A stretch of DNA of 64,000 nucleotides from Caenorhabditis elegans (lineage: Eukaryota > Nematoda > Chromadorea > Rhabditida > Rhabditidae): contig NC_003281.10 of NCBI RefSeq assembly GCF_000002985.6, positions 3,224,001 to 3,288,000 on the forward strand. The letters are read 5' to 3'. The position numbers and the translations under genes were made by a program. The notes under the pieces are model-generated. The model saw only the letters and a program-made list of their open reading frames with translations, was not told the origin of the DNA and searched no databases. Shown here piece after piece: positions 1 through 64,000 of this stretch (position 1 is its first letter; each line of letters begins with the position of its first letter).

Positions 1-560
1 AAATCCTTCTTTTTTTTTAAGAAATCGACTTTTTAAACGTTTTTGTTGTTAAAATACCGATAATTTGAAGAGTTCACAAAAAATCAGAACATTTTATATT
101 AAAAATTTAAATTTTTTGAAATTTTTGAATTTAAGAAAAAAAAAACTAATTAATAAAAAACTTTCACCGAAAAACTCCCACAGAACATTTAATTTTTCGG
201 AAAAAGAGAAAAGTATAGAAATAGTCGGCGCAAGGAAAAGGGGGTGAGAAAAAGTGGAGAAAAGTGTCGATTGGCTGTTATTAGATTGCCCCTTGGGCTC
301 TTTTCGGAGAGCCACTAGGCATTATACTAAATGAAGCTCATTTTGAAAATAAGGATGGAAATATTTAGAGATATTTCTGCAGAAAAAGACGTGTACTTTT
401 GGTAATTTGGCTAATTTTCTAACTAAAGTTTGAGAATATCACGGAAGCAGGCAAAAATCCCATTGAATCATGTTTGGTTTCAGAATTTCAAAAATAAAAA
501 CATACTTCTGAACTAATACCCAAATATTTTCTAATTAGGGATTGTAGGCCTTAAAATTCT
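1..560. other. AT-rich intergenic stretch
   Basis: I see no supported exon, RNA or element here; the sequence is A/T homopolymer-rich. Similar AT-rich filler runs from about 780 to 1330 and from 1360 to 1560. Confidence 0.5.
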
Positions 561-571
561 ATTCATTTTCG

Positions 572-775
572 TAGTTGAAAATTTTTCAATAACTCTCTTC
601 CCCGCGGAGATAAATGCGTTTAAAGTTTTGACCGCAAAATAGTGTGGGAGGGGGAGAGACGTAGACTGCGCGCGCACACTGCGTCTCCCCTCGTCCCTCA
701 CTCTTTCGCGCTCAAAACTTTAACCGTTTGTATCTCCGCGGGGAGAAGAGGTATCAAAAAGGTAAAAACTAACAA
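572..775. repeat. GC-cored palindromic repeat, family P, copy 1
   Basis: An inverted repeat. The left arm carries a TTTTTCAATA motif and CCCCGCGGAGATA; the right arm carries TATCTCCGCGGGG and GGTATCAAAAA. Between them lies a GC-rich core with GGGGGAGAGACG, GCGCGCGCAC and GCGTCTCCCC. The same architecture recurs through the window, so I call it family P. It looks like a non-autonomous palindromic DNA element. No protein is encoded. Confidence 0.75.
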
Positions 776-1337
776 AAATTTTCAGGGTTATATTTTCACA
801 ATAATAAAAATTTTTATAACTCATCTGTGTTTTGAGATATACTTCTTTTTAGCTAAGAAATCGCAGTTTTTACTCAACTCCAGTTAGTTTTTGTTGAAAC
901 TATGAAAATATAAAACGATTAATATTAGAAAAAATATATTTTCAGCCAAATTCTAATTTTCAAAAGCAAAATAGGCAAGATTATCAATAACTTATTAAGG
1001 GATTTCAGTGAGCAAATTATTGGGATTAGTGGGTTCTGCTGGATAAGATTTGGTATTTTTAGAATATTTTTTTTGTGGAAAAATTAGAAAAATTAGTGAT
1101 CAGAACATAAAATTGGGTTTTCAAAGGTTTTTGATATTTCAAAAAAAAACTTTTTCGGAAAAATTTTTTTTTTTGAAAATTTTCACTAGCGTTGCTCCAA
1201 AAAATGCTCCTTACAGAAATGAAAATGCTCTCATCGAAAAAAAAAACACTCTTGTGCTCTCCTCTTAAGTATCTAATTAGCATCACTTGATCACCGAAAA
1301 TTTCCGGATTGGTTTTGGAGCACAAAAGAGCACAAAT

Positions 1338-1356
1338 GGGGGGGGGGGGGGGGGGG
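1338..1356 (+). repeat. 19-bp poly-G tract
   Basis: An uninterrupted run of 19 G. C. elegans carries many such monoG tracts; they can form G-quadruplexes and are deleted when the DOG-1/FANCJ helicase is missing. That behaviour is known of the class; only the tract is seen here. Confidence 0.9.
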
Positions 1357-1564
1357 TTTGAGAGGTTTCTAATGTGGATTTGGAGGAGAAAAAAAACACT
1401 AACAGAGGGGGTTGTTTAGAGATTTGGAATTTTTCTTTCAGAAAAGAAAATTGAAAGTGAAATTCGAAAAATTGTCTCAAGAAATTTGAATTTCCCGACA
1501 AAATTTTGATTAGAAAAAAATGAAAAAAATAAATTTTTAACGTACACAATCTCTAATCTTGCTC

Positions 1565-2275
1565 ACAACAGTACTCCTGCAGTATCACTACAGTAATTCT
1601 ACAGTACTCCTACAGTACTCCTACAGTACTCCTACAGCTTTTAAAAATTATTTTATAATTCTCTGATTTTTTTTCTCTAATGAAAATGTTTCGAAAAAAA
1701 TTTTCTGTAAATTATTTCCAGCTTCCAAAATAATCAGAAAAGTTTCGTTTTCGATTTTTGAAAAATCAAAAAAAAAAGACACCCTTGACCACTTTATTCC
1801 GTCAAAATTTCTCAAAAAATTTAAATTTCCCGTCAAAATGTTTTGCAGAAAGTTTGCCTTTTTCCCGCCAAACCAGTTTTCAGAAATGTTCAAAAAATAT
1901 TGTATGATTTTCTGATTTTTTTCTCAAACAAAAAGGTTTCTATAAATCACAGTAATCTTACAGTAACCCTACAGTAATCTTACAACAACTCTCTTTCGGA
2001 TAATCAAAAAATCAGAAAAGTTTAGTTTTTCGATTTTTGAAAATTCTAAAAATTTCACTCTTGATCACTACAGTAATCTTACAGTACTCCTCAAGTACTC
2101 CTACAGTACCACTACAATAATCATACAGTAATCTCACAGCACGTTTACAGTACCAATACGGTAATCCTTTAGTACTCTTACAGTGCTACAACAACAACTG
2201 TACAGTAACCCTATATCGTACCAATACAGTAATCTAAAGTACTCCTACAAAACTACTTGAATACCACTACAGTTC
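1565..2275. repeat. CTACAGTA-rich degenerate arrays
   Basis: Two clusters (about 1567-1640 and 1945-2275) of imperfect 10-11 bp units such as CTACAGTACTC, CTACAGTAATC and TTACAGTAATC. Shorter stretches recur near 3240-3350 and 4203-4250. No open reading frame or RNA gene is supported. Confidence 0.8.
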
Positions 2276-4090
2276 TTCGTCACTATCCCCATGTTATGCG
2301 GTGTTCAATCCTTTCCCTCTCGATCTCTGACCACTAACTGCTGCCAAAAGCATGCGTCTAGCCCATCTGCGTTTACATATTCCTATCTCTCTCCCCATCT
2401 CTCATAACAGTTCTGTTCGAAAAATAACCATTCATTCGTCTTTTGAGGGTTGCTGTGTGCAGCCCATACTTCTTATTTCTAAATTATTATTCAAATTGCA
2501 TCTGAAATTCCAGAGTTTGGGTAAGTATTTTAATAATTACTGTTTGCCTTATCGGCAATTGTCTCTGCATTCCTGTGGTAAAATTTTACCGTAAGTATTC
2601 CATATTAAAACAAGTTCTCAAGAATCATCTAAGCTTCGTTTCACACGAATTGCTCCAGAGCTCCCAAAATATACCAAAATAAAATTTTTTCATACGATTG
2701 TAATTTTTAGGTGAAAATGATTGTGAGAGGTTTGTTTTCAAAATCAACATTTTTTTTTGCATGAAAAATTATTTTCAGAGATCGGCGGACTGTCAAAAAA
2801 GAGGTTTGGAAATAAAGGAATTAAGGTAAAAGAACAAGGTGCAAAGGTAATTCTTGTTACTTCAGAAAAAATCTGAGACTTTGATTTTTAGACCCAAAAA
2901 GACCGGAGTTTTGCAATGAGACTTTCTGAAAATTTCTCAAAAAATGTTTTTTTCAGCAAAAATTTGTTTTTTTTTTCAAGTCATTTTCTATTTATAGAAG
3001 CCATTTGCATTCGTTATATTCCAAACTTCTGTTAAGTTCGAATGGACTACCCTACTTGGATCTTCTGAGGAGTTTAAAAATGAAGAGCAGGTAAGAAAAA
3101 GCAAATATTGTTTGAAAGTAGAAAAAAAAGAAAAAAATGAGCATTGAATTTTTCCGATTTTTTTTTCAATTTTTCCAAAGGTTTTACGGAAAGGGCCCTT
3201 CGAGTTTTTTTTTTCGATAATATTACGAAAAAATCCAATTACCCTACAGTAATCTTACAGTAACCCTCGAAATTCGAAAATAAAAACAATGACCCCCTTG
3301 ACCACTACAGTGATCTTACAACAATTGCACATTACTACTACAGTACTCCTAAAGGAGAAGTAGCGACTTTGCTTTTTTGAACCCAAAAATACCCAAAACT
3401 ACCGAATTTCGTATGAAAAAATTTCGAAAAAATCTGTTGCTTTCCGACTGAATTTCGGTTGAAATTTTTGAAAAATCGCATTTTACAGCGTTTTCCAAAA
3501 AAACAGAATTGGCGGCAACTCAAATTTCTGCGAAAATTTTTGGCGGTAATTCAAATTTCTGTGAAGTTTCCAGAAAATTCTGGAATGATTTAGAACTCAC
3601 TGGAAAAATCAAGGATTTTCTGGAATCTTCTAGAATTGTCTGGGAAATTTGAAAAAGTTCTGAAATGTTCAAGAATACTTGTAAAAGGATTTCAAGAACT
3701 TCCGATACAAAAATTAGCTTAAAAAGTAAACTCTTTCAGGCCCAAAACCACGCGCGTGGTCAGCCGGAAAGCAGCACGGTCAACACTCGCCGCTTCAAAC
3801 AAGGCGCCAACTGCTTGGACGGCATCGCGACAGTTGTGCAATCGAAGCGATTCCGTGCTGTTGCGGACAAGAGAAATTTCGATACAAACGGTGCTCTGAC
3901 TTCATTCCGATTAAAATTTCAGAGATCTGAGGCGAATTTTCTTCATCAAACGGAACTCCGACTGCAAATTGTGAGCAAGAAATCTTACCAAAGTGATAAA
4001 GGACACGTTTTTAATTTTATTTTTTATATTCTCTACCAGTTGTTGACGAATATTTGAATAAAGCGACTATATTTTGGATTATAATAATGT
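2240..4090 (+). repeat. Tandem unit, copy A (possible gene remnant)
   Basis: First of three related units. It opens with TTCTTCGTCACTATCCCC and a conserved block of about 300 bp (2275-2600) that ends in a GTAAGTATTTT splice-donor-like sequence and TGGTAAAATTTTACC. Later blocks at 3000-3110 and 3620-3720 match copy C. An open stretch at 3740-4055, after a TTTCAG acceptor, is GC-richer than its surroundings. It could encode about 105 residues of no family I recognise, and is followed by AATAAA at about 4055. It may be a once-transcribed gene now decaying; I cannot give a coherent full model. Confidence 0.5.
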
Positions 4091-5002
4091 CGGCGTTTTT
4101 TTTTGAATTGTGAGAGGTATCCTCTCTGTGGGCAAATACAAAATACCTGAAAAATAAAATTTCTCATTTTTCCGAGAAAAATTCGAGTTAATGTCAATTT
4201 CTCGTAATCTTACAGTACTCCTACAATACTATTTGAGTACCACTACAGTTCTTCGTCACTTTCCCCCTGTTTTGCGGTGTTCAAAACTTTTTTGTGCTCT
4301 CGATCAGTGACCCCCTCCAACTGCTGCCAAAAGCATGCGTCTAGCCCATCTGCGTTTACATATTTCTATCTATCATCCCATCCCTCATAACTGTTCTGTT
4401 GGAAATAAAACATTCATTCGTCTTTTGAGGGTTGCTGTGTGCAGCCCATACTTCTTCTTTCTAAATTATAATTCAAATTTCATCTGAAATTCCAGAGTTT
4501 GGGTAAGTATTTTGATAATTACTATTTGCCTTATCGGCAATTGTCTCTGCTTTCCTGTGGTAAAATTTTACCAGATCTAGTGTTTCATCGATTTTAAATG
4601 TACCTAAACAAGGTGAAAACTCAAGCTAATTTAATTTGTTTACCCAAAGTTAAACGATGATTTCAAAAAAGTTAGTTTCCAGCCGCTTGACAAGTCGGTC
4701 AAATTTCAAATTTTAACTTATTTTAGGTCTTTTGTTGAGCCGCCATAACTTTTTTAGAGATTACACCACCTCTAATGGCTTTAATTACGAAATTTTTAGA
4801 TACAAATTCAAAATTCAAAAGTGCCTAATTAAAATTTTATCATTTTAGAGAACAATGGGATGAAGACGGTTCAGGAAATTAATGGAAAAGCAATGTCGGA
4901 ACATTGACATTTGGCACAAATCGAGAAGACAGGTTAGTTTTACGAAAAAAGCCCTTATCGATTATACATTTTCCCTGGAGTTCTGAGGACCTTCAAGCAA
5001 AT

Positions 5003-5262
5003 TCTAGAACTTTCCAAATTCTTTCAGAAAACTCTAGAAGTTTACAGAATTTTCTAAAAACTGTTAGAACTTTTCAGTTTTTTCTAGAAAACTCTAGAAC
5101 TTTCCAAATTTCTCTTGAAAATTCTAGAACTTTCCAAAGTTTTCTAAAAAATTCTAGAACTTTCCAAATTTCTCTAGAAAATTCTAGAGCTTTCCAAAGT
5201 TTTCTAGAAATTTTTAGAACTTTCCAGATTTTTTCTAGAAAGTAGAACTTTCCAAATTTCAG
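5003..5262 (+). repeat. 30-bp minisatellite in unit B
   Basis: About eight imperfect units of the form CTAGAACTTTCCAAATTTCT. It occupies the same relative place as the longer array in unit C. Confidence 0.85.
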
Positions 5263-5269
5263 TTGTGGA

Positions 5270-5446
5270 ATGGTGCCGGACACGAAAAATCGCGTCACAA
5301 TTCTAAAAGCACGAAAAATCTGCACAATCTGCCTGAAAACCGACATCAAGGGACACAACTGCAAAAGAGAACAATGCAAGTATTGCGGCTTGCAGACTCA
5401 TCACACCTCTATATGCTATAGGACCAAGAGCCAAAAGAAGAACTGA
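5270..5446 (+). pseudogene. Gag-type double zinc-knuckle fossil (BEL/Pao-like retroelement)
   Basis: A 58-residue open frame whose middle carries two zinc-binding motifs in tandem. The first is C-x2-C-x7-H-x-C. The second is a canonical C-x2-C-x4-H-x4-C knuckle containing the paired histidines typical of the nucleocapsid region of BEL/Pao retrotransposons of worms. It follows a splice-acceptor-like TTTCAG at 5257-5262 and ends at a TGA. No protease, reverse transcriptase, integrase or LTR is recognisable within several kb, so this is a fragment, possibly captured as an exon of unit B. The motif is clear; the BEL/Pao assignment is from motif spacing only. Confidence 0.55.
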
Positions 5447-5549
5447 ACCGATAAATTTATATAGAATAAATAATGTTTGAGAGATAACAACGATGCCTTC
5501 ATTATCTGTGAAAAAATTGTTTCAGGAATATTCTTGCAGGAACTCGGGG

Positions 5550-5783
5550 TAGGGCTGTGCAATCGGACGAATTCGGACGAATTCGGACGTCCGGCGTCCG
5601 GTTTTTCGGACGTCCGAAAATTTTTTTTTTGTTTTTTGTTTACAATCTCACTCAGGGTCACTGAGATGTAAACAAAAAACAAAAAAACCGGACGCACCCG
5701 CGTCCGAAAACCGGACGCCGGACGCACACGCGTCCGGTTTTTCGGACGTCCGAAAAAACCGGATGTCCGGTTGCACAGCCCTA
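5550..5783. mobile_element. hAT-type MITE with perfect 8-bp target duplication
   Basis: A 234-bp element bounded by terminal inverted repeats TAGGGCTGTGCAA (5550-5562) and TTGCACAGCCCTA (5771-5783). It is flanked on both sides by the identical 8-mer ACTCGGGG (5542-5549 and 5784-5791). TIRs of this form with 8-bp duplications are the hallmark of hAT transposons. The interior is unusually GC-rich for the locus, made of repeated CGGACGTCCGG-like inverted repeats, and has no coding capacity. Confidence 0.85.
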
Positions 5784-5884
5784 ACTCGGGGTCTTTTTTC
5801 AGGGTAGAAGAATTTACAGGTCTCTTCTCCTTTCTTTCTTGCTCCTTCCTCTCTGCTCTCTTTGAAGAATTTCGCATCCGACAT

Positions 5885-7640
5885 TTCTCCGCAGTAATCC
5901 TAAAGTACTCCTACAATACTATTTGAATACCACCACAGTTTTTCGTCACTATCCCCATGTTGTTATGCGGTGTTCAAAACTTTTTGTGCTCTCGATCAGT
6001 GACCACCTCCAACTGCTGCCAAAAGCATACGTCTAGCCCATCTGCGTTTACATATTCCTATCTCTCTCCCCATCTCTCATAACAGTTCTGTTCGAAAAAT
6101 AACCATTCATTCGTCTTTTGGAGGGTTGCTGTGTGCAGTCCATACTTTTTTTTCGAAATTATTATTCTAAATTCATTTGAAACTCCACACCAATCGGTCA
6201 TTGCCTCTGCTTCTCTTTGGTAAAATTTTACCAAATCTGGTGATCCATCGACTTCAAATGTACCTAAATTGAAAACTCGAGATAATTAATTTGTATACCC
6301 AAAGTTAGCCGGTGATTTCAAAAATGTTAGTTTCCAGCCACTGATTATTGAAACAGTGTTTTACAGAATGAAATCAAAATTATTACTTTTATTAAAAGAA
6401 TATCGTACTTTATTTCAGTATTCACTCCCACACGTCTCATATCAAACAATATTGATATTGCCTTTGTCACACGTTTTTTTGGGTAAAATAACAAAACAGG
6501 TTTTTTTTTCGTTTTTGTCGAAAGTTTTAGATACAAAGATACAGTGCCTAATTTTAATTCTATTATTTTTAGAAAACATTGGGAAGAACAAGATCCGGGG
6601 TAGTTATGGAAAAGCAACGTCGGAGCATTGCCATTTATCACAAATCGAGTAGACAGGTTAGTTTTACGAAAAAAACCCTTATCGATTATACATTTTCCCT
6701 GGAGTTTTGAGGACCTTCAAGAAAATTTTACAACTTTCCAAATTCTTTCAGAAGACTCTAGAAGTTTACAGAATTTTCTAAAAAATGTTAGAACTTTTCA
6801 GTTTTTCTAGAAAACTCTAGAACTTTCCAAATTTCTCTAGAAAATTCTAGAACTTTCCAAAGTTTCTAAAAAAAATTCTAGAACTTTCCAAATTTCTCTA
6901 GAAAATTCTAGAACTTTCCAAATTTCTCTAGAAAATTCTAGAACTTTCCAAATTTCTCTAGAAAATTCTAGAACTTTCCAAATTTCTCTAGAAAATTCTA
7001 GAGCTTTCCAAAGTTTTCTAGAAATTTTTAGAACTTTCCAGATTTTTTCTAGAAACTAGAACTTTCCAAATTTCTCTAGAAAATTCTAGAGCATTTTTTT
7101 TGTCTCCAATCTCCATTATTTATAGAAGCCATTCACCATGCTCAACACTTGGGTGAAGTTCGAATGGAAATTCTCAGCTGAAGCCATCCTCTCGTAATTT
7201 ACCGAGACGTTTTTTCAGTGAAGCAGATCTCGAAATACTTGGATCTTAGGAAAACTTTGAAAATTAAAGAGCAGGTAAGAAAAATTAACTTGTTCTGTAA
7301 CATTCTAGAATATTCAAGAAATTTCTGGTATGTTCTAGGATTTTTTGGGAAATTTGAAACAGTTCTGAAATGTTCAAGAATATTTTTTAAAGGATTTCAA
7401 AAATTTTCGAAATTTGCTGTACAAATTATGATGCTCCAAAAATTCCTAGAATTATTTATTTGAAATTTCATAAACAGTTAAAATTGTCTGCAAACTTGAA
7501 AAGTTATCTGAAGTTTTTTTTCAGAACAATGCGATCAATTTTCTTCAAAGCCAAGACAATCCCAGTCATCACCAACGCAATGAATATGGATCCGAACGAA
7601 AAATAATATTAAACTTTTTTTTAAAAATAAACACTTATTT
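5885..7640 (+). repeat. Tandem unit, copy C
   Basis: Third copy: the 5' block is at 5900-6240. An exon-like segment beginning ATGGAAAAGCAACG (6608) has an open frame ending in CAG before GTTAGTTTTACG (6658). A 30-bp minisatellite and a 3' block (7125-7420) shared with copy A follow. A short exon-like stretch after TTTCAG (7520-7525) runs to a stop near 7606, with AATAAA at about 7627. No complete protein could be assembled. Confidence 0.5.
6700..7095 (+). repeat. 30-bp minisatellite in unit C
   Basis: About thirteen units, several consecutive ones identical, of the 30-bp repeat also found at 5003-5262. The near-identity of the inner units points to recent expansion by slippage or unequal exchange. 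Confidence 0.9.
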
Positions 7641-7739
7641 GAAAATTTAATTTGGTACTTCAGTACGACCGTAACTCAAGAAACTCCTATTTTTTGGATT
7701 AAAAAACATTATTGGAATTGTGAATATTTTTTATTATTT

Positions 7740-8300
7740 TTCAAGTCTACCTACAGTAATCATTGCCAGTTATCGTGGCGGAAGCCGTAGGATTACGGTA
7801 GGTTTTTTTTGAGAAAAAGAGTAAAAATGAAGTTAGTTATGTTGGTTAAAAGGATTTTCGGGTCTCGCCACGGAAAGCTTCTGAGTTACTGTAGATATGT
7901 GACTTATCGAATTAAAAATAACTTTTTCGTATGAATTAGAAATTTTTACAAGTTTTAAGTTTAAAATGGGTATTAAATCTTTAAAACGAACAAAGTTATG
8001 GATTTTCGAAAATTTTCAAAAACTGAAAAAATTTTCTAAAAATTTTTTTTGCAGTTTTTTGAAAATTCATAACTCCGACAGTTTTTGAGCTGTACTTTTA
8101 CTTTTTAGCGTAAAACGTGTCAAAAATACTCAATTAGCCGCTAAAAATACGCAATTATTTTGAAATTTTACCTACAGTTATCCTAGCCAGCTTACGCGGC
8201 GGGACTCTAAATATTGGCAAATTTTGGGATTCTGCCGATTATAGGCAATATGGGGGCCGTCAGAAAGCTGAGAACGTATGAAAATTTAAAATGAATCATT
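7740..8300. repeat. CGTGGCGGGACCC foldback family, upstream copy
   Basis: Contains TTATCGTGGCGG, GGTCTCGCCACGG and GTTACTGTAG motifs. Over about 350 bp (7783-8130) it closely matches the start of intron 5 of the FHA gene (11131-11480). The similarity includes the exon-intron junction GGATTACGGTAGGTTTTTT. A related second half lies at 8170-8300. About 8300-8800 is AT-rich without recognised features. Confidence 0.75.
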
Positions 8301-8846
8301 TTTTAGGTTCAAATTCAATTAAAAAATCAATTTTTTTGAGGTTAAAAAATAGTTTTTTGCAGTTTTTCGAAAATTTCGATAACCCCGACAGTTTTAGAGC
8401 AGCAAATTTAATTTCAAACATTTTTTGTTGGAAAATCAAACCTTTAACTTCCTGCTGAATTTATAATATCTATATAACATTTCCAGTTTCCCGCAAATAT
8501 TTAAATTATTATTTCCTTCCTACTTGGGTTCTAATCAACTTTTCCATTTCCAAAAGTGTGTACTAAATTTCATTAATATCCAATTTACCCGACTACTAGT
8601 ACCTTTGCAATAATGGGATTAGTTTAAGTGTCTACGTAGTTTTAGAGTTTTTTTTTTTGTTTTCAAAAAATTTTAAAAAAGAAGAGGTATTTCTTTTTTC
8701 TAAACAGAAATTCTTGCAAAATTTCAGCCTTTTTATACTCCAAAAGCACTGCTCTAAAAGTGCACTCAAACCTTCATCTCTCAAGTTCTTTGCCCCGAAA
8801 AGTGAGCCAAGTGATTAGTAGCTGGTGCTCCGCGGAGCCGCCGCCC

Positions 8847-8860
8847 GTCTCCCTGACAAC
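8847..8860 (+). promoter_or_regulatory. Candidate X-box (RFX/DAF-19 site) upstream of the FHA gene
   Basis: GTCTCCCTGACAAC matches the worm X-box consensus GTHNYYATRRNAAC at all positions except the A of the central AT. It lies about 240 bp upstream of the chosen FHA start, in a GC-rich patch (8820-8905) with the inverted pair CTCCGCGGAG and GAGCTCCGCGGGG. DAF-19 drives ciliary genes through such sites within a few hundred bp of the start. Function is inferred. Confidence 0.4.
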
Positions 8861-9101
8861 CGTCTCTGGCTCCGCGAGCTCCGCGGGGGGAGAGACCGAC
8901 ACACCTAGAATTGGCTTATATTAGCAGTAGTAGTACAACTTTTTTTTTTCGCTTTGTTTTGTGCTATACTATTTTTTTTTTCGTGGTTTCCGTTATTTTG
9001 TTCTAGTTGAAGGCTCTAGTTCAAGGTGGGCTCGCGGAGCAAATGATCAGAAATGCGAAATTTTAAAAATTTCAAAGTTTCAGAACCAATGCTATTTTAG
9101 A

Positions 9102-12100
9102 ATGCTGAGAAGGTACAATTCTAGAAATTTGGATACAATTTTCCTGAAAACCCGGAGAACGACTATTGGAAGTGCTCCGACCTGTGATGTGGTGCTCAAG
9201 GTTAGTATATCTCGAAAATTTGTAGATTTATGAAGAAGTTGTCAACTTACAAAATGTAGTGCTTTAAATTTTGAGCATTTTGTTAGTTGACAACTTTTTG
9301 ATAGCTCGTTTCCCCGCGGAGATACAAGCGTTTAAAGAAATAGGGTGCGAGGGACTGTGGAAGAAAGGGAGACGCAGTGTGCGCGCGCCGCCTGCGTCTC
9401 CCCTACCCCCACACTCTCTCACAACCTTTAGCTTTGAACGCTTGTATCTCCTCGGGGAGAAGCGCTATCAAAAAATTTTCAAGTAACGAAATGCAGTAAA
9501 TTGTGAGCTCCACACGATATAGCAGTTTTTCAGGGAAAAGGAATAGCCCAAATTCATGCTTCAATAGAATCCAACTCAACTGGGTATGTGCTCAAAGAGC
9601 ACTCACTGTCAGGAATCACCAGAGTCAATGATAGACCAGTTTTTGGGCAGGTAACAATTTTAAAATTCAAAATTCCAATTTTTCTTCAATTTTTTCAAAA
9701 AATTTTCTATTTTTCAGGTAGAAATCCACAGCGGAGACCTCATCCAGGTGGGTGGGTCCCCACCGTTTGTATTTGACAGTGAATGGATGTTCGGCACGAG
9801 ACCCAACTCGGCGAAAATGATTGCAAAGCGGAATGCACCGTTGGAAAATGCTCCGGAGACGATTCCAGAGCAGCAGCAGCAGCCGATTTTGCCGATGATT
9901 TCTGGGGTGAGATTGATTTTTTTGAGCGTTTTGAGTATAAAATTCGGAAACTTCAGAAAATTTGAAAATAAAACATGAAAAAATAGGGTCTTGGCGCAAT
10001 TCTCGTGCCTTGGCGCAATTCTCGTGCCTTGGCGCATTTTTAGTGTCTTGATGCAATTTTGGTGCCTTGACGCGATTCTAGTGCATTGGCGCAATTTTGA
10101 TGCCTAGGCGCATTTTCGGTGTCTTTGCTCAATTCTCGTGCCTGACGCGATTTTTGATCCTTGGCGCATTTTCAGTGCTTTGGCGCAACTCTCGATCCTT
10201 GACGCATTTCTCGATCCTTAAACATTTTTTGCAGAAAAAGCTCCACCAACTCTCCCAATCTCAACAGCCGAGTTTCTCCGATTCATCTGTCAAAAAACGC
10301 TCGAGTTCTATGAAAATCGCCCGTGAATCGTCGGCGTCGTCTACCGAGTCACAACGTGGAATCTACAGTAACCAACAGAGATCGATAGGAAATAATTTGT
10401 TACAACGAGTTGTGAAGTTGCAGGCAGAATTGATGGCAAAGGACGAAAAAGTACGTTTTGGAGTACGAAATGGGAAAAACGATTGAAAAATTTGGAAAAT
10501 TCGGGGAATTTCGGAATAGAGACAAAAACAATTGGAATTTGGAGATTGTTCGCGCATTTTTTGTGCCTAGGCGCAGTTTCGGTGTATTGGCGCAATTCTC
10601 GTGCCTTGGCGCTTTTTTGGTGCACTGGGGCAGATCTTTTGCCTTGACGCAACTTTAGTGCCTTGGCGCAAGTTTGGTGTCTTGGCGCAATTCTAGTGCC
10701 TTGACGCAATTCTCGATCCTTGGCGCAAATTTGGTGCCTTGACGCAATTCTCGTGTCTTGGCGCAATTCCGGTTCCTTGACGCATTTCTCGTGCCTGAAA
10801 AAATCAATATTTTCAGATCCGCCAGCTAACCTCCATCAATCCATTCTCCGCCTCCAATCTTCTTTACTACCATCAACCTCATCATGCCCCGCCCTTCCAA
10901 GCTCCGCCCCTTTTCTCCCATCAAGCCCCGCCTCCTCTACAAGCCACTCCCCTTACCAGCTCAAATCGTCAGAAATCAACAAAATCCTTCGAATTATTTG
11001 CCTATCGAGCATTTATCGGAGCAATCACCTCACAACTCCGACAGTTCAATGATCGGGTCCTCCGGCACCCACAACGAGACAGTGCGGAGCTTTTTAATCT
11101 AATGTGCAGAGCTGTTGATGTGCCATTGGCTAGTAGGATTACGGTAGGTTTTTTCTGGGAAAAATTGGGTAAAAATGAAGTTAGTTATGTTGGTTAAAAG
11201 GATTTTCGGGTCTCGCCACGGGAAGCTACTGGGTTACTGTAGATGTGTAACTTATCTGATAAAAAATGATTTTATAGTATGAACCAGATATTTTTACAAA
11301 TTCTTTGCTAAAATTGAGCTTTAAATCTCAAAAACGAACAAAGTTATGAATTTTCAAAAATTTTCAAAAATTGGAAAATTTTTGAAAATTTTCAATTTTT
11401 GTAATTTTTAAAAAATTCATAACTCGGACAGTTTTAGAGCTGCAAACTTTATTTTTAGCGTAAAACATGTCATACTTAATTACTTAAGCAATAAAATTTT
11501 AAAATTACATTGAAAGCCTACCTACAGTAATCCTAGCCAGTTTTCGTGGCGGGACCCAAATTATTGGAGAATTTTTGGATTCTGCAGATTGTAGACAATA
11601 TGGGGGTCGTTAGAGAGCTGAGAACGTATGAAATTTGAAAAATTGGTAATTTTTCAATTTTAAAATTTGATTAAAATAATTAACTTTTTAATAAAAAAAA
11701 TTTACCGAAAAACATTTTTTTTCCAATTTTTTTCAGGAAATCGAAAAATATTGTGAAGCTGTACTAATCGATAACGATTTTGAAGATACTGATGAGCTTT
11801 TGAACAAAATTGAAGGATTTATCAGAGAATCCCGCCGGGAGAAAATTCTGGAGCTCACAAATGAGCTGGAAGTCCTGATGCCACTAATAAGGGACGCCGC
11901 GTCGAATGCCAGAGAAAATATCAAAGTTTGCAACGTTTTCACACAATGGAGCAGACAGTTTGGGGTTAGTTTCGTAGAAAAAACTTTTCCTGAAAAAAAT
12001 CTGAGAAAAATTGAAGAAAAATGAGCTAAAACTCGAGAAAATGAAGCAAAAAGCAAAAAAAAAGGAAATTTTAGCCTCAAAAATTTCAATTTTTGAAACT

Positions 12101-15100
12101 TCAAAAGTTTGAGTGAAAATTTGTAATCAGCTCACTGCGAGCTTCAAAATGACCCCCAACATGACTAGGCTCCGCCCATTTTTATATTTTTTGAAAAATT
12201 TTTGGGTCCTGCCACGAAACCTCTCAGTGAGTGGCACTATATGCAAATTTTGCGTTGCTAGTTTATTTGCTTGTTAGGTGTATAATTTATGTAAATTTTA
12301 AGCTATAAAAATTGCATAAATGTTGAAAATGGGTGGAGTTATGGGTTTTCGAAATTTTTCGAAATTTTTTTAAACCCTAAATTTCAATTTTTCAACTTCT
12401 TATTTAAGAAGTTCAGCAGAAAAATAGTTTTGGAATGAAATTCTGTGTCTAGGCCAGAAGCAACTTGATTTTTTTAAATCTCTTTTTACGAAAAGAGTAC
12501 TGTAGTTTTCGTGGGGAAAATTCGAAATGTTTCGAAAATCGATAACTTTCTCAATTTTTCAGATTTTTGAAAAATTTTAACTGAGAAAGATGCGTAAGCA
12601 TTTGAATTCGATGTGAAAAATATTTTTACTCACACATAGATCATATCTACAGTAACCCAAAGGTTTTCGTGGCGGGACCCAAGAATTGTGAACATTTCCG
12701 GAACCTAGTCATGTTTATACTTAAAAGAAAGGTATTTGAGTGCTGAAGCAGAATTTCATATTATTTTTCAACTTCCGTGAAAGCTGACAGGGTTACTATA
12801 GGTGCCAATTTTTAGAAATTTTCAGAAAATTCGAAATTTTTCGAAAATACATAACTTTGCCAATTTTCAATATTTTTATGTGATTTTTTTTTAAATTTTC
12901 TTGAATAAAAATTGAATCGTACTTAAAAACTATTAAAAACTCAAATTCCTGGAGGAAAGTCAATAATTTCGGGGTTTTTCCAGGATCTCCTACGGAAGAA
13001 CAGCTTCTCCGCCACCACCCTGTTCCAGGCAATTGAAGATTTGAAAACTCAATTTTCTGAAGCTCATGTAAGTTTTTTTTTAAAGTTTTTTTGTTACAAA
13101 AAATTTTGAGACAAAAAAATTTCAACATTTTTTTAAATTTTTTCCAGAAAATTTTCAAAATGTTTCAAATTTTTCTAAACTTGAAAAAAACAATTCCAGA
13201 TGTCCCGTCACTGGCTGCCACCAAGTATAACCCCGATCCTCCGCCTCGCAGCTTTAGAGCTCGAGAAACGGAATGGTGACGTCACGCCGTCCACTTCACC
13301 CCGCCCGCCGGCAATATTGGATCGTAAAAAATCAATTGATATGACGCTGGACACGTGTATTTCACAAGTTGAGACAATCACTCATGAGATGGATTATCAT
13401 GTTGTTAGGCTTATCAATAAGGCAAAGGATTATAGTGTAAGGACGAACAGTATCAAAACTATTTATTTGAAAACTTGTAGCCCTTGAAATTTCATACATT
13501 TCGTTGGTTGGAAACTTTTTGATAGCTCTACTCCCCGCGGAGATACAGGCGCTTAAAGCTTTGTGGCTAGAGAGTGTGGGAGGGGGAGAGACCCAGTGTG
13601 CGCGCGCCGCCTGCGTCTCTCCCCCTCCCACACTCTTTCACCCTCTTAACTTTGAACGCTGGTATCTCGGCGGGGAAAAGAGATATCAAAAAGTTTATGA
13701 CTAACGAATTGTATGGAATTTTAAGGGCTACAATTTGTTAGATGAACGTTTTTTGACATCTAGTTTTCTAAGAGAGTTATATACAGTTTAAAATTTTCAG
13801 TCATTCCAACCACTGGACTTGGATACAGTAACCCGGATCTCTAAACTAGTAGAGTCGCTGAAAACCAATTTGGACCAACTCACGGAGCACAGTTTCAAGG
13901 AAGACCGTCCGAATTCCGTGCTCTTCTTCGAAATCACGCATGATGATTTGAAGAGTTCAATCAAAAAGTACAGTGACGCGGAGGGCTCGATGAGCTCACT
14001 AGGCTCTGTGAAAAAAATTTCCGTGGCGCCGAAAATATCCGAAATTGTTGAGGAAGAAGATGTGGAAATTTTGGAGGAACGGAAACACGTGGAAGGAGAA
14101 ATTATGCGGATTATTGGGGAGATTGGAGAGAAAATCGATTTTTCTGGGCTCACGGAGCCCAGTAGAGCCGAGGGAATGATCAAGGTGGATGCAAGTGTTT
14201 TGAAGGTAATTTTCCCTGAAAATTCAAAAAAATTCACATAGTTTGGTCTTAAAATCAGCTGAAAATTTCTAAAATTGAAAATTTCTAAAATTGAAATTGA
14301 AGTTACGGATTTTCGAAACTTTTCGAATTTCAGATTCCAAATTTTTAAATTTAGGCTACAAAAACACGCTAAATTTTGAAGAAAATTTTGTGATATTACG
14401 ATTTTTAAAATCAGCTCGCCAAGACCTTTTAAATAACACCCATATTGGCTAGGCTCCGCCCATTTTGGGTCCCGCCGCGAAAACTACAGTAGTTTCGTGG
14501 TGGGACCCAAAGTGGGCGGTGCTTAGGCAATATGGGGCTCATTTTAAAGCTCTCAATGAGCTGAATTTAAAAATTACGACACTTCGCACTTTGATGCTGG
14601 GGGTACTGTAGTTTTAAAACTTTTTAATTTTGTGGTTTTCGAAATTTTTTGGATTTTTTCGAAAATCGATAACTCTGCCAGTTTTTGAAATTTTCGCTAA
14701 ATTTTTTCTACAAAATTTAGCACGGTCTCCATATTTTTTTGGAAAAATACACAATTCCGAATAGATGTTCATTCTACAGTACCCTAGCAGTTTTCGCGGT
14801 GGGACCCAATAAAATTCAGCATTACCGTAACCTAGGCAATATTGGGCTTATTTTGAAGCTCTTAGTGAGCTGAAATCAAATTTTGTACTGAAAATGCCTG
14901 AAAGTGTGTGAAAATCAATTATTTTCAAATTTTCAGATGCTAATCCAGCAGTCCCAGCGGCTTTTGGGCTCCTATGAAGCTTTGGAGTCAGAAAGAGAAA
15001 AAGCTCGCCGAAAACGATCGGCTCCACCAATGATTCTTGTAGAGAATTTGGAAAATTCTGAGCATTTGGAGCATTCAGAAGCTCCAATTTGTGCAAAACC

Positions 15101-17263
15101 AGCTCAAAATCCGGAAATAGACCTCCCAGAGGTCCCAAGTTTGGATCTGGAAGAGACCACGGAAAATCCGGAAATTCCAGAAATTTCTACACCACGAGAA
15201 GAAGATTCGGCTGAAAATTTGGAAAATTTGGTTGAAAATTCGGAAAAGTCTGAAATTTTGGAAGATTTGGAAGAAAATTCCAAAAATTTGACTGAAAATT
15301 CTGAAAAGCCTGGAATTTTGGAAGATTTGGCTGAAAATCCAGATCTTGAAGCTTCTAACCCAGAATTTGACGCCGAAAACGATGAAGAACATGCCAAAAT
15401 TGTGCAGAGCACGGAAAATGCACAAAATTTAACTGAAAATGATGAAAAATCTGAAAATCACGAGCATTTGCCAGAGAAACCTGGAAATCGATCAGATTTG
15501 GCTGAAAATTCAGATCTTGAAGCTTCCAAGCCAGAATTTTACGCTGAAAACGATGAAAAACACGCTGAACTTGTGCAGAGCACGAAAAATGCACAAAATT
15601 TGGCTGAAAATGGAGAAGAACCCGAAAATCCAGAAGCTTTGGCTGAAAATGCTGATGAAAACCCGGAAAACCTAGAATCACAAGCTTCTCAGGCAGATTT
15701 TTTGAGCAACACAGACGGAAATGCTCAAAATTTAGTTGAAAATCCGGAAATTTCAGACTTTCTAGTTGAAAATCAAGAAGAAACTGAAGAAAAGGTGTCT
15801 GAAGCAGCTGAAAAAGCAGAAAATCCGATGAAATTGGCGGAAATTGACGAAAATTCGGAAAATCTCGATATTTCGGCAGCTGAAAATGCTGAAAACGCTG
15901 AAAATCATGTTACAGCTGTAGCGGAATCGGAAAATTCAGAAAATTTCAGTTCGGAATCGGAAAACCCGGCTGAAAACGACGAAAACCCGGAAATTTCGAA
16001 AATTATGACGTCATCACCGCCGGGCACTCCCGAATCCGAGCCAATCGCCGATGATAGTGAAAGTGAGGACGAGAAGAGCACAATTCGATATATTCCGTCG
16101 AAAAATTCGGAATCTCTGCAAAATTCCATGGATAGTAGTGACGTCATCGAAGAGGAGGAGGTGAAGCTGGTGCCGAATGGTGACGTGGTACAAGCCGCCG
16201 CAGAGGACAGAATGTCAAGTCATTTGAAATCACATGTGAATACGGCTTCAGGAAAACCTCATATCACTTATCAGGTTCGTAGAAATCGGAATGAAAAATT
16301 TTGAAAAAAAAAGAAAACATTTTTTGATTAAAAATTTTTTTTTTGATTTTTAAAATTTTGAATTTTTTTTTTCTTAAAAATATATTAATTTTTTTTGTCG
16401 AAAATCTTTAATTTCACATTAAAACTACCTCCAAAATCTGTAAAAAATCGGAAAAAGTATCGAAAAGTCGATATTTTTGGGAAAAGTCGATAATTATCGA
16501 TTTTCGGATTTTTTTTTTAGAAATTTGACAGAAATCAATTTCAGAATTATTATTTGGTTCCGCGTAGTGCGCCGGTGAGGCAGGCGGCCACCGGCCCCGG
16601 CCGGCGCCCACATGGAAAATCAAATTTATCGATTTTCGGCAGATTTTTATCGATTTTTCGAATTTTTCTTGAATTTAGGAGCAACAGTATGATTATTCTT
16701 ATAGGAATTCAAATGCTTGCTAAAATTTCCGAAAAAAATATAAAATTTACCGGAAAATCAATATTTTTGAGAAAAATCGAGAGAAAGTATCGATTTTCGG
16801 CTGATTTTTATCGAGTTTTCGATTTTTTAAAGAAATTTGCGGTATATAAACAATATATAACACAAAACTTAGTTTCGAAATGTTCCTAAATGCTTAAACT
16901 TCAAAAAAAAAGCCAAATTCACCGAAAAATCGATAATTATCGATTTTCGGAATTCTTTAACCCGTTTTTTCGATTTTTTTTTTTTGGAAAATTTGAAGAA
17001 AACTATGTTCTCCATAACAAAAATCCCTTAAAAATTGGATTTTTCATTGAAATTCAAAAAAATCGATTTTTCTCCAGAAAATCGATAATTATCGATTTTT
17101 CGCCATTTTTACGACTTTTATCGATTTTTTCTCATTTCAAATGACTATTTTTCAGTATCCAATCCGCCGTTACTTCTCACCACCAATGAAACGCCGCTCG
17201 AAAAGTGAAGATCAAAAAATTCGGGAGACTCTGCGAAATCGGCCGCCTTTTATACTTTATTGA
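9102..17263 (+). CDS. FHA-domain protein with acidic, repetitive C-terminal half
   Basis: Twelve exons: 9102-9200, 9534-9650, 9718-9906, 10235-10450, 10817-11143, 11737-11964, 12984-13067, 13200-13436, 13801-14205, 14937-16274, 16545-16574, 17156-17263. All phases agree, giving about 1125 residues. Residues 1-100 form a forkhead-associated fold, with a TTIG strand, CDVVL, an IHA turn and VND. The Arg and Ser that normally grip phosphothreonine are replaced by Ser24 and Ala38. Next come a Ser-rich basic stretch, a His/Pro-rich segment and helical, probably coiled-coil regions (exons 6-9). Exon 10 is a 446-residue Glu/Asn/Ala-rich, probably disordered region with internal repeats. The C-terminus is short and basic. 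The start follows a TTTCAG acceptor at 9078-9083. FHAD1-like and other FHA scaffolds are the nearest idea; orthology is not established. The 30-nt exon 11 is the least certain part. Confidence 0.8.
9284..9485. repeat. Family P palindrome in FHA intron 1
   Basis: Same structure as the copy at 572-775: CCCCGCGGAGATACA on the left, TGTATCTCCTCGGGG on the right, with a GCGCGCGCCGCCTGCGTCT core. It fills most of the 333-bp intron. Confidence 0.8.
9985..10225 (+). repeat. 19-bp minisatellite in FHA intron 3
   Basis: About twelve imperfect units of CTTGGCGCAATTCTCGTGC. A related array lies in the next intron (10545-10795), separated only by exon 4. The long minus-strand reading frames seen here are artefacts of the repeat. 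Confidence 0.9.
10545..10795 (+). repeat. 19-bp minisatellite in FHA intron 4
   Basis: About thirteen units of the same CTTGGCGCAATTCTCGTGC family as in intron 3, filling most of the intron. The same unit flanks exon 4 on both sides. Confidence 0.9.
11131..11650. repeat. CGTGGCGGGACCC foldback copy in FHA intron 5
   Basis: Matches 7783-8300. It contains GGTCTCGCCACGGG near 11210 and TTTCGTGGCGGGACCC near 11544. Related pieces in the same gene: 12135-12250 and 12640-12720 (intron 6), and 14395-14560 and 14775-14880 (intron 9). Most are paired as inverted repeats around TACTGTAG. Confidence 0.8.
13500..13707. repeat. Family P palindrome in FHA intron 8
   Basis: CCCCGCGGAGATACAGG and TGGTATCTCGGCGGGG arms around a GGGAGGGGGAGAGACC and GCGCGCGCCGCCTG core. 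It occupies over half of the 364-bp intron. Confidence 0.8.
16300..17150. repeat. ATCGATAATTATCGAT-type repeats in FHA introns 10 and 11
   Basis: Dozens of self-complementary ATCGATTTT and AAAATCGAT blocks. The same sequence style continues beyond the gene end (17390-17660) and into NDUFA9 introns (18130-18700), so both convergent genes share it. Confidence 0.75.
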
Positions 17264-17334
17264 TTGATTTTTTATAGGTTATTTTATCGATTTTTCTGTG
17301 TTTTTTAATTTCTTTCATGTCGGATATATACAAA

Positions 17335-17340
17335 AATAAA
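17335..17340 (+). terminator. Polyadenylation signal of the FHA gene
   Basis: AATAAA about 72 bp after the TGA stop (17261-17263), a typical worm 3'-UTR distance. Confidence 0.65.
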
Positions 17341-17863
17341 GCAATAATTGAATTAATTAAATTATTTTTTGTAGAGTTCCTGTGTGAAAATTTATTTAAA
17401 AATCGATAATTTTCGAAAAGAAATCCATTTTTTGTCGGAAAAAAAAGGAATTATTGATTTGTTTTGCTAATTTTCGGAACAGCCCAAATTAAAATCTGAT
17501 TTAGTTTATTTTTCCGAAAAAAGTCAATAATTACCAAAAATTATCGATTTTTCGTTCATTTTCGGACAAAAATCGATAATTTTTGAAAATTATCGATTTT
17601 TTAAAGGAAATTTGATTTTACTGATTTTTTGTGCTCTTTTTTCTTATTTTTCATAATTTCTCAGGATTCTTATAATTTTTTTTCAGAATTTTTGCAAATC
17701 TACCAATTTTTCCCATCAAAATTCTCGATTCATTTACGCGTATAAATACAAAATTCAGTTTTTTCTAGAAAAAAAATTTAGAACCAAAAAAAAATTAAAA
17801 TCGCTCTATTTAAACTACCAAAGACAACACAGAAATCGAAAAAACAATCGATTAAAAAAAATC

Positions 17864-20800
17864 TTAATTAAAAGCGACATTTTTGCTCGTTTCCGACTTG
17901 ATTCCAGTTGCTCCTCGGCCAGTGTTCTTTTTGGTAAGTGGTGGTGAACGAAGTGGAAGTGATGGAGCCGGAAGTTCTCCATATTGTTCTTCGAAATATC
18001 GATTAAATGATCGATAAAATGCTTGTTGTCCACCAGCCAATTCGAATTCAGTCAATCGGCGGACTCCGAGGTCGGCGAGAGTTCTTTCGCCCGTCAAAAT
18101 GTCCGATTGTACTTCCTGAAAATGCAAAATTAGAAAAAATCAATAATTTCCGTAAATTATCGATTTTTTCGCGAATTTTTTAATCAAAAATCGATAATTT
18201 TCAAAAATTATCGGTGGAAATTTTTCTATGCGATTTTTTTTCAACAATTCCGATTTTCAATTGAAAAATGCGAAAAATAGAAAAAAAAATCAATAATTTT
18301 CAGAAATCTTTGTTTCAAAAAAAATTCCGCGGAAATTTTTCAACAAAAAATCGATAAAATCACTTTTCCGACAAAAAATCGGTAATTTTTAAAAATATTA
18401 AATTTTTTTTATTTTTTTAAGATTTTATATTCGATTTTTCTTTTAAAAAAATTCCGATTTTTATCTGAAAATTACAAAAATAGCAAAAAAAATCGATAAT
18501 TTTCAGAAAATTTTGAATTTTTGTCGGAAAATCGGAATTTATCGATTTTTTGAAAATCAACAAAAAATCGATAATTTCCGTAAATTATCGATTTTATTCG
18601 CTAAATTTTTTTTTCAAAAAAAAAAATCAATAAAATCCATTTTTCGACTAAAAATCGATAATTTTGAAAAAATTTTCGATTTTTTTCGAATTTTTTTGAT
18701 GAAAATCGGGTTGTTTCCGCCACTTCTACAAAAAAAATTCCTCAAAATTGTGCCTACGCCTACCTGATTTAACAATTCAACGGTAGGCACAAGGCAGGCG
18801 TAGGTAGGCTTTCCGAAATTTCCAATTTTTTGACTCAAAAATCAGTTTTTTTTAAGTGTTTTTCACTTAAAAAATGGATTTTTCCGTAAAAATTGCCCGA
18901 TTTTTGGCGGAAAACCGATTTTTAATTAAAAAAATCTAAAATTTGAGGCGTTTTTGCTCATTTTAAGCCCTAAAACCTACCACAAACTCCATCCATTCTC
19001 TGTTGAGTGGAACTTTACACTTGAACACTTTACCATAGAGTTCGGTGGCCATTGTGAGAGCCATGAAATATGGATCCGGCATTCCGTGACGCTTGTATCT
19101 GCAAAAATTTGAGCTTTTTCTCGGGTCCCGCCACGAAAATAATTGAAAAATTCGCGATTTTTCTCGAAATTTCACGCCTGGGTCCCGCCGCCACGAAACA
19201 ATACCTCGCGGGTTACTGTACTCAAGAAATTTTTTTTTTTCAACTTTTTCGTGGCGAGACCCAAAAAAAAATGTAGTTTTCACGATTTTTACGTCTAAAT
19301 TTATATTTTTTAGCCAATTTTCATAAAGTTCACGTTAAAAATCATCAATTTTCAGTGAAAATATTGATTTTTTTGATTTTTTAAGGTCTCGCCACGGAAT
19401 AATATCTCGCGGGTTACTGTACTCGTGAAATTTTCGTTGCGAGACCCGATTAAAGCTACAAGCCTAGAATTTTGAGGAGAATTCGAATTTTCAAAATTTC
19501 CTGATTGATGCACAACCCATGTGCCTTTAAATTTGAAAAAAATAAAGTTTTCGTGGCGAGACCCAGTTTTCACGATTTTTAAGTCCAATTTTCATGAATT
19601 TCTCGTTAAAAATTATCAATTTTCATGATTTTTTTGCCCAAAAATTAGCAATTTTCCTTCATTTTAGGCCAATTTTCGGCGGGAAAATCGAAAAACCGGG
19701 TACCTGAATCCAAAATCAGACAAACAATGCGCTTTTTTGTACATGAAATCAATCAATTCAGACAATTGATAGCAGTGTGGTCCAACAAATTCATAAGTAT
19801 GTCCTTTTGCTGTTGGATCATTTACAGCACTTTGAATTCCGGCGGCAACGTCTCCAACCTGCAAGAAAATCGGAATTTTTCGCCAATTTTCTCGAAATTT
19901 TGATCAATTTCGTTGAAAACTCGGCAAAAAATGGTAAATTTTGAGCCAAAATTTGCAAATTTCTGTGAATTTTTTTTGAAATTTTACGGATTTTCACTCC
20001 TTTTAATGAAATTTCGCGCGAAAATACCGTTTTTTAATGGAATTTAACCAAAAAATTCAATATATATACTTGCCATTTTTAGCAATGTTTCAACAATTTT
20101 TTTCAAGTGAATATGGGAAATTACCGAAAATTGGAATTGATAACATTTTTAAACGATTTTTTGTATGTTTTTCGTCAAAAATCGTCAATTTTCTTCAAAA
20201 TTTTCAATTTTGGACCAAATTTCAGCCATTTTTTGTCATTTTTGGCCAATTTAAACGTTTTTAAAGCTTTTTTTTTTATTTCGCTTATTTTCGCAAATTC
20301 CACCGTTTATAGGCAGTTTTAGGCCGAATTGTATGTATTTCGAGTAATTTTTTGAATTTTCAAACAAATTGGGCCTATTTTGAACAATTTTCACTCATTT
20401 TTGGCCGATTTTTCTTTTTTAAACTAAAACTAAAAACTAAAAAAGCAACCTGCAAGAAAATCGAGATTTTTTTAGTGATTTTTCGCCGATTTTCTCGAAA
20501 TTTTGATCAATTTCGTTGAAAATTCGGCAAAAAATGGTAAATTTTGAGTTATTTTTACTGAAATTGTGCGAAAAATGAATTGAATTTTGGCAAAAATTCA
20601 AGGTTTTGAGTCAAAATATCCAAAATTTGGTCATTTTTCGCAATAAAATGGTGCCTACTTATGCCTACCATCAATTTTTTTTCGGCAGAAATGGACAATT
20701 TTAAGCCAAAATTTGCAAATTTCGGTGAATTTTTCTGAAAAAATCATCATTTTTGATGGAATTTAAGCAAAAATTCGAGATTTTCAGTCAAAATTTGTCA

Positions 20801-23800
20801 TTTTTAGCAATTTTTTGACAATTTTCTGTGTGAAAATCGAAAATTTTGTTACATTTTTGAGGAGAAAACGATTTTTGCCAAAATTCTACCAATTTTCGAC
20901 TAGTTTTATCAAATTTTGGGTGAAATTCCGAAAATTTTCAGTTTTGTGCCAAATTTCAGCCATTTTCAGTCATTTTTGGACAATTTAAATGGTTTTAAAG
21001 CTTTTTTTCATAAAATTTCGCAAATTCCAGCGTTTATAGGTAACTTTAAGCCTCATTTCCTTGAATTTTGAAATTTTTTTTCTCTAATTTTTAAGCAAAT
21101 TAAATAAATTCCATCAATTTTTAGCGAATTTCACATATTTTGAGCAACTTTATATGAAATTTCGAGACTTTTCATAAATATTTGGACTCATTTTAATTGT
21201 ATTAAAAGCCAATTTTTATGAATTTTGACATTTTTCAGTTCATTTGGATTTATTGTAATGAATTTTGAGTCATTTTTTTCAATTTCAAGCGAATTTTCAT
21301 GAAATTTCGTAGATTTAGACCGATTTTCACGGATTTTCGACTTTTTATTTTTAAAATTCAGTTATTAGGTCAAATTACACCATTTTTGGCCGAGGTTTTG
21401 AGTCAAAATATGCGAAATTTGGACATTTTTTGCATTTTTTCGCAAAAAAAAAATTGTGCCTACTTTATGCCTACCGCCGCCTACCATCAATTTTTTTTCG
21501 GCAAAAATGGACAATTTTAAGCCAAAATTTGCAAATTTCGGTGAATTTTTCTGGAATTTTACCGATTTTTACATTTTGATGAAATTTAAGCAAAAATTCA
21601 AGTTTTTCAGTCAAAATTTGTCATTTTTAGCAATTTTTTGACAATTTTCTGTGTGAAAATACGATTTTTGCCGAAATTCTACCAATTTTCGACTAGTTTT
21701 ATCAAATTTTATGAAATTTTGGGTGAAATTCCGAAAATTTTCAATTTTGTGCCAAATTTCAGCCATTTTCAGTCATTTTTGGCCAATTTAAATGGTTTTA
21801 AGGCTTTTTTTTCATAAAATTTCGCAAATTACAGCGTTTCTCGAATTTTGAGTAATTTTTCCGATTTTCAAACAAAAATTGGTCATATTTTGAACAATTT
21901 TCAGTAATTTTTGGCCGATTTGTTGGAATTTTTGACTTTTTAAATTTAAAATTCAATTTTTAGACGGACTTATGCCAATTTCCTTGAATTTTGAAATTTT
22001 TTTCTAATTTTTAAGCAAATTAAATAAATTCCAGCAATTTTTAGCGAATTTCACGTATTTTGAGCAACTTTATATGAAATTTCGAGACTTTTCATAAATA
22101 TTTGGACTCATTTTATTTGTATTAGGCCAATTTTTATGAATTTTGACATTTTTCAGTTCATTTGGATTTATTGTAATGAATTTTGAGTCATTTTTCTCAA
22201 TTTCAAGCGAATTTTCATGAAATTTCGTAGATTTAGACCGATTTTCACGGATTTTCGACTTTTTATTTTTAAAATTCAGTTATTAGGTCAAATTACACCA
22301 TTTTTCTCGATTTTCATGAAATTTTCTACTTTAAAAAAAAATTTTTTTTCGTCATTTTTGGCCGATTTTCACGTATTTTAGGTCATTTTTCATGAATTTT
22401 CGCCCAATTTTCAATATTCAAACAATTTTCAGCCATTTTTGAATTTTTATTGACTAAAATTCAGTTTTTTGGTCAAATTACTTCAATTTTTTTGAATTTT
22501 AAGTAATTGTTCAGCATTTTTGGCGAATTTCACGTATTTTGAGCTTTTTTTAAAATGTATTTTATGAAATTTTGATTAATTTCGTTCAAAATTCGGTTGA
22601 AAATGGATTTTTCTATAATTTTAATCAATATTAACGGAAAATAAAATTTTTTTGACAATTTTTAATGTGAAAATCGTAAATTTTCAAAAAATCTCGGTTT
22701 TTGTGAGTTTTTCGTTAAAATATTTAATTTTGTGCCAAATTTCAGCCATTTTCAGTCATTTTCGGCCAATTTTCACGTATTTTAGGTCATTTTTCATGAA
22801 TTATCGGCCAATTCCGTACCCAAATCGGCATTTTATACGTTTCTTCTCCCTTCTTGTACAAATACACATAATCCAATGGAGTTTTTCGCCATCTTGACAC
22901 ATAATATTGAATAAATCCATCCAATTCACCGTAGATCACAGATGGGCGAATAATTGTTGCTTCTGGGAATTCTTCACGTACAGCAACTTCTCCGAGTCCT
23001 TTTGAATGAAGAAATTGCGATTTTGCGACAAAATGTCCCTTTTGTGGTTGTGTAGTTGCTCCGAGAGCCGACAAATGCACAAATTTCTCCACACCCATTT
23101 CTTTGCAAATTCGAGCCAAACGGCGGGCTCCCGTGTCGTTGACGTCATAGTAATTGTACTTTCTGCAAGGAAAAATGGCTTAAAATTGGGATTTTTAGAA
23201 GGAAAAAGTGGGGAAATTTGAATTTTTCAATAGAAAATGGCAGTTTTCTCGAAAATTTTGGAGAAAAATTGAGCAATTTAGTTTTTTTTGAATTTTTTAA
23301 AAATATTTTTTGAATTTTCAGTGAAAAAAACGGCGCGAAACTCAAAATTTTGAAGATTTTTCGGACATTTTTCAAATTTTTAGCCAAAAAGTGGAGCCAA
23401 ATTCAAAATTTAAGGGGATTTTTCAATTTTTAATTGATTTTCAGTTGGAAAAAGTGAGGAATTTTGAGTTTTTCAATGAAAAAACTGGAAAAAAAGAGCT
23501 TTTTTTTTGAATTTTGAATGATAATTTGGTGTAAAAAAATTTATTTTTTGAATTTTCAGTAGGAAAAAAGGGTTAAATTCCACATTTTGAAGGTTTTTCA
23601 GGCATTTTTTCGAATTTTCAGCGAAAAAGAGTGATTTATTTGGTCAAAAACGGCGCGAAATTTGAATTTTTTGAATTTCCGGCATATTTTGTGAATTTTT
23701 CCGCTCAAAAATCTGCAATTTCCTCACCCAGTCGGCACACGAGTTCCGATCAAGTTGATGACGACGTTCGAGTACTTTACAGCCTGAAAAATTGATTTTT

Positions 23801-24573
23801 TCTGGATTTTCTAGAGAAAAATCCAATTTTTCTCGATTTTCACCTAGAAAACTCTTTTTTTTTCGGAATTTTCTAGAGAAAAAACCTAATTTTTCTCGAT
23901 TTTCACTGAGAAAACTCTATTTTTTCTGAATTTTCTAAAGAAAAACCCATTTTTTCTCGATTTTCACTGAGAAAACTCTATTTTTTCTGGATTTTCTAGA
24001 GAAAAATCCAATTTTTCTCGATTTTCACCTAGAAAACTCGATTTTTCTCTCAATTTCCACGAATTTTAATACCTTTCGAATGCTCTCCTCATCCATCAGC
24101 TCAAATGGAAAATAGAGGACTTGTCCGAGCTCGCCGAGCACTTTGTGCTCTCTCATGTAATACGGATCCTGGCGATACGGAATAATGATTTGTGAGCCAT
24201 TTTTCGCGAATTTATTGACAACTGGAAGTCCCAAGAAGCCTGACGCACCGAATACGGTCACCACATTGCCGGAGAAGGAGGCTCTGCAAAAATTTGGAAT
24301 TTTTAACGATTTTTTTTGGGAAAAAATTGATTTTTTTTCAATGTTTTTTCAATTTTTCCTAGATTTTTTCCACATTTTCCAGTTTCAAATCATTCTTAGG
24401 CTTTTCCTGTACCTTCCACCGGCTCCCTTTCTGAATTGAGCACTCTGAGAGCTGACACGTGGCTCCGGATGAGCATTTTCGGCGGAGGTGACCGCGCTGC
24501 TGAAATTCTGACTTCCAACGACCGAAACCGCCTGCCGGGCGCCCAAGCCGGATCTACCCAACACTGATAGCAT
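17864..24573 (-). CDS. NDUFA9: NADH:ubiquinone oxidoreductase subunit NDUFA9 (complex I)
   Basis: Seven exons on the minus strand: 24573-24413, 24283-24073, 23783-23728, 23162-22820, 19858-19704, 19098-18981, 18115-17864. Phases agree, giving 431 residues. The first 35 or so residues look like a mitochondrial presequence (Arg, Ser, Ala, Gly). A Rossmann NAD(P)-binding loop GASGFLG follows VTVF. Downstream, [42 protein letters not shown] and [10 protein letters not shown] follow the NDUFA9 pattern, a non-catalytic extended-SDR subunit of the complex I matrix arm. The start is chosen at the ATG that directly follows a TTTCAG acceptor (a spliced-leader site). Intron 4 is about 2.96 kb of repeat. 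The gene runs convergently toward the FHA gene, with about 600 bp between stop codons. Identity is secure. Confidence 0.95.
18749..18809. repeat. GCCTACC inverted repeat in NDUFA9 intron 6
   Basis: GTGCCTACGCCTACC and GGCAGGCGTAGGTAGGC arms face each other across about 20 bp. Similar GCCTACC pieces lie at 20652-20670 and 21455-21485. Confidence 0.6.
19110..19570. repeat. CGTGGCGAGACCC foldback pieces in NDUFA9 intron 5
   Basis: Alternating GGGTCCCGCCACGAAA, TTTTCGTGGCGAGACCC and GGGTTACTGTACTC motifs, the same family as in the FHA gene and the MFSD8-like gene. Confidence 0.75.
19900..22800. repeat. Degenerate tandem AT repeats filling NDUFA9 intron 4
   Basis: Quasi-repeats of AATTTTGGCCAAATTTCAGCC type. 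A larger block of about 0.8 kb is duplicated: 20690-21420 matches 21505-22310, with shared landmarks GCAAATTTCGGTGAATTTTT, GACTTTTCATAAATATTTGG and CAGTTATTAGGTCAAATTAC. No exon is needed here; NDUFA9 reads straight across in phase. Confidence 0.75.
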
Positions 24574-24774
24574 GGCTGAAATTAGGAAAATCGAGATTTG
24601 CAATTGTTTAAAGATTTTTAAAGATTTTTAAAGACTTTTTAAGAATTAAATGGGTTTTCTGCGTTTTTTCGGGATTTTTTCCAGCTAAAAATAGCTTTTC
24701 CGGTCGAAAAAATCGATTTTTTATCAAAAAAGCACCGAAAATAGCGAAAAAATCTGGAAAAACCGCTAAAAATG

Positions 24775-24900
24775 GCTGAAAATGAAGTACGCGGTGCCGA
24801 AATAAATAATTTGGCCTGTACGCAATATGGCGTCGGGTTTGACGTTTGCGGACTCGAATGCGCACTTGGAAGGGCGGGGATTGATGACCGTACTCCAAGG
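24775..24900 (-). promoter_or_regulatory. GC-richer promoter-like patch upstream of NDUFA9
   Basis: A CpG-containing island 200-330 bp before the NDUFA9 start. On the minus strand it includes CCCCGCCC and other GC-box-like strings in otherwise AT-rich DNA. Promoter role is inferred from position and composition. Confidence 0.35.
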
Positions 24901-25212
24901 AGGAATGAGAAGCTTTGAAATTAGCAAAAATTGGTGAGAAAGGCGGTTTTAAAGAGAGTTTTCAATCTAAATTGTTGAAAAATTAATGAAATATTACTTT
25001 TCTTGTTTTACATTCAAGAAAAATTATTAAAATCTTTGAATTAAATAGAAATGCGAAGTTTTCAAGGGATTTCTTCAAAATGTGCGAAATTACAGAAGAA
25101 TACTGGTAGATTAAACTGAAAATGACATCAAAATTCTCAATTATTAATATTATACGCTATCGAGATAATAAGCATTTATGGCTACAATGTATACGCCTCT
25201 CAAAATTACGTT

Positions 25213-25289
25213 CACATTGCTTTGTGGCTTTGCTGGTAACTCTTTTGCCTTTCACGCAACACACCGGGGTTCGACTCCGCACTGTGGTT
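25213..25289 (+). pseudogene. Degenerate tRNA-Glu(UUC)-like relic
   Basis: A perfect B box, GGTTCGACTCC (25268-25278), and a near A box, TGGCTTTGCTGG (25225-25236), are followed by a T-rich Pol III stop from about 25290. The anticodon loop reads CTTTCAC, as in tRNA-Glu with anticodon UUC. The T stem has two mismatches. The acceptor stem pairs well only if shifted (CACATTG with ACTGTGG), which puts the A box out of register. It is therefore most likely a pseudogene or tRNA-derived repeat. Confidence 0.4.
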
Positions 25290-25366
25290 CTTTTCTTTTT
25301 TTTTCTCGATTTAACCAATTTTAGTCAATTAAAATTCAAATTTAACGATTAAAACCAATTTATTTA

Positions 25367-26538
25367 TCACGTGGAACCCAGAAAAGGAGAAAATTTCGGC
25401 CTAAAAAAGTTGAGACACTTGTTAAACGCCGGATTCCTGAAGCAATTCGAGCTGCACTCGGCGGCTAGATTCGGCTGGTCGACTGAAAACATTTCATGGC
25501 AAAGTAGGCATATTCTCGTGAGCACTTCGTTTAGAGCCGGTCGTCGGTAAGCCTGGAAATCAAAAAATATTCCGAATTCTTGAAAAAATGCGGAAAAAAT
25601 CGGCGAAAAACTAGGGTTTTGAATGATTTTTCTCAAATTTTTCAATTTTTTTCAGCGAAATATCGAATAAAAATCGATATATCTCCAGAAACCCCCGAGA
25701 TTTCCACCATTTAAGCAAAATTCTCAATGGAGCGCGTTTGCAGCTTCGTTGTTCGCTAGAGCGCACTTACTTTGCAGTTCCTCGAATGGTGGTCGGGGCG
25801 GGAAAATGAAAATCCGGCAAACGTGACGATAAGTAAGAAGAATACTGGAAAAATCAATGGAATTGTTTAGGCCACAGTGGTTTTTTGGCAGATATTTAGA
25901 GTTTTAAAAAATAATTTTCACAGAAACGTTGGCCGAAAGTTAATTTCCAGCGGCGAAATCGCGGAAAAATGGAGCTTTTCGAAGAAAAATTTCGTGGCCT
26001 ATTTTTTCAGCTGGTTTTTCTTGGCCACGTCTTAAAATTTGAAAAAATTTGATTAAAAAGCAAATTAAGCACGTTTTTCAAAATTAAAAGTGAAGACATA
26101 ACGCGTTTCTCGAAAAATTTGCAATTTTCTAGAAAAATGCTGCGTGGCCTAACTTTTCCGGTTATTTTTCTAGGCCACGTCTGAAAATTAGTTTTTTATT
26201 GAAAAGCAACGAAATTTTTCAAATTTTTCATACTAAAACTGAAAAAAATAGATTCTTCACGGAAAAATTTCACTTTTTGTGAAAAATTTCCCATGGCCTA
26301 ACTTTTCCGGTTTTTTTTCTCAGCCATGTCTGAAAAATTAAGAAAAATTTGGGGAATCCATGAAATTATGCATGTTTTCTACGAAACATAATTGAAAAAA
26401 AAAACGGTTTTCTGCTAAAAACCATGCGTGGCCTAACTTTTCTGGATTTTCTAGGCCACTGAGCCCGAATATGGGGTTTCTAGGCCACGTGGGTCCTGAA
26501 TCCAACAATAACTTACATAAGTGGTTTAATCCGTTCAT
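25367..26538 (-). CDS. CHH/ITP-like secreted neuropeptide
   Basis: Three exons on the minus strand: 26538-26517, 25844-25771, 25552-25367. Phases agree, giving 93 residues. Residues 1-22 are a clear signal peptide (MNGLNHLL, then a hydrophobic stretch). The mature part has exactly six cysteines with spacings 15-2-14-3-8. Crustacean hyperglycaemic hormone / ion transport peptides have 15-2-12-3-8. RIC-x2-C, M-F, N-C-F and F-x2-C-L lie where the family places them. No dibasic-flanked precursor-related peptide is present, so the hormone domain follows the signal peptide almost directly. The TGA falls after a 12-residue tail with no obvious amidation site. The 22-nt first exon hides it from simple ORF scans. 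Likely a secreted neurohormone-like ligand. The assignment rests on cysteine pattern and motifs, not on a search. Confidence 0.75.
25960..26490. repeat. TGGCCTAACTTTTCCGG repeats in ITP-like intron 1
   Basis: Four spaced copies of GCGTGGCCTAACTTTTCCGG-type sequence (about 26000, 26150, 26290, 26430), each followed by CTAGGCCACGTCTGAAAA, making repeated GGCC-centred foldbacks. Confidence 0.7.
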
Positions 26539-26679
26539 TTTAGATGAAAAATAGTAGAAAATTTCGGAAAAATCTTTTGGAAAAAAAATTTCCGAAACAA
26601 AAATTTTTTTGTTTAGAAAATTTTTTTTTCCAACAAATTTCCAAATTTAGCAAATAGGTCTTATTCCATTTAAAGGTCC

Positions 26680-26950
26680 CCTATATATATCGTGTTGCGC
26701 GGGAGAGGTGTCATTCGATACAATACGACGTAATTTCCTCTTCCAAAGAGGCGAATTTGTGTCCTCTTCCGCCCAGTTTTCTGAGATTTTGCACGATTTT
26801 GGGCGGTTTTTTTTGGGATTTTTGCATTTTTCAGCCGGAAGCTTGCGCTAGACGCGATTTTTGATTACTCACGGGATGGTTTTAGGGGTATATTGTAGTT
26901 TTTAGCAGGGGTAGGCATGGGCCCCTTTCACTGGGGATTGGTGACGTCAT
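26680..26950 (-). promoter_or_regulatory. Promoter-like region of the ITP-like gene
   Basis: A TATATATAT stretch at 26687-26695 lies about 150 bp before the start codon, next to a GC-rich GTTGCGCGGGAGAGG block. TGACGTCA, a perfect CRE/CREB site, lies at 26942-26949, about 400 bp upstream. Function is inferred from position. Confidence 0.35.
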
Positions 26951-27204
26951 AGGGGCTTGAAGGCGTGAAGGAGCGAAAAAATTGATTAAGAGGGTATTTT
27001 TGAAAAGAGTAATTGGAAATAGTGGAAATTTGAAAAAATTTCACGGTATAAGTTATCTAAAAAAAATTTTTTTGGACATTTTTAAAAATTTTTTCCAAAC
27101 TTTTTTATACTTTTTTCTCACAGAAAAATCAGTTAATACATCCTTTCCTGTTACAATAAAATTCTAATTTCCTAAAACAAAACTCAAAAATCTCAAAATT
27201 CAGA

Positions 27205-27395
27205 CTTCGAACCTAGTTATCTCCCGATACATGCGTTTTAAGTTAGCGGTGACGAGAGAGTGTGGGGAGGGGAGACGCAGGCGGCGCGCGCGCTCTCGTC
27301 GTCTGCGTCTCTCCCCCTTCTCTTTCTCTCTCTCTTCGCCAAGTTCAAACGCCCGTATCTCATTAACGGTTGGAGATATCAAAAAACTTTAAATT
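27205..27395. repeat. Family P palindrome downstream of the secreted-protein gene
   Basis: Diverged arms (TTATCTCCCGATACATGCG and CGCCCGTATCTCATTAACGG) around GGGGAGACGCAGG and GCGCGCGCGCTCTCG. It sits just past the stop codon of the 27.5-29.1 kb gene. Confidence 0.7.
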
Positions 27396-27460
27396 GTAAA
27401 AAAGTTGAGCATGGAATTTTACATTTGATAATTAACACAATTATGGATTTTTGCGATTTT

Positions 27461-29143
27461 TTACAATAATATTTGATCGAACAAAGTTTCAATATAAAGC
27501 CCATTCGAATAGTTTTTGGAATCCCAGCAAATAGTGAAGAAAATTGAGTTCACATCTTCATACTTGAAATCCAGGCAGTCAGATGTGTCGGTGGAGCACG
27601 AGTTTTGTAGGGCAGCGTCTAGGAGGACGGCTCTCTGGAATAAGCATAACTCCGCGGAAAATCTTGATTTTCAAAAATGTTCAACTAACAATTTGTAGTG
27701 CTTAAAATTTTACACATTTTTATATTTGACAACTTTTTGATAGCTATTATTTCCGCGGAGTTATGCGCCTTTAATGATAAGAATTTGAGCTACTCCTTCT
27801 GAGCGCGTCTAGTTTAAAAGCGCATAACTCCTTGGAAAAAATAGCTATTAAAAAGTTTTCAATTAACAAAATGTAGAAAATTTTAAGGGCTATATTTCTT
27901 TAGTTTACAAATTTCTGATATCTCTCCTCACAAAAAAGTTATCAGCTATTTTCTTACCGAGGTCCCATCAAACTGCACCACGAAAACATTCAAACTCGGG
28001 CTCAACTTCAAGAAATCCTCTATTTGAGTTGAATACTGCTCTCTGGTTATATACGTAATTGCCTTAAAAGTCATAATCTTCGAGTAATCTTGAGCTGCTA
28101 GATCCTCCTGGTTACGGTAGGTAAGGGATTGTCCGATAAAGGGGTAGGTGAGGCAGGCGCCGGTGACCTGAAATTGTAGATTTTGAAATTTGGAGTATTT
28201 TGTTAGTTGGAAATTTTTTTTTTCATGGGAACGAAGATACATAGAGTTAAAGTTGGAAGTGACGAGAGTGGATGCGAGGGGGAGACGCAGACAGCGCGCG
28301 CACTCTCGTCGTCTGCGTCTCCCCCTCTCTCCTCTCCAACTTTAAACCTCTGTATCTCGGTTCCCAGCAGAGGTATCAAAAAACTTCCAACTACAAAACT
28401 GATCAGTATAAAATTCTACGCCCGAAACTAACAAAAGATTTTTGGAAACTCATGCTAGTTGTCTTCCTATTTGCTCCGCACTGCTCGGATTTGGAGGTTT
28501 CGATCTGAAAATCTGTTTCTGTGTCCGGAATGAAAAAATTTCCAACTCACAGTAGTTGTAGGCATGACAGTGGATGTGGTGGGGCAGGTTAAATTAAAGT
28601 TGAACACTGTTTTTGTCTGGAAAAATTCCAAGAATTTCAGAGTTAGGAAAACATTTTCAACTAAAAAAAATGTAGATCTTAAAATTTTACACATTTTGTC
28701 TGTTGAAAACTTTTCGATTGCTCTAACCAGTGCAAAGTTACAGAGGTTTCAAGATAAGAGTGGTGAGAGAGTGGAGGGGGAGAGGAGACGCAGACAGCGC
28801 GCGCACTCTCGCACTCTCCCCTCACCCCACACTCTTTTGACGCCTAAACTATAAACACTTGTATCTTCCTAACGGTTAGAGATATCAGAAAATTTTCAAC
28901 TGCAAAAATAATCAGCAGAACATTTTGCGTCGTATGAGCTGACGAAACAAATTCCAAACTCACTGGTGTAGTAGTTGCAGGAACTTCAGTGGTCGAAGAA
29001 CTAGTGGTGTCCAAACATGAAAGTTGGAAGGAATAGATGGAATCTGGCTGAAAATTTGAGCTTTTTTTGAGTTTTGTAAGGCTTCTCACCAAAAAATTCG
29101 CTTGGGAAAATCCAATTATTGTCAAAAATAGGATATTTCGCAT
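27461..29143 (-). CDS. Predicted secreted protein with Thr-rich linkers
   Basis: Six exons on the minus strand: 29143-29090, 29047-28964, 28616-28551, 28504-28433, 28167-27958, 27634-27461. All junctions are in phase, giving 219 residues. Exon 1 is a signal peptide (MRNILFLTIIGFSQA). Exons 2 and 3 look like duplicates: each has a hydrophobic F-x-L-x-C motif followed by TTS and a PTTT-type threonine run. Exons 5 and 6 encode a compact domain with a YSKIMTFKAITYI strand and a terminal part with three cysteines. I do not recognise the family; Thr-rich linkers after short cysteine motifs are common in nematode secreted or mucin-like proteins. Introns 2, 4 and 5 each host a palindromic repeat. A cluster of GATA sites lies 0.7-0.8 kb upstream. 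Confidence 0.75.
27676..27885. repeat. Diverged palindrome in intron 5 of the secreted-protein gene
   Basis: TTCAACTAACAATTTGTAG on the left and CAATTAACAAAATGTAGAA on the right, with CCGCGGAGTTATGCG and GCGCATAACTCCTTGG inside. It lacks the GCGCGC core of family P but has the same outer arms. Confidence 0.65.
28199..28402. repeat. Family P palindrome in intron 4 of the secreted-protein gene
   Basis: GGGGGAGACGCAGACAGCGC and CGTCTGCGTCTCCCCC core with GAACGAAGATACA and TGTATCTCGGTTCC arms. It fills most of the 265-bp intron. Confidence 0.8.
28697..28905. repeat. Family P palindrome in intron 2 of the secreted-protein gene
   Basis: GAGGAGACGCAGACAGCGCG core. Arms contain AAAACTTTTCGATTGCTC and GAGATATCAGAAAATTTTC. 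Confidence 0.8.
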
Positions 29144-29499
29144 GTTTTTAGAGGGAAGAAGCCCAAAAAGCGAATAATGACAAATGAAATTGGAAACGAA
29201 TTCAAAAATGAAATGATGATGAGCTGCCACTTCACTAGGCAACGAGAAAAAATCGCTCTGCGGAGCATGGAAATTTATATTATAATATAGTTTTTTGTAG
29301 TTTCTGAACTTTTTTCATAGGAAAACTAAAAAATTCTGCAAAAATTTGTAGCGGCCGACACCTCACAGGTTCTGCAAAAATAAAGAAGCGTATATGGATT
29401 TTAAATTGGCCAATATTTTCCTAGCCATTGAGGGTGGCTTACTTTTTATTTGATTTTTTTTAAAAACACGCCAATTGATAGAAAAAAATATGCTGATTA

Positions 29500-29715
29500 G
29501 TTTTGCAGTTGAAAATTTTTCAATACCTCTCACCGTTCAAGAGATACACACGTTTAAAGTTAAGGTGAGGAGAGTGTGTGGGGAGAGGGGAGACGCAGGG
29601 TGCGCGCTCTGCCCGCACTCTCCCCTTCCCCCACACTCTCTCAACGTCTTAACTTCAAACGTCTGTATCTCCTGAACGGAGAGAGGTATCAAAAAACTTT
29701 CAACTGCAAAAATGA
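29500..29715. repeat. Family P palindrome upstream of the secreted-protein gene
   Basis: CACCGTTCAAGAGATACACACG and CGTCTGTATCTCCTGAACGG arms around GGGGAGACGCAGGGTGCGCG. It lies between the gene start (29143) and the GATA cluster (29862-29970). Confidence 0.8.
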
Positions 29716-29861
29716 TCAGCATATTTTTCTCTATCCATTGCAATAAAAATGAAATTTACTCAGTGGGTACCCCAAACCGTTTTTCATTTTTCAAATCGCC
29801 ACAAGTTTATTCCTGTGTTTGGACTCTCCCTCCCGAGAATTCTTTGAACTAATTGTTTTGT

Positions 29862-29970
29862 ACTGATAAGCTTCATCTGAAACATTTTGTGCACGAACCA
29901 CAAACTGATAAGCTATCAGTATTGTTCCTCAATTTTATTTTCTAAAGTCTATAAGCCATTCCTTATCAGT
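29862..29970. promoter_or_regulatory. Cluster of four extended GATA sites
   Basis: ACTGATAAG at 29862-29870 and 29904-29912, with reverse-strand copies CTATCAGT (29913-29920) and CTTATCAGT (29962-29970). TGATAA preceded by AC is the preferred site of the worm intestinal GATA factors ELT-2/ELT-7. Four in 109 bp is far denser than expected by chance. The cluster lies downstream of one gene (end 30026) and 0.7-0.8 kb upstream of the secreted-protein gene starting at 29143, its likely target. Confidence 0.5.
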
Positions 29971-30025
29971 CAAATGCCATTTTATTTTCCATTACAGTTT
30001 ATTAATCTCAAAAACAAACTAAAAA

Positions 30026-31619
30026 TTAATGTTTCCTATCATCCATCGCCTCCAGCACCGCAAAATTCTTCCTAATACTTCCAAACGTTCGCTGGCCACA
30101 AAAAACACAAAAATACTTTGTAGAATATTCCGATTTCTTCTTCAAAATTGTGTTACAGCATTCATCGCAATACGTGTGGCCGCATGCAAACAAGAAGCGA
30201 GGCACACTTTTGGTGTCGTTTTCTGAGTACTTCTTAAGACAGATGCGACAGTAGGCTCCGCAAGTTCTGGAAAAATGTAGAACTTAAAATTTGAAGCATT
30301 TTGTTAGTTGGAAGCCTTTTGATATCTCTACCTAGCGCGGAGATATAGCGGTTTGAAGTTAGGATGTGAGAGTGTGTGGGGGAGGGGGAGAGTGCGGGCA
30401 GAGCGCGCACCCTGCGTCTCCCCTCCCTCCACACTCTCTCACCGCTCGCAACTTTAAACGTTTGTATCTCCTAAACGGTAAGAGGTATTAAAAAACTTTC
30501 AACTGCAAAAATGATCAGCATATTTTTCTCTATCCAAAGCCATGTATTTTTTCACAAAAAACTTACTCAGTAGGTACTCCATCTAGGAAAATATTGGGCA
30601 GCTTGAAATTCATATACTTATTGAAGAACTCCGACGCAAGGGATCCTTGTTTAAACCTTTTCCAGGCGTAAAATATTTTCTTGAAAAATAGTAGGGAAAA
30701 AGTAATAGCCAAGTAGAAAATAAGAGAATTGACCATATAAAAAGAGATTACGTTAAAATTCAAATTGATCAGAAATATTAGCGCCAGGACGAAATTCAAA
30801 CAGTTAAGTATTGGAACAAACCAGCCACGAAAAAAAGCACGGTATTTGTGGTACTTGTAACTTGTGATGTATACGTGGAAGCAGCCGAATTGTAGAATTG
30901 AGGATACACAGTTCAGGGCGACAAATAAGATGTAGAAAATCTGGAAATTTTGCCGCTTGAACCCCAAAACTCCTTTAAAAAAATTAAAAATACCGATGCA
31001 CCATATCCAAATAAAAAGTAAACTTGTGGAGCAAATCGTGCAAATGTTAGCATACCGTTAGCTGTCGAGAATGTCCATACCAGAATTCGACGGGAGCTGT
31101 GATCTAAAGAATGTTGTGTAAAATTTTTTGCTGATTATTTTTGCAGTTGATAGTTTTTTGATATCTCTCACCGTTCAGGAGATACAGGCGTTTGAAGTTG
31201 AGCAAGGTGAGAGAGTGTGGAGGGAGGGGAGACGCAGACAGCGCGCGCACGCTGCGTCTCCCCTCCACTCACAGTCTCTCAGCGCCCTAACTTTGAACGT
31301 CTTTATCTCCTAAACGGTGAGAGGTATCAAAAAATTTCCAACTGCAAATTTGATCAGCGGAAAATTTTACATGTCATGGCCGTTAGATTTTTTAAAAATA
31401 TTCGTAAACCCCACCTGCTCTCTCCACAAACTCGAAATAAAGCCAATACAGAATATTAGAGTACACACAGAATCCGTAAAAGTACACCAAAAACCAGATT
31501 TCATTCAAATATTCAAAATTGTCGTGGAAAATCGAAGAAATTGGGAGAAAAGTTGTGATAATCCCGCAGAAATGAAGTGCAATGATAAGTGTGACAGTTA
31601 TGCACGAGTCGGCCGACAT
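30026..31619 (-). CDS. Multi-pass membrane protein with C-terminal RING finger (paralogue 1)
   Basis: Four exons on the minus strand: 31619-31415, 31096-31056, 30940-30567, 30266-30026. Phases agree, giving 286 residues. About five hydrophobic segments are visible (roughly 5-27, 40-62, 83-107, 118-143, 150-167), then a C3HC4 RING with C213, C216, C235, H237, C240, C243, C260 and C263. The RING is the last exon. RING domains of this type recruit E2 ubiquitin-conjugating enzymes, so a membrane-anchored ubiquitin ligase is likely; substrate unknown. The RING core (YSENDTKSVPRFLFACGHTY) is clearly paralogous to the gene at 37138-42608 (YSDKDKKRTPRILIRCGHTI). Introns 1 and 3 each contain one family P palindrome. 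Exon 3 uses the TTTCCAG acceptor that keeps phase. Confidence 0.85.
30302..30510. repeat. Family P palindrome in intron 3 of RING paralogue 1
   Basis: TTAGTTGGAAGCCTTTTGATA left arm, GGTATTAAAAAACTTTCAA right arm, GGGGGAGAGTGCGGGCAG core. It takes up about two thirds of the intron. Confidence 0.8.
31135..31350. repeat. Family P palindrome in intron 1 of RING paralogue 1
   Basis: CACCGTTCAGGAGATACAGG and CTTTATCTCCTAAACGGTG arms around GGGGAGACGCAGACAGCGCG. Confidence 0.8.
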
Positions 31620-31703
31620 TTTCGTACTTTTAGGGTAACCGGATAGCCTTTGATTAGGAAAAAGGTTTAAGATGCCGTGGAGGAATGAGAGAAACAAAAG
31701 TGG

Positions 31704-31749
31704 GTTGCCAGGGGTAACCCACGGGGGGCTCCGGTGATCCTTTTATACT
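31704..31749 (-). promoter_or_regulatory. TATA box and RFX-like palindrome of RING paralogue 1
   Basis: On the minus strand TATAAAAGG lies at about 31748-31740, 120 bp before the start codon. A GTTGCC-AGG-GGTAAC palindrome (31704-31718) lies 85-100 bp before it. The palindrome resembles an RFX/X-box with a 3-bp rather than 2-bp spacer. Confidence 0.4.
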
Positions 31750-31869
31750 TGAGTTCAAAGACGGGATTAATGGAAGTGAGAAATTGAAAACTTTCATCAA
31801 CCGAGAAATTGTGCTTATTAGGCGGAAATTGAGCAATTCGTATAAAATTTTGAACTTTTTTTTGGCAAC

Positions 31870-32580
31870 ATTTTGATAGCTTTGCTCAGTGAGGAGCTAT
31901 GAGAGTTTGAAGTTTAGAGAGCTCGTGGAGACGCAGAAAGCGAGGACATTATTCTAAAAGTTTTAAGGTTATGTTTGTTTAAAATGGTTCCAACTTTATT
32001 TTAACCTATGTAAAATTTTACGTTGAACAATTTTGCAGTTGGATATTTTTTGATAGCTCAACCGTGAAAAAAGTTATGAGCGTTTAAAGTGTAGGCTACC
32101 GAGAGAGCGGAAGGTGAGGGGAGACGCAGACAGCGGGCGCACTCTCGTTGTCTGCGTCTCTCCCCGTTTGCTAGAACAACGTGTATCTCTAGAACAGCAA
32201 GAGATGTCATTGAACTTTCAATTGAAAAAATGATTACCATAATGATGCGTGTCTATTGTATTCAGTTTTGAGGATTTTGTTTGATGTTTTTTAATTTCAA
32301 AATTTAGGCGCTGAATTTGTTTGAAGTTTTGAAATTTTTAACTCATCCTACGCAAAATTTCACGTTGAATATTTTTGCAGTTGAAAATTTTTCGATAGCT
32401 CTAACCAGCGCGGAGTTATGTGTCTTTGAAGTTTAGGCTACCGAGAGTGCGGGAGGTGCGGGGAGACGCAGACAGCGCGCGCGCTCTCGTTGCCTGCGTC
32501 TCCCTCCAGTACACACTGTCTTGGCGCAGAAGGAAACGCAGACACACTCTCGTTGTCTGCGTCTCTTCCTGCTATAACGT
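31870..32580. repeat. Family P copies and fragments between two minus-strand genes
   Basis: A partial copy at about 31865-31960, a fuller one at 32035-32225 (GGGGAGACGCAGACAGCGGG core) and another at 32380-32580, where GGGAGACGCAGACAGCGCGC is followed by a second CAGACACACTCTCGTTGTCT half. No exon is recognised in 31750-32700. Confidence 0.7.
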
Positions 32581-32729
32581 TTTTTTTCATTCAAAATGTT
32601 TTTTTTTCAAGTTTCAATTGCCCTGAAGCAAGTTCCTTTAGTGTGCGGAGCCTAAGGTCACCCCCTTTTTTTGGTTCTCGAAAAAAAATGCTCAAAAAAT
32701 TTATTCCAGAAGATCTTAATTCAAAAAAT

Positions 32730-34395
32730 TTAATCCTTGTCCAAAAGGCACTTCAGTCCGGAGCACGAGGTGTCAAAAGCCGAATTGAAATTCTTGCATC
32801 CGTAGTGTCCAGCCTGAAATTTTGTAGTTTGTAGTATTTGTAGTCTCCACTAGAAGTAACATACGTTGGCTCCGCAAGTAGCGTGATAAGCATTACTCAA
32901 GCAGGCTCCGGCTTGTTCGACGGCTCTGGAAGTTTTTTGAATTCAAAAATTTGAAATCAATTTTTTTAGCTTACGGGCAGTAGTTGGAGGTAGAAACTGC
33001 TGAATTGAAGGTTTGAGTGCAGGCTTTATAGGAATCGGAGGATGGGAAATCCTTAAGACAGCTCCAGTGATTGATTACTTCTGGAATTTTCTCGAAGATT
33101 TAAGAAAAAAATCCAAAAAATTTTAATACAAACCACGATAACCGCCGCTGCACATCCACTCGAGTCCGCGGAAGGTTTTGACGTAGTCGAAGGCTGGAAA
33201 ATTTTCAGGTAGGTGTAGGTAGGCACAAACCAATTTGCCAAAATTTACCATTTCCCAAGTCAGAATTTGATTGTCCGGCGAGATATTCAAGATTGATACA
33301 CGAGTAGTAGCTGCTTCCCAGGCACTGGTAGAATTGAGTGCGGACGCTGGAAAAAACGGGGGATTCAAATTTCTGAGAAAATGATTGGCGGGAAATTCGA
33401 ATTTTTTTTCATAAAAATTCGGCGGGAAGTTCAAATTTTCTGAGAAATAAGTTTGCCTGGAAATTCGAATTTTTTGGGAAAAATTTTGGCTTCAAAATTT
33501 TTGCGAAAACTTCTAAAAAGCTCTAAATCTATCGAAAAATTTCTGGAAATATTTAAAAAAATTTTTTTTAATTTTGGAAAAATCTAGGATCCTCGGAAAT
33601 GCGCCGAAACTACGGAAAACTTATAGAAACTTCTAAAAAGTTTTGCTGGTCTCTGGGAAATTCTGAAAAATTCTGGAAATTTCTAGAGAAATCTGGAAGC
33701 ATTCGGAATTTTCTAGAAGCTTAGGAAAACTTTAGGAGATGGTATAACTGTTAAGGCCTCTAGTTTTTGAGATACATTTACTGAAAAGTCTGGAAAAATT
33801 TCCAAAAGCCAACTATACTTAAAAGTTACTATGCTTTTCAGTCTTAAACTATATATATATATATAGGAGATGACAGGTGGTGTCAGGTTGTCAAATCACG
33901 GGTTGATCTACAAGAAATGCGGGAATTTTCTGATGCAGAATCAGTTCAGAACTGTCCAAGTTCCCGCGATTCTCGTAGATCAAACCGAAATGGGGCACTC
34001 TGAAAACACGTATTCGCATGGTTAAGAACGTGCTGACGTCACTTTTTTTTCGGAAAAAAATCCCGCATTTTTTGTAGGTCATTGTTTTGTAGATTTTCAA
34101 ATAATCCAACTCACTTGCAAACTTTCATGAGCTCAGTCACATTCATATCCAAATACGACTCCACAGCTTCGAAAAATGATGATCCATCACGCCAAGTAAT
34201 TGCGTCGTCGATTCCGAGGAAAGTGTTGAATTGGTTCTGGCAATAGTTCAGCTGAATATTTTGGCACGTATTGCTCTTTCGAGTTTCCTTGGTTGCAATT
34301 GTTTGGATAACATCACTTGGAAGGGTGTACGGTAGGAGGAAGGCAGCCTGAGAGATGCCTACGGCCACAAGAAGAACAAGTGCTACACAACGCAT
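32730..34395 (-). CDS. Secreted T20D4.11/DUF19-type cysteine-rich protein
   Basis: Six exons on the minus strand: 34395-34115, 33346-33249, 33193-33134, 33080-32975, 32925-32865, 32813-32730. All in phase, giving 229 residues. A signal peptide (MRCVALVLLVAVGISQA) is followed by a cysteine-rich domain. It shows the hallmarks I associate with the nematode T20D4.11-like family: C-x6-Y-C-x3-F-N-x2-L-G-I, W-R-D-G, A-V-E-S-Y-L, N-V-T-E-L-M-K-V-C, Q-C-L-G-S-x-Y-x-S-C, then several further cysteines. The family is secreted, nematode-expanded and of unknown biochemical role; members are often gut-expressed. The start codon follows a TTTCAG trans-splice-type acceptor by one base. An AGATAAG GATA site lies about 230 bp upstream. 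Confidence 0.85.
33868..34085. repeat. GATCTACAAAAAATGCGGGA-type repeat in intron 1
   Basis: Member of a dispersed family (family Q) with GGTTGATCTACAAGAAATGC, GTAGATCAAACCGAAATGGG and GGTTAAGAACGTGCTGACGT. Other copies: 51313-51482, 53983-54172, 55770-56890. It is preceded by a (TA)n run at about 33848-33866. Confidence 0.8.
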
Positions 34396-34623
34396 ACTGA
34401 AAGTTGAATAATTGGAAAAAGCCAAGTATACCTAAAAATATATCTAATTTCAAAATCGGAGTCCATTTTATAACAAAAGCTCCAGAAATCATCTTCCCCG
34501 AAATAATAGGCTACGGAGAGAAACCTAGTCGACGAGAAAACCGTGACAATCAATTTTTTGATCGCTTGGTTCACACGACCACACCTGCTCCGGTCGTTTG
34601 TAAACTTTGTCCGTAATTTGTTA

Positions 34624-34630
34624 AAGATAA
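34624..34630 (+). promoter_or_regulatory. GATA site upstream of the T20D4.11-type gene
   Basis: AGATAAG about 230 bp before the start codon of the minus-strand gene. A single WGATAR site is weak evidence alone, but it suits an intestinal secreted protein. Confidence 0.25.
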
Positions 34631-34774
34631 GACGTGATATATTTGAACTGGCGAAACTTCTTTCGTCATTTGACTCAAAAACCATTATACATCACGATTG
34701 ACTTGTGACTCACAGATTATGAATGTTGTAGCATTGTCATAATGAATCTTATAGGTATTTGGGCTTCTATGGGA

Positions 34775-34970
34775 GGCAGGCGTGGTTTATGGGCCTGACG
34801 CCTGCCTCCAACCTGCCTGCCTTTTGCCTCATTCCTGCACTATGGCGAGAAGTCAAAGACTTGGTGTTTACACCAGGGGTGAGCGACAAATGATTTTTTT
34901 GGCAAACGGCAAATTGGAAAATTGCCGAATTTGCCAGAAAAACGGAAATTGCCGAACATTTTCAGAACTT
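34775..34970. repeat. GCCTGCC and GGCAAATTGCCG repeats
   Basis: GGAGGCAGGCGTGGTTTATG faces GACGCCTGCCTCC in a short hairpin (34775-34845). Then a GGCAAACGGCAAATTGG block of the kind that fills 46.4-47.4 kb follows. No gene is seen in 34690-35330. Confidence 0.6.
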
Positions 34971-35330
34971 CAATTTTAATCAGCAGCCAATTTGAGTCTA
35001 AAAAAACAAAGTCCCAGCTTTCCGAACTGTGCAATGTTTAAAACTTAGAGTTGAAACCTAAACCGCTGAAATTTCCACCATCATACATACAAATCAATTT
35101 CTCGGATTTTCTATTCAGATCCGACTAATTTATTCAATTCTATACATATCAATAAAGTTCAAAAGTAGAATAAGACAGCCGGAAGAGAATATCGAAAAAA
35201 TGCGAACCGGCGAGTCAATTGAGCTGGGCTTCGTAGTGGAATCTGGCTGAAGCTTCTTCTGATCCTTTTGATCAACTGACTTCGGAACATCTTGAGAAGG
35301 CTTGAGAGTAGTGGTAGTAGGGGCACCCAG

Positions 35331-36882
35331 TCAACAGAGACCATCGTTGTTGTAACGATCAGAGTCACAAGCTGATCCAGGAAGTCCGGTGGTTATGTTG
35401 CTGAGCCAACCAGCAGCGGGGTAACTAAAGTTTTATCGAGTTAGATGCATAAATCAAGCGCTAAAAAACTTACTATGGACTAAAAAAACACTTTAAGGTA
35501 TCATTTTTACAATTAATTGCGTCATTCTCCTCACACTTATATCGACATCCAATTGTTTTTTGTAATGAATCAGTGAACATAATGTCAACTAAAAACCAGC
35601 CAGCACAAAGAAAGAAGGGCCCAGTGATCTTCTCTACAAACTTTTCCAAATCCTTCTCAGCCGGCAGTAGTTTATCGAAAGAAACTAGATTTTCAAAGTT
35701 GAAAACGTTATAATAGGAAGCATGAACGAATACCTACAATTAATGTAACATCAGTATTTGAAATTCCTTTTTCACTTGCCATTTCATTCATGTTTGATAT
35801 TAGGTCTCCAAATAAGTTCCGGGTCAAAATTGATAACTTTGTTCGCTGCGTATCGATTTTTATGAAACTGTGGGAATTTATGTTATCAACCATGATCTTT
35901 CATTTGACAATAGTCACAAAAATTTTTGACCGTCCGAAGTGCCCTAACTCGGAGCCAATTTTTTCAGACATTTTTCAGATCTCGCTTCTTTTCATTTTTC
36001 AATTGAGGTTTGTGTGCGGATCTTGCTCAGTTTAGTACACAATGTAAGAAAACAAAAAAAGTTTGGAAAAAAATACGTCCAAAAAAATTTTTTTTCGTCG
36101 GTCGTCAAAAAATCTTCAGAAAAATTTTTTTCCGAAAATTCTTGATTTTTTATACAAAAATGATGTAACCAAGTGCAAACTATTTTTACACATACAAAAC
36201 ATTTCAATTTAGTGCGTCACACTGAAATAATAACAGAAAACATAGCTTTTTTGAAATATTTTTGAGTTTTTGGAGTATTTATCGAGATCCAAATGTTAAA
36301 CTTAAATGTTGTGTACGTGTAAAAATAGTTTGCACATGGTTACATCATTTTTGTATAAAAAATCAAGAATTTTCGGCAAAATTTTTTGAAGATTTTTTGA
36401 CGACCGACGAAAAAAAATTTTTTGGACGGATTTTTTTCCAAACTTTTTTTGTTTTCTTACATTGTGTACTAAACTTAGCAAAATCCGCACACAAACCTCA
36501 ATTGAAACCTGAAAAGAAGCGAGATCTGAAAAATGTCTGAAAAAATTGGCTCCGAGTTAGGGCACTTGGGGTGGTCAAAAAATTTTGTGACTATTGTCAA
36601 ATGAAAGATCATGGTTGATAACATAAATTCCCACAGTTTCATGAAAATCGATACGCAGCGAACAAAGTTATGAGTTTTGACCCGGAACTTATTTGGAGAC
36701 CTAATACGTTCATCCTCTTCGCAACTCGTCGACGATGTTCATTCAGTTGCAGAATAAAACCCGTTCAACTCCTGGTCAAGCTCGTTTTGCGACATGTTTG
36801 CTGCAATCTTTGATCCAGCAATTGCATAGCAGGTAAAATCCACAAAGAGTAGAACGATAGAAAGGAATTTAACGGCTCCCAT
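35331..36882 (-). pseudogene. Secreted-protein gene split by a foldback element
   Basis: The 5' part (36882-36739, minus) starts MGAVKFLSIVLLFVDFTCYA, a good signal peptide, but hits TGA after 47 residues. In another frame it stays open up to the element at 36704. The 3' part has two in-phase exons, 35733-35474 and 35424-35331, encoding 117 residues with several cysteines and an N-glycosylation motif, ending at TGA. A 905-bp foldback lies between the parts. Removing it restores an open frame across the insertion point but does not repair the upstream TGA. An alternative is one intron from GAAC/GTATTAGG to TTGTAG/GTATTC that would remove the element. I judge it a probable pseudogene; family not recognised. 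Confidence 0.45.
35800..36704. mobile_element. Foldback MITE with TA duplication, family F, copy 1
   Basis: Long inverted arms of about 400 bp begin TTAGGTCTCCAAATAAGTTC and end with its complement, flanked by TA on both sides. The interior repeats ATGATGTAACCAAGTG-type sequence in both orientations. No coding capacity is seen. TA duplications suggest Tc1/mariner mobilisation. Confidence 0.85.
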
Positions 36883-36889
36883 GTTTGAA

Positions 36890-37137
36890 AAAATTTCAAA
36901 TTGACGGAGTGCGAAGGAACTGGAACTTCTTGTAAACGTGGAATAGAATTGTACTTTACGTGTTTAAGAAGTCACGTATTTTAATTAATTATTTTTTGTT
37001 TTTATCAAACATTTAAAATTAAAAAACTCAAGAAAAACGTCAAGTGTGAAATAAATTTTTTGTTAAATATTAGTTTTATTCGCAAAAACTTAAAAAAAAA
37101 ATCACATGAATTGAAATTTTCGGCCTCAAATCCGCCA
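36890..37137. other. Intergenic stretch
   Basis: AT-rich spacer between the broken secreted-protein gene and the 3' end of RING paralogue 2. I see no exon or repeat family here. Confidence 0.5.
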
Positions 37138-40100
37138 CTAACTCAGCTCACAGTAGTACACCATTTCCATAATTGCATAGTTTTTCGGGAGTCGGTCGCT
37201 TTTTTCTGAAAATTGTGAAATTCTGGAAAAATCGATTTTTTGACTTTTTATAACATTTCAAAACTTTCTTCTTGAAAGTCCGTTAAAAGTTAATAAAGTT
37301 TTAGATTTTTTTAACTTTGAAAAGTTTCAATGTACTATTTTTTCCCAAAATAAAATCTATTTTTCTTTCACTAACTATTTTTCATTATTTTTCCTTAAAA
37401 AAACACCGCAAAAAATCTATATTTATCGTTTTTCCCATACCTACCTTTTACACTAGTATGCTGGCGGCACAATGGGCACAAAATATGATCAACCGATACT
37501 TTCAGCAAATTATCACAACATTCTTCGCATATTGTGTGTCCACAGCGAATTAATATTCTCGGTGTTCGTTTTTTGTCCTTATCCGAATAAGGGAGCACAC
37601 AAATTTTGCACTCTGGCGCTCTGGAGGAGCTGAAAAATTAAAAAAAATTTTTTTTTTTTTTTAATTGACGAGATCAGAAATTTGCAAGTTTGAGTGAAAT
37701 TTGAAAGTAATTTTTCAAATTATTTGATAAGATTCTTTTAAATTTTTGTAGAAGCTAGTCTATTTGTTAATTTTGAGCAATTTTCAACAATTCAAAATTA
37801 TCAAGAGCAACAGTTTTTAATCAAGTTTTTGTAACTTTAAGTGGAGCCAAGAGAGGGGCGGAGCTTAACAAAAGCGGTAGCTTCTTTGAAAATTTTAGAA
37901 TAATTTATATTCAGTTTCAGAAAAATATTTCATAAAAAATCCCAAAATTTTTGAGAAAAAAATGTTCTGAAAATTTTTTTTTAGAAATTATTCAAGAAAG
38001 TGGCGGAGCCTAAAACTGAAGTGTGGCTTATTTCAAAACTTTAGAATAAATTATTTTCAGTCTCAGAATAATATTTCAAAAGAAAATACCCAAATGTTTG
38101 AAAAAAATGTTCTGAAAAAATTAACACAAAGAGGTGGCCAAGGCGTGGCTTATTTTCAAAATTTTAATTAAAAATTTTTAATTTTTGATCAATTTGCAAA
38201 AATTCATTGCTCAGCAAAACATTTGTTTTTAAATAAAATTTTTGGAATTTGGAGTGAAGCCAAGATAGGAGCCTAGCCTAAAAATGGGCGTGGTTTATTG
38301 ATTTTCAGTCAAAATTAATTTCAAGTTGAACAAATTTTTTTTATCAGGTCGTCCCATAAGTTTTTGTACTTTTTTTCGAATTATTCCCAAAACTTTTTCG
38401 GACAATTCTAAGATTTTATATTAGTGGTAGCATGTCACCAACTTGTCACCTTATTGCAACATAACTCTGGCATCCCAGGCCCCCGCGGTTGTTTAGAAAA
38501 ACGAGTAACTATAGAATCAGCTTTTTACACCATTCCTTCTGGAGTTTGTTCTACACCACCCAGAGCTTAAAGTAATGGTTAATATATACTGTCAAGTAGA
38601 TGCTTCCACACTCTTGTTTTAAATAATTTTAAATTTAGTATAACTATTCCGGAAAAACTACTGTAGCTAAACACAATTGTTGAGGCCAATTAAATATGGC
38701 GCCCGAGTTTTTGATTCCTGTGAAGCCGCTGGGAATGGAACGGGTGCATCGTGTATGTTTACGATAAGTGCACATCATGTGCAGTCAAAATTTAAAAAAA
38801 ATTTAATTTTTTCAGTCATGGGGAGATGTTATAATTGAGAACTTTGTAACCACACTATTTTGTACTTTTTAACAATTGCCTATAGGAGTGATTGAAGCAT
38901 ATATTGGTCCATTTAGTCCTCGGAATGAAAGATAGATAATTAAGTCTAGTGTTATTTAGAAGTGGATATATGTATCATAAATAAATTAACAAACTTTACT
39001 GGTGGCCTCTTCGTTCAAACAATCTACATGGCCAACCTCATGTGATACCCGACATTTATAGTGTTGGGCTTCTAATTTATGATTGAGAAATCAGCAAGTA
39101 AAACGAAGTTTGTATTTGTACTATGCAAGTATTGTTATATAAAATTAGAAACAACAATCAAAATAATCCCATCACTTTTAGTGAGAAATTATTCCATGAA
39201 GATGTTCACTCAGTGCTTGATAAACATGAGCCAAATAGTCCACGTCCAAAACGGCTAATAAGTGCTAATGATAATTTTAACCATACTGAACATGTATTTT
39301 GAATCATTATCTTTACTAATACTATGTTTTCATGTTCATTGATAAATTCCCTGTGAATAGCAGGACGAAGGAAAACACCTCCCATTATTTGGGTATGTCG
39401 CTATTTGTGGCTCTGGTTTCCGTGATTGTTATCAGGAGGATATTGAAATAACGCATCAAAATTTTGACAAGTAGTACATACTATACATGCGCATTTATAA
39501 AAGATTCGATTTTGTTCTGTCAGTTTAGAACTTGTTCAAAAAGTTTTAAAAAAGTACAAAAACTTATGGGACGACCTGATAAATCTCAAGTTTTCCAACA
39601 AAAAACTCCTTTTTTAAAAATCTAAATTTTGGTCCTTTCAGTGGGGCCAATAAAGGGGCGGAGCTTAACAGGGGACGTGGCTTACCTTGTATCATTTCCG
39701 AGAGCGGCAGGTGGTCCAGTTTCCACTGAGCTTACAGTAATCACTTGCTCAACTCGCGGAGCTTTCTTCACACCTTTTCCGCAAATTTGGACGAATTTGA
39801 AGAAAATCTTGGCGACGAAATATCCGAAGAGCAATGGGATTACAGTAAGCAGACCGCATGACACGTAGAACCACGTCGATTCGCTTATTGATTTATTGAT
39901 TTTTTGGATGAAAAAGGCGGCGACGACGAGATCGATGAGATTGAGAGTGATTGTGGTGATTAGGGTGACGAGGATTATGGTGAGACGGATTTTGAAACGG
40001 AAAATGTCTTCGATGAGGAGATTCCCGAAGCAAATTGAGATGGAGAGGGCGGATGAGGTGTTGAATATTATCATTGGGATGTAGATTATCTGAAAATTGA

Positions 40101-42608
40101 TTTTTTTTTAAAACTAAAATCCCTAAAAATATGAGATACAGACTTAATCGATGTTTGGTAAACTTTGACGGCTCAGATCTCAGCCGATTTTCAAGATTTT
40201 TTATAAATTTTTGTTGCAGAAATATAGAAAAATTCATAACAATTATATTCTTAGTTGACAACTTTTAGATGCATATAATCGATAAGCTGTCAAAGTCTAA
40301 TTAAATGCCGATGCACCATGTTTAAAACACGCTAATCTTTGTCAGTGTGTATCTTAGTGTATTTTTAAGATTTTTATAAACTTTTTATTGCAAAAATGTA
40401 GAAAAATAGATGTCAAATATGTTTTTTTGTCAGTGCTGGAGCAAATTTTGCCAGTGCTGGAACAAAATTTGTCAGTGCTGGAGCGTTTATTAGGCAGGCG
40501 GAGGTCGCCTTAAGGTCAGGCAGGCGGCTTTTTAACGCCTTTAGATATACAGTGCATTTTTCCATTTCTACGACTTTAAAGGGGGCACATTTATGCATAA
40601 TTTTTGGCAGTTTTTTGTTGAAATGAAATAAATAGGTTGGATGCACCATGTTTAATATTACAACTTTTTATAGCTTTTCCTTTTTGAAAATTATTCACTA
40701 ACCTGTACATCAAACCCATCCAGACATAGCATGACAATTTGGGGTACAAATCTTAACAGTGTGACTATGGCTAGAAGTATGTTGTAGATCCACCAGCAAA
40801 CCTGGAAAAATATAGAATTTTATCAGTATACTATATTTTACTAGTACATAGTCTTGCACATAAATTGTTGATGCACCAAGTTCGAAAACTAGGCAAATTT
40901 TGATAGCTCATATTTTGGTCCATTTTTAAAATATTAGGTCTCCAAATAAGTTCCGGGTCAAAAATCATAACTTTGTTCGCTGCGTATCAATTTTTATGAA
41001 ACTTTGGGAATTTATATTATCAACCATGATCTTTCATTTGACAATAGTCACAAAATTTTTTGACCACCCCAAGTGGCCTAACTCGGAGCCAATTTTTTCA
41101 GGCATTATTCTGATCTCGCTTCTTTTCAGTTTTCAATTGAGCTTTGTATGCGGAATTTGCTTTGTTTAGAATTTTAGAAATTTTAGAAATTTTAGAAATT
41201 TTAGAAATTTTAGAAGTTTAGAAATTTGTTTAGAATACATTATTAGAAAACAACAAAAGTTTGGAAAAAAATCCCCCCAAAAAATTTTTTTTTGGTTGGT
41301 CGTTAAAAAATGTTCAAAAAAATTTTTGTCGAAAATTCTAGATTTTTCCTACAAAAATGATGTAACCAAGTGTAAACTATTTTTACACATATAAATCATT
41401 TGAGTTAAAAATTTGAATCTCAAGAAATATTCAAAAAACTAAAAAATTATCCGAAAAAATTGTATTTTCTACTATCATTTTAGTGTATCGAACTAAATTG
41501 ATATGTTTTGTATGTGTAAAAAAAGTTTACACTTGGTTACATCATTTTTGTAGGAAAAATCTAGAATTTTCGACAAAAATTTTTTTGAACATTTTTTGAC
41601 GACCAACCAAAAAAAATTTTTTGGGCAGATTTTTTTCCAAACTTTTGTTGTTTTCTAATAATGTATTCTAAACAAAGCAAATTCCGCATACAAAGCTCAA
41701 TTGAAAACTGAAAAGAAGCGAGATCAGAAAAATACCTGAAAAAATTGGCTCCGAGTTAGGCCACTTGGGGTGGTCAAAAAATTTTGTGACTATTGTCAAA
41801 TGAAAGACCATGGTTGATAATATAAATTCCCAAAGTTTCATAAAAATTGATACGCAGCGAGCAAAGTTATGATTTTTGACCCGGAACTTATTTGGAGACC
41901 TAATATCTGTTAAATTTTTGTTATGAAATTATGTGAAAGATTATAAAAAACAATGTTTCAGTTGTTAACATTCTGATAAACTAACAGAGAGGCGAGATTC
42001 CTAAGAAGTTTTGTGTCGATGCACCATGTTCAAATTCAAAACAGTGTCAACTTTGACAGCATATATCTCGGTTAATCTAAAAGATACGAATGAATGTTCA
42101 ACTACAAAATTGTAGTAGATAATGTAGCAATTGTTTTGACAGTTAAAAACTTTTTGATAAATGAGAGAAAACTAAGATATAAGTTTGCAAAGTTAGGTGA
42201 GGCATTCTTGAAGCACCTTTTTCAAATTCAATAACTAGGTCAACTTTGAGCGTTTTTTTTTTGCAAAGTTGACTTTTTGATAACTCAAAATTTTTATTTA
42301 TTATACTATACATATCATACGTTGTAAGTAACCTCTAATTGAAAAAAAAAACCTACCTTCAATTCCGGATGGCACCTTGGATTCATGTTGAACACCGCGC
42401 AAAACTCTGCGGTTCCCATAATCAGTAGCCCAGTGATAAGAGAAATTGTCAAGGAGAATGATATAAACCATGGATTTGATAATTGCACATTGTTATCAAT
42501 GATAAAAGCGGAAATTGGGAAAAGTGTAGTGATAATTACTCCGACTTGGAGCAGAATTAACCAAGGGAGGGAGTATTTTAGCGATATGTCATCGGATTTG
42601 GGCTCCAT
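37138..42608 (-). CDS. Multi-pass membrane protein with C-terminal RING finger (paralogue 2)
   Basis: Five exons on the minus strand: 42608-42357, 40801-40703, 40089-39686, 37629-37445, 37205-37138. Phases agree, giving 335 residues. Hydrophobic helices lie at roughly 15-37, 47-70, 85-105, 118-140, 150-175 and 190-210. A C3HC4 RING follows at C259, C262, C281, H283, C286, C289, C303 and C306, with a short tail matching the other paralogue (KNYAIMEM here, KNFAVLEA there). Likely a membrane-embedded E3 ubiquitin ligase, substrate unknown. Exon 4 is read from the TTTTTCAG acceptor that keeps phase. Introns have been enlarged by transposons: a 970-bp foldback in intron 1 and a 1.24-kb mariner-like relic in intron 3. 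Confidence 0.85.
38344..39579. mobile_element. Mariner-like relic in RING paralogue 2
   Basis: A 1236-bp element with inverted ends TCAGGTCGTCCCATAAGTTT (38344) and its complement ending at 39579, flanked by TA duplications. The ends and length fit the mariner superfamily, but I see no transposase reading frame, so it is a dead or non-autonomous copy. Confidence 0.75.
40425..40590. repeat. CAGTGCTGGA minisatellite plus MITE-end block (inverse of 48.2-48.9 kb)
   Basis: About three units of GTCAGTGCTGGAGCAAATTT. Then come AGGCAGGCGGAGGTCGCCTT and ATATACAGTGCATTTTTCC, followed by CTACGACTTTAAAGGGGG. The same blocks occur in reverse orientation at 48340-48440 and 48807-48920. Confidence 0.75.
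40934..41903. mobile_element. Foldback MITE with TA duplication, family F, copy 2
   Basis: Same TTAGGTCTCCAAATAAGTTC arms as the copy at 35800-36704, flanked by TA. The left arm contains a short (TTTTAGAAA)n run near 41165-41220 absent from the right arm. It lies in intron 1 of RING paralogue 2. Confidence 0.85.
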
Positions 42609-42718
42609 TTTTTGCGATTTTTTGGAGTTTTTTGAAGTTTTTGGAGGTTGTGTATTATCAGTAAAGCTGAAAATGAAAAGAAAAGGAGACTGGCGACGGG
42701 GAAATGACGGGTTATGAG

Positions 42719-42731
42719 GTTGCTAGGCAAC
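42719..42731. promoter_or_regulatory. RFX-like palindrome upstream of RING paralogue 2
   Basis: GTTGCTAGGCAAC, a perfect palindrome about its central base, 110-125 bp before the start codon. It consists of two RFX-type half sites with tight spacing. Its shared half, CTAGGCAAC, also occurs at about 29232-29240, 90-100 bp before the secreted-protein gene start. Confidence 0.35.
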
Positions 42732-42739
42732 TGGTGAGC

Positions 42740-43300
42740 TTGAGACGAATAACAATCATTAGAATCTTCACCTGCTTTGTAACAAAAAAAAACATGGGGA
42801 GAGGTAAGAGGCGGTGAGAGGGAAACATGGGATTGAAACAAAAAATTATTTTTGAAATTTTCGTCGGTCAAAAAAATTTTTTTCTAAAATTTTTTGGGCA
42901 TTTCTTTTAGTTGAGTTTTTGGGCATTTTATTTTATATTTTTGGCACAATGTAGTTTGTTTTTATACACTTTTCGGCAATTTTTGGATTTAAATTTTTTT
43001 TTTCAAAATTTTTTTATTGATTTTTAAAAGTTAAACGAACAATGTTATTTGTATTTTTTGAATATTTGTTCCAAATTTAAAACAAAAAAATTAATTTTTT
43101 TTCAGCCATTTTTTTGCATTTTTTGCATTCTTTGATTCATGATTTTGACATTTTTTGAAACTTTTTTTTAGTAGAGAAAAATCATAAAACAATCAATTTA
43201 TTTTTTTATAGAAAACTTTTGGAATAAAACATTAATGATTTGAAAATGGGTTCAAAATATTGATGATATTGGCAATTTGTGACGGGTGGCGGTGATGGGA
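42740..43300. other. Intergenic stretch
   Basis: AT-rich spacer between the RING gene promoter and the 3' end of the CENP-B-like gene. No exon or repeat family is recognised. Confidence 0.5.
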
Positions 43301-43306
43301 TGGTGA

Positions 43307-46300
43307 TTATGAAGAAGAAGATGTGGATGGCATGTCGCGCTGAAAATATAGAATAACTTAGTTTTTTTTGGTTTTATCAAAAATTTGGCAACTGACAAGA
43401 TATTTGGCATAAATTTTTGCATAAATTTGTAGTTGGAAATATTTAGATAATGGTAAAATGAACCGAGATATTTGCTCTGAAAGCAAGGCTAGTTTTTTTT
43501 TTTTAAACATGGTGCATCGACCCAAAATTCAACTTAACGGGGTATATCTTGGTTGGCTTTAATTTTAACAAAACATTCTCAACTAATGAAATATTAAGCG
43601 TATATTTTTTCATAAATTTGTAGTTGAAAATATTTAGATAACGTTAAAATGAACCGAGATATGAGCAGTCAAAGTTAAGTTAGTTTTTTTTTAAATTAAG
43701 CATGGTGCATTGACCAAAATCTTAACTGTAAGTCCCGTATCTCGGTAATAGTTGGATTTATCAACGTGGTACATCAATGATAACCTACCCCAATAGCCCC
43801 ACTGGAAGTGGTGGCCAATCTCTCCTGAAGCGGCACCAGCAAGCTCATCGCTGCCGGGTCGTGCTCGAGAATATAAGTCCTCAATGTGTCCAAAGCATGA
43901 CTGACTTCCTTATCAGCAACTTTAATCTGACAACTTCTCATCACATTGAATATAGTATCACCGCCACCGTCGGGTTCTTGGGATGAAGCCGATGCTCCTG
44001 ATGCTCCAGCCGAGGAGGTGCTCGGCATCATTCGGGAATCCACCACTGGCGGTGTCATCATGGAATTGATCATATTCTGGAGATGATTCGACGAGGAAGT
44101 CGTTGGAGGTTCCTGGACAACCATTTGTTGGGGGAATCCGCTTAGGGAACTGAAGAAGCTCGCCGCAAACTCATCTGGAGCACTTTGAGGGAAGAAGGAT
44201 GGGGGTTGCTGGTGAAGCATATGGGATTCCATGTCGAGTTCTCGGCATTCTTTGTCAACTTCTTCGTACATATCATTCTCGTAGCATACTGGATATCCGG
44301 TCATTGACTTGAGATCGATGCGGTGTCGGCGTTTGAAAGCGTCCAGCCAACCTTCGGAGCCGCGGAACGATTCAAGGCCTGGAATTTGGGGATTTTTTGA
44401 TAGAAAATCGGGGGATTTTATCTCAAGAAAAAAGAAAGGAAAATGAAATTGTTTGTTATTTTTTGGAAATTTTCAAGTAATTTTTTAAGGAATTTTATAG
44501 GGTTTTTTTTTTGGAATTTTTTGGAAATTTTAGGATTTTTTGGAAATTTTAGGATTTTTTGGAAATTTGTAGGAATGTTTTTTTGGAATTTTAAAGGAAT
44601 TTTTCGGAAAATTTTAGGCTTTTTTTGGACATTTCTATAAATTTTTTTTAGAAATTTTTTGGAGTTTTTTAAAGTTTTTTTTTTTTGGAATTTTTTTTTC
44701 TAGGGTTTTTTTGGAAATTTCAAAGAAATTTTCAGGATATTTTTAAAGAAATTTTTAGGATTCTTTTTAAAACAATTTTAGGAACTTTTTTTTGGAATTT
44801 TTAGGATTTTTCATTGGAAAAACGGAAACTAGTTTTTTTTTTGAAATTTAGAAAAAAAAAGTATTTATTTTGAAAACTACTTAAATTTTTTTTCCAAACG
44901 CTGAAATGTTTGAAATATTTTAAATAATTTTTCAAAGTTATAAATTTTCAGACTATGGGCTATATTTTAATATTCATTTTTTAATTAAAAAAAAAGAACA
45001 AAAGGTTACCAAAAAAACTTTTGTTTTTGAATTTTCAAGAATTTCAAAAAAAAAATTTTTCATAGATTTTTTAAAATCAAAATCAATTTCTACAACGCCT
45101 TACCCATATCCTTAGCATATCTCATTGCTTGATCCTTCAACTGCTTCCCATTAATCTGAATTCCAGCGGCCTGACAATCCTTGAAGTGCCTCCACACCAT
45201 TTTGTTCAAATCCACATAGTGAGTTCGTCGAATTTTACTTTTCGGCCTCATCATGTCACCGATTGTAGAGTTCTTTGACGGCGCCGTTGTGATGTCGGGG
45301 GAATCCGGAGATTCGGGATTCTCGAGAAGAAATTCAGCGATTTGGTGACGTGTGATTAGCGTTCGGGTGCCGATTGTTTCTTGTACCTGGAATAGGGTTT
45401 TTGAGGGGTTTTGAGTGGTTTTTCAGAGTTTTTAATGTAAAAATTGAGTTTTCGGGTTATTTTTGCATTTAGATAAAGTATTTTTAATTTAAAAAAAAAA
45501 TTTTTAAAATTTATCGGAAAATTTCTAAAAAATTTTGGAATTAAAAAAAAATTTTCGCAAATCACGGAAGATTTAAAATGTGAAAATTGATTTTTTTTCT
45601 GTAAAATTTTACAGTTAAAATGTTTGAAATTTGAATGAATTTTTAAAAAAATTTCAAAAATCCAAAAAAAAAATTGTTAGAGGAAAAATTATTTTTGTAT
45701 TCAAAATTGCTAATTTAGCTAAATTTTTTCAGGGATTTAACGTCGTTTTTTTTTAAATTTTTTTATAGCAAAAATAAAATTTCCCTTCAATTTTTACATC
45801 TAGATGTTTAAATTGAACAAAAAATTCAAGAAAATAAATTTAAAAATAATTTTGAAAAATTCAAAAAAAAAATTTTTTGAAGTAAATTTTTTTTATTCCA
45901 AAAAATCATGAATTTCCATATTTTGGCAATTTTTTCAATAATTTTAAAGCAGAAATTTGAAATTTTCAATAATTTTTGCACTTAAATGTTCAATTTGGGA
46001 CAATTCGATTTTTTTTTTTGAAAACTCGGAAAAAAAATTTCGAGTGCCAAAAGTCTACCTGTCCCAAAAATACAGCATTAAAGAGCTGGCGGTGGTTTTG
46101 GCGTATTTTAATGTGAAAAATCGAGTTCACCGGCAATTTTTACCCCTAGAAGGGCAATAATGAAAATTTTGAAAAATTCGAAAAAAAATAGTGTACTCAC
46201 CGATCGAACAGTACAACTGAATCGTCTGGAAATCTCAAGAATCGGGATTTCAGCGTCGTAAATTATGAGTATCTGTCGACGGGACTCAAATGGAAGTGAC

Positions 46301-47943
46301 TCCGAGTAGACGGTAGTTTCGTAGCTTTTGTTGGGTAAGGGGTAATTGTCCTGGAAATATATTATAGTCAATGAAAAACTGAATCTTGGGCAAATTCTAC
46401 GGGCAAATTCTACGTGCAAAAAATATGAGAGAAGTACAGTTTTTTAGTATAAAATAAATTTTCGGCAAATTGCCGGAATTGTCAGTTTCCGGCAAATCAG
46501 CAACCCGGCAAATTGCCGAAATTGCCAAAAACCAGCAATTGCCGAATTTGCCAGAAAACCGGCAATTGACGAAAATATTCGGAAAATTGTGGTTTTGCAC
46601 TTTTTTGGAAATTTGGAAGAATTTCAAATTTAATCGGCAAAATTGTACGCATCCTATGAATGCTCCTACATCTATTTTGAAAAGTAAGCAAATTTTATAA
46701 AAATATCTAAAGAAAACGGGAAAAAACTTCAAAAAGAAATTGTTTTAGGTGTTCCGTCTTATAAAAGCATTTTTTAAACACTTCCGGCAAATTCGCATCC
46801 GGCAAACCGGCAAATCGGCAAATTACCAGAAATTAAAATTTCCGGCAAATCGGGAAACCGGCCATTTGACGAAAATGAAAATTTCGGCAAATCGGCAAAT
46901 CAGCAATTTGCCGGAATAGAAAATTTCAGGGAAATCGGTAAATTGCCGGAACTAAATATTTTGGCAAATTGCCGGAATTTAAAATTTCAGCAAATCGGCA
47001 TTGTCGAAAATGAAAATATCCGGCAAATCGAAAAATCGAAAATTTGTCGGAATTGAAAATTTCCGCAAATCTGTAAACTGCCGGAACTGAAAATTTCGGC
47101 AAATCGGTAAATTGCCGGAATTGAAAATTTTACCAAATCGGCAAATTGCCGTAACTAAAAATTTCGGCAAATCGGTAAATTGCCGGAACTAAAAATTTTG
47201 ACAAATTGCCGGAATTTAAAATTTCAGCAAATCGGCAAATTGCCGAAAATGAAAAACATCCGTCAAATCGAAAAATCGAAAAGTTGCCGGAATTGAAAAT
47301 TTCCGGCAAATCGGCAAATTGCTGGTTTGCCGATTTGCCGGAACAAAAAATACCAATGTTGCAGTCCTTCGAAAAAATGAAAAAAAAAAAAACTCTACAC
47401 ACACTATATTTATACTAACACAGAGCTAATACAATAATAGAATTATCTCTCAGAAATTGTTGAAAACAAGTTGAAAAAGAAAAAAAGAAAACAGTACTGT
47501 AATTTCTGTGATTTCATAGGGTGGCTCTGCACACACATCCGTCACACATCTTTCATATGTGTGGCTGGGAAAAAGGAAGCGACACGAAAGCAGCAAAAAA
47601 AACCAATGAAGAATAGGAAGGAGGGGAAGAAAATAGGGGGAAAAAGGAGAAAAAGAAGAAGAAGAAGAAGATGGGTCTCTCTCTCTCTCTCTCTCTCTCT
47701 GGCAGGGTACAGAGAGAGAGGGAGAGAGAGAGAGAGAGAGAGTATATCAATACTAAAAGAGAGAGAGAGACCTCTCTCTCTCTCTCCTGCCACATATATA
47801 TCTCTGCGTCTCCATCAAACAATGCACTATCTCTCCCCTCTCTCTCTCTCTCTCTTTCTCTTCTGTATAGAGGGACACAGAGAGAGTTTCTCCTTCTTCC
47901 CTTCACATGATGATGGTTGGGCCGAACCGACCGCACGCTCAGA

Positions 47944-47993
<50 letters not shown>

Positions 47994-50900
47994 AGAGGGG
48001 GCCTACCGACACTCTCTCTCTCTCTCTCAGCCAATTCACATAAGAAAGGAGTCGGGTGCCTGTGGCGGGTGGGGGACCTTTTCCAGCTGGGGTGCACTGA
48101 CCCGAGAGATTATGGTTTGAGAGCTGTAACGAAGTCTGGGGGTCAAGAGCTCGTCTGTATGTAGTAATTCTGTTAAGAAAATATAGTGTTTAAGCAATTT
48201 CCTAGGGCTTCTACAGTGCATTTTTTCCCACTTCTACGACTTTAAAAGGGGGGCATTTACGCGCGATGGTCCCGGCATTGGTCTCGCCACGCACTTCAAA
48301 AATCAATGGGAGGCGCGTGTCGAGACCATCGCCCGTAAATGCGCCCCCTTTAAAGTCGTAGAAGTGGGGAAAAAATGCACTGTATATCTAAAGGCGTTAA
48401 AAACCTGCCTGCCTGACCTTAAAGCGACCTCCGCCTGCCTAATAAACGTGCCTAATCCCCCTTGAAAACTGCGACACGGGAGTTTCTTTCACTTCTTGAT
48501 TCGATTTTCAATAAATTGATAGAAATTTGAAAATTTGAAATTCGAAAATTCACGTCAAGATGTATGCACGCGGCGGGCAGGTTTCAAGTAGGCGTTGAAA
48601 CTGCGCCTGCCTACCATGAAATCCCTATACTGGACATTGTTAAAAGAGCAATTATGTATGTCGATTTTTGTCTAATACTCTTTATGATCTACACAGGATC
48701 ACTAGGTGAACTGATCATAGCAGTAGAGAACAACATTGACATCTGATATTGTTCCCGTAAACATTGTAGGTCATAGAAGGCCTTAGAAGATGCGAGTTGA
48801 CTGACAAAATATGTTCCAGCACTGACAAAATTTGCTCCAGCACTGACAAATTTTGTTCCAGCACTGACAAAATTTGTTCCAGCACTGACAAAATTTGTTC
48901 CAGCACTGACAAAATTTCTCTCAGCATACTATGTAGGATAAAGTTCGAACAAAATTCAACACCTAAAATGGCTCAGTGAGCAGAAAAACACACTAAACAA
49001 ACTGGGGAGTTTAAAAATTGTGTGCTGGAAACATCGACATCTAGTACGGCTCCCCAAATTACTGTAGGACGAAATTCGACACCTAGAATTGCTCCTAGCG
49101 AGTTTCAAACGTTGCTCAAATTTGCCGAATTTCCAGAAACAGTACTTCCAAGCCTATAGCTAAGGGCCCGGCCGCGTTGAGAAAAGGAGATTGGAAAAAG
49201 AGTGAGAGAGAGAGTCTCCTTTCTCTCCATTTTTCATACAGAGAGATTCTCTAGTCATGAGTGTGACAGAGAGAGAGAGAGAGAGAAAAGAACAGGAGAC
49301 AACACACAGAGTCCATTTTCCATCTCTTTTCTCTCTCTCTCTCTCACGCGATCTTATATTGGTGTGAGAGAGAAGAGACGGGAGGGGGTAACTTATGGAA
49401 ACAGAAATGATGTGGGAAATTCAATTATGCTATTACAGATTTAGTGGAAAAACTAACCCCTGAAGAGTCCACGATCACAGCGCCATGGATCCTCCGGCCG
49501 AGGGCGTTCATGTAAATGTCCGGGTAAATGCACATTAGTGGAAGCTTGTCGCTGGACAGTTTGAGAGCTGGACGCGGTTTGTCTTCTGAATAGGAAGAAT
49601 GAGCTTGACGGGTACTTAAGAACCCAAACTTGAGCCTAAGCCTAATTGTACAGGCCTAACGGTCTATACTTGGCCACATAAAATTCTAATTTTATAAGGC
49701 TAATTCTCAAGATCTAAGCTGAAATGTCTGGGGCATAGCAAAAGCCTAACGCTCAGTTTTTATCTCTAGGCCCTAATCCTGGAAGCCTAAGCCCGTCGAA
49801 ATTTCTAAGCCTATGGACTTGATTCTGAAAGTCTAAGCTCAAGAGTCTAAGCCTAAAGGACTAAACTGAGAGTCAATGTCTAGGAACTAATCCTGAATTT
49901 CTAAGCTTATGGGCCTGTTCCGGATCCACAGTCAAGCGTCAAGGACTAAACGTGAGACCCTAACGTTCATTGTGGCACATCAGGGCCTAAATCTTAAAAC
50001 TTAAGCCCAAAGTCTGACAGCCAAAATTTAATACCCTAAGCTCGATAACTAGACTTCTGGGCCTGAGCCTTCCCCGTGGGCCTAAGCGTTTAGAACACTT
50101 CTATACACCCTAGGCCAGAGAGCCAAAGCCTGATCACTTAAAACTGTAAAAGAGCCTGAGCCCAAGTTAACTCACCAATCTCAAGCCCATCCATCAAAGC
50201 CTGAAACTCGTGCAGTCTCTCCGCGTAGTCCGCCCGAATATGCACACCAGACTTCTGCAGCAATCCCTGAAGCATTCGATAGTGCTGCGCTTTGCTCATA
50301 TTAATCCCATTTGCGGTGAGCAACTCTTCCATAGTCACGAGGATCGGGCGATCCTTGAAAATGAACTCAACCGGATGATCGAGAGGAACCATGAATTTGC
50401 CGGATTTTATGATCTCGCTCATCGGAGAATAGGTACAACCATCCACATAGCAATAGATCTCCCCTTGAATATACTTTGGGACAGGGTTCTTCCAAAGAAC
50501 CGGCCACGGGAGGTGGTTTCCCGGATAGGCAGTGTGATCGGTGTCCAGAGAGGTTCCCTTGTACTTTGAAGAAAGAATCTGATTTGCGAACTCATCGAGG
50601 CCTAGCTCGGCGTCCGTAGGCGACTCGACCTTCAGATCGTGGTCAAGACCTTCCATCTTGAGCTTGAGATCATAGTCATTATCCAAGTCCAGAGAGCCCA
50701 GAACATCCTTTAGAGTCTTCGATGGTGTTGGATCGATGGGCTGCTGGCTATTGAAGGATCCAAGGACATCCTTCAGAGTTTGATTAGCTGCGGGTGTACC
50801 TACACTTCCAAGGGAATCTAGAACATCTCGAAGGGTATGGGGACCCTTTATCGCAGGGGATCTGATGAGAATCCCTTCGGAGTGGGGATTCGAGAATGGT

Positions 50901-53900
50901 AGGGATCCTCCGGATGCTGCGGCATAGTTGTAAGTCTTGGATTCTTTGACAATAGACTCCTGCACATCCTCCATTGGTGGCATGATCAGAGCGCCCATCG
51001 GAACATCGTTCTCGCTCAGCGTTCGATTCACAAACTCCGTTGCTAGCTCGGAGGTCAGGGATTGACGGACTTTGTAGTTCTTGAAGTTCTTGGCCAGCAG
51101 CTGCTTGACAGTCATGTTGGGTCCCCTGTTGCGAAGCTCGTTGAGATCCTTCTGAGATATACCTCCGACGATTTCCGAGTCTTGGTTCAGAATGGAGTCC
51201 AGGCTTTTGTTGGAGAACGTGGTGAGTGGGACTCCGCTTGCCGTGCACGGGATCAGGGGCTGGAAAATGATGAAAAAATTATTTTTCAAAGTTTTGATTA
51301 TTTTAAACGGATACACGTGGTGTCAGAGTGTCTCATTTCGGTTTGGTATACGTAGATCTACAAAAAATGCGGGAGAGACGCAGAGTTCTCAACTGATTTC
51401 TCATGGTTAAGAACGTGCTGACGTCAAATTTTTTGAGCAAAAAAATCCCGCATTTTTTTAGGTCAAACCGTAATAGGACAGCCCTAAAAAATTTTTAAGA
51501 ACATTTTTTAAGGATTTTCTAATTTTCGAATATGTACTCGAAAAGGTTTTTTTTCAGAAAAAAATATTTTTGACGGCTTTTTCACATTTTAATACATACT
51601 AACTTTTAATAATTTTCTACAGTGCGTGCAACTTCTATAGCGCCCCCCTATTTTTTTGCGTTTCAGGCCATTCTAATTTTTTTCTTGAAAAACTGACAAT
51701 GCCATTCGATTCCAAATGTCGAAAACCCCTTTTCCAGAATTTTAATGAAAAAATCACGAAATCTGATGTAATTAGGTCAAAAAATCGTAAAAACAGCCGT
51801 GCAACTTCTATAGCGCCCCCTCAGAATTTTGAAAATTTTCCAACAAAACCCCATTTTTGGTCATTTCTAGAGACAACAAAATAATAAAACGGAGCCAATT
51901 TGATCCCGACATCCTACTGATTTACTGTCAGCAGAATATTATACGTAGAAACTCTTAGGATCCCGTAATAGTCCTGAAACTCTCCATTTTGCGTTAGAGG
52001 CCCGTTCTCGGCTCCCAGTGGTGGGATCGGCTCCAAAACTGACGAAAATGTTCTGATACACTCAACAATTGCTGAAATTTGTTTTTTTTTAACGTGTGAC
52101 GTGTCCATTAGTGGCAATCGGATGCCAAAAATGCTGTTCATTACTTTTATTCGCAATGCCACGAGGTTCACAGCTGTCAGTCGAAGAACAAGCCAAGCTT
52201 GATGTAATGGCAAGTCTTAATGTATCTAAAAATGAAATGGCTCGTCAAATCAACCGATCCCGCAAATGTGTTTACAATTACCTTAACAATCCACTTGGTT
52301 ATGGACAAGCCAAGAGAGCTCCTCGGAAGACAATTTTATCTAGTCGTGATGAAGGGAACATCTATAAAATTGCTTCGAATTCTTTCAAATCAGCCAACGA
52401 AATTCGTAAGGAACTGAAATTAACAGCGTCCAAAAGAACCATTATCAATACTCTCAACAAAAACCCATCGATCACGCGCCAGAAAATGATGAAAGCTCCA
52501 TCAATGACTCCAAATCATATGATAAAGCGATTGGATTTTGCCAAAGAAAATATGGGAACCGAATGGACCAAGGTATGTTGAACAATTTCACAATTAGATA
52601 AAATCTGTTGAGTTTTTTAGATTGTTTTCTCCGGCGAGAAGAAATTCAACCTGGATGGTCCAGATGGCAATCGATACTACTGGAGAGATCTGAGAAAGGA
52701 TCCGTTAATCTTTTCTAAGCGAAATTTTGGAGGTGGATCGGTAATGGTGTGGGCAGCGTTTTCGGAGAAAAAAAAGCTGCCAATCCAATTTACAAGTCAT
52801 AAGATGAATGCAGTTGATTATCAGAAAGTTTTGGACCAAGACCTTGTCAAGTTTATGCGACATCCGTCAAAGAAAGGCTGGATGTTCCAACAAGACAACG
52901 CGAGTATTCACAGTGCCGCTTCAACCCGTGCTTTTCTCGACAGCAAAAAGATCAAATTGTTGAAGTGGCCAGCTTGTTCACCGGATCTCAATCCAATCGA
53001 GAACTTATGGGCATCGCTTGTCAGAATTGTCTACGCTAATGGAAAACAGTATCCAAATGTGGCTGCACTAAAACTTGGTATTGAGGATGCTTGGAAAGAA
53101 ATCTCCGCAGCCGAAATGAAGAATCTCGTCAATTCAATGTCCAATCGAGTTTTCGAAGTCATCGCCAAGAAGGGAGGTCCCACGAAGTATTGATCCTTCA
53201 TCCAGTTAATAAATATTGTTGTTTTAATTGATTTCAGTCCACTTCTGGATACTGAAGGGCGAATAGTTCAATCTGATACAAGTTTCACACAACCTACAAC
53301 TCTGTTAATTTGTGAAAAATCTTTCAGACATGTGTCCATGAGTGTATCAGAACATTTTCGTCAGTTTTGGAGCCGATCCCACCACTGGGAGCCGAGAACG
53401 GGCCTCTAACGCAAAATGGAGAGTTTCAGGACAATTACGGGATCCTAAGAGTTTCTACGTATAATATTCTGCTGACAGTAAATCAGTAGGATGTCGGGAT
53501 CAAATTGGCTCCGTTTTATTATTTTGTTGTCTCTAGAAATGACCAAAAATGGGGTTTTGTTGGAAAATTTTCAAAATTCTGAGGGGGCGCTATAGAAGTT
53601 GCACGGCTGTTTTTACGATTTTTTGACCTAATTACATCAGATTTCGTGATTTTTTCATTAAAATTCTGGAAAAGGGGGTTTTCGACATTTGGAATCGAAT
53701 GGCATTGTCAGTTTTTCAAGAAAAAAATTAGAATGGCCTGAAACGCAAAAAAATAGGGGGGCGCTATAGAAGTTGCACGCACTGTACTAAAATTTATTTA
53801 AAAATTTGAAAAAAATAATTTCGGAAAGCTCGGAATTTTGAACGTTAAAAAATGTTTTTTTTTTTTTTTTTTAATTTTAAAGAAATTTAATGATTTTTTT

Positions 53901-54704
53901 TAGAAAAAAATTCCTGAAAAAATTTTTTTTTCAAAAAAAAAACTGTCTGGAAGGTTTTTTCAAATACTTTTATTTATTAGATCACGTGGTGCCAGGCTGT
54001 CCCATTACGAATTGATCTACAAAAAATGCGGGAATGTTTTGCCCCAAAAATATGTGACGTCAGCACGTTCTTAACCATACGAAATCAGTTGAAAACTCTG
54101 CGTCTCTTCTCCCGCATTTTTTTGTAGATCTACGTAGATCAAACCGAAATGGGACACTATGACACCACGTGTTAGGTTTAAAAAAATGTTTTCCGAATTT
54201 TTAAGATTTTGTTTTTGGAAATCTTGAAAAACAATTTTTTTCGATTTTTACAATGTTTTTTTTTCAAAAAATCGATAATTTATTGATTTTTTTTGACTAA
54301 CCCGATCACTACAACTGCTTATATCAATTCTCCTGGTTTCCGTGATGTTTGCAGTGGCCATGGTGGATCCCGCTGGTTTTTGGGTTACTGTAGCTGCTGA
54401 AGTGGATGGCTCTTGGGGTACGGTACCGCATCTTACGGTAGGGGTACTGGTAGGTTTTTTACGTTTTGCGCTTGGCTGAAATTTTGGAAGAAATTTAAAA
54501 AAATTTTGAAAATCTGGAAAATTTTTTTTTTTTTTTCATAATTTCAAAAATGTATTAATTTGTCAAATTTTCAAATTTTACCTCCTTATGACTTCTAGCA
54601 CCAGAATTTCCTCTACCTACAGGTGTATTTTCAATGGTAAATGGAGTTGTTGGTACCATTGTTCGGTTGGATCTTCGAAGGTTTGGCGTCGAATTTTCAG
54701 ACAT
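43307..54704 (-). CDS. CENP-B/pogo-type HTH DNA-binding protein
   Basis: Eight exons on the minus strand: 54704-54582, 54475-54302, 51259-50176, 49585-49458, 46350-46201, 45386-45104, 44378-43789, 43339-43307. All phases agree, giving 854 residues. The N-terminal 100 are basic and Ser/Thr-rich (a SAKRKKP nuclear-signal-like run). Residues 240-290 hold three copies of a TLKDVLGSL motif. About 522-575 is a psq/CENP-B-N helix-turn-helix (SRRQILIIY, EISRRFSC). About 605-665 is a CENPB-type HTH (QINGKQLKDQAMRYAKDMG, GSEGWLDAFKRRHRI). No DDE catalytic domain follows, only a Gln/Pro/Ser-rich tail. It is therefore a probable nuclear DNA-binding protein derived from a pogo/Tigger-type transposase. A TTTCCAG acceptor sits a few bases before the ATG. 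The link of exons 1-2 to 3 spans a transposon-filled intron and is the least certain join. Confidence 0.8.
43490..43725. repeat. GGTGCATCGACC-associated repeat
   Basis: Two copies (about 43500-43530 and 43695-43725) of AAACATGGTGCATCGACC-like sequence, each accompanied by TTGTAGTTGAAAATATTTAG. The reverse, GATGCACCATGTT, occurs in introns of both RING genes (30994, 40309, 40640, 42017). Confidence 0.55.
46450..47345. repeat. GGCAAATTGCCG palindromic repeat field
   Basis: Scores of overlapping CGGCAAATCGGCAAATTGCCG-like short palindromes (46460-46580 and 46780-47345) in intron 4 of the CENP-B-like gene. Long open frames here come from the repeat and are not genes. Confidence 0.85.
47650..48030. 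repeat. GA/CT microsatellite cluster
   Basis: Alternating (TC)n and (AG)n runs, including a run of about 40 bp of (AG)n at 47950-47990, inside intron 4 of the CENP-B-like gene. GA-rich tracts often mark worm promoters, so an internal promoter for a shorter isoform that keeps both HTH domains is possible. Confidence 0.75.
48214..48382. mobile_element. Short palindromic MITE with Tc1-type ends
   Basis: A 169-bp near-perfect palindrome with ends CAGTGCATTTTTTCCCAC and GTGGGGAAAAAATGCACTG, flanked by TA on both sides. CAGTG ends and a TA target are Tc1/mariner features. The central 60 bp is a second hairpin with GATGGTCCCGGCATTGGTCT. No coding capacity. Confidence 0.85.
48807..48920 (+). repeat. 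CAGCACTGACAAAATTTGTTC minisatellite
   Basis: About six units of 20-21 bp. The inverse orientation of the same unit is found at 40425-40483. Confidence 0.9.
49200..49380. repeat. Second GA/CT microsatellite cluster
   Basis: (AG)n at about 49267-49289 and (TC)n at about 49325-49345 with GAGAGTCTCC palindromes, just upstream in the transcribed sense of exon 5 and close to exon 4. Confidence 0.75.
49615..50165. repeat. Degenerate interstitial telomere-like repeat
   Basis: Many copies of AAGCCTAAGCCTAA, GGCCTAA and TCTAAGCCTA in the 590-bp intron 3 of the CENP-B-like gene. The nematode telomere unit is TTAGGC/GCCTAA. The units are mixed with other sequence, so this is an old, mutated tract. Confidence 0.6.
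51313..51482. repeat. Family Q copy left of the Tc3-like element
   Basis: Contains ACGTGGTGTCAGAGTGTCTC, GATCTACAAAAAATGCGGGA and CTCAACTGATTTCTCATGG, then GGTTAAGAACGTGCTGACGT. It lies about 140 bp before the Tc3-like element. Confidence 0.8.
51620..53784 (+). mobile_element. Tc3-like DNA transposon in an intron
   Basis: A 2165-bp element with terminal inverted repeats of about 445 bp (51620-52064 and 53339-53784), differing at only a few positions. It starts CAGTGCGTGCAACTTCTATA, is flanked by TA, and contains one transposase gene. Long TIRs and the GTTCTATAG-like end follow Tc3 of C. elegans, but the sequence is clearly different. It sits in intron 2 of the CENP-B-like gene, antisense to it. 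Confidence 0.93.
52156..53193 (+). CDS. Tc3-like transposase with first catalytic Asp missing
   Basis: Two exons, 52156-52572 and 52621-53193, joined across a 48-bp intron, giving 329 residues, the length of Tc3A. The N-terminal bipartite HTH DNA-binding region (SVEEQAKLDVMASLNVSKNE, RQINRSRKCVYNYL) is intact. The DDE triad should be D144, D231 and E266. D231 (in FQQDNASIH) and E266 (in NPIENLW) are present, but residue 144 is Gly, in VFSGEKKFNLDG. The codon is GGC where GAC is expected, a single transition. The frame has no stops. The protein should bind DNA but not cut it. AATAAA follows at about 53206. Confidence 0.92.
53983..54172. repeat. Family Q copy right of the Tc3-like element (uninterrupted)
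   Basis: CACGTGGTGCCAGGCTGTCC at the left, CACTATGACACCACGTG at the right. The interior, with CATACGAAATCAGTTGAAAA, is intact and serves as the empty-site reference for the nested copy at 55770-56890. Confidence 0.85.
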
Positions 54705-55319
54705 TTTTTTCTGGAAATATTGGAGTTATGGGGGAGTTTAATGTGGAAAAATGATATACTGGCAGAGAACAAAATTTTAAAAAAATCGCAATTTTTATCG
54801 ATTTTTAACGAAATTTAAAGAAAATTTTTTTTTAGAAATTTAGAAAAATATTCGAAAATCCGAATTTTTATCAATTTTTCCTCAAAAACATTTAGAAATT
54901 TTTAACATTTTTCTGCTAAAAATTCTGAAAAATTAGAAAATTTTATACAGATTTTCCCAAATTTTGAACAAAAAAATTTCGGTTTTCAAAAATTCTATTA
55001 GAATTTCAAAAAATTCTGAAAAAAAAAACTCCCTTTCCTCCAAATTTTTGTGAAAAAGTCACAAAAAAAAAATAAAAATTTTGGATTTCTTTTTCGAAAA
55101 AAAAAGAAAACCTTCAAAAACCCAAATTCCCATCCACATTTTCCACGAAAAACCGGTAAATTTTGGAATTTTTTTTCCGAATTTAGGACACATTTAGGGT
55201 ACAAAAAACATTTAAACACACAATTTTTCGCATTTCTCTAGAAAAAAAATCCCAAAATATACAGTAATATCTGAAATTCTTTGCAAAAATCTCCTAAAAA
55301 AACAACAATTCATTGGGGA

Positions 55320-55530
55320 GAAAATCATAAAAATAGAGAAAAATAGAGAAACATAGAGAAAGTGCGTTAGAGAGACGGAGAGATACAGAGAAGAAACACT
55401 GAGAAAGAGAGAGGCGCAGACAGTAAGAGACAGTAGAGAGTTTAGATGGTTAGACGGTTGTCATGGAGAGAGATATTAGAGAGGCATAGAGAAAAACAGT
55501 GAGAGATTGAGAGATACAGAGATACAGACA
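55320..55530. repeat. GAGA-rich tract upstream of the CENP-B-like gene
   Basis: Irregular AGAGA-rich sequence, GAGACGGAGAGATACAGAG-like, followed by the poly-G tract. It lies about 0.6-0.8 kb before the CENP-B-like start. The stretch 54720-55320 is AT-rich without recognised features. Confidence 0.65.
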
Positions 55531-55556
55531 TTTTATAAATTGTTGGGAACGTTGAT

Positions 55557-55573
55557 GGGGGGGGGGGGGGGGG
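55557..55573 (+). repeat. 17-bp poly-G tract
   Basis: Uninterrupted run of 17 G, the second monoG tract of the window. Confidence 0.9.
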
Positions 55574-55769
55574 ATCGTCGCTCTCTGTATTTTTCTGATG
55601 ATGCACGAGGAGAAAATAGGGGGAAATTTTCGAGAAAGAATTTGAGAAAGTACGAGAAAAGAGGAGATATAGAGTAATATACAGTGATTTTGACCCCGTT
55701 GGCTGTGTAACCGGATGTCCTCAAAATATTTTAATTCCCGCCAAAAAAATTTTTCAGAAAATTTGAGAT

Positions 55770-56890
55770 TCCACGTGGTGCCAGGCTGTCCCATTACGGT
55801 TTGATCTACAAAAATGCGGAAATTTTTTGCCCAAAAAAAAGTGACGTCAGCACGTTCTTAACCATGCGAATATGTGGTGTAAGAGTGTCTCATTTTGGAC
55901 TGATCTACGTTGATCTACAAAAAATGCGGCAGAGTTCTCAACTGATTCACTGCAACTTTTTCCTCACGAGGGACGAGGAAAAGTGGTTTCTAGGCCATGG
56001 CCGAGGGGCCGACAAGTTTCAGCGGCCATTTATCTTGCTTTGTTTTCCGCCTGTTTTCTTTTTTTTTCACAGATTTTTCTCGTGTTTTCTTATTAAAACT
56101 GATGAATAAATACTTTTTGCAGATTCTAAAACAATTTCCAAGTAAAAAAATTATGTATTCAGTGGGCAAGCAGCGGTGAAAGTGGTCAATGCAATATGAT
56201 GGGTTACGGGAATAAAAAACCCAAACTTTTTCTGAAACATGATACATATGATGCTTAGATGCTGAAATTACCTGATTTTCATAACGAGACCGCTGAAAAA
56301 GTTTTGAGATTTTCAAAATTCAACTTTTTGTGCGAAAATCTCGACTTTTTCACCAAAAAAGTTGAATTTTGGAAATCTCAAAACTTTTTCAGCGGTCTCG
56401 TTATGATAATCAGGTACTTTTAGCATCTAAACAGCATATGTATCATGTTTCAGAAATAGTTTAGGTTTTGTATTCCCGTAACCCATCATATTGCATTGAC
56501 CACTTTCACCGCTGCTTGCCCTATGAATACATAATTTTTTCACTTGGAAATTGTTTTAGCATCTGCAAAAAATATTTATTTATCAGTTTTATTAAGAAAA
56601 AACGGGAAAAAGCTGTGAAAAACAAAAGAAAACAGGCGGAAAACAAAGCAAGATAAATGGCCGCTGAAACTTGTCGGCCCCTCGGCCATGGCCTAGAAAC
56701 CACTTTTCCTCGTCCCTCGTGAGGAAAAAGTTGCAGTGTGATTTCGTATGGTTAAGAACGTGCTGACGTCACATTTTTTTGGGCAAAAAACTTCCGGATT
56801 TTTTGTAGATCAAACCGCAATGGGACAGCCTGGCATCATGCTATGCGTCTCATCTCCCGCATTTTTTGTAGATCTACGTAGATCAAGCAC
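55770..56890. repeat. Family Q copy interrupted by a nested foldback
   Basis: The left part (55770-55947) and right part (56739-56890) together resemble the uninterrupted copy at 53983-54172, with CACGTGGTGCCAGGCTGTCC at the left and GTAGATCTACGTAGATCAAG at the right. Confidence 0.8.
55948..56738. mobile_element. Nested foldback element with 5-bp duplication
   Basis: A 791-bp near-perfect palindrome with ends CACTGCAACTTTTTCCTCAC and its complement, flanked by TGATT on both sides (55943-55947 and 56739-56743). The duplicated TGATT occurs once at the matching place in uninterrupted family Q copies. No coding capacity. Confidence 0.85.
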
Positions 56891-57224
56891 CAAGCGAGTT
56901 TCCCGCCAAAAGTTGTTCTCTCAGAATGTTTAAATTTCCTACCCTAAATTTCATTTAAAAAATCGAAGTTCCCGCCAAAATATTTCTTAGAAATTTTGAA
57001 TATTCATATACGTATGTACGTATCTATCAAGTTTTAGAACTCACGTGATTTTGAGCAAAATAAGAAGAATAGATGATTGATGTCCATTTCTAGGAAAAAG
57101 CATATTTTTCACTGGAAATGGGTAGTTGAATAAATCCGAAGGCATTCTGGAAAATAAAATTATTTAAAATATCTGTAAAAAAATTTCAAAAAATTTGTTT
57201 TTTTTAATATTTTTTTAAATCAAA

Positions 57225-57500
57225 AAATGGGCGGGGTCTAAATATTTTCAAATTATAACTATGGCACAAATATTTTTTAAAAATTAGTTAAGTTAGGCTC
57301 CGCCCACTTTTTAGGCTCTGCTTTTTTTTTTGGAATAATCAAAACTTTTGAACGTTTCTAAGTCAAAACTTCCAAAATTATATGAATACCTATTTTGAGT
57401 ACGATTTTGTTTTTTAAAAATTAGTTTTGTAATACTAAAAAAATAGTTTTTTTTAATTTAAATTTGTTAGTTGATTAGGCTCCGCCCACTTAATGGTTAA
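57225..57500. repeat. GGCTCCGCCCACTT repeats
   Basis: Spaced AGGCTCCGCCCACTT or complementary AAGTGGGCGGAGCCTA strings (57229, 57297, 57477). The same motif fills intron 1 of the MFSD8-like gene (58600-58900) and intron 3 of RING paralogue 2 near 37850-38290. The 57500-58020 stretch is AT-rich without recognised features. Confidence 0.6.
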
Positions 57501-58309
57501 AATTATTTTCGAAGATTTTTTTTTTGCAATTTTTCTGAATTAAAAAAATTCATAGCACAAAGTAGTTGAAAAAAATAAAAAAGTTTTAGGATTTTATTTT
57601 TACCCCGCCGCTTTTTCAAAACTAAAATAATTTTGAATTTCAAGAATAAAATTTTTCTGGTAATTTTTTTTTGGATTTTATAGGAGTAGAAAACATTTAA
57701 TTTTAATAATTTATGATAGATTTCAAAATTTAATTAAAAAATTAAAAAATTCAAGAAACATTTTTTTTCTGTACTTTAAAAGAGTTTTTAACTCGTATTA
57801 GAAATAAATTTTCGGATTTTACAAATTTTGAAGTGAAAATTTTTTTATATTACATTTTACATTTTTTTACATTTTTTACATTTTTTTCCATTTTTACATC
57901 TTATTACATTTTTTTCCAATTTTTTTTCAAAAAAACAAATCATAAATCATAAAATTTTCCTAAAATTTCTTATCATTTTACCCCCAATTTTTAATCCGTT
58001 TTTTAAGTTCAAATTCGAGTTCCTCACCCATTGTTACATCATCACAATCGTCTGAAACGGATGGAGAGCGGGGAAAAAAGAGCACACATAGGGGCTCCGC
58101 CTACTCCATTTATCATTATCAGTGAATTATTTCGTCTTCTTACCTGGGTACTAATGATTGATTGTGGTTGACTTTTTTTTTCATTTCTTGAGTATTTCAA
58201 GTATTTAGTGGCGATTTTGACGGAAAAAATGTTTGAAAAAAAATTTTTAGGATTTTTTTTCATAAAATTTTTTCTCAACTTTTTGTAAGAAAAATCCCAA
58301 TTTTAAGAT

Positions 58310-61300
58310 ATGTCTGAAAAAGAGGAAAATGAGCTACCGCGGAGCACGGAAAAAGCGAAAATTTCCACAATTTCCTCGAATTCTATAGATAGTGGAGGAA
58401 AAAGTGAAAGTGATATGTGAGTCTTTTTTTTTAATTTCAGAAAAAAATTAATCAAATTTGAAATATTCACTTTGAACTTAACTAAAACTTAAAAATATTC
58501 CAAAAAATATTTTTTAAAGTTATATTCCAGTAATTTTGAATTTGAAAAATTTTGAAAAAAAATTCAAAACATTTTTTTTTCAATTTTCAATATTTTTAAA
58601 GTGGGTGGAGCCTAATTGAATTTTTTTTTAGTTTTGAGAAAAGTTTCCAAAATGTTTCCAAAGCTCTATAATGGTGTGGAAAAAAATTTAAGAATTATAT
58701 TTTTTTGAACAAAAAATTTGAAAACCATTAAGTGGGCGGAGCCTAAATTATGGGCGGGGCTTCACTTGATTATTTTTTTTTAATTTTGACGTAATTTTAC
58801 ATTTAAAAAAAATCTCCCAATTTGAAAAATTTTTTTTTACTTCAAAAGTTTAATTTTTAGACTTTTTTTTAAGTGGGCGGAGCCTAAATAATGGGCGGGC
58901 CTCATTAAATAATTAAAAAAATTTTTTTTTTTAAACTAAACTAAAAAAAGCAACTTAAAAATTGTTCCAAGCAAAATTCGATTTTTTTTGGAGAAATTTT
59001 TTCCACATTTCCAAAAATTTCCAAAAAAAAATCCCAATATTTTCCAGAATAATCGATAATCGAGAAACATCATGGCAATCGATATATTTACTAACTGCAA
59101 TCGGAATGTTCTGTGGAATTCAATTTTCAATATTTTTCCCGACACTATGGCCGTTTTTAAATACAGTGGACCCAACGGCTTCTGCCTCTTTTTTCGGTTT
59201 TATTACTGCCGCTTTTTCTGTTGGGCAGGGCCTGGCTTCGCCGGTTTTTGGGTATTGGATGAATAAAGCAAAATCTGGTGAGTTATTGATTTTTTTGGAA
59301 TTAAAAAAAAAAGATTTTTTTGAAATTTAAAAAAAAAAAAAAATTCTTTGAAATTTTCTTCTTCCAAATTTCGTTCAAGTTTCTCCAAAACTTCAAAACC
59401 ACTCAAAATTCAAATTTGTCACGTTTAGACCTTCAAAATGACCCCCACATTCCCCAGGTTCCACTAGTTTTGAGGGTTTAGGGTCCCGCCACGAAAACCT
59501 TTTGGTTACTGTAGTTTTTGTGTAAAGTATTTTTAGCAAGTAATTCAAATACTTTTACATTTTTTAACGCTAAAAACTATAAAAAATATTGAAAATTGAC
59601 AAAGTTATAGATTTTCGAAAAGTTTCGAAAAAACTATTTTTTGAATTTTTTTTGGAATATTGGAAATTGTAATTTTCGAGCGTTTAATTTCAATTTGCTT
59701 AATTTTTGCACATCAAAAGCTTAAGAATTATTCATATTGCCTAGATTCCATAAATTTTGGGTCTTACCGCGAAAAGCTACAGTAATCATCGTGGCGGGAC
59801 CCGGAAATTCTCAAATGTCATTTGAAACCTTGAAGCGAGCTGAATTTGAATTTTGTGGTTTCAAAATTAAAAAAAAACTGTTTTCGAGAAAAAGTTGGGG
59901 TTAAAACAATTTTCAGAAAAAAAAATTTCAATATTTTTCAGTCCGCCAACCATTGGTATTTGGAATTTCCGTAATGATTCTATCAAATATAATTTTCTGT
60001 TTTGTGGAGGCTTTTGCTGAAAAAGAACGTCGCTGGGTAATGATGGTCGCCCGTTTCTTCATTGGCGTCGGCGCGGGGACCATTGGAGTTATGAGAGCCT
60101 ACGCGGCCACAGCCAGTAGTTTAAAGGACCGTGCACGGGCTATCACATTTATTCAGGCTTCTTACGTTATTGGAATGACGTTAGGACCCGGTATTCAGGT
60201 TTGTGGGGGGTTTTTCGGATTTGAAAATCTTGGATTTTTCACTTTTTTCTTCCAGGCTCTAAATGTCTGTAACTTTTTTGAAATTAAGTTATCAAAAAGT
60301 TGTCAACTAATACAATGTAGTGCTTTAAATTTGCTACAAATTGTTAATTGACTACTTTGCTGTAACTTCACTCTCCACGGAGCTTTAACTTGTTAAAGCC
60401 CAGAAGCGAGATACACGTATTGGCTTTCATTGCCTGTAACTCTACAATGAGTGAAGATATCAAAAAGTTATCAACTGACATTTTGTAGAACTTAAAGTTT
60501 CCTATATTTTGTTAGTGAGAAACTTTTTGATATCTCTAGCCATCACTGAGATACAGGACTTTTTAAGTTTCCAACTGGAGAGGGCGAGAAGGCGCAGACA
60601 GCTAGAGAGAGTACTCTCGTCGTCTTCGCTCTCCAAAAAATTTTTTGGGTTTTTATATTTGAATTTTTTCTAGTTTTCAACTTGTTCAGAGCATTTTTCA
60701 GATTATCCTACAATTATAAAAATTTTCAAATTAAAAAAAAAATTTTCAAAATTTTTTTCGCAAAAATCACAAAAAAAAGAATGCTCAAAATTTTCAAACT
60801 TTTTTGGCGGAGCTTGAGCAAGTTTATATTTTTCTGAAAGCTCATAAATAGCTCTATTTAATTTTTTAAAAACATAATAATCAAATCTGAGACATTTCTC
60901 GAAATTTAGGAGGAATTTGGAGCGAAAATTTTTTTGAAATAATTTTTTTTTTTAAATTTGAATCCTAATTTTGTGAAGGTTTAGAGTTTTTAGGGTACAA
61001 AAATTTCGAAATTTTAAATTTTCATACTAAAAACCCCTAAAATCTACTCAAAACTCATTTTCTGAGACTTTTCCCAACACAGAGCTTCAACTTTTTTCAA
61101 ATTTCCGGTTTTCATGTACTACCCATCAGTGTCACATTTATAACTTCTGTGATAACTCTAATATTTCATTCAAAGATTATATGATTTTCATGTCCAAAAA
61201 GCGAATTATTTGCAGTTTTCTTATCAATTTCTCCAGTTTTACTCGCCACATGGTGCTGACACAGACACTGTGATGACTAGACGGAAAAATATAGGGAAAA

Positions 61301-64000
61301 TCCGGGTTTTGAACCATTTTTCAGACGGAAAATGATGTAATTAAGGAGGAGAAATTTGGAGAAACAATTTTTTTTTGATTTCAAAAAAAAAATTTTCAAA
61401 TCTAATTTTTTAGTTTAAACTAGCTTATGATTCATCTAATTTGAAAATTTTGAAAAAAAAAATGGAACAAATTGGAAAAAAACCACTAAATCCGCAAAAA
61501 AGGGAAGCGAGAGCGCAGACGACGAGAGTACTCTAGCTGTCTGCGCCCTCTCGCCCTCTCCAATTGGAAACACTAAAAGTCCTGTATCTCAGTAATGGTT
61601 AGATATATCAAAAAGTTGCAAACCGACAAAATGTAGGAAATTCTAAGGGCTACATTTTGTTAGTTGACAACTTTTTGATATCTCTGCTCCGTAAAGAACT
61701 ACACGCGGGAATGGCAAAAGGATCAACTGCCTACAGGGCTTTATTGGGGTATAACTCCGCGGAGCACCGAGATATTAAAAAGTTGAAAACTAACAAAATG
61801 TACTGCTTACAATTTCCTGCATTTTGTTAGTTGACAACTTTTTAATACCTACTCAAATTTTCAAGATACACGGGTTTTTTTTTCCCGCAAAACTCCCAAA
61901 ATTAAAAAAATTTCAGGTCGCCTTCACGCCAATCGGCTATCCGGGTCTTTCGAAAGGTGTTTTCCACGTGGACATGTACACGTCACCAGCTTGGTTTGCA
62001 TCGATTATTTCACTACTGTCTGTGATTTTTATTTTCATATTTTTGGAGGAAAATTATGCGGGACTCGACCAGGGTGCTGATACTGAAGGTCGGTTGGGGA
62101 AAATTGGATTTTTGAGTAGTTTATTCGAAAATTGATGGTTTTAAGGTTAAATATTTGAAAATTTCGTCAAAAATAGACCGTGTAACAAAAAAAAATTGAG
62201 AAAAAAGTGCAAAAACTAAGGATTTTAGCTATTTTCAAAATTTTCGTGGCGAGACCCAAAATTTTTGAAAATCTCTTTGAAAAATTGAAATCTAATGAAG
62301 TTTTCTTATGCAGCTTTATCTTAGCTTCAAAATGACACCCATCATGACTGGGTTCCTTCTACGTTAAGAAATTTAGGTCCCGCCACGAAAGTTACTGTAG
62401 GTTTCTAGCTTTCGTGGCGAGACCCAAAAATCTAAGACTAAACGGAACCCAAGCATGATAGGTGTTATTTGCAAGCTCTTGACGTGCTAAATACAACAAC
62501 TTAAATAAAAATTCAAAAAATTAAAAATTTGACATGAATTTTGGGTCTCAAAGCGAAAACTTTGAAAATCTTCAAAATTACGCAAAATCGATAATTTTTT
62601 TGATTTTTGATAATTTTTCATTGTTTGAACACTTTTTAATCCTTGTCCTTGTTCAAAATTTCCAATTAATTACGTATTTTTCAGACAGTTACACAGCAAT
62701 GCCCACATTCGACACGATATCAGTGGCGGTTTGTGTTTTGACACAGTTCACACTAATGTTTATCATTACCAACCTTGAAACGTAAGCATTCTTATCAATT
62801 GATACCAGTTTGGGATCAAAAATCTGAAAAAAAAAATATCAGGAATTTTGAGGGGAAAAAATTTTCGAAAAAAAATTTTTTTTGGAATTCTTTTTTCAAA
62901 AGTTTTATTTTACATTATTCTTAAAAAAAACTTTTAATTTTGAACTCAGCTCATTTTCAGCTTTAAAATGACCCCCATATCGGCTAGGTTCCGCCTAGTT
63001 TGAGAAATTTGGGTCTCACCACGAAGGGTACTGTAGGTTTCAAGTTTTCGTGGCGAGACCCAAATTTTTAAAAATCGGCGTAGCCTAGCCAATATGGGGG
63101 TCATTTTAAAGCTCGAAATGTGTAAAATTCAAAAAAAAATGTTGAAAATCAATATAAACTTGAAAGAAAAAAAATTTAAAAGTTAGAAAATAAAAAAAAA
63201 GTTTTTTCAGCATCGGTTCCCTGTACGCTAAGATGATGTGGGGATGGACAAATGCGCAAGCTGTAGAGTACACAGGTACAGTAATCTACAGTAATCCGGA
63301 AAGATAATTTGAAATATTTTAGGTATTTTACAAGCTGTGAATGGGCTGGTGGGAGTGCTGGTTTATGCCCTTTTTGCAGTAAAACTTGGAGATTAGTGAG
63401 TTGTTTATTTATTTTTCATGGTAACATGCTAACATTAACAGCTGAAAAAAATTTTCAGCGAAAAAAGCTGAAAAAAAGGATGCACATAAAATCCAAGTTT
63501 TCCAGTCGCTACTCAGCCAATTTTGATTTTTATCAATTGATTTTAAAAAAATCTAGAATCAGCAAAAAATTAGCTTTGAAATGCGTATAATCATGACTAG
63601 GTTTGAAAATTTTTCAAAAATTTCAAATTTTTTAGTTTTTGGGTTTCGTAACGAAAAATATTTAAAATATGCACTATCAGATTTAAGGAGATTTTAAAGA
63701 GCAATTTACTGAAATAAACTAGGAAAGTACACCAAATTGGTGATCAATATGCAATTCGGAAAAATGTGTAAAAATTCGCGGCGAGACCCAAAAAGTGAAA
63801 TTTTTGAGAATTTCATAAACCTAGTCATGATTATACTTATTTTAAAGCTAATTTTTCACTGATTTCGAACTTCAAAAAATAAATCGAAAAAAATGAGATT
63901 TGACTGAATAGCGACTTAAAACACGTTGTAAAAGCTATTTTTCCCAAAATTTGCCAATTTTTCAGCATTTCCCAGGCTCGCGAGCGGATTTTCACAATTT
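58310..64000 (+). CDS. MFSD8: MFSD8/CLN7-like major facilitator transporter (5' part, cut by window end)
   Basis: Eight exons are seen: 58310-58416, 59048-59277, 59942-60198, 61917-62088, 62685-62781, 63211-63275, 63323-63395, and 63966 to beyond the window. Phases agree for at least 345 residues. A short acidic N-terminal tail precedes membrane helices. SWQSIYLL, FPTLWPFLNTVDPTASASFF, SVGQGLASPVFGYW, RFFIGVGAGTIGVMRAY and LGPGIQ follow the MFSD8 (CLN7) pattern. So do MYTSPAW, FIITNLETIGSLYAKMMWGW and QARERI further on. MFSD8 is a lysosomal membrane MFS protein, reported as an endolysosomal chloride channel/transporter and mutated in human neuronal ceroid lipofuscinosis type 7. Orthology versus another MFSD8 paralogue is not settled. 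Intron 3 is 1.7 kb and repeat-filled. The C-terminal helices lie outside the window. Confidence 0.88.
59430..59850. repeat. CGTGGCGGGACCC foldback in MFSD8-like intron 2
   Basis: GACCCCCACATTCCCCAGG and GGGTCCCGCCACGAAAACC on the left, TCATCGTGGCGGGACCC on the right, with TTACTGTAG between. Confidence 0.8.
60270..61850. repeat. Diverged family P palindromes in MFSD8-like intron 3
   Basis: Several arms of TTTTTGATATCTCTGCTCC type: 60280-60610 with a GCGCAGACAGCTAGAGAG core, and 61500-61850 with a complementary CTAGCTGTCTGCGCCCTCTC core. The two halves are inverted relative to each other about 0.9 kb apart, so most of the intron could fold back. Confidence 0.65.
62310..62480. repeat. CGTGGCGGGACCC foldback in MFSD8-like intron 4
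   Basis: AAAATGACACCCATCATGAC facing a TCATGATAGGTGTTATTT-type right end, with GGTCCCGCCACGAAAG, TTACTGTAG and CTTTCGTGGCGAGACCC in the middle: a hairpin of about 160 bp. Confidence 0.8.
62950..63115. repeat. CGTGGCGAGACCC foldback in MFSD8-like intron 5
   Basis: AAAATGACCCCCATATCGGC at the left pairs with GCCAATATGGGGGTCATTTT at the right. The inner arms are GGGTCTCACCACGAAGGG and TTTTCGTGGCGAGACCC around ACTGTAGG. This is the cleanest full-length member. Confidence 0.85.

Follow-up and report, generated by a model that had tools for sequence, protein, structure and literature searches.

A probable third CHH/ITP-family peptide gene on chromosome III of Caenorhabditis elegans

Known family members and the layout of the chromosome III gene

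In peptides of the CHH family, disulfides pair cysteines 1-5, 2-4, and 3-6. Precursors of type I (CHH/ITP) carry a precursor-related peptide and a dibasic site, and in type II (MIH/GIH) the signal peptide is directly followed by the mature peptide, which is marked by an extra glycine after cysteine 1. Mature peptides of the family were described as being 72 to more than 80 residues long (PMC7560641). For Caenorhabditis, the available text of Montagne et al. (2010) describes two CHH/ITP paralogues, with mature lengths of 83 residues for ZC168.2 (ITP1) and 97 residues for C05E11.6 (ITP2), and reports that, of the family genes known, only Caenorhabditis ITP2 and Trichinella ITP lack a phase-2 intron after cysteine 4 (PMC2841656).

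A further CHH/ITP-like gene of C. elegans was located at III:3,249,367-3,250,538 on the minus strand, corresponding to positions 25367-26538 of the window, i.e., the 64 kb of chromosome III analyzed here (III:3,224,001-3,288,000). Whole-genome searches covered 100,286,401 bases in 7 contigs. As judged from its sequence, the locus is very probably a genuine protein-coding gene and a third C. elegans member of the family. Its features, in window positions, are as follows:

26682..26689, minus strand: possible TATA box TATATATA, 151 nt upstream of the ATG; suggestive only
26517..26538, minus strand: exon 1, 22 nt, seven codons beginning with the ATG and one further base; opens the signal peptide; GTAAGT donor
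25845..26516, minus strand: intron 1, 672 nt, phase 1, GTAAGTTATT...ATTTTTCCAG, lying in the signal peptide
25771..25844, minus strand: exon 2, 74 nt, with the remaining signal peptide, the start of the mature peptide, and cysteine 1
25553..25770, minus strand: intron 2, 218 nt, phase 0, GTAAGTGCGC...TGATTTCCAG, one codon past cysteine 1
25367..25552, minus strand: exon 3, 186 nt with the stop codon, encoding cysteines 2-6 of the CHH/ITP domain and the C-terminus
25359..25364, minus strand: possible poly(A) signal AATAAA, starting 2 nt past the stop codon

The original prediction had joined these three exons by hand, and its model proved exact to the base (26538-26517, 25844-25771, and 25552-25367): the exons of 22, 74, and 186 nt add up to 282 nt including the stop codon and encode 93 residues. 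Both introns are of the GT...AG type, with GTAAGT donors and TTCCAG acceptors. No in-frame ATG was found in exon 2 between the acceptor and the nearest upstream stop, and a separate first exon is therefore required. When candidates were defined as running from an ATG to an in-phase GTAA or GTGA donor over at most 200 nt and within 2 kb, seven first exons were obtained, and a GTAAGT donor was seen only in the 22-nt exon. Support for the part of the model formed by exons 1 and 2 comes mainly from the splice signals, the open frame, and cysteine 1, because the Pfam match described below begins after this cysteine.

Other signals carry less weight. Overlapping copies of TATATATA are also found 112-116 nt ahead of the ATG of the chromosome IV relative; this is a hint only, since the motif occurs seven times in the window. 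The GC content of exons 2 and 3 (0.46 and 0.48) is higher than that of the introns (0.34 and 0.36), but this is weak evidence for a gene because 6.3% of the 186-nt stretches in the window equal or exceed exon 3. Within intron 1, positions 25859-26488 are taken up by four to five divergent repeats, mostly spaced by about 150 nt, whose unit has arms GTGGCCTAG.../...CTAGGCCAC. The whole intron, searched against the genome at E 0.01 while skipping very common words, matched only itself.

It had also been stated that simple ORF scans miss this gene. This was borne out for the gene start, but not for exon 3: its open frame of 94 codons, containing five of the six cysteines, was found unspliced in a six-frame Pfam search of the 100-Mb genome (E 1.8e-5) and scored above the Pfam cut-off. 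The label "hidden" is overstated.

Judging from the matches found around it, the gene is probably part of clone Y53G8: DGAT2-family matches at III:3.101-3.104 Mb, presumably Y53G8B.2, Ras-family matches at III:3.314-3.316 Mb, which we take to be Y53G8AR.3 (ral-1), and a frame with a major-facilitator match at window positions 59905-60348. The latter could be mfsd-8, which carries the name Y53G8AR.7 (PMC12246578).

The predicted peptide and its family match

The N-terminus of the 93-residue protein was read by eye as a signal peptide (MNGLNH, then LLFFLLIVTFAGF, then SFS). The six-cysteine domain announced for the spliced protein was recovered, with cysteines at residues 31, 47, 50, 65, 69, and 78 and a spacing of 15-2-14-3-8. 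Once the first ~22 residues are removed, the predicted mature peptide has about 71 residues, close to the family range given above (PMC7560641), and 15 of its residues lie beyond cysteine 6.

The family search proposed as a check on the spliced protein supported the assignment. PF01147 (CHH/MIH/GIH family) matched with 31.3 bits, above the curated cut-off of 25 (E 1.9e-7), and was the only Pfam family reported up to E 10. The aligned region runs from position 15 to 51 of the 67-position profile and from residue 42 to 80 of the protein, beyond cysteine 1. Among solved structures searched with phmmer, the best match of the peptide was crustacean CHH 5b5i (E 1.1e-7), with which it has the cysteine order in common, and a hyperglycemic-hormone-like peptide, 5xs1, was matched over residues 30-79, including cysteine 1 (E 0.0037). 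A profile built from the peptides of chromosomes III, IV, and X matched 5b5i with E 1.5e-9, the cysteines being in register and a two-residue gap falling between cysteines 3 and 4. When exon 3 alone was folded without an alignment, three helices were predicted (mean pLDDT 70.3, pTM 0.50), and this exon-3-only fold matched no solved structure.

The precursor differs from crustacean CHH and insect ITP in having no precursor-related peptide, no amidation signal, and no ancestral phase-2 intron. Neither KR nor RR was found between the signal peptide and cysteine 1; the only RR in the precursor is located past cysteine 1, directly before a proline, and the C-terminus has no terminal glycine that could serve for amidation. 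The gene thus lacks both marks of type I CHH/ITP precursors, the precursor-related peptide and its dibasic site. Its layout, from signal peptide directly to mature peptide, is that of type II MIH/GIH, but its sequence matches type II weakly (1j0t, E 0.75), and the type II glycine is absent: the fifth residue past cysteine 1 is R, and the loop between cysteines 1 and 2 contains no glycine.

Controls were run against chance resemblance. The pattern C-x2-C-x12..14-C-x3-C-x8-C without a stop occurs once in the six frames of the window, at this locus, and this pattern of cysteines 2-6 was not found in any of 30 mononucleotide-shuffled windows. The protein aligned with its relatives on chromosomes IV and X with scores of 134 and 128, respectively. 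After free shuffling, none of 5000 sequences reached these scores (best 63 and 53), nor did any of 5000 in which the cysteines were kept fixed (best 71 and 74).

The relatives on chromosomes IV and X

Searching the genome with the spliced protein returned its own exons, followed by loci at X 4.56 Mb (E 3.7e-9) and IV 10.73 Mb (E 0.018). Used as queries in turn, the X and IV proteins recovered each other and the chromosome III gene (E 7.8e-10 and 5.8e-8). The six-frame Pfam search detected III and X and missed IV, because an intron splits its domain, but IV was detected by the protein searches. Modeling gave proteins of 108 (IV) and 152 (X) residues, with mature lengths of 83 after a cut following residue 25, a position chosen for IV to fit the published length of 83, and of 97 after RR for X. 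Since these lengths equal the published ones, the IV gene would fit ITP1 (ZC168.2) and the X gene ITP2 (C05E11.6).

The three genes share much. In PF01147, the two relatives in the genome scored 35.3 and 30.2 bits, and the chromosome III protein falls within their range. ITP1 and ITP2 have in common with it PF01147 scores above the cut-off, the R-I-C..C-H-E, P-N, and E-C...C-F motifs, and exactly the spacing 15-2-14-3-8 of the domain cysteines; the signal peptide of IV contains an additional cysteine. The prediction had singled out an interval between cysteines 3 and 4 that is longer by two residues. This difference is real when set against crustacean CHH 5b5i (14 residues instead of 12), but it is no oddity of the new gene: each of the three worm genes has 14 residues at this place. 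Seventeen columns are invariant among the three mature peptides.

They also differ in several respects. ITP2 has a dibasic RR before its mature peptide and the III protein does not, and the residues beyond cysteine 6 number 15 in III, 17 in ITP1, and 41 in ITP2. The introns differ in position: phase 0 past cysteine 1 in III, phase 2 past cysteine 4 in ITP1, and phase 0 before cysteine 1 in ITP2, where the X gene has phase-0 introns upstream of that cysteine. The ancestral phase-2 intron of the family, in the codon after cysteine 4, is thus present in the IV gene and absent from X and III. It is not a condition of membership, because Caenorhabditis ITP2 and Trichinella ITP also lack it according to the available text of PMC2841656.

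Over a 48-residue core, identities were 19/48 between III and IV, 18/48 between III and X, and 26/48 between IV and X. By this measure, the III gene is the most diverged of the three copies; it may either have split first or have evolved faster, as three sequences give no rooted tree. It is not simply degraded, because its resemblance to crustacean CHH equals that of the IV gene (5b5i, the best match among solved structures for all three peptides: E 1.8e-7 for IV, similar to the 1.1e-7 of III; X is weaker, with E 0.0027).

Alternative readings, possible function, and surroundings

Several other explanations of the locus were weighed. It could be a decaying ITP-family duplicate that is still readable but no longer expressed, in line with its being the most diverged of the three copies and with an AATAAA placed only 2 nt past the stop codon. 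However, at about 40% core identity, the six cysteines, the frame, both pairs of splice sites, and the start are all intact, whereas stops would be expected after so long a time without selection; together with a resemblance to crustacean CHH as close as that of the IV gene, this makes a pseudogene very improbable. That open frames were joined by chance, with no gene present, is scarcely credible: although the joins were picked by hand and a first exon this short counts for little statistically by itself, no shuffled sequence reached the scores of the paralogues, even with cysteines fixed, and the genome-wide E value speaks against it as well. A chance origin of exons 2 and 3 was rejected on the basis of the Pfam and genome searches and the shuffles; exon 1 alone could be wrong. 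A real gene belonging to the CHH/ITP family is, on the evidence of the sequence, very probable.

What the peptide does is a separate question. A secreted, helical, disulfide-bonded peptide of CHH descent could have a non-endocrine job, for instance in defence or as a secretion of the gut or of males. Arthropods provide a precedent, with probably at least three recruitments of the CHH superfamily for venom (PMC7560641), and the III gene, which is the worm's oldest or fastest-evolving branch, lacks the precursor-related peptide and the amidation signal. Nevertheless, the R-I-C, C-H-E, P-N, E-C, C-F, and F..C residues are common to III and both worm relatives, some of these non-cysteine residues also occur in crustacean CHH, and nothing points to any particular other use, so that we consider such a job improbable.

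By analogy with the family, from which we infer its neurohormone status, the product is probably a secreted hormone. A signal peptide of ~22 residues would be cleaved off, and the helical core of the remaining ~71-residue peptide would be held by three disulfides (1-5, 2-4, and 3-6). Neurons or other secretory cells would probably release this peptide, and it would act as a hormone on a surface receptor, with effects on salt and water balance or on metabolism. Because fly ITPa signals via the receptor guanylate cyclase Gyc76C, whose clade is one of two confined to protostome phyla having ITP (PMC12611267), a related worm receptor guanylate cyclase is proposed as the first candidate, which we advance tentatively. 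As for the two relatives, RNAi of C05E11.6 was reported to increase mean lifespan by 10%, and this gene was among the inactivations in a study of reproductive senescence (PMC4256158). ZC168.2 was listed as a target of the ATF-6 branch of the unfolded-protein response (PMC12055002) and was strongly lowered by chalcone treatment, its function being given as unknown (PMC13164716).

The family itself is known, and the chromosome III copy seems to have been little noticed. The open-licence literature searched yielded, within the text available there, no mention of a third C. elegans gene of this family, and none is named in the accessible parts of PMC6693516, PMC2841177, PMC1525192, and PMC3096668. 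The gene may well be annotated in WormBase already, perhaps even with its Pfam domain. The most far-reaching reading, and a rather unlikely one, would be a third hormone whose lineage is older than the separation of ITP1 from ITP2, which the published count missed and which serves as a separate ligand for one of the worm's receptor guanylate cyclases. With a third gene, the published description of Caenorhabditis as having two paralogues would change. C. elegans would be a good system in which to study the roles of CHH/ITP peptides outside arthropods: a third copy could mask the effects of single ITP1 or ITP2 knockouts, and with three known genes, a triple knockout and ligand-receptor pairing become feasible.

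Just downstream of the gene, on the plus strand, the stretch at ~25235-25310 looks by eye like the 3' half of a tRNA (GGGGTTCGACTCCGCACTGTGGT). Neither ARAGORN nor Rfam called a tRNA there, and a portion of it is 86% identical to a single site on chromosome IV. For the longest listed open frame in the window, neither Pfam (E 0.01) nor the solved structures (E 0.001) gave a match. This frame and the other features observed in the window are the following:

14892-16304, plus strand: longest listed open frame, 470 codons from stop to stop
22790-23179, minus strand: open frame with a match resembling RmlD/NAD-dependent epimerase
43777-44472, minus strand: open frame with a Tc5 transposase DNA-binding domain
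52093-53190, plus strand: Tc3-type transposase frames (HTH_Tnp_Tc3 and DDE_3), two adjoining open frames
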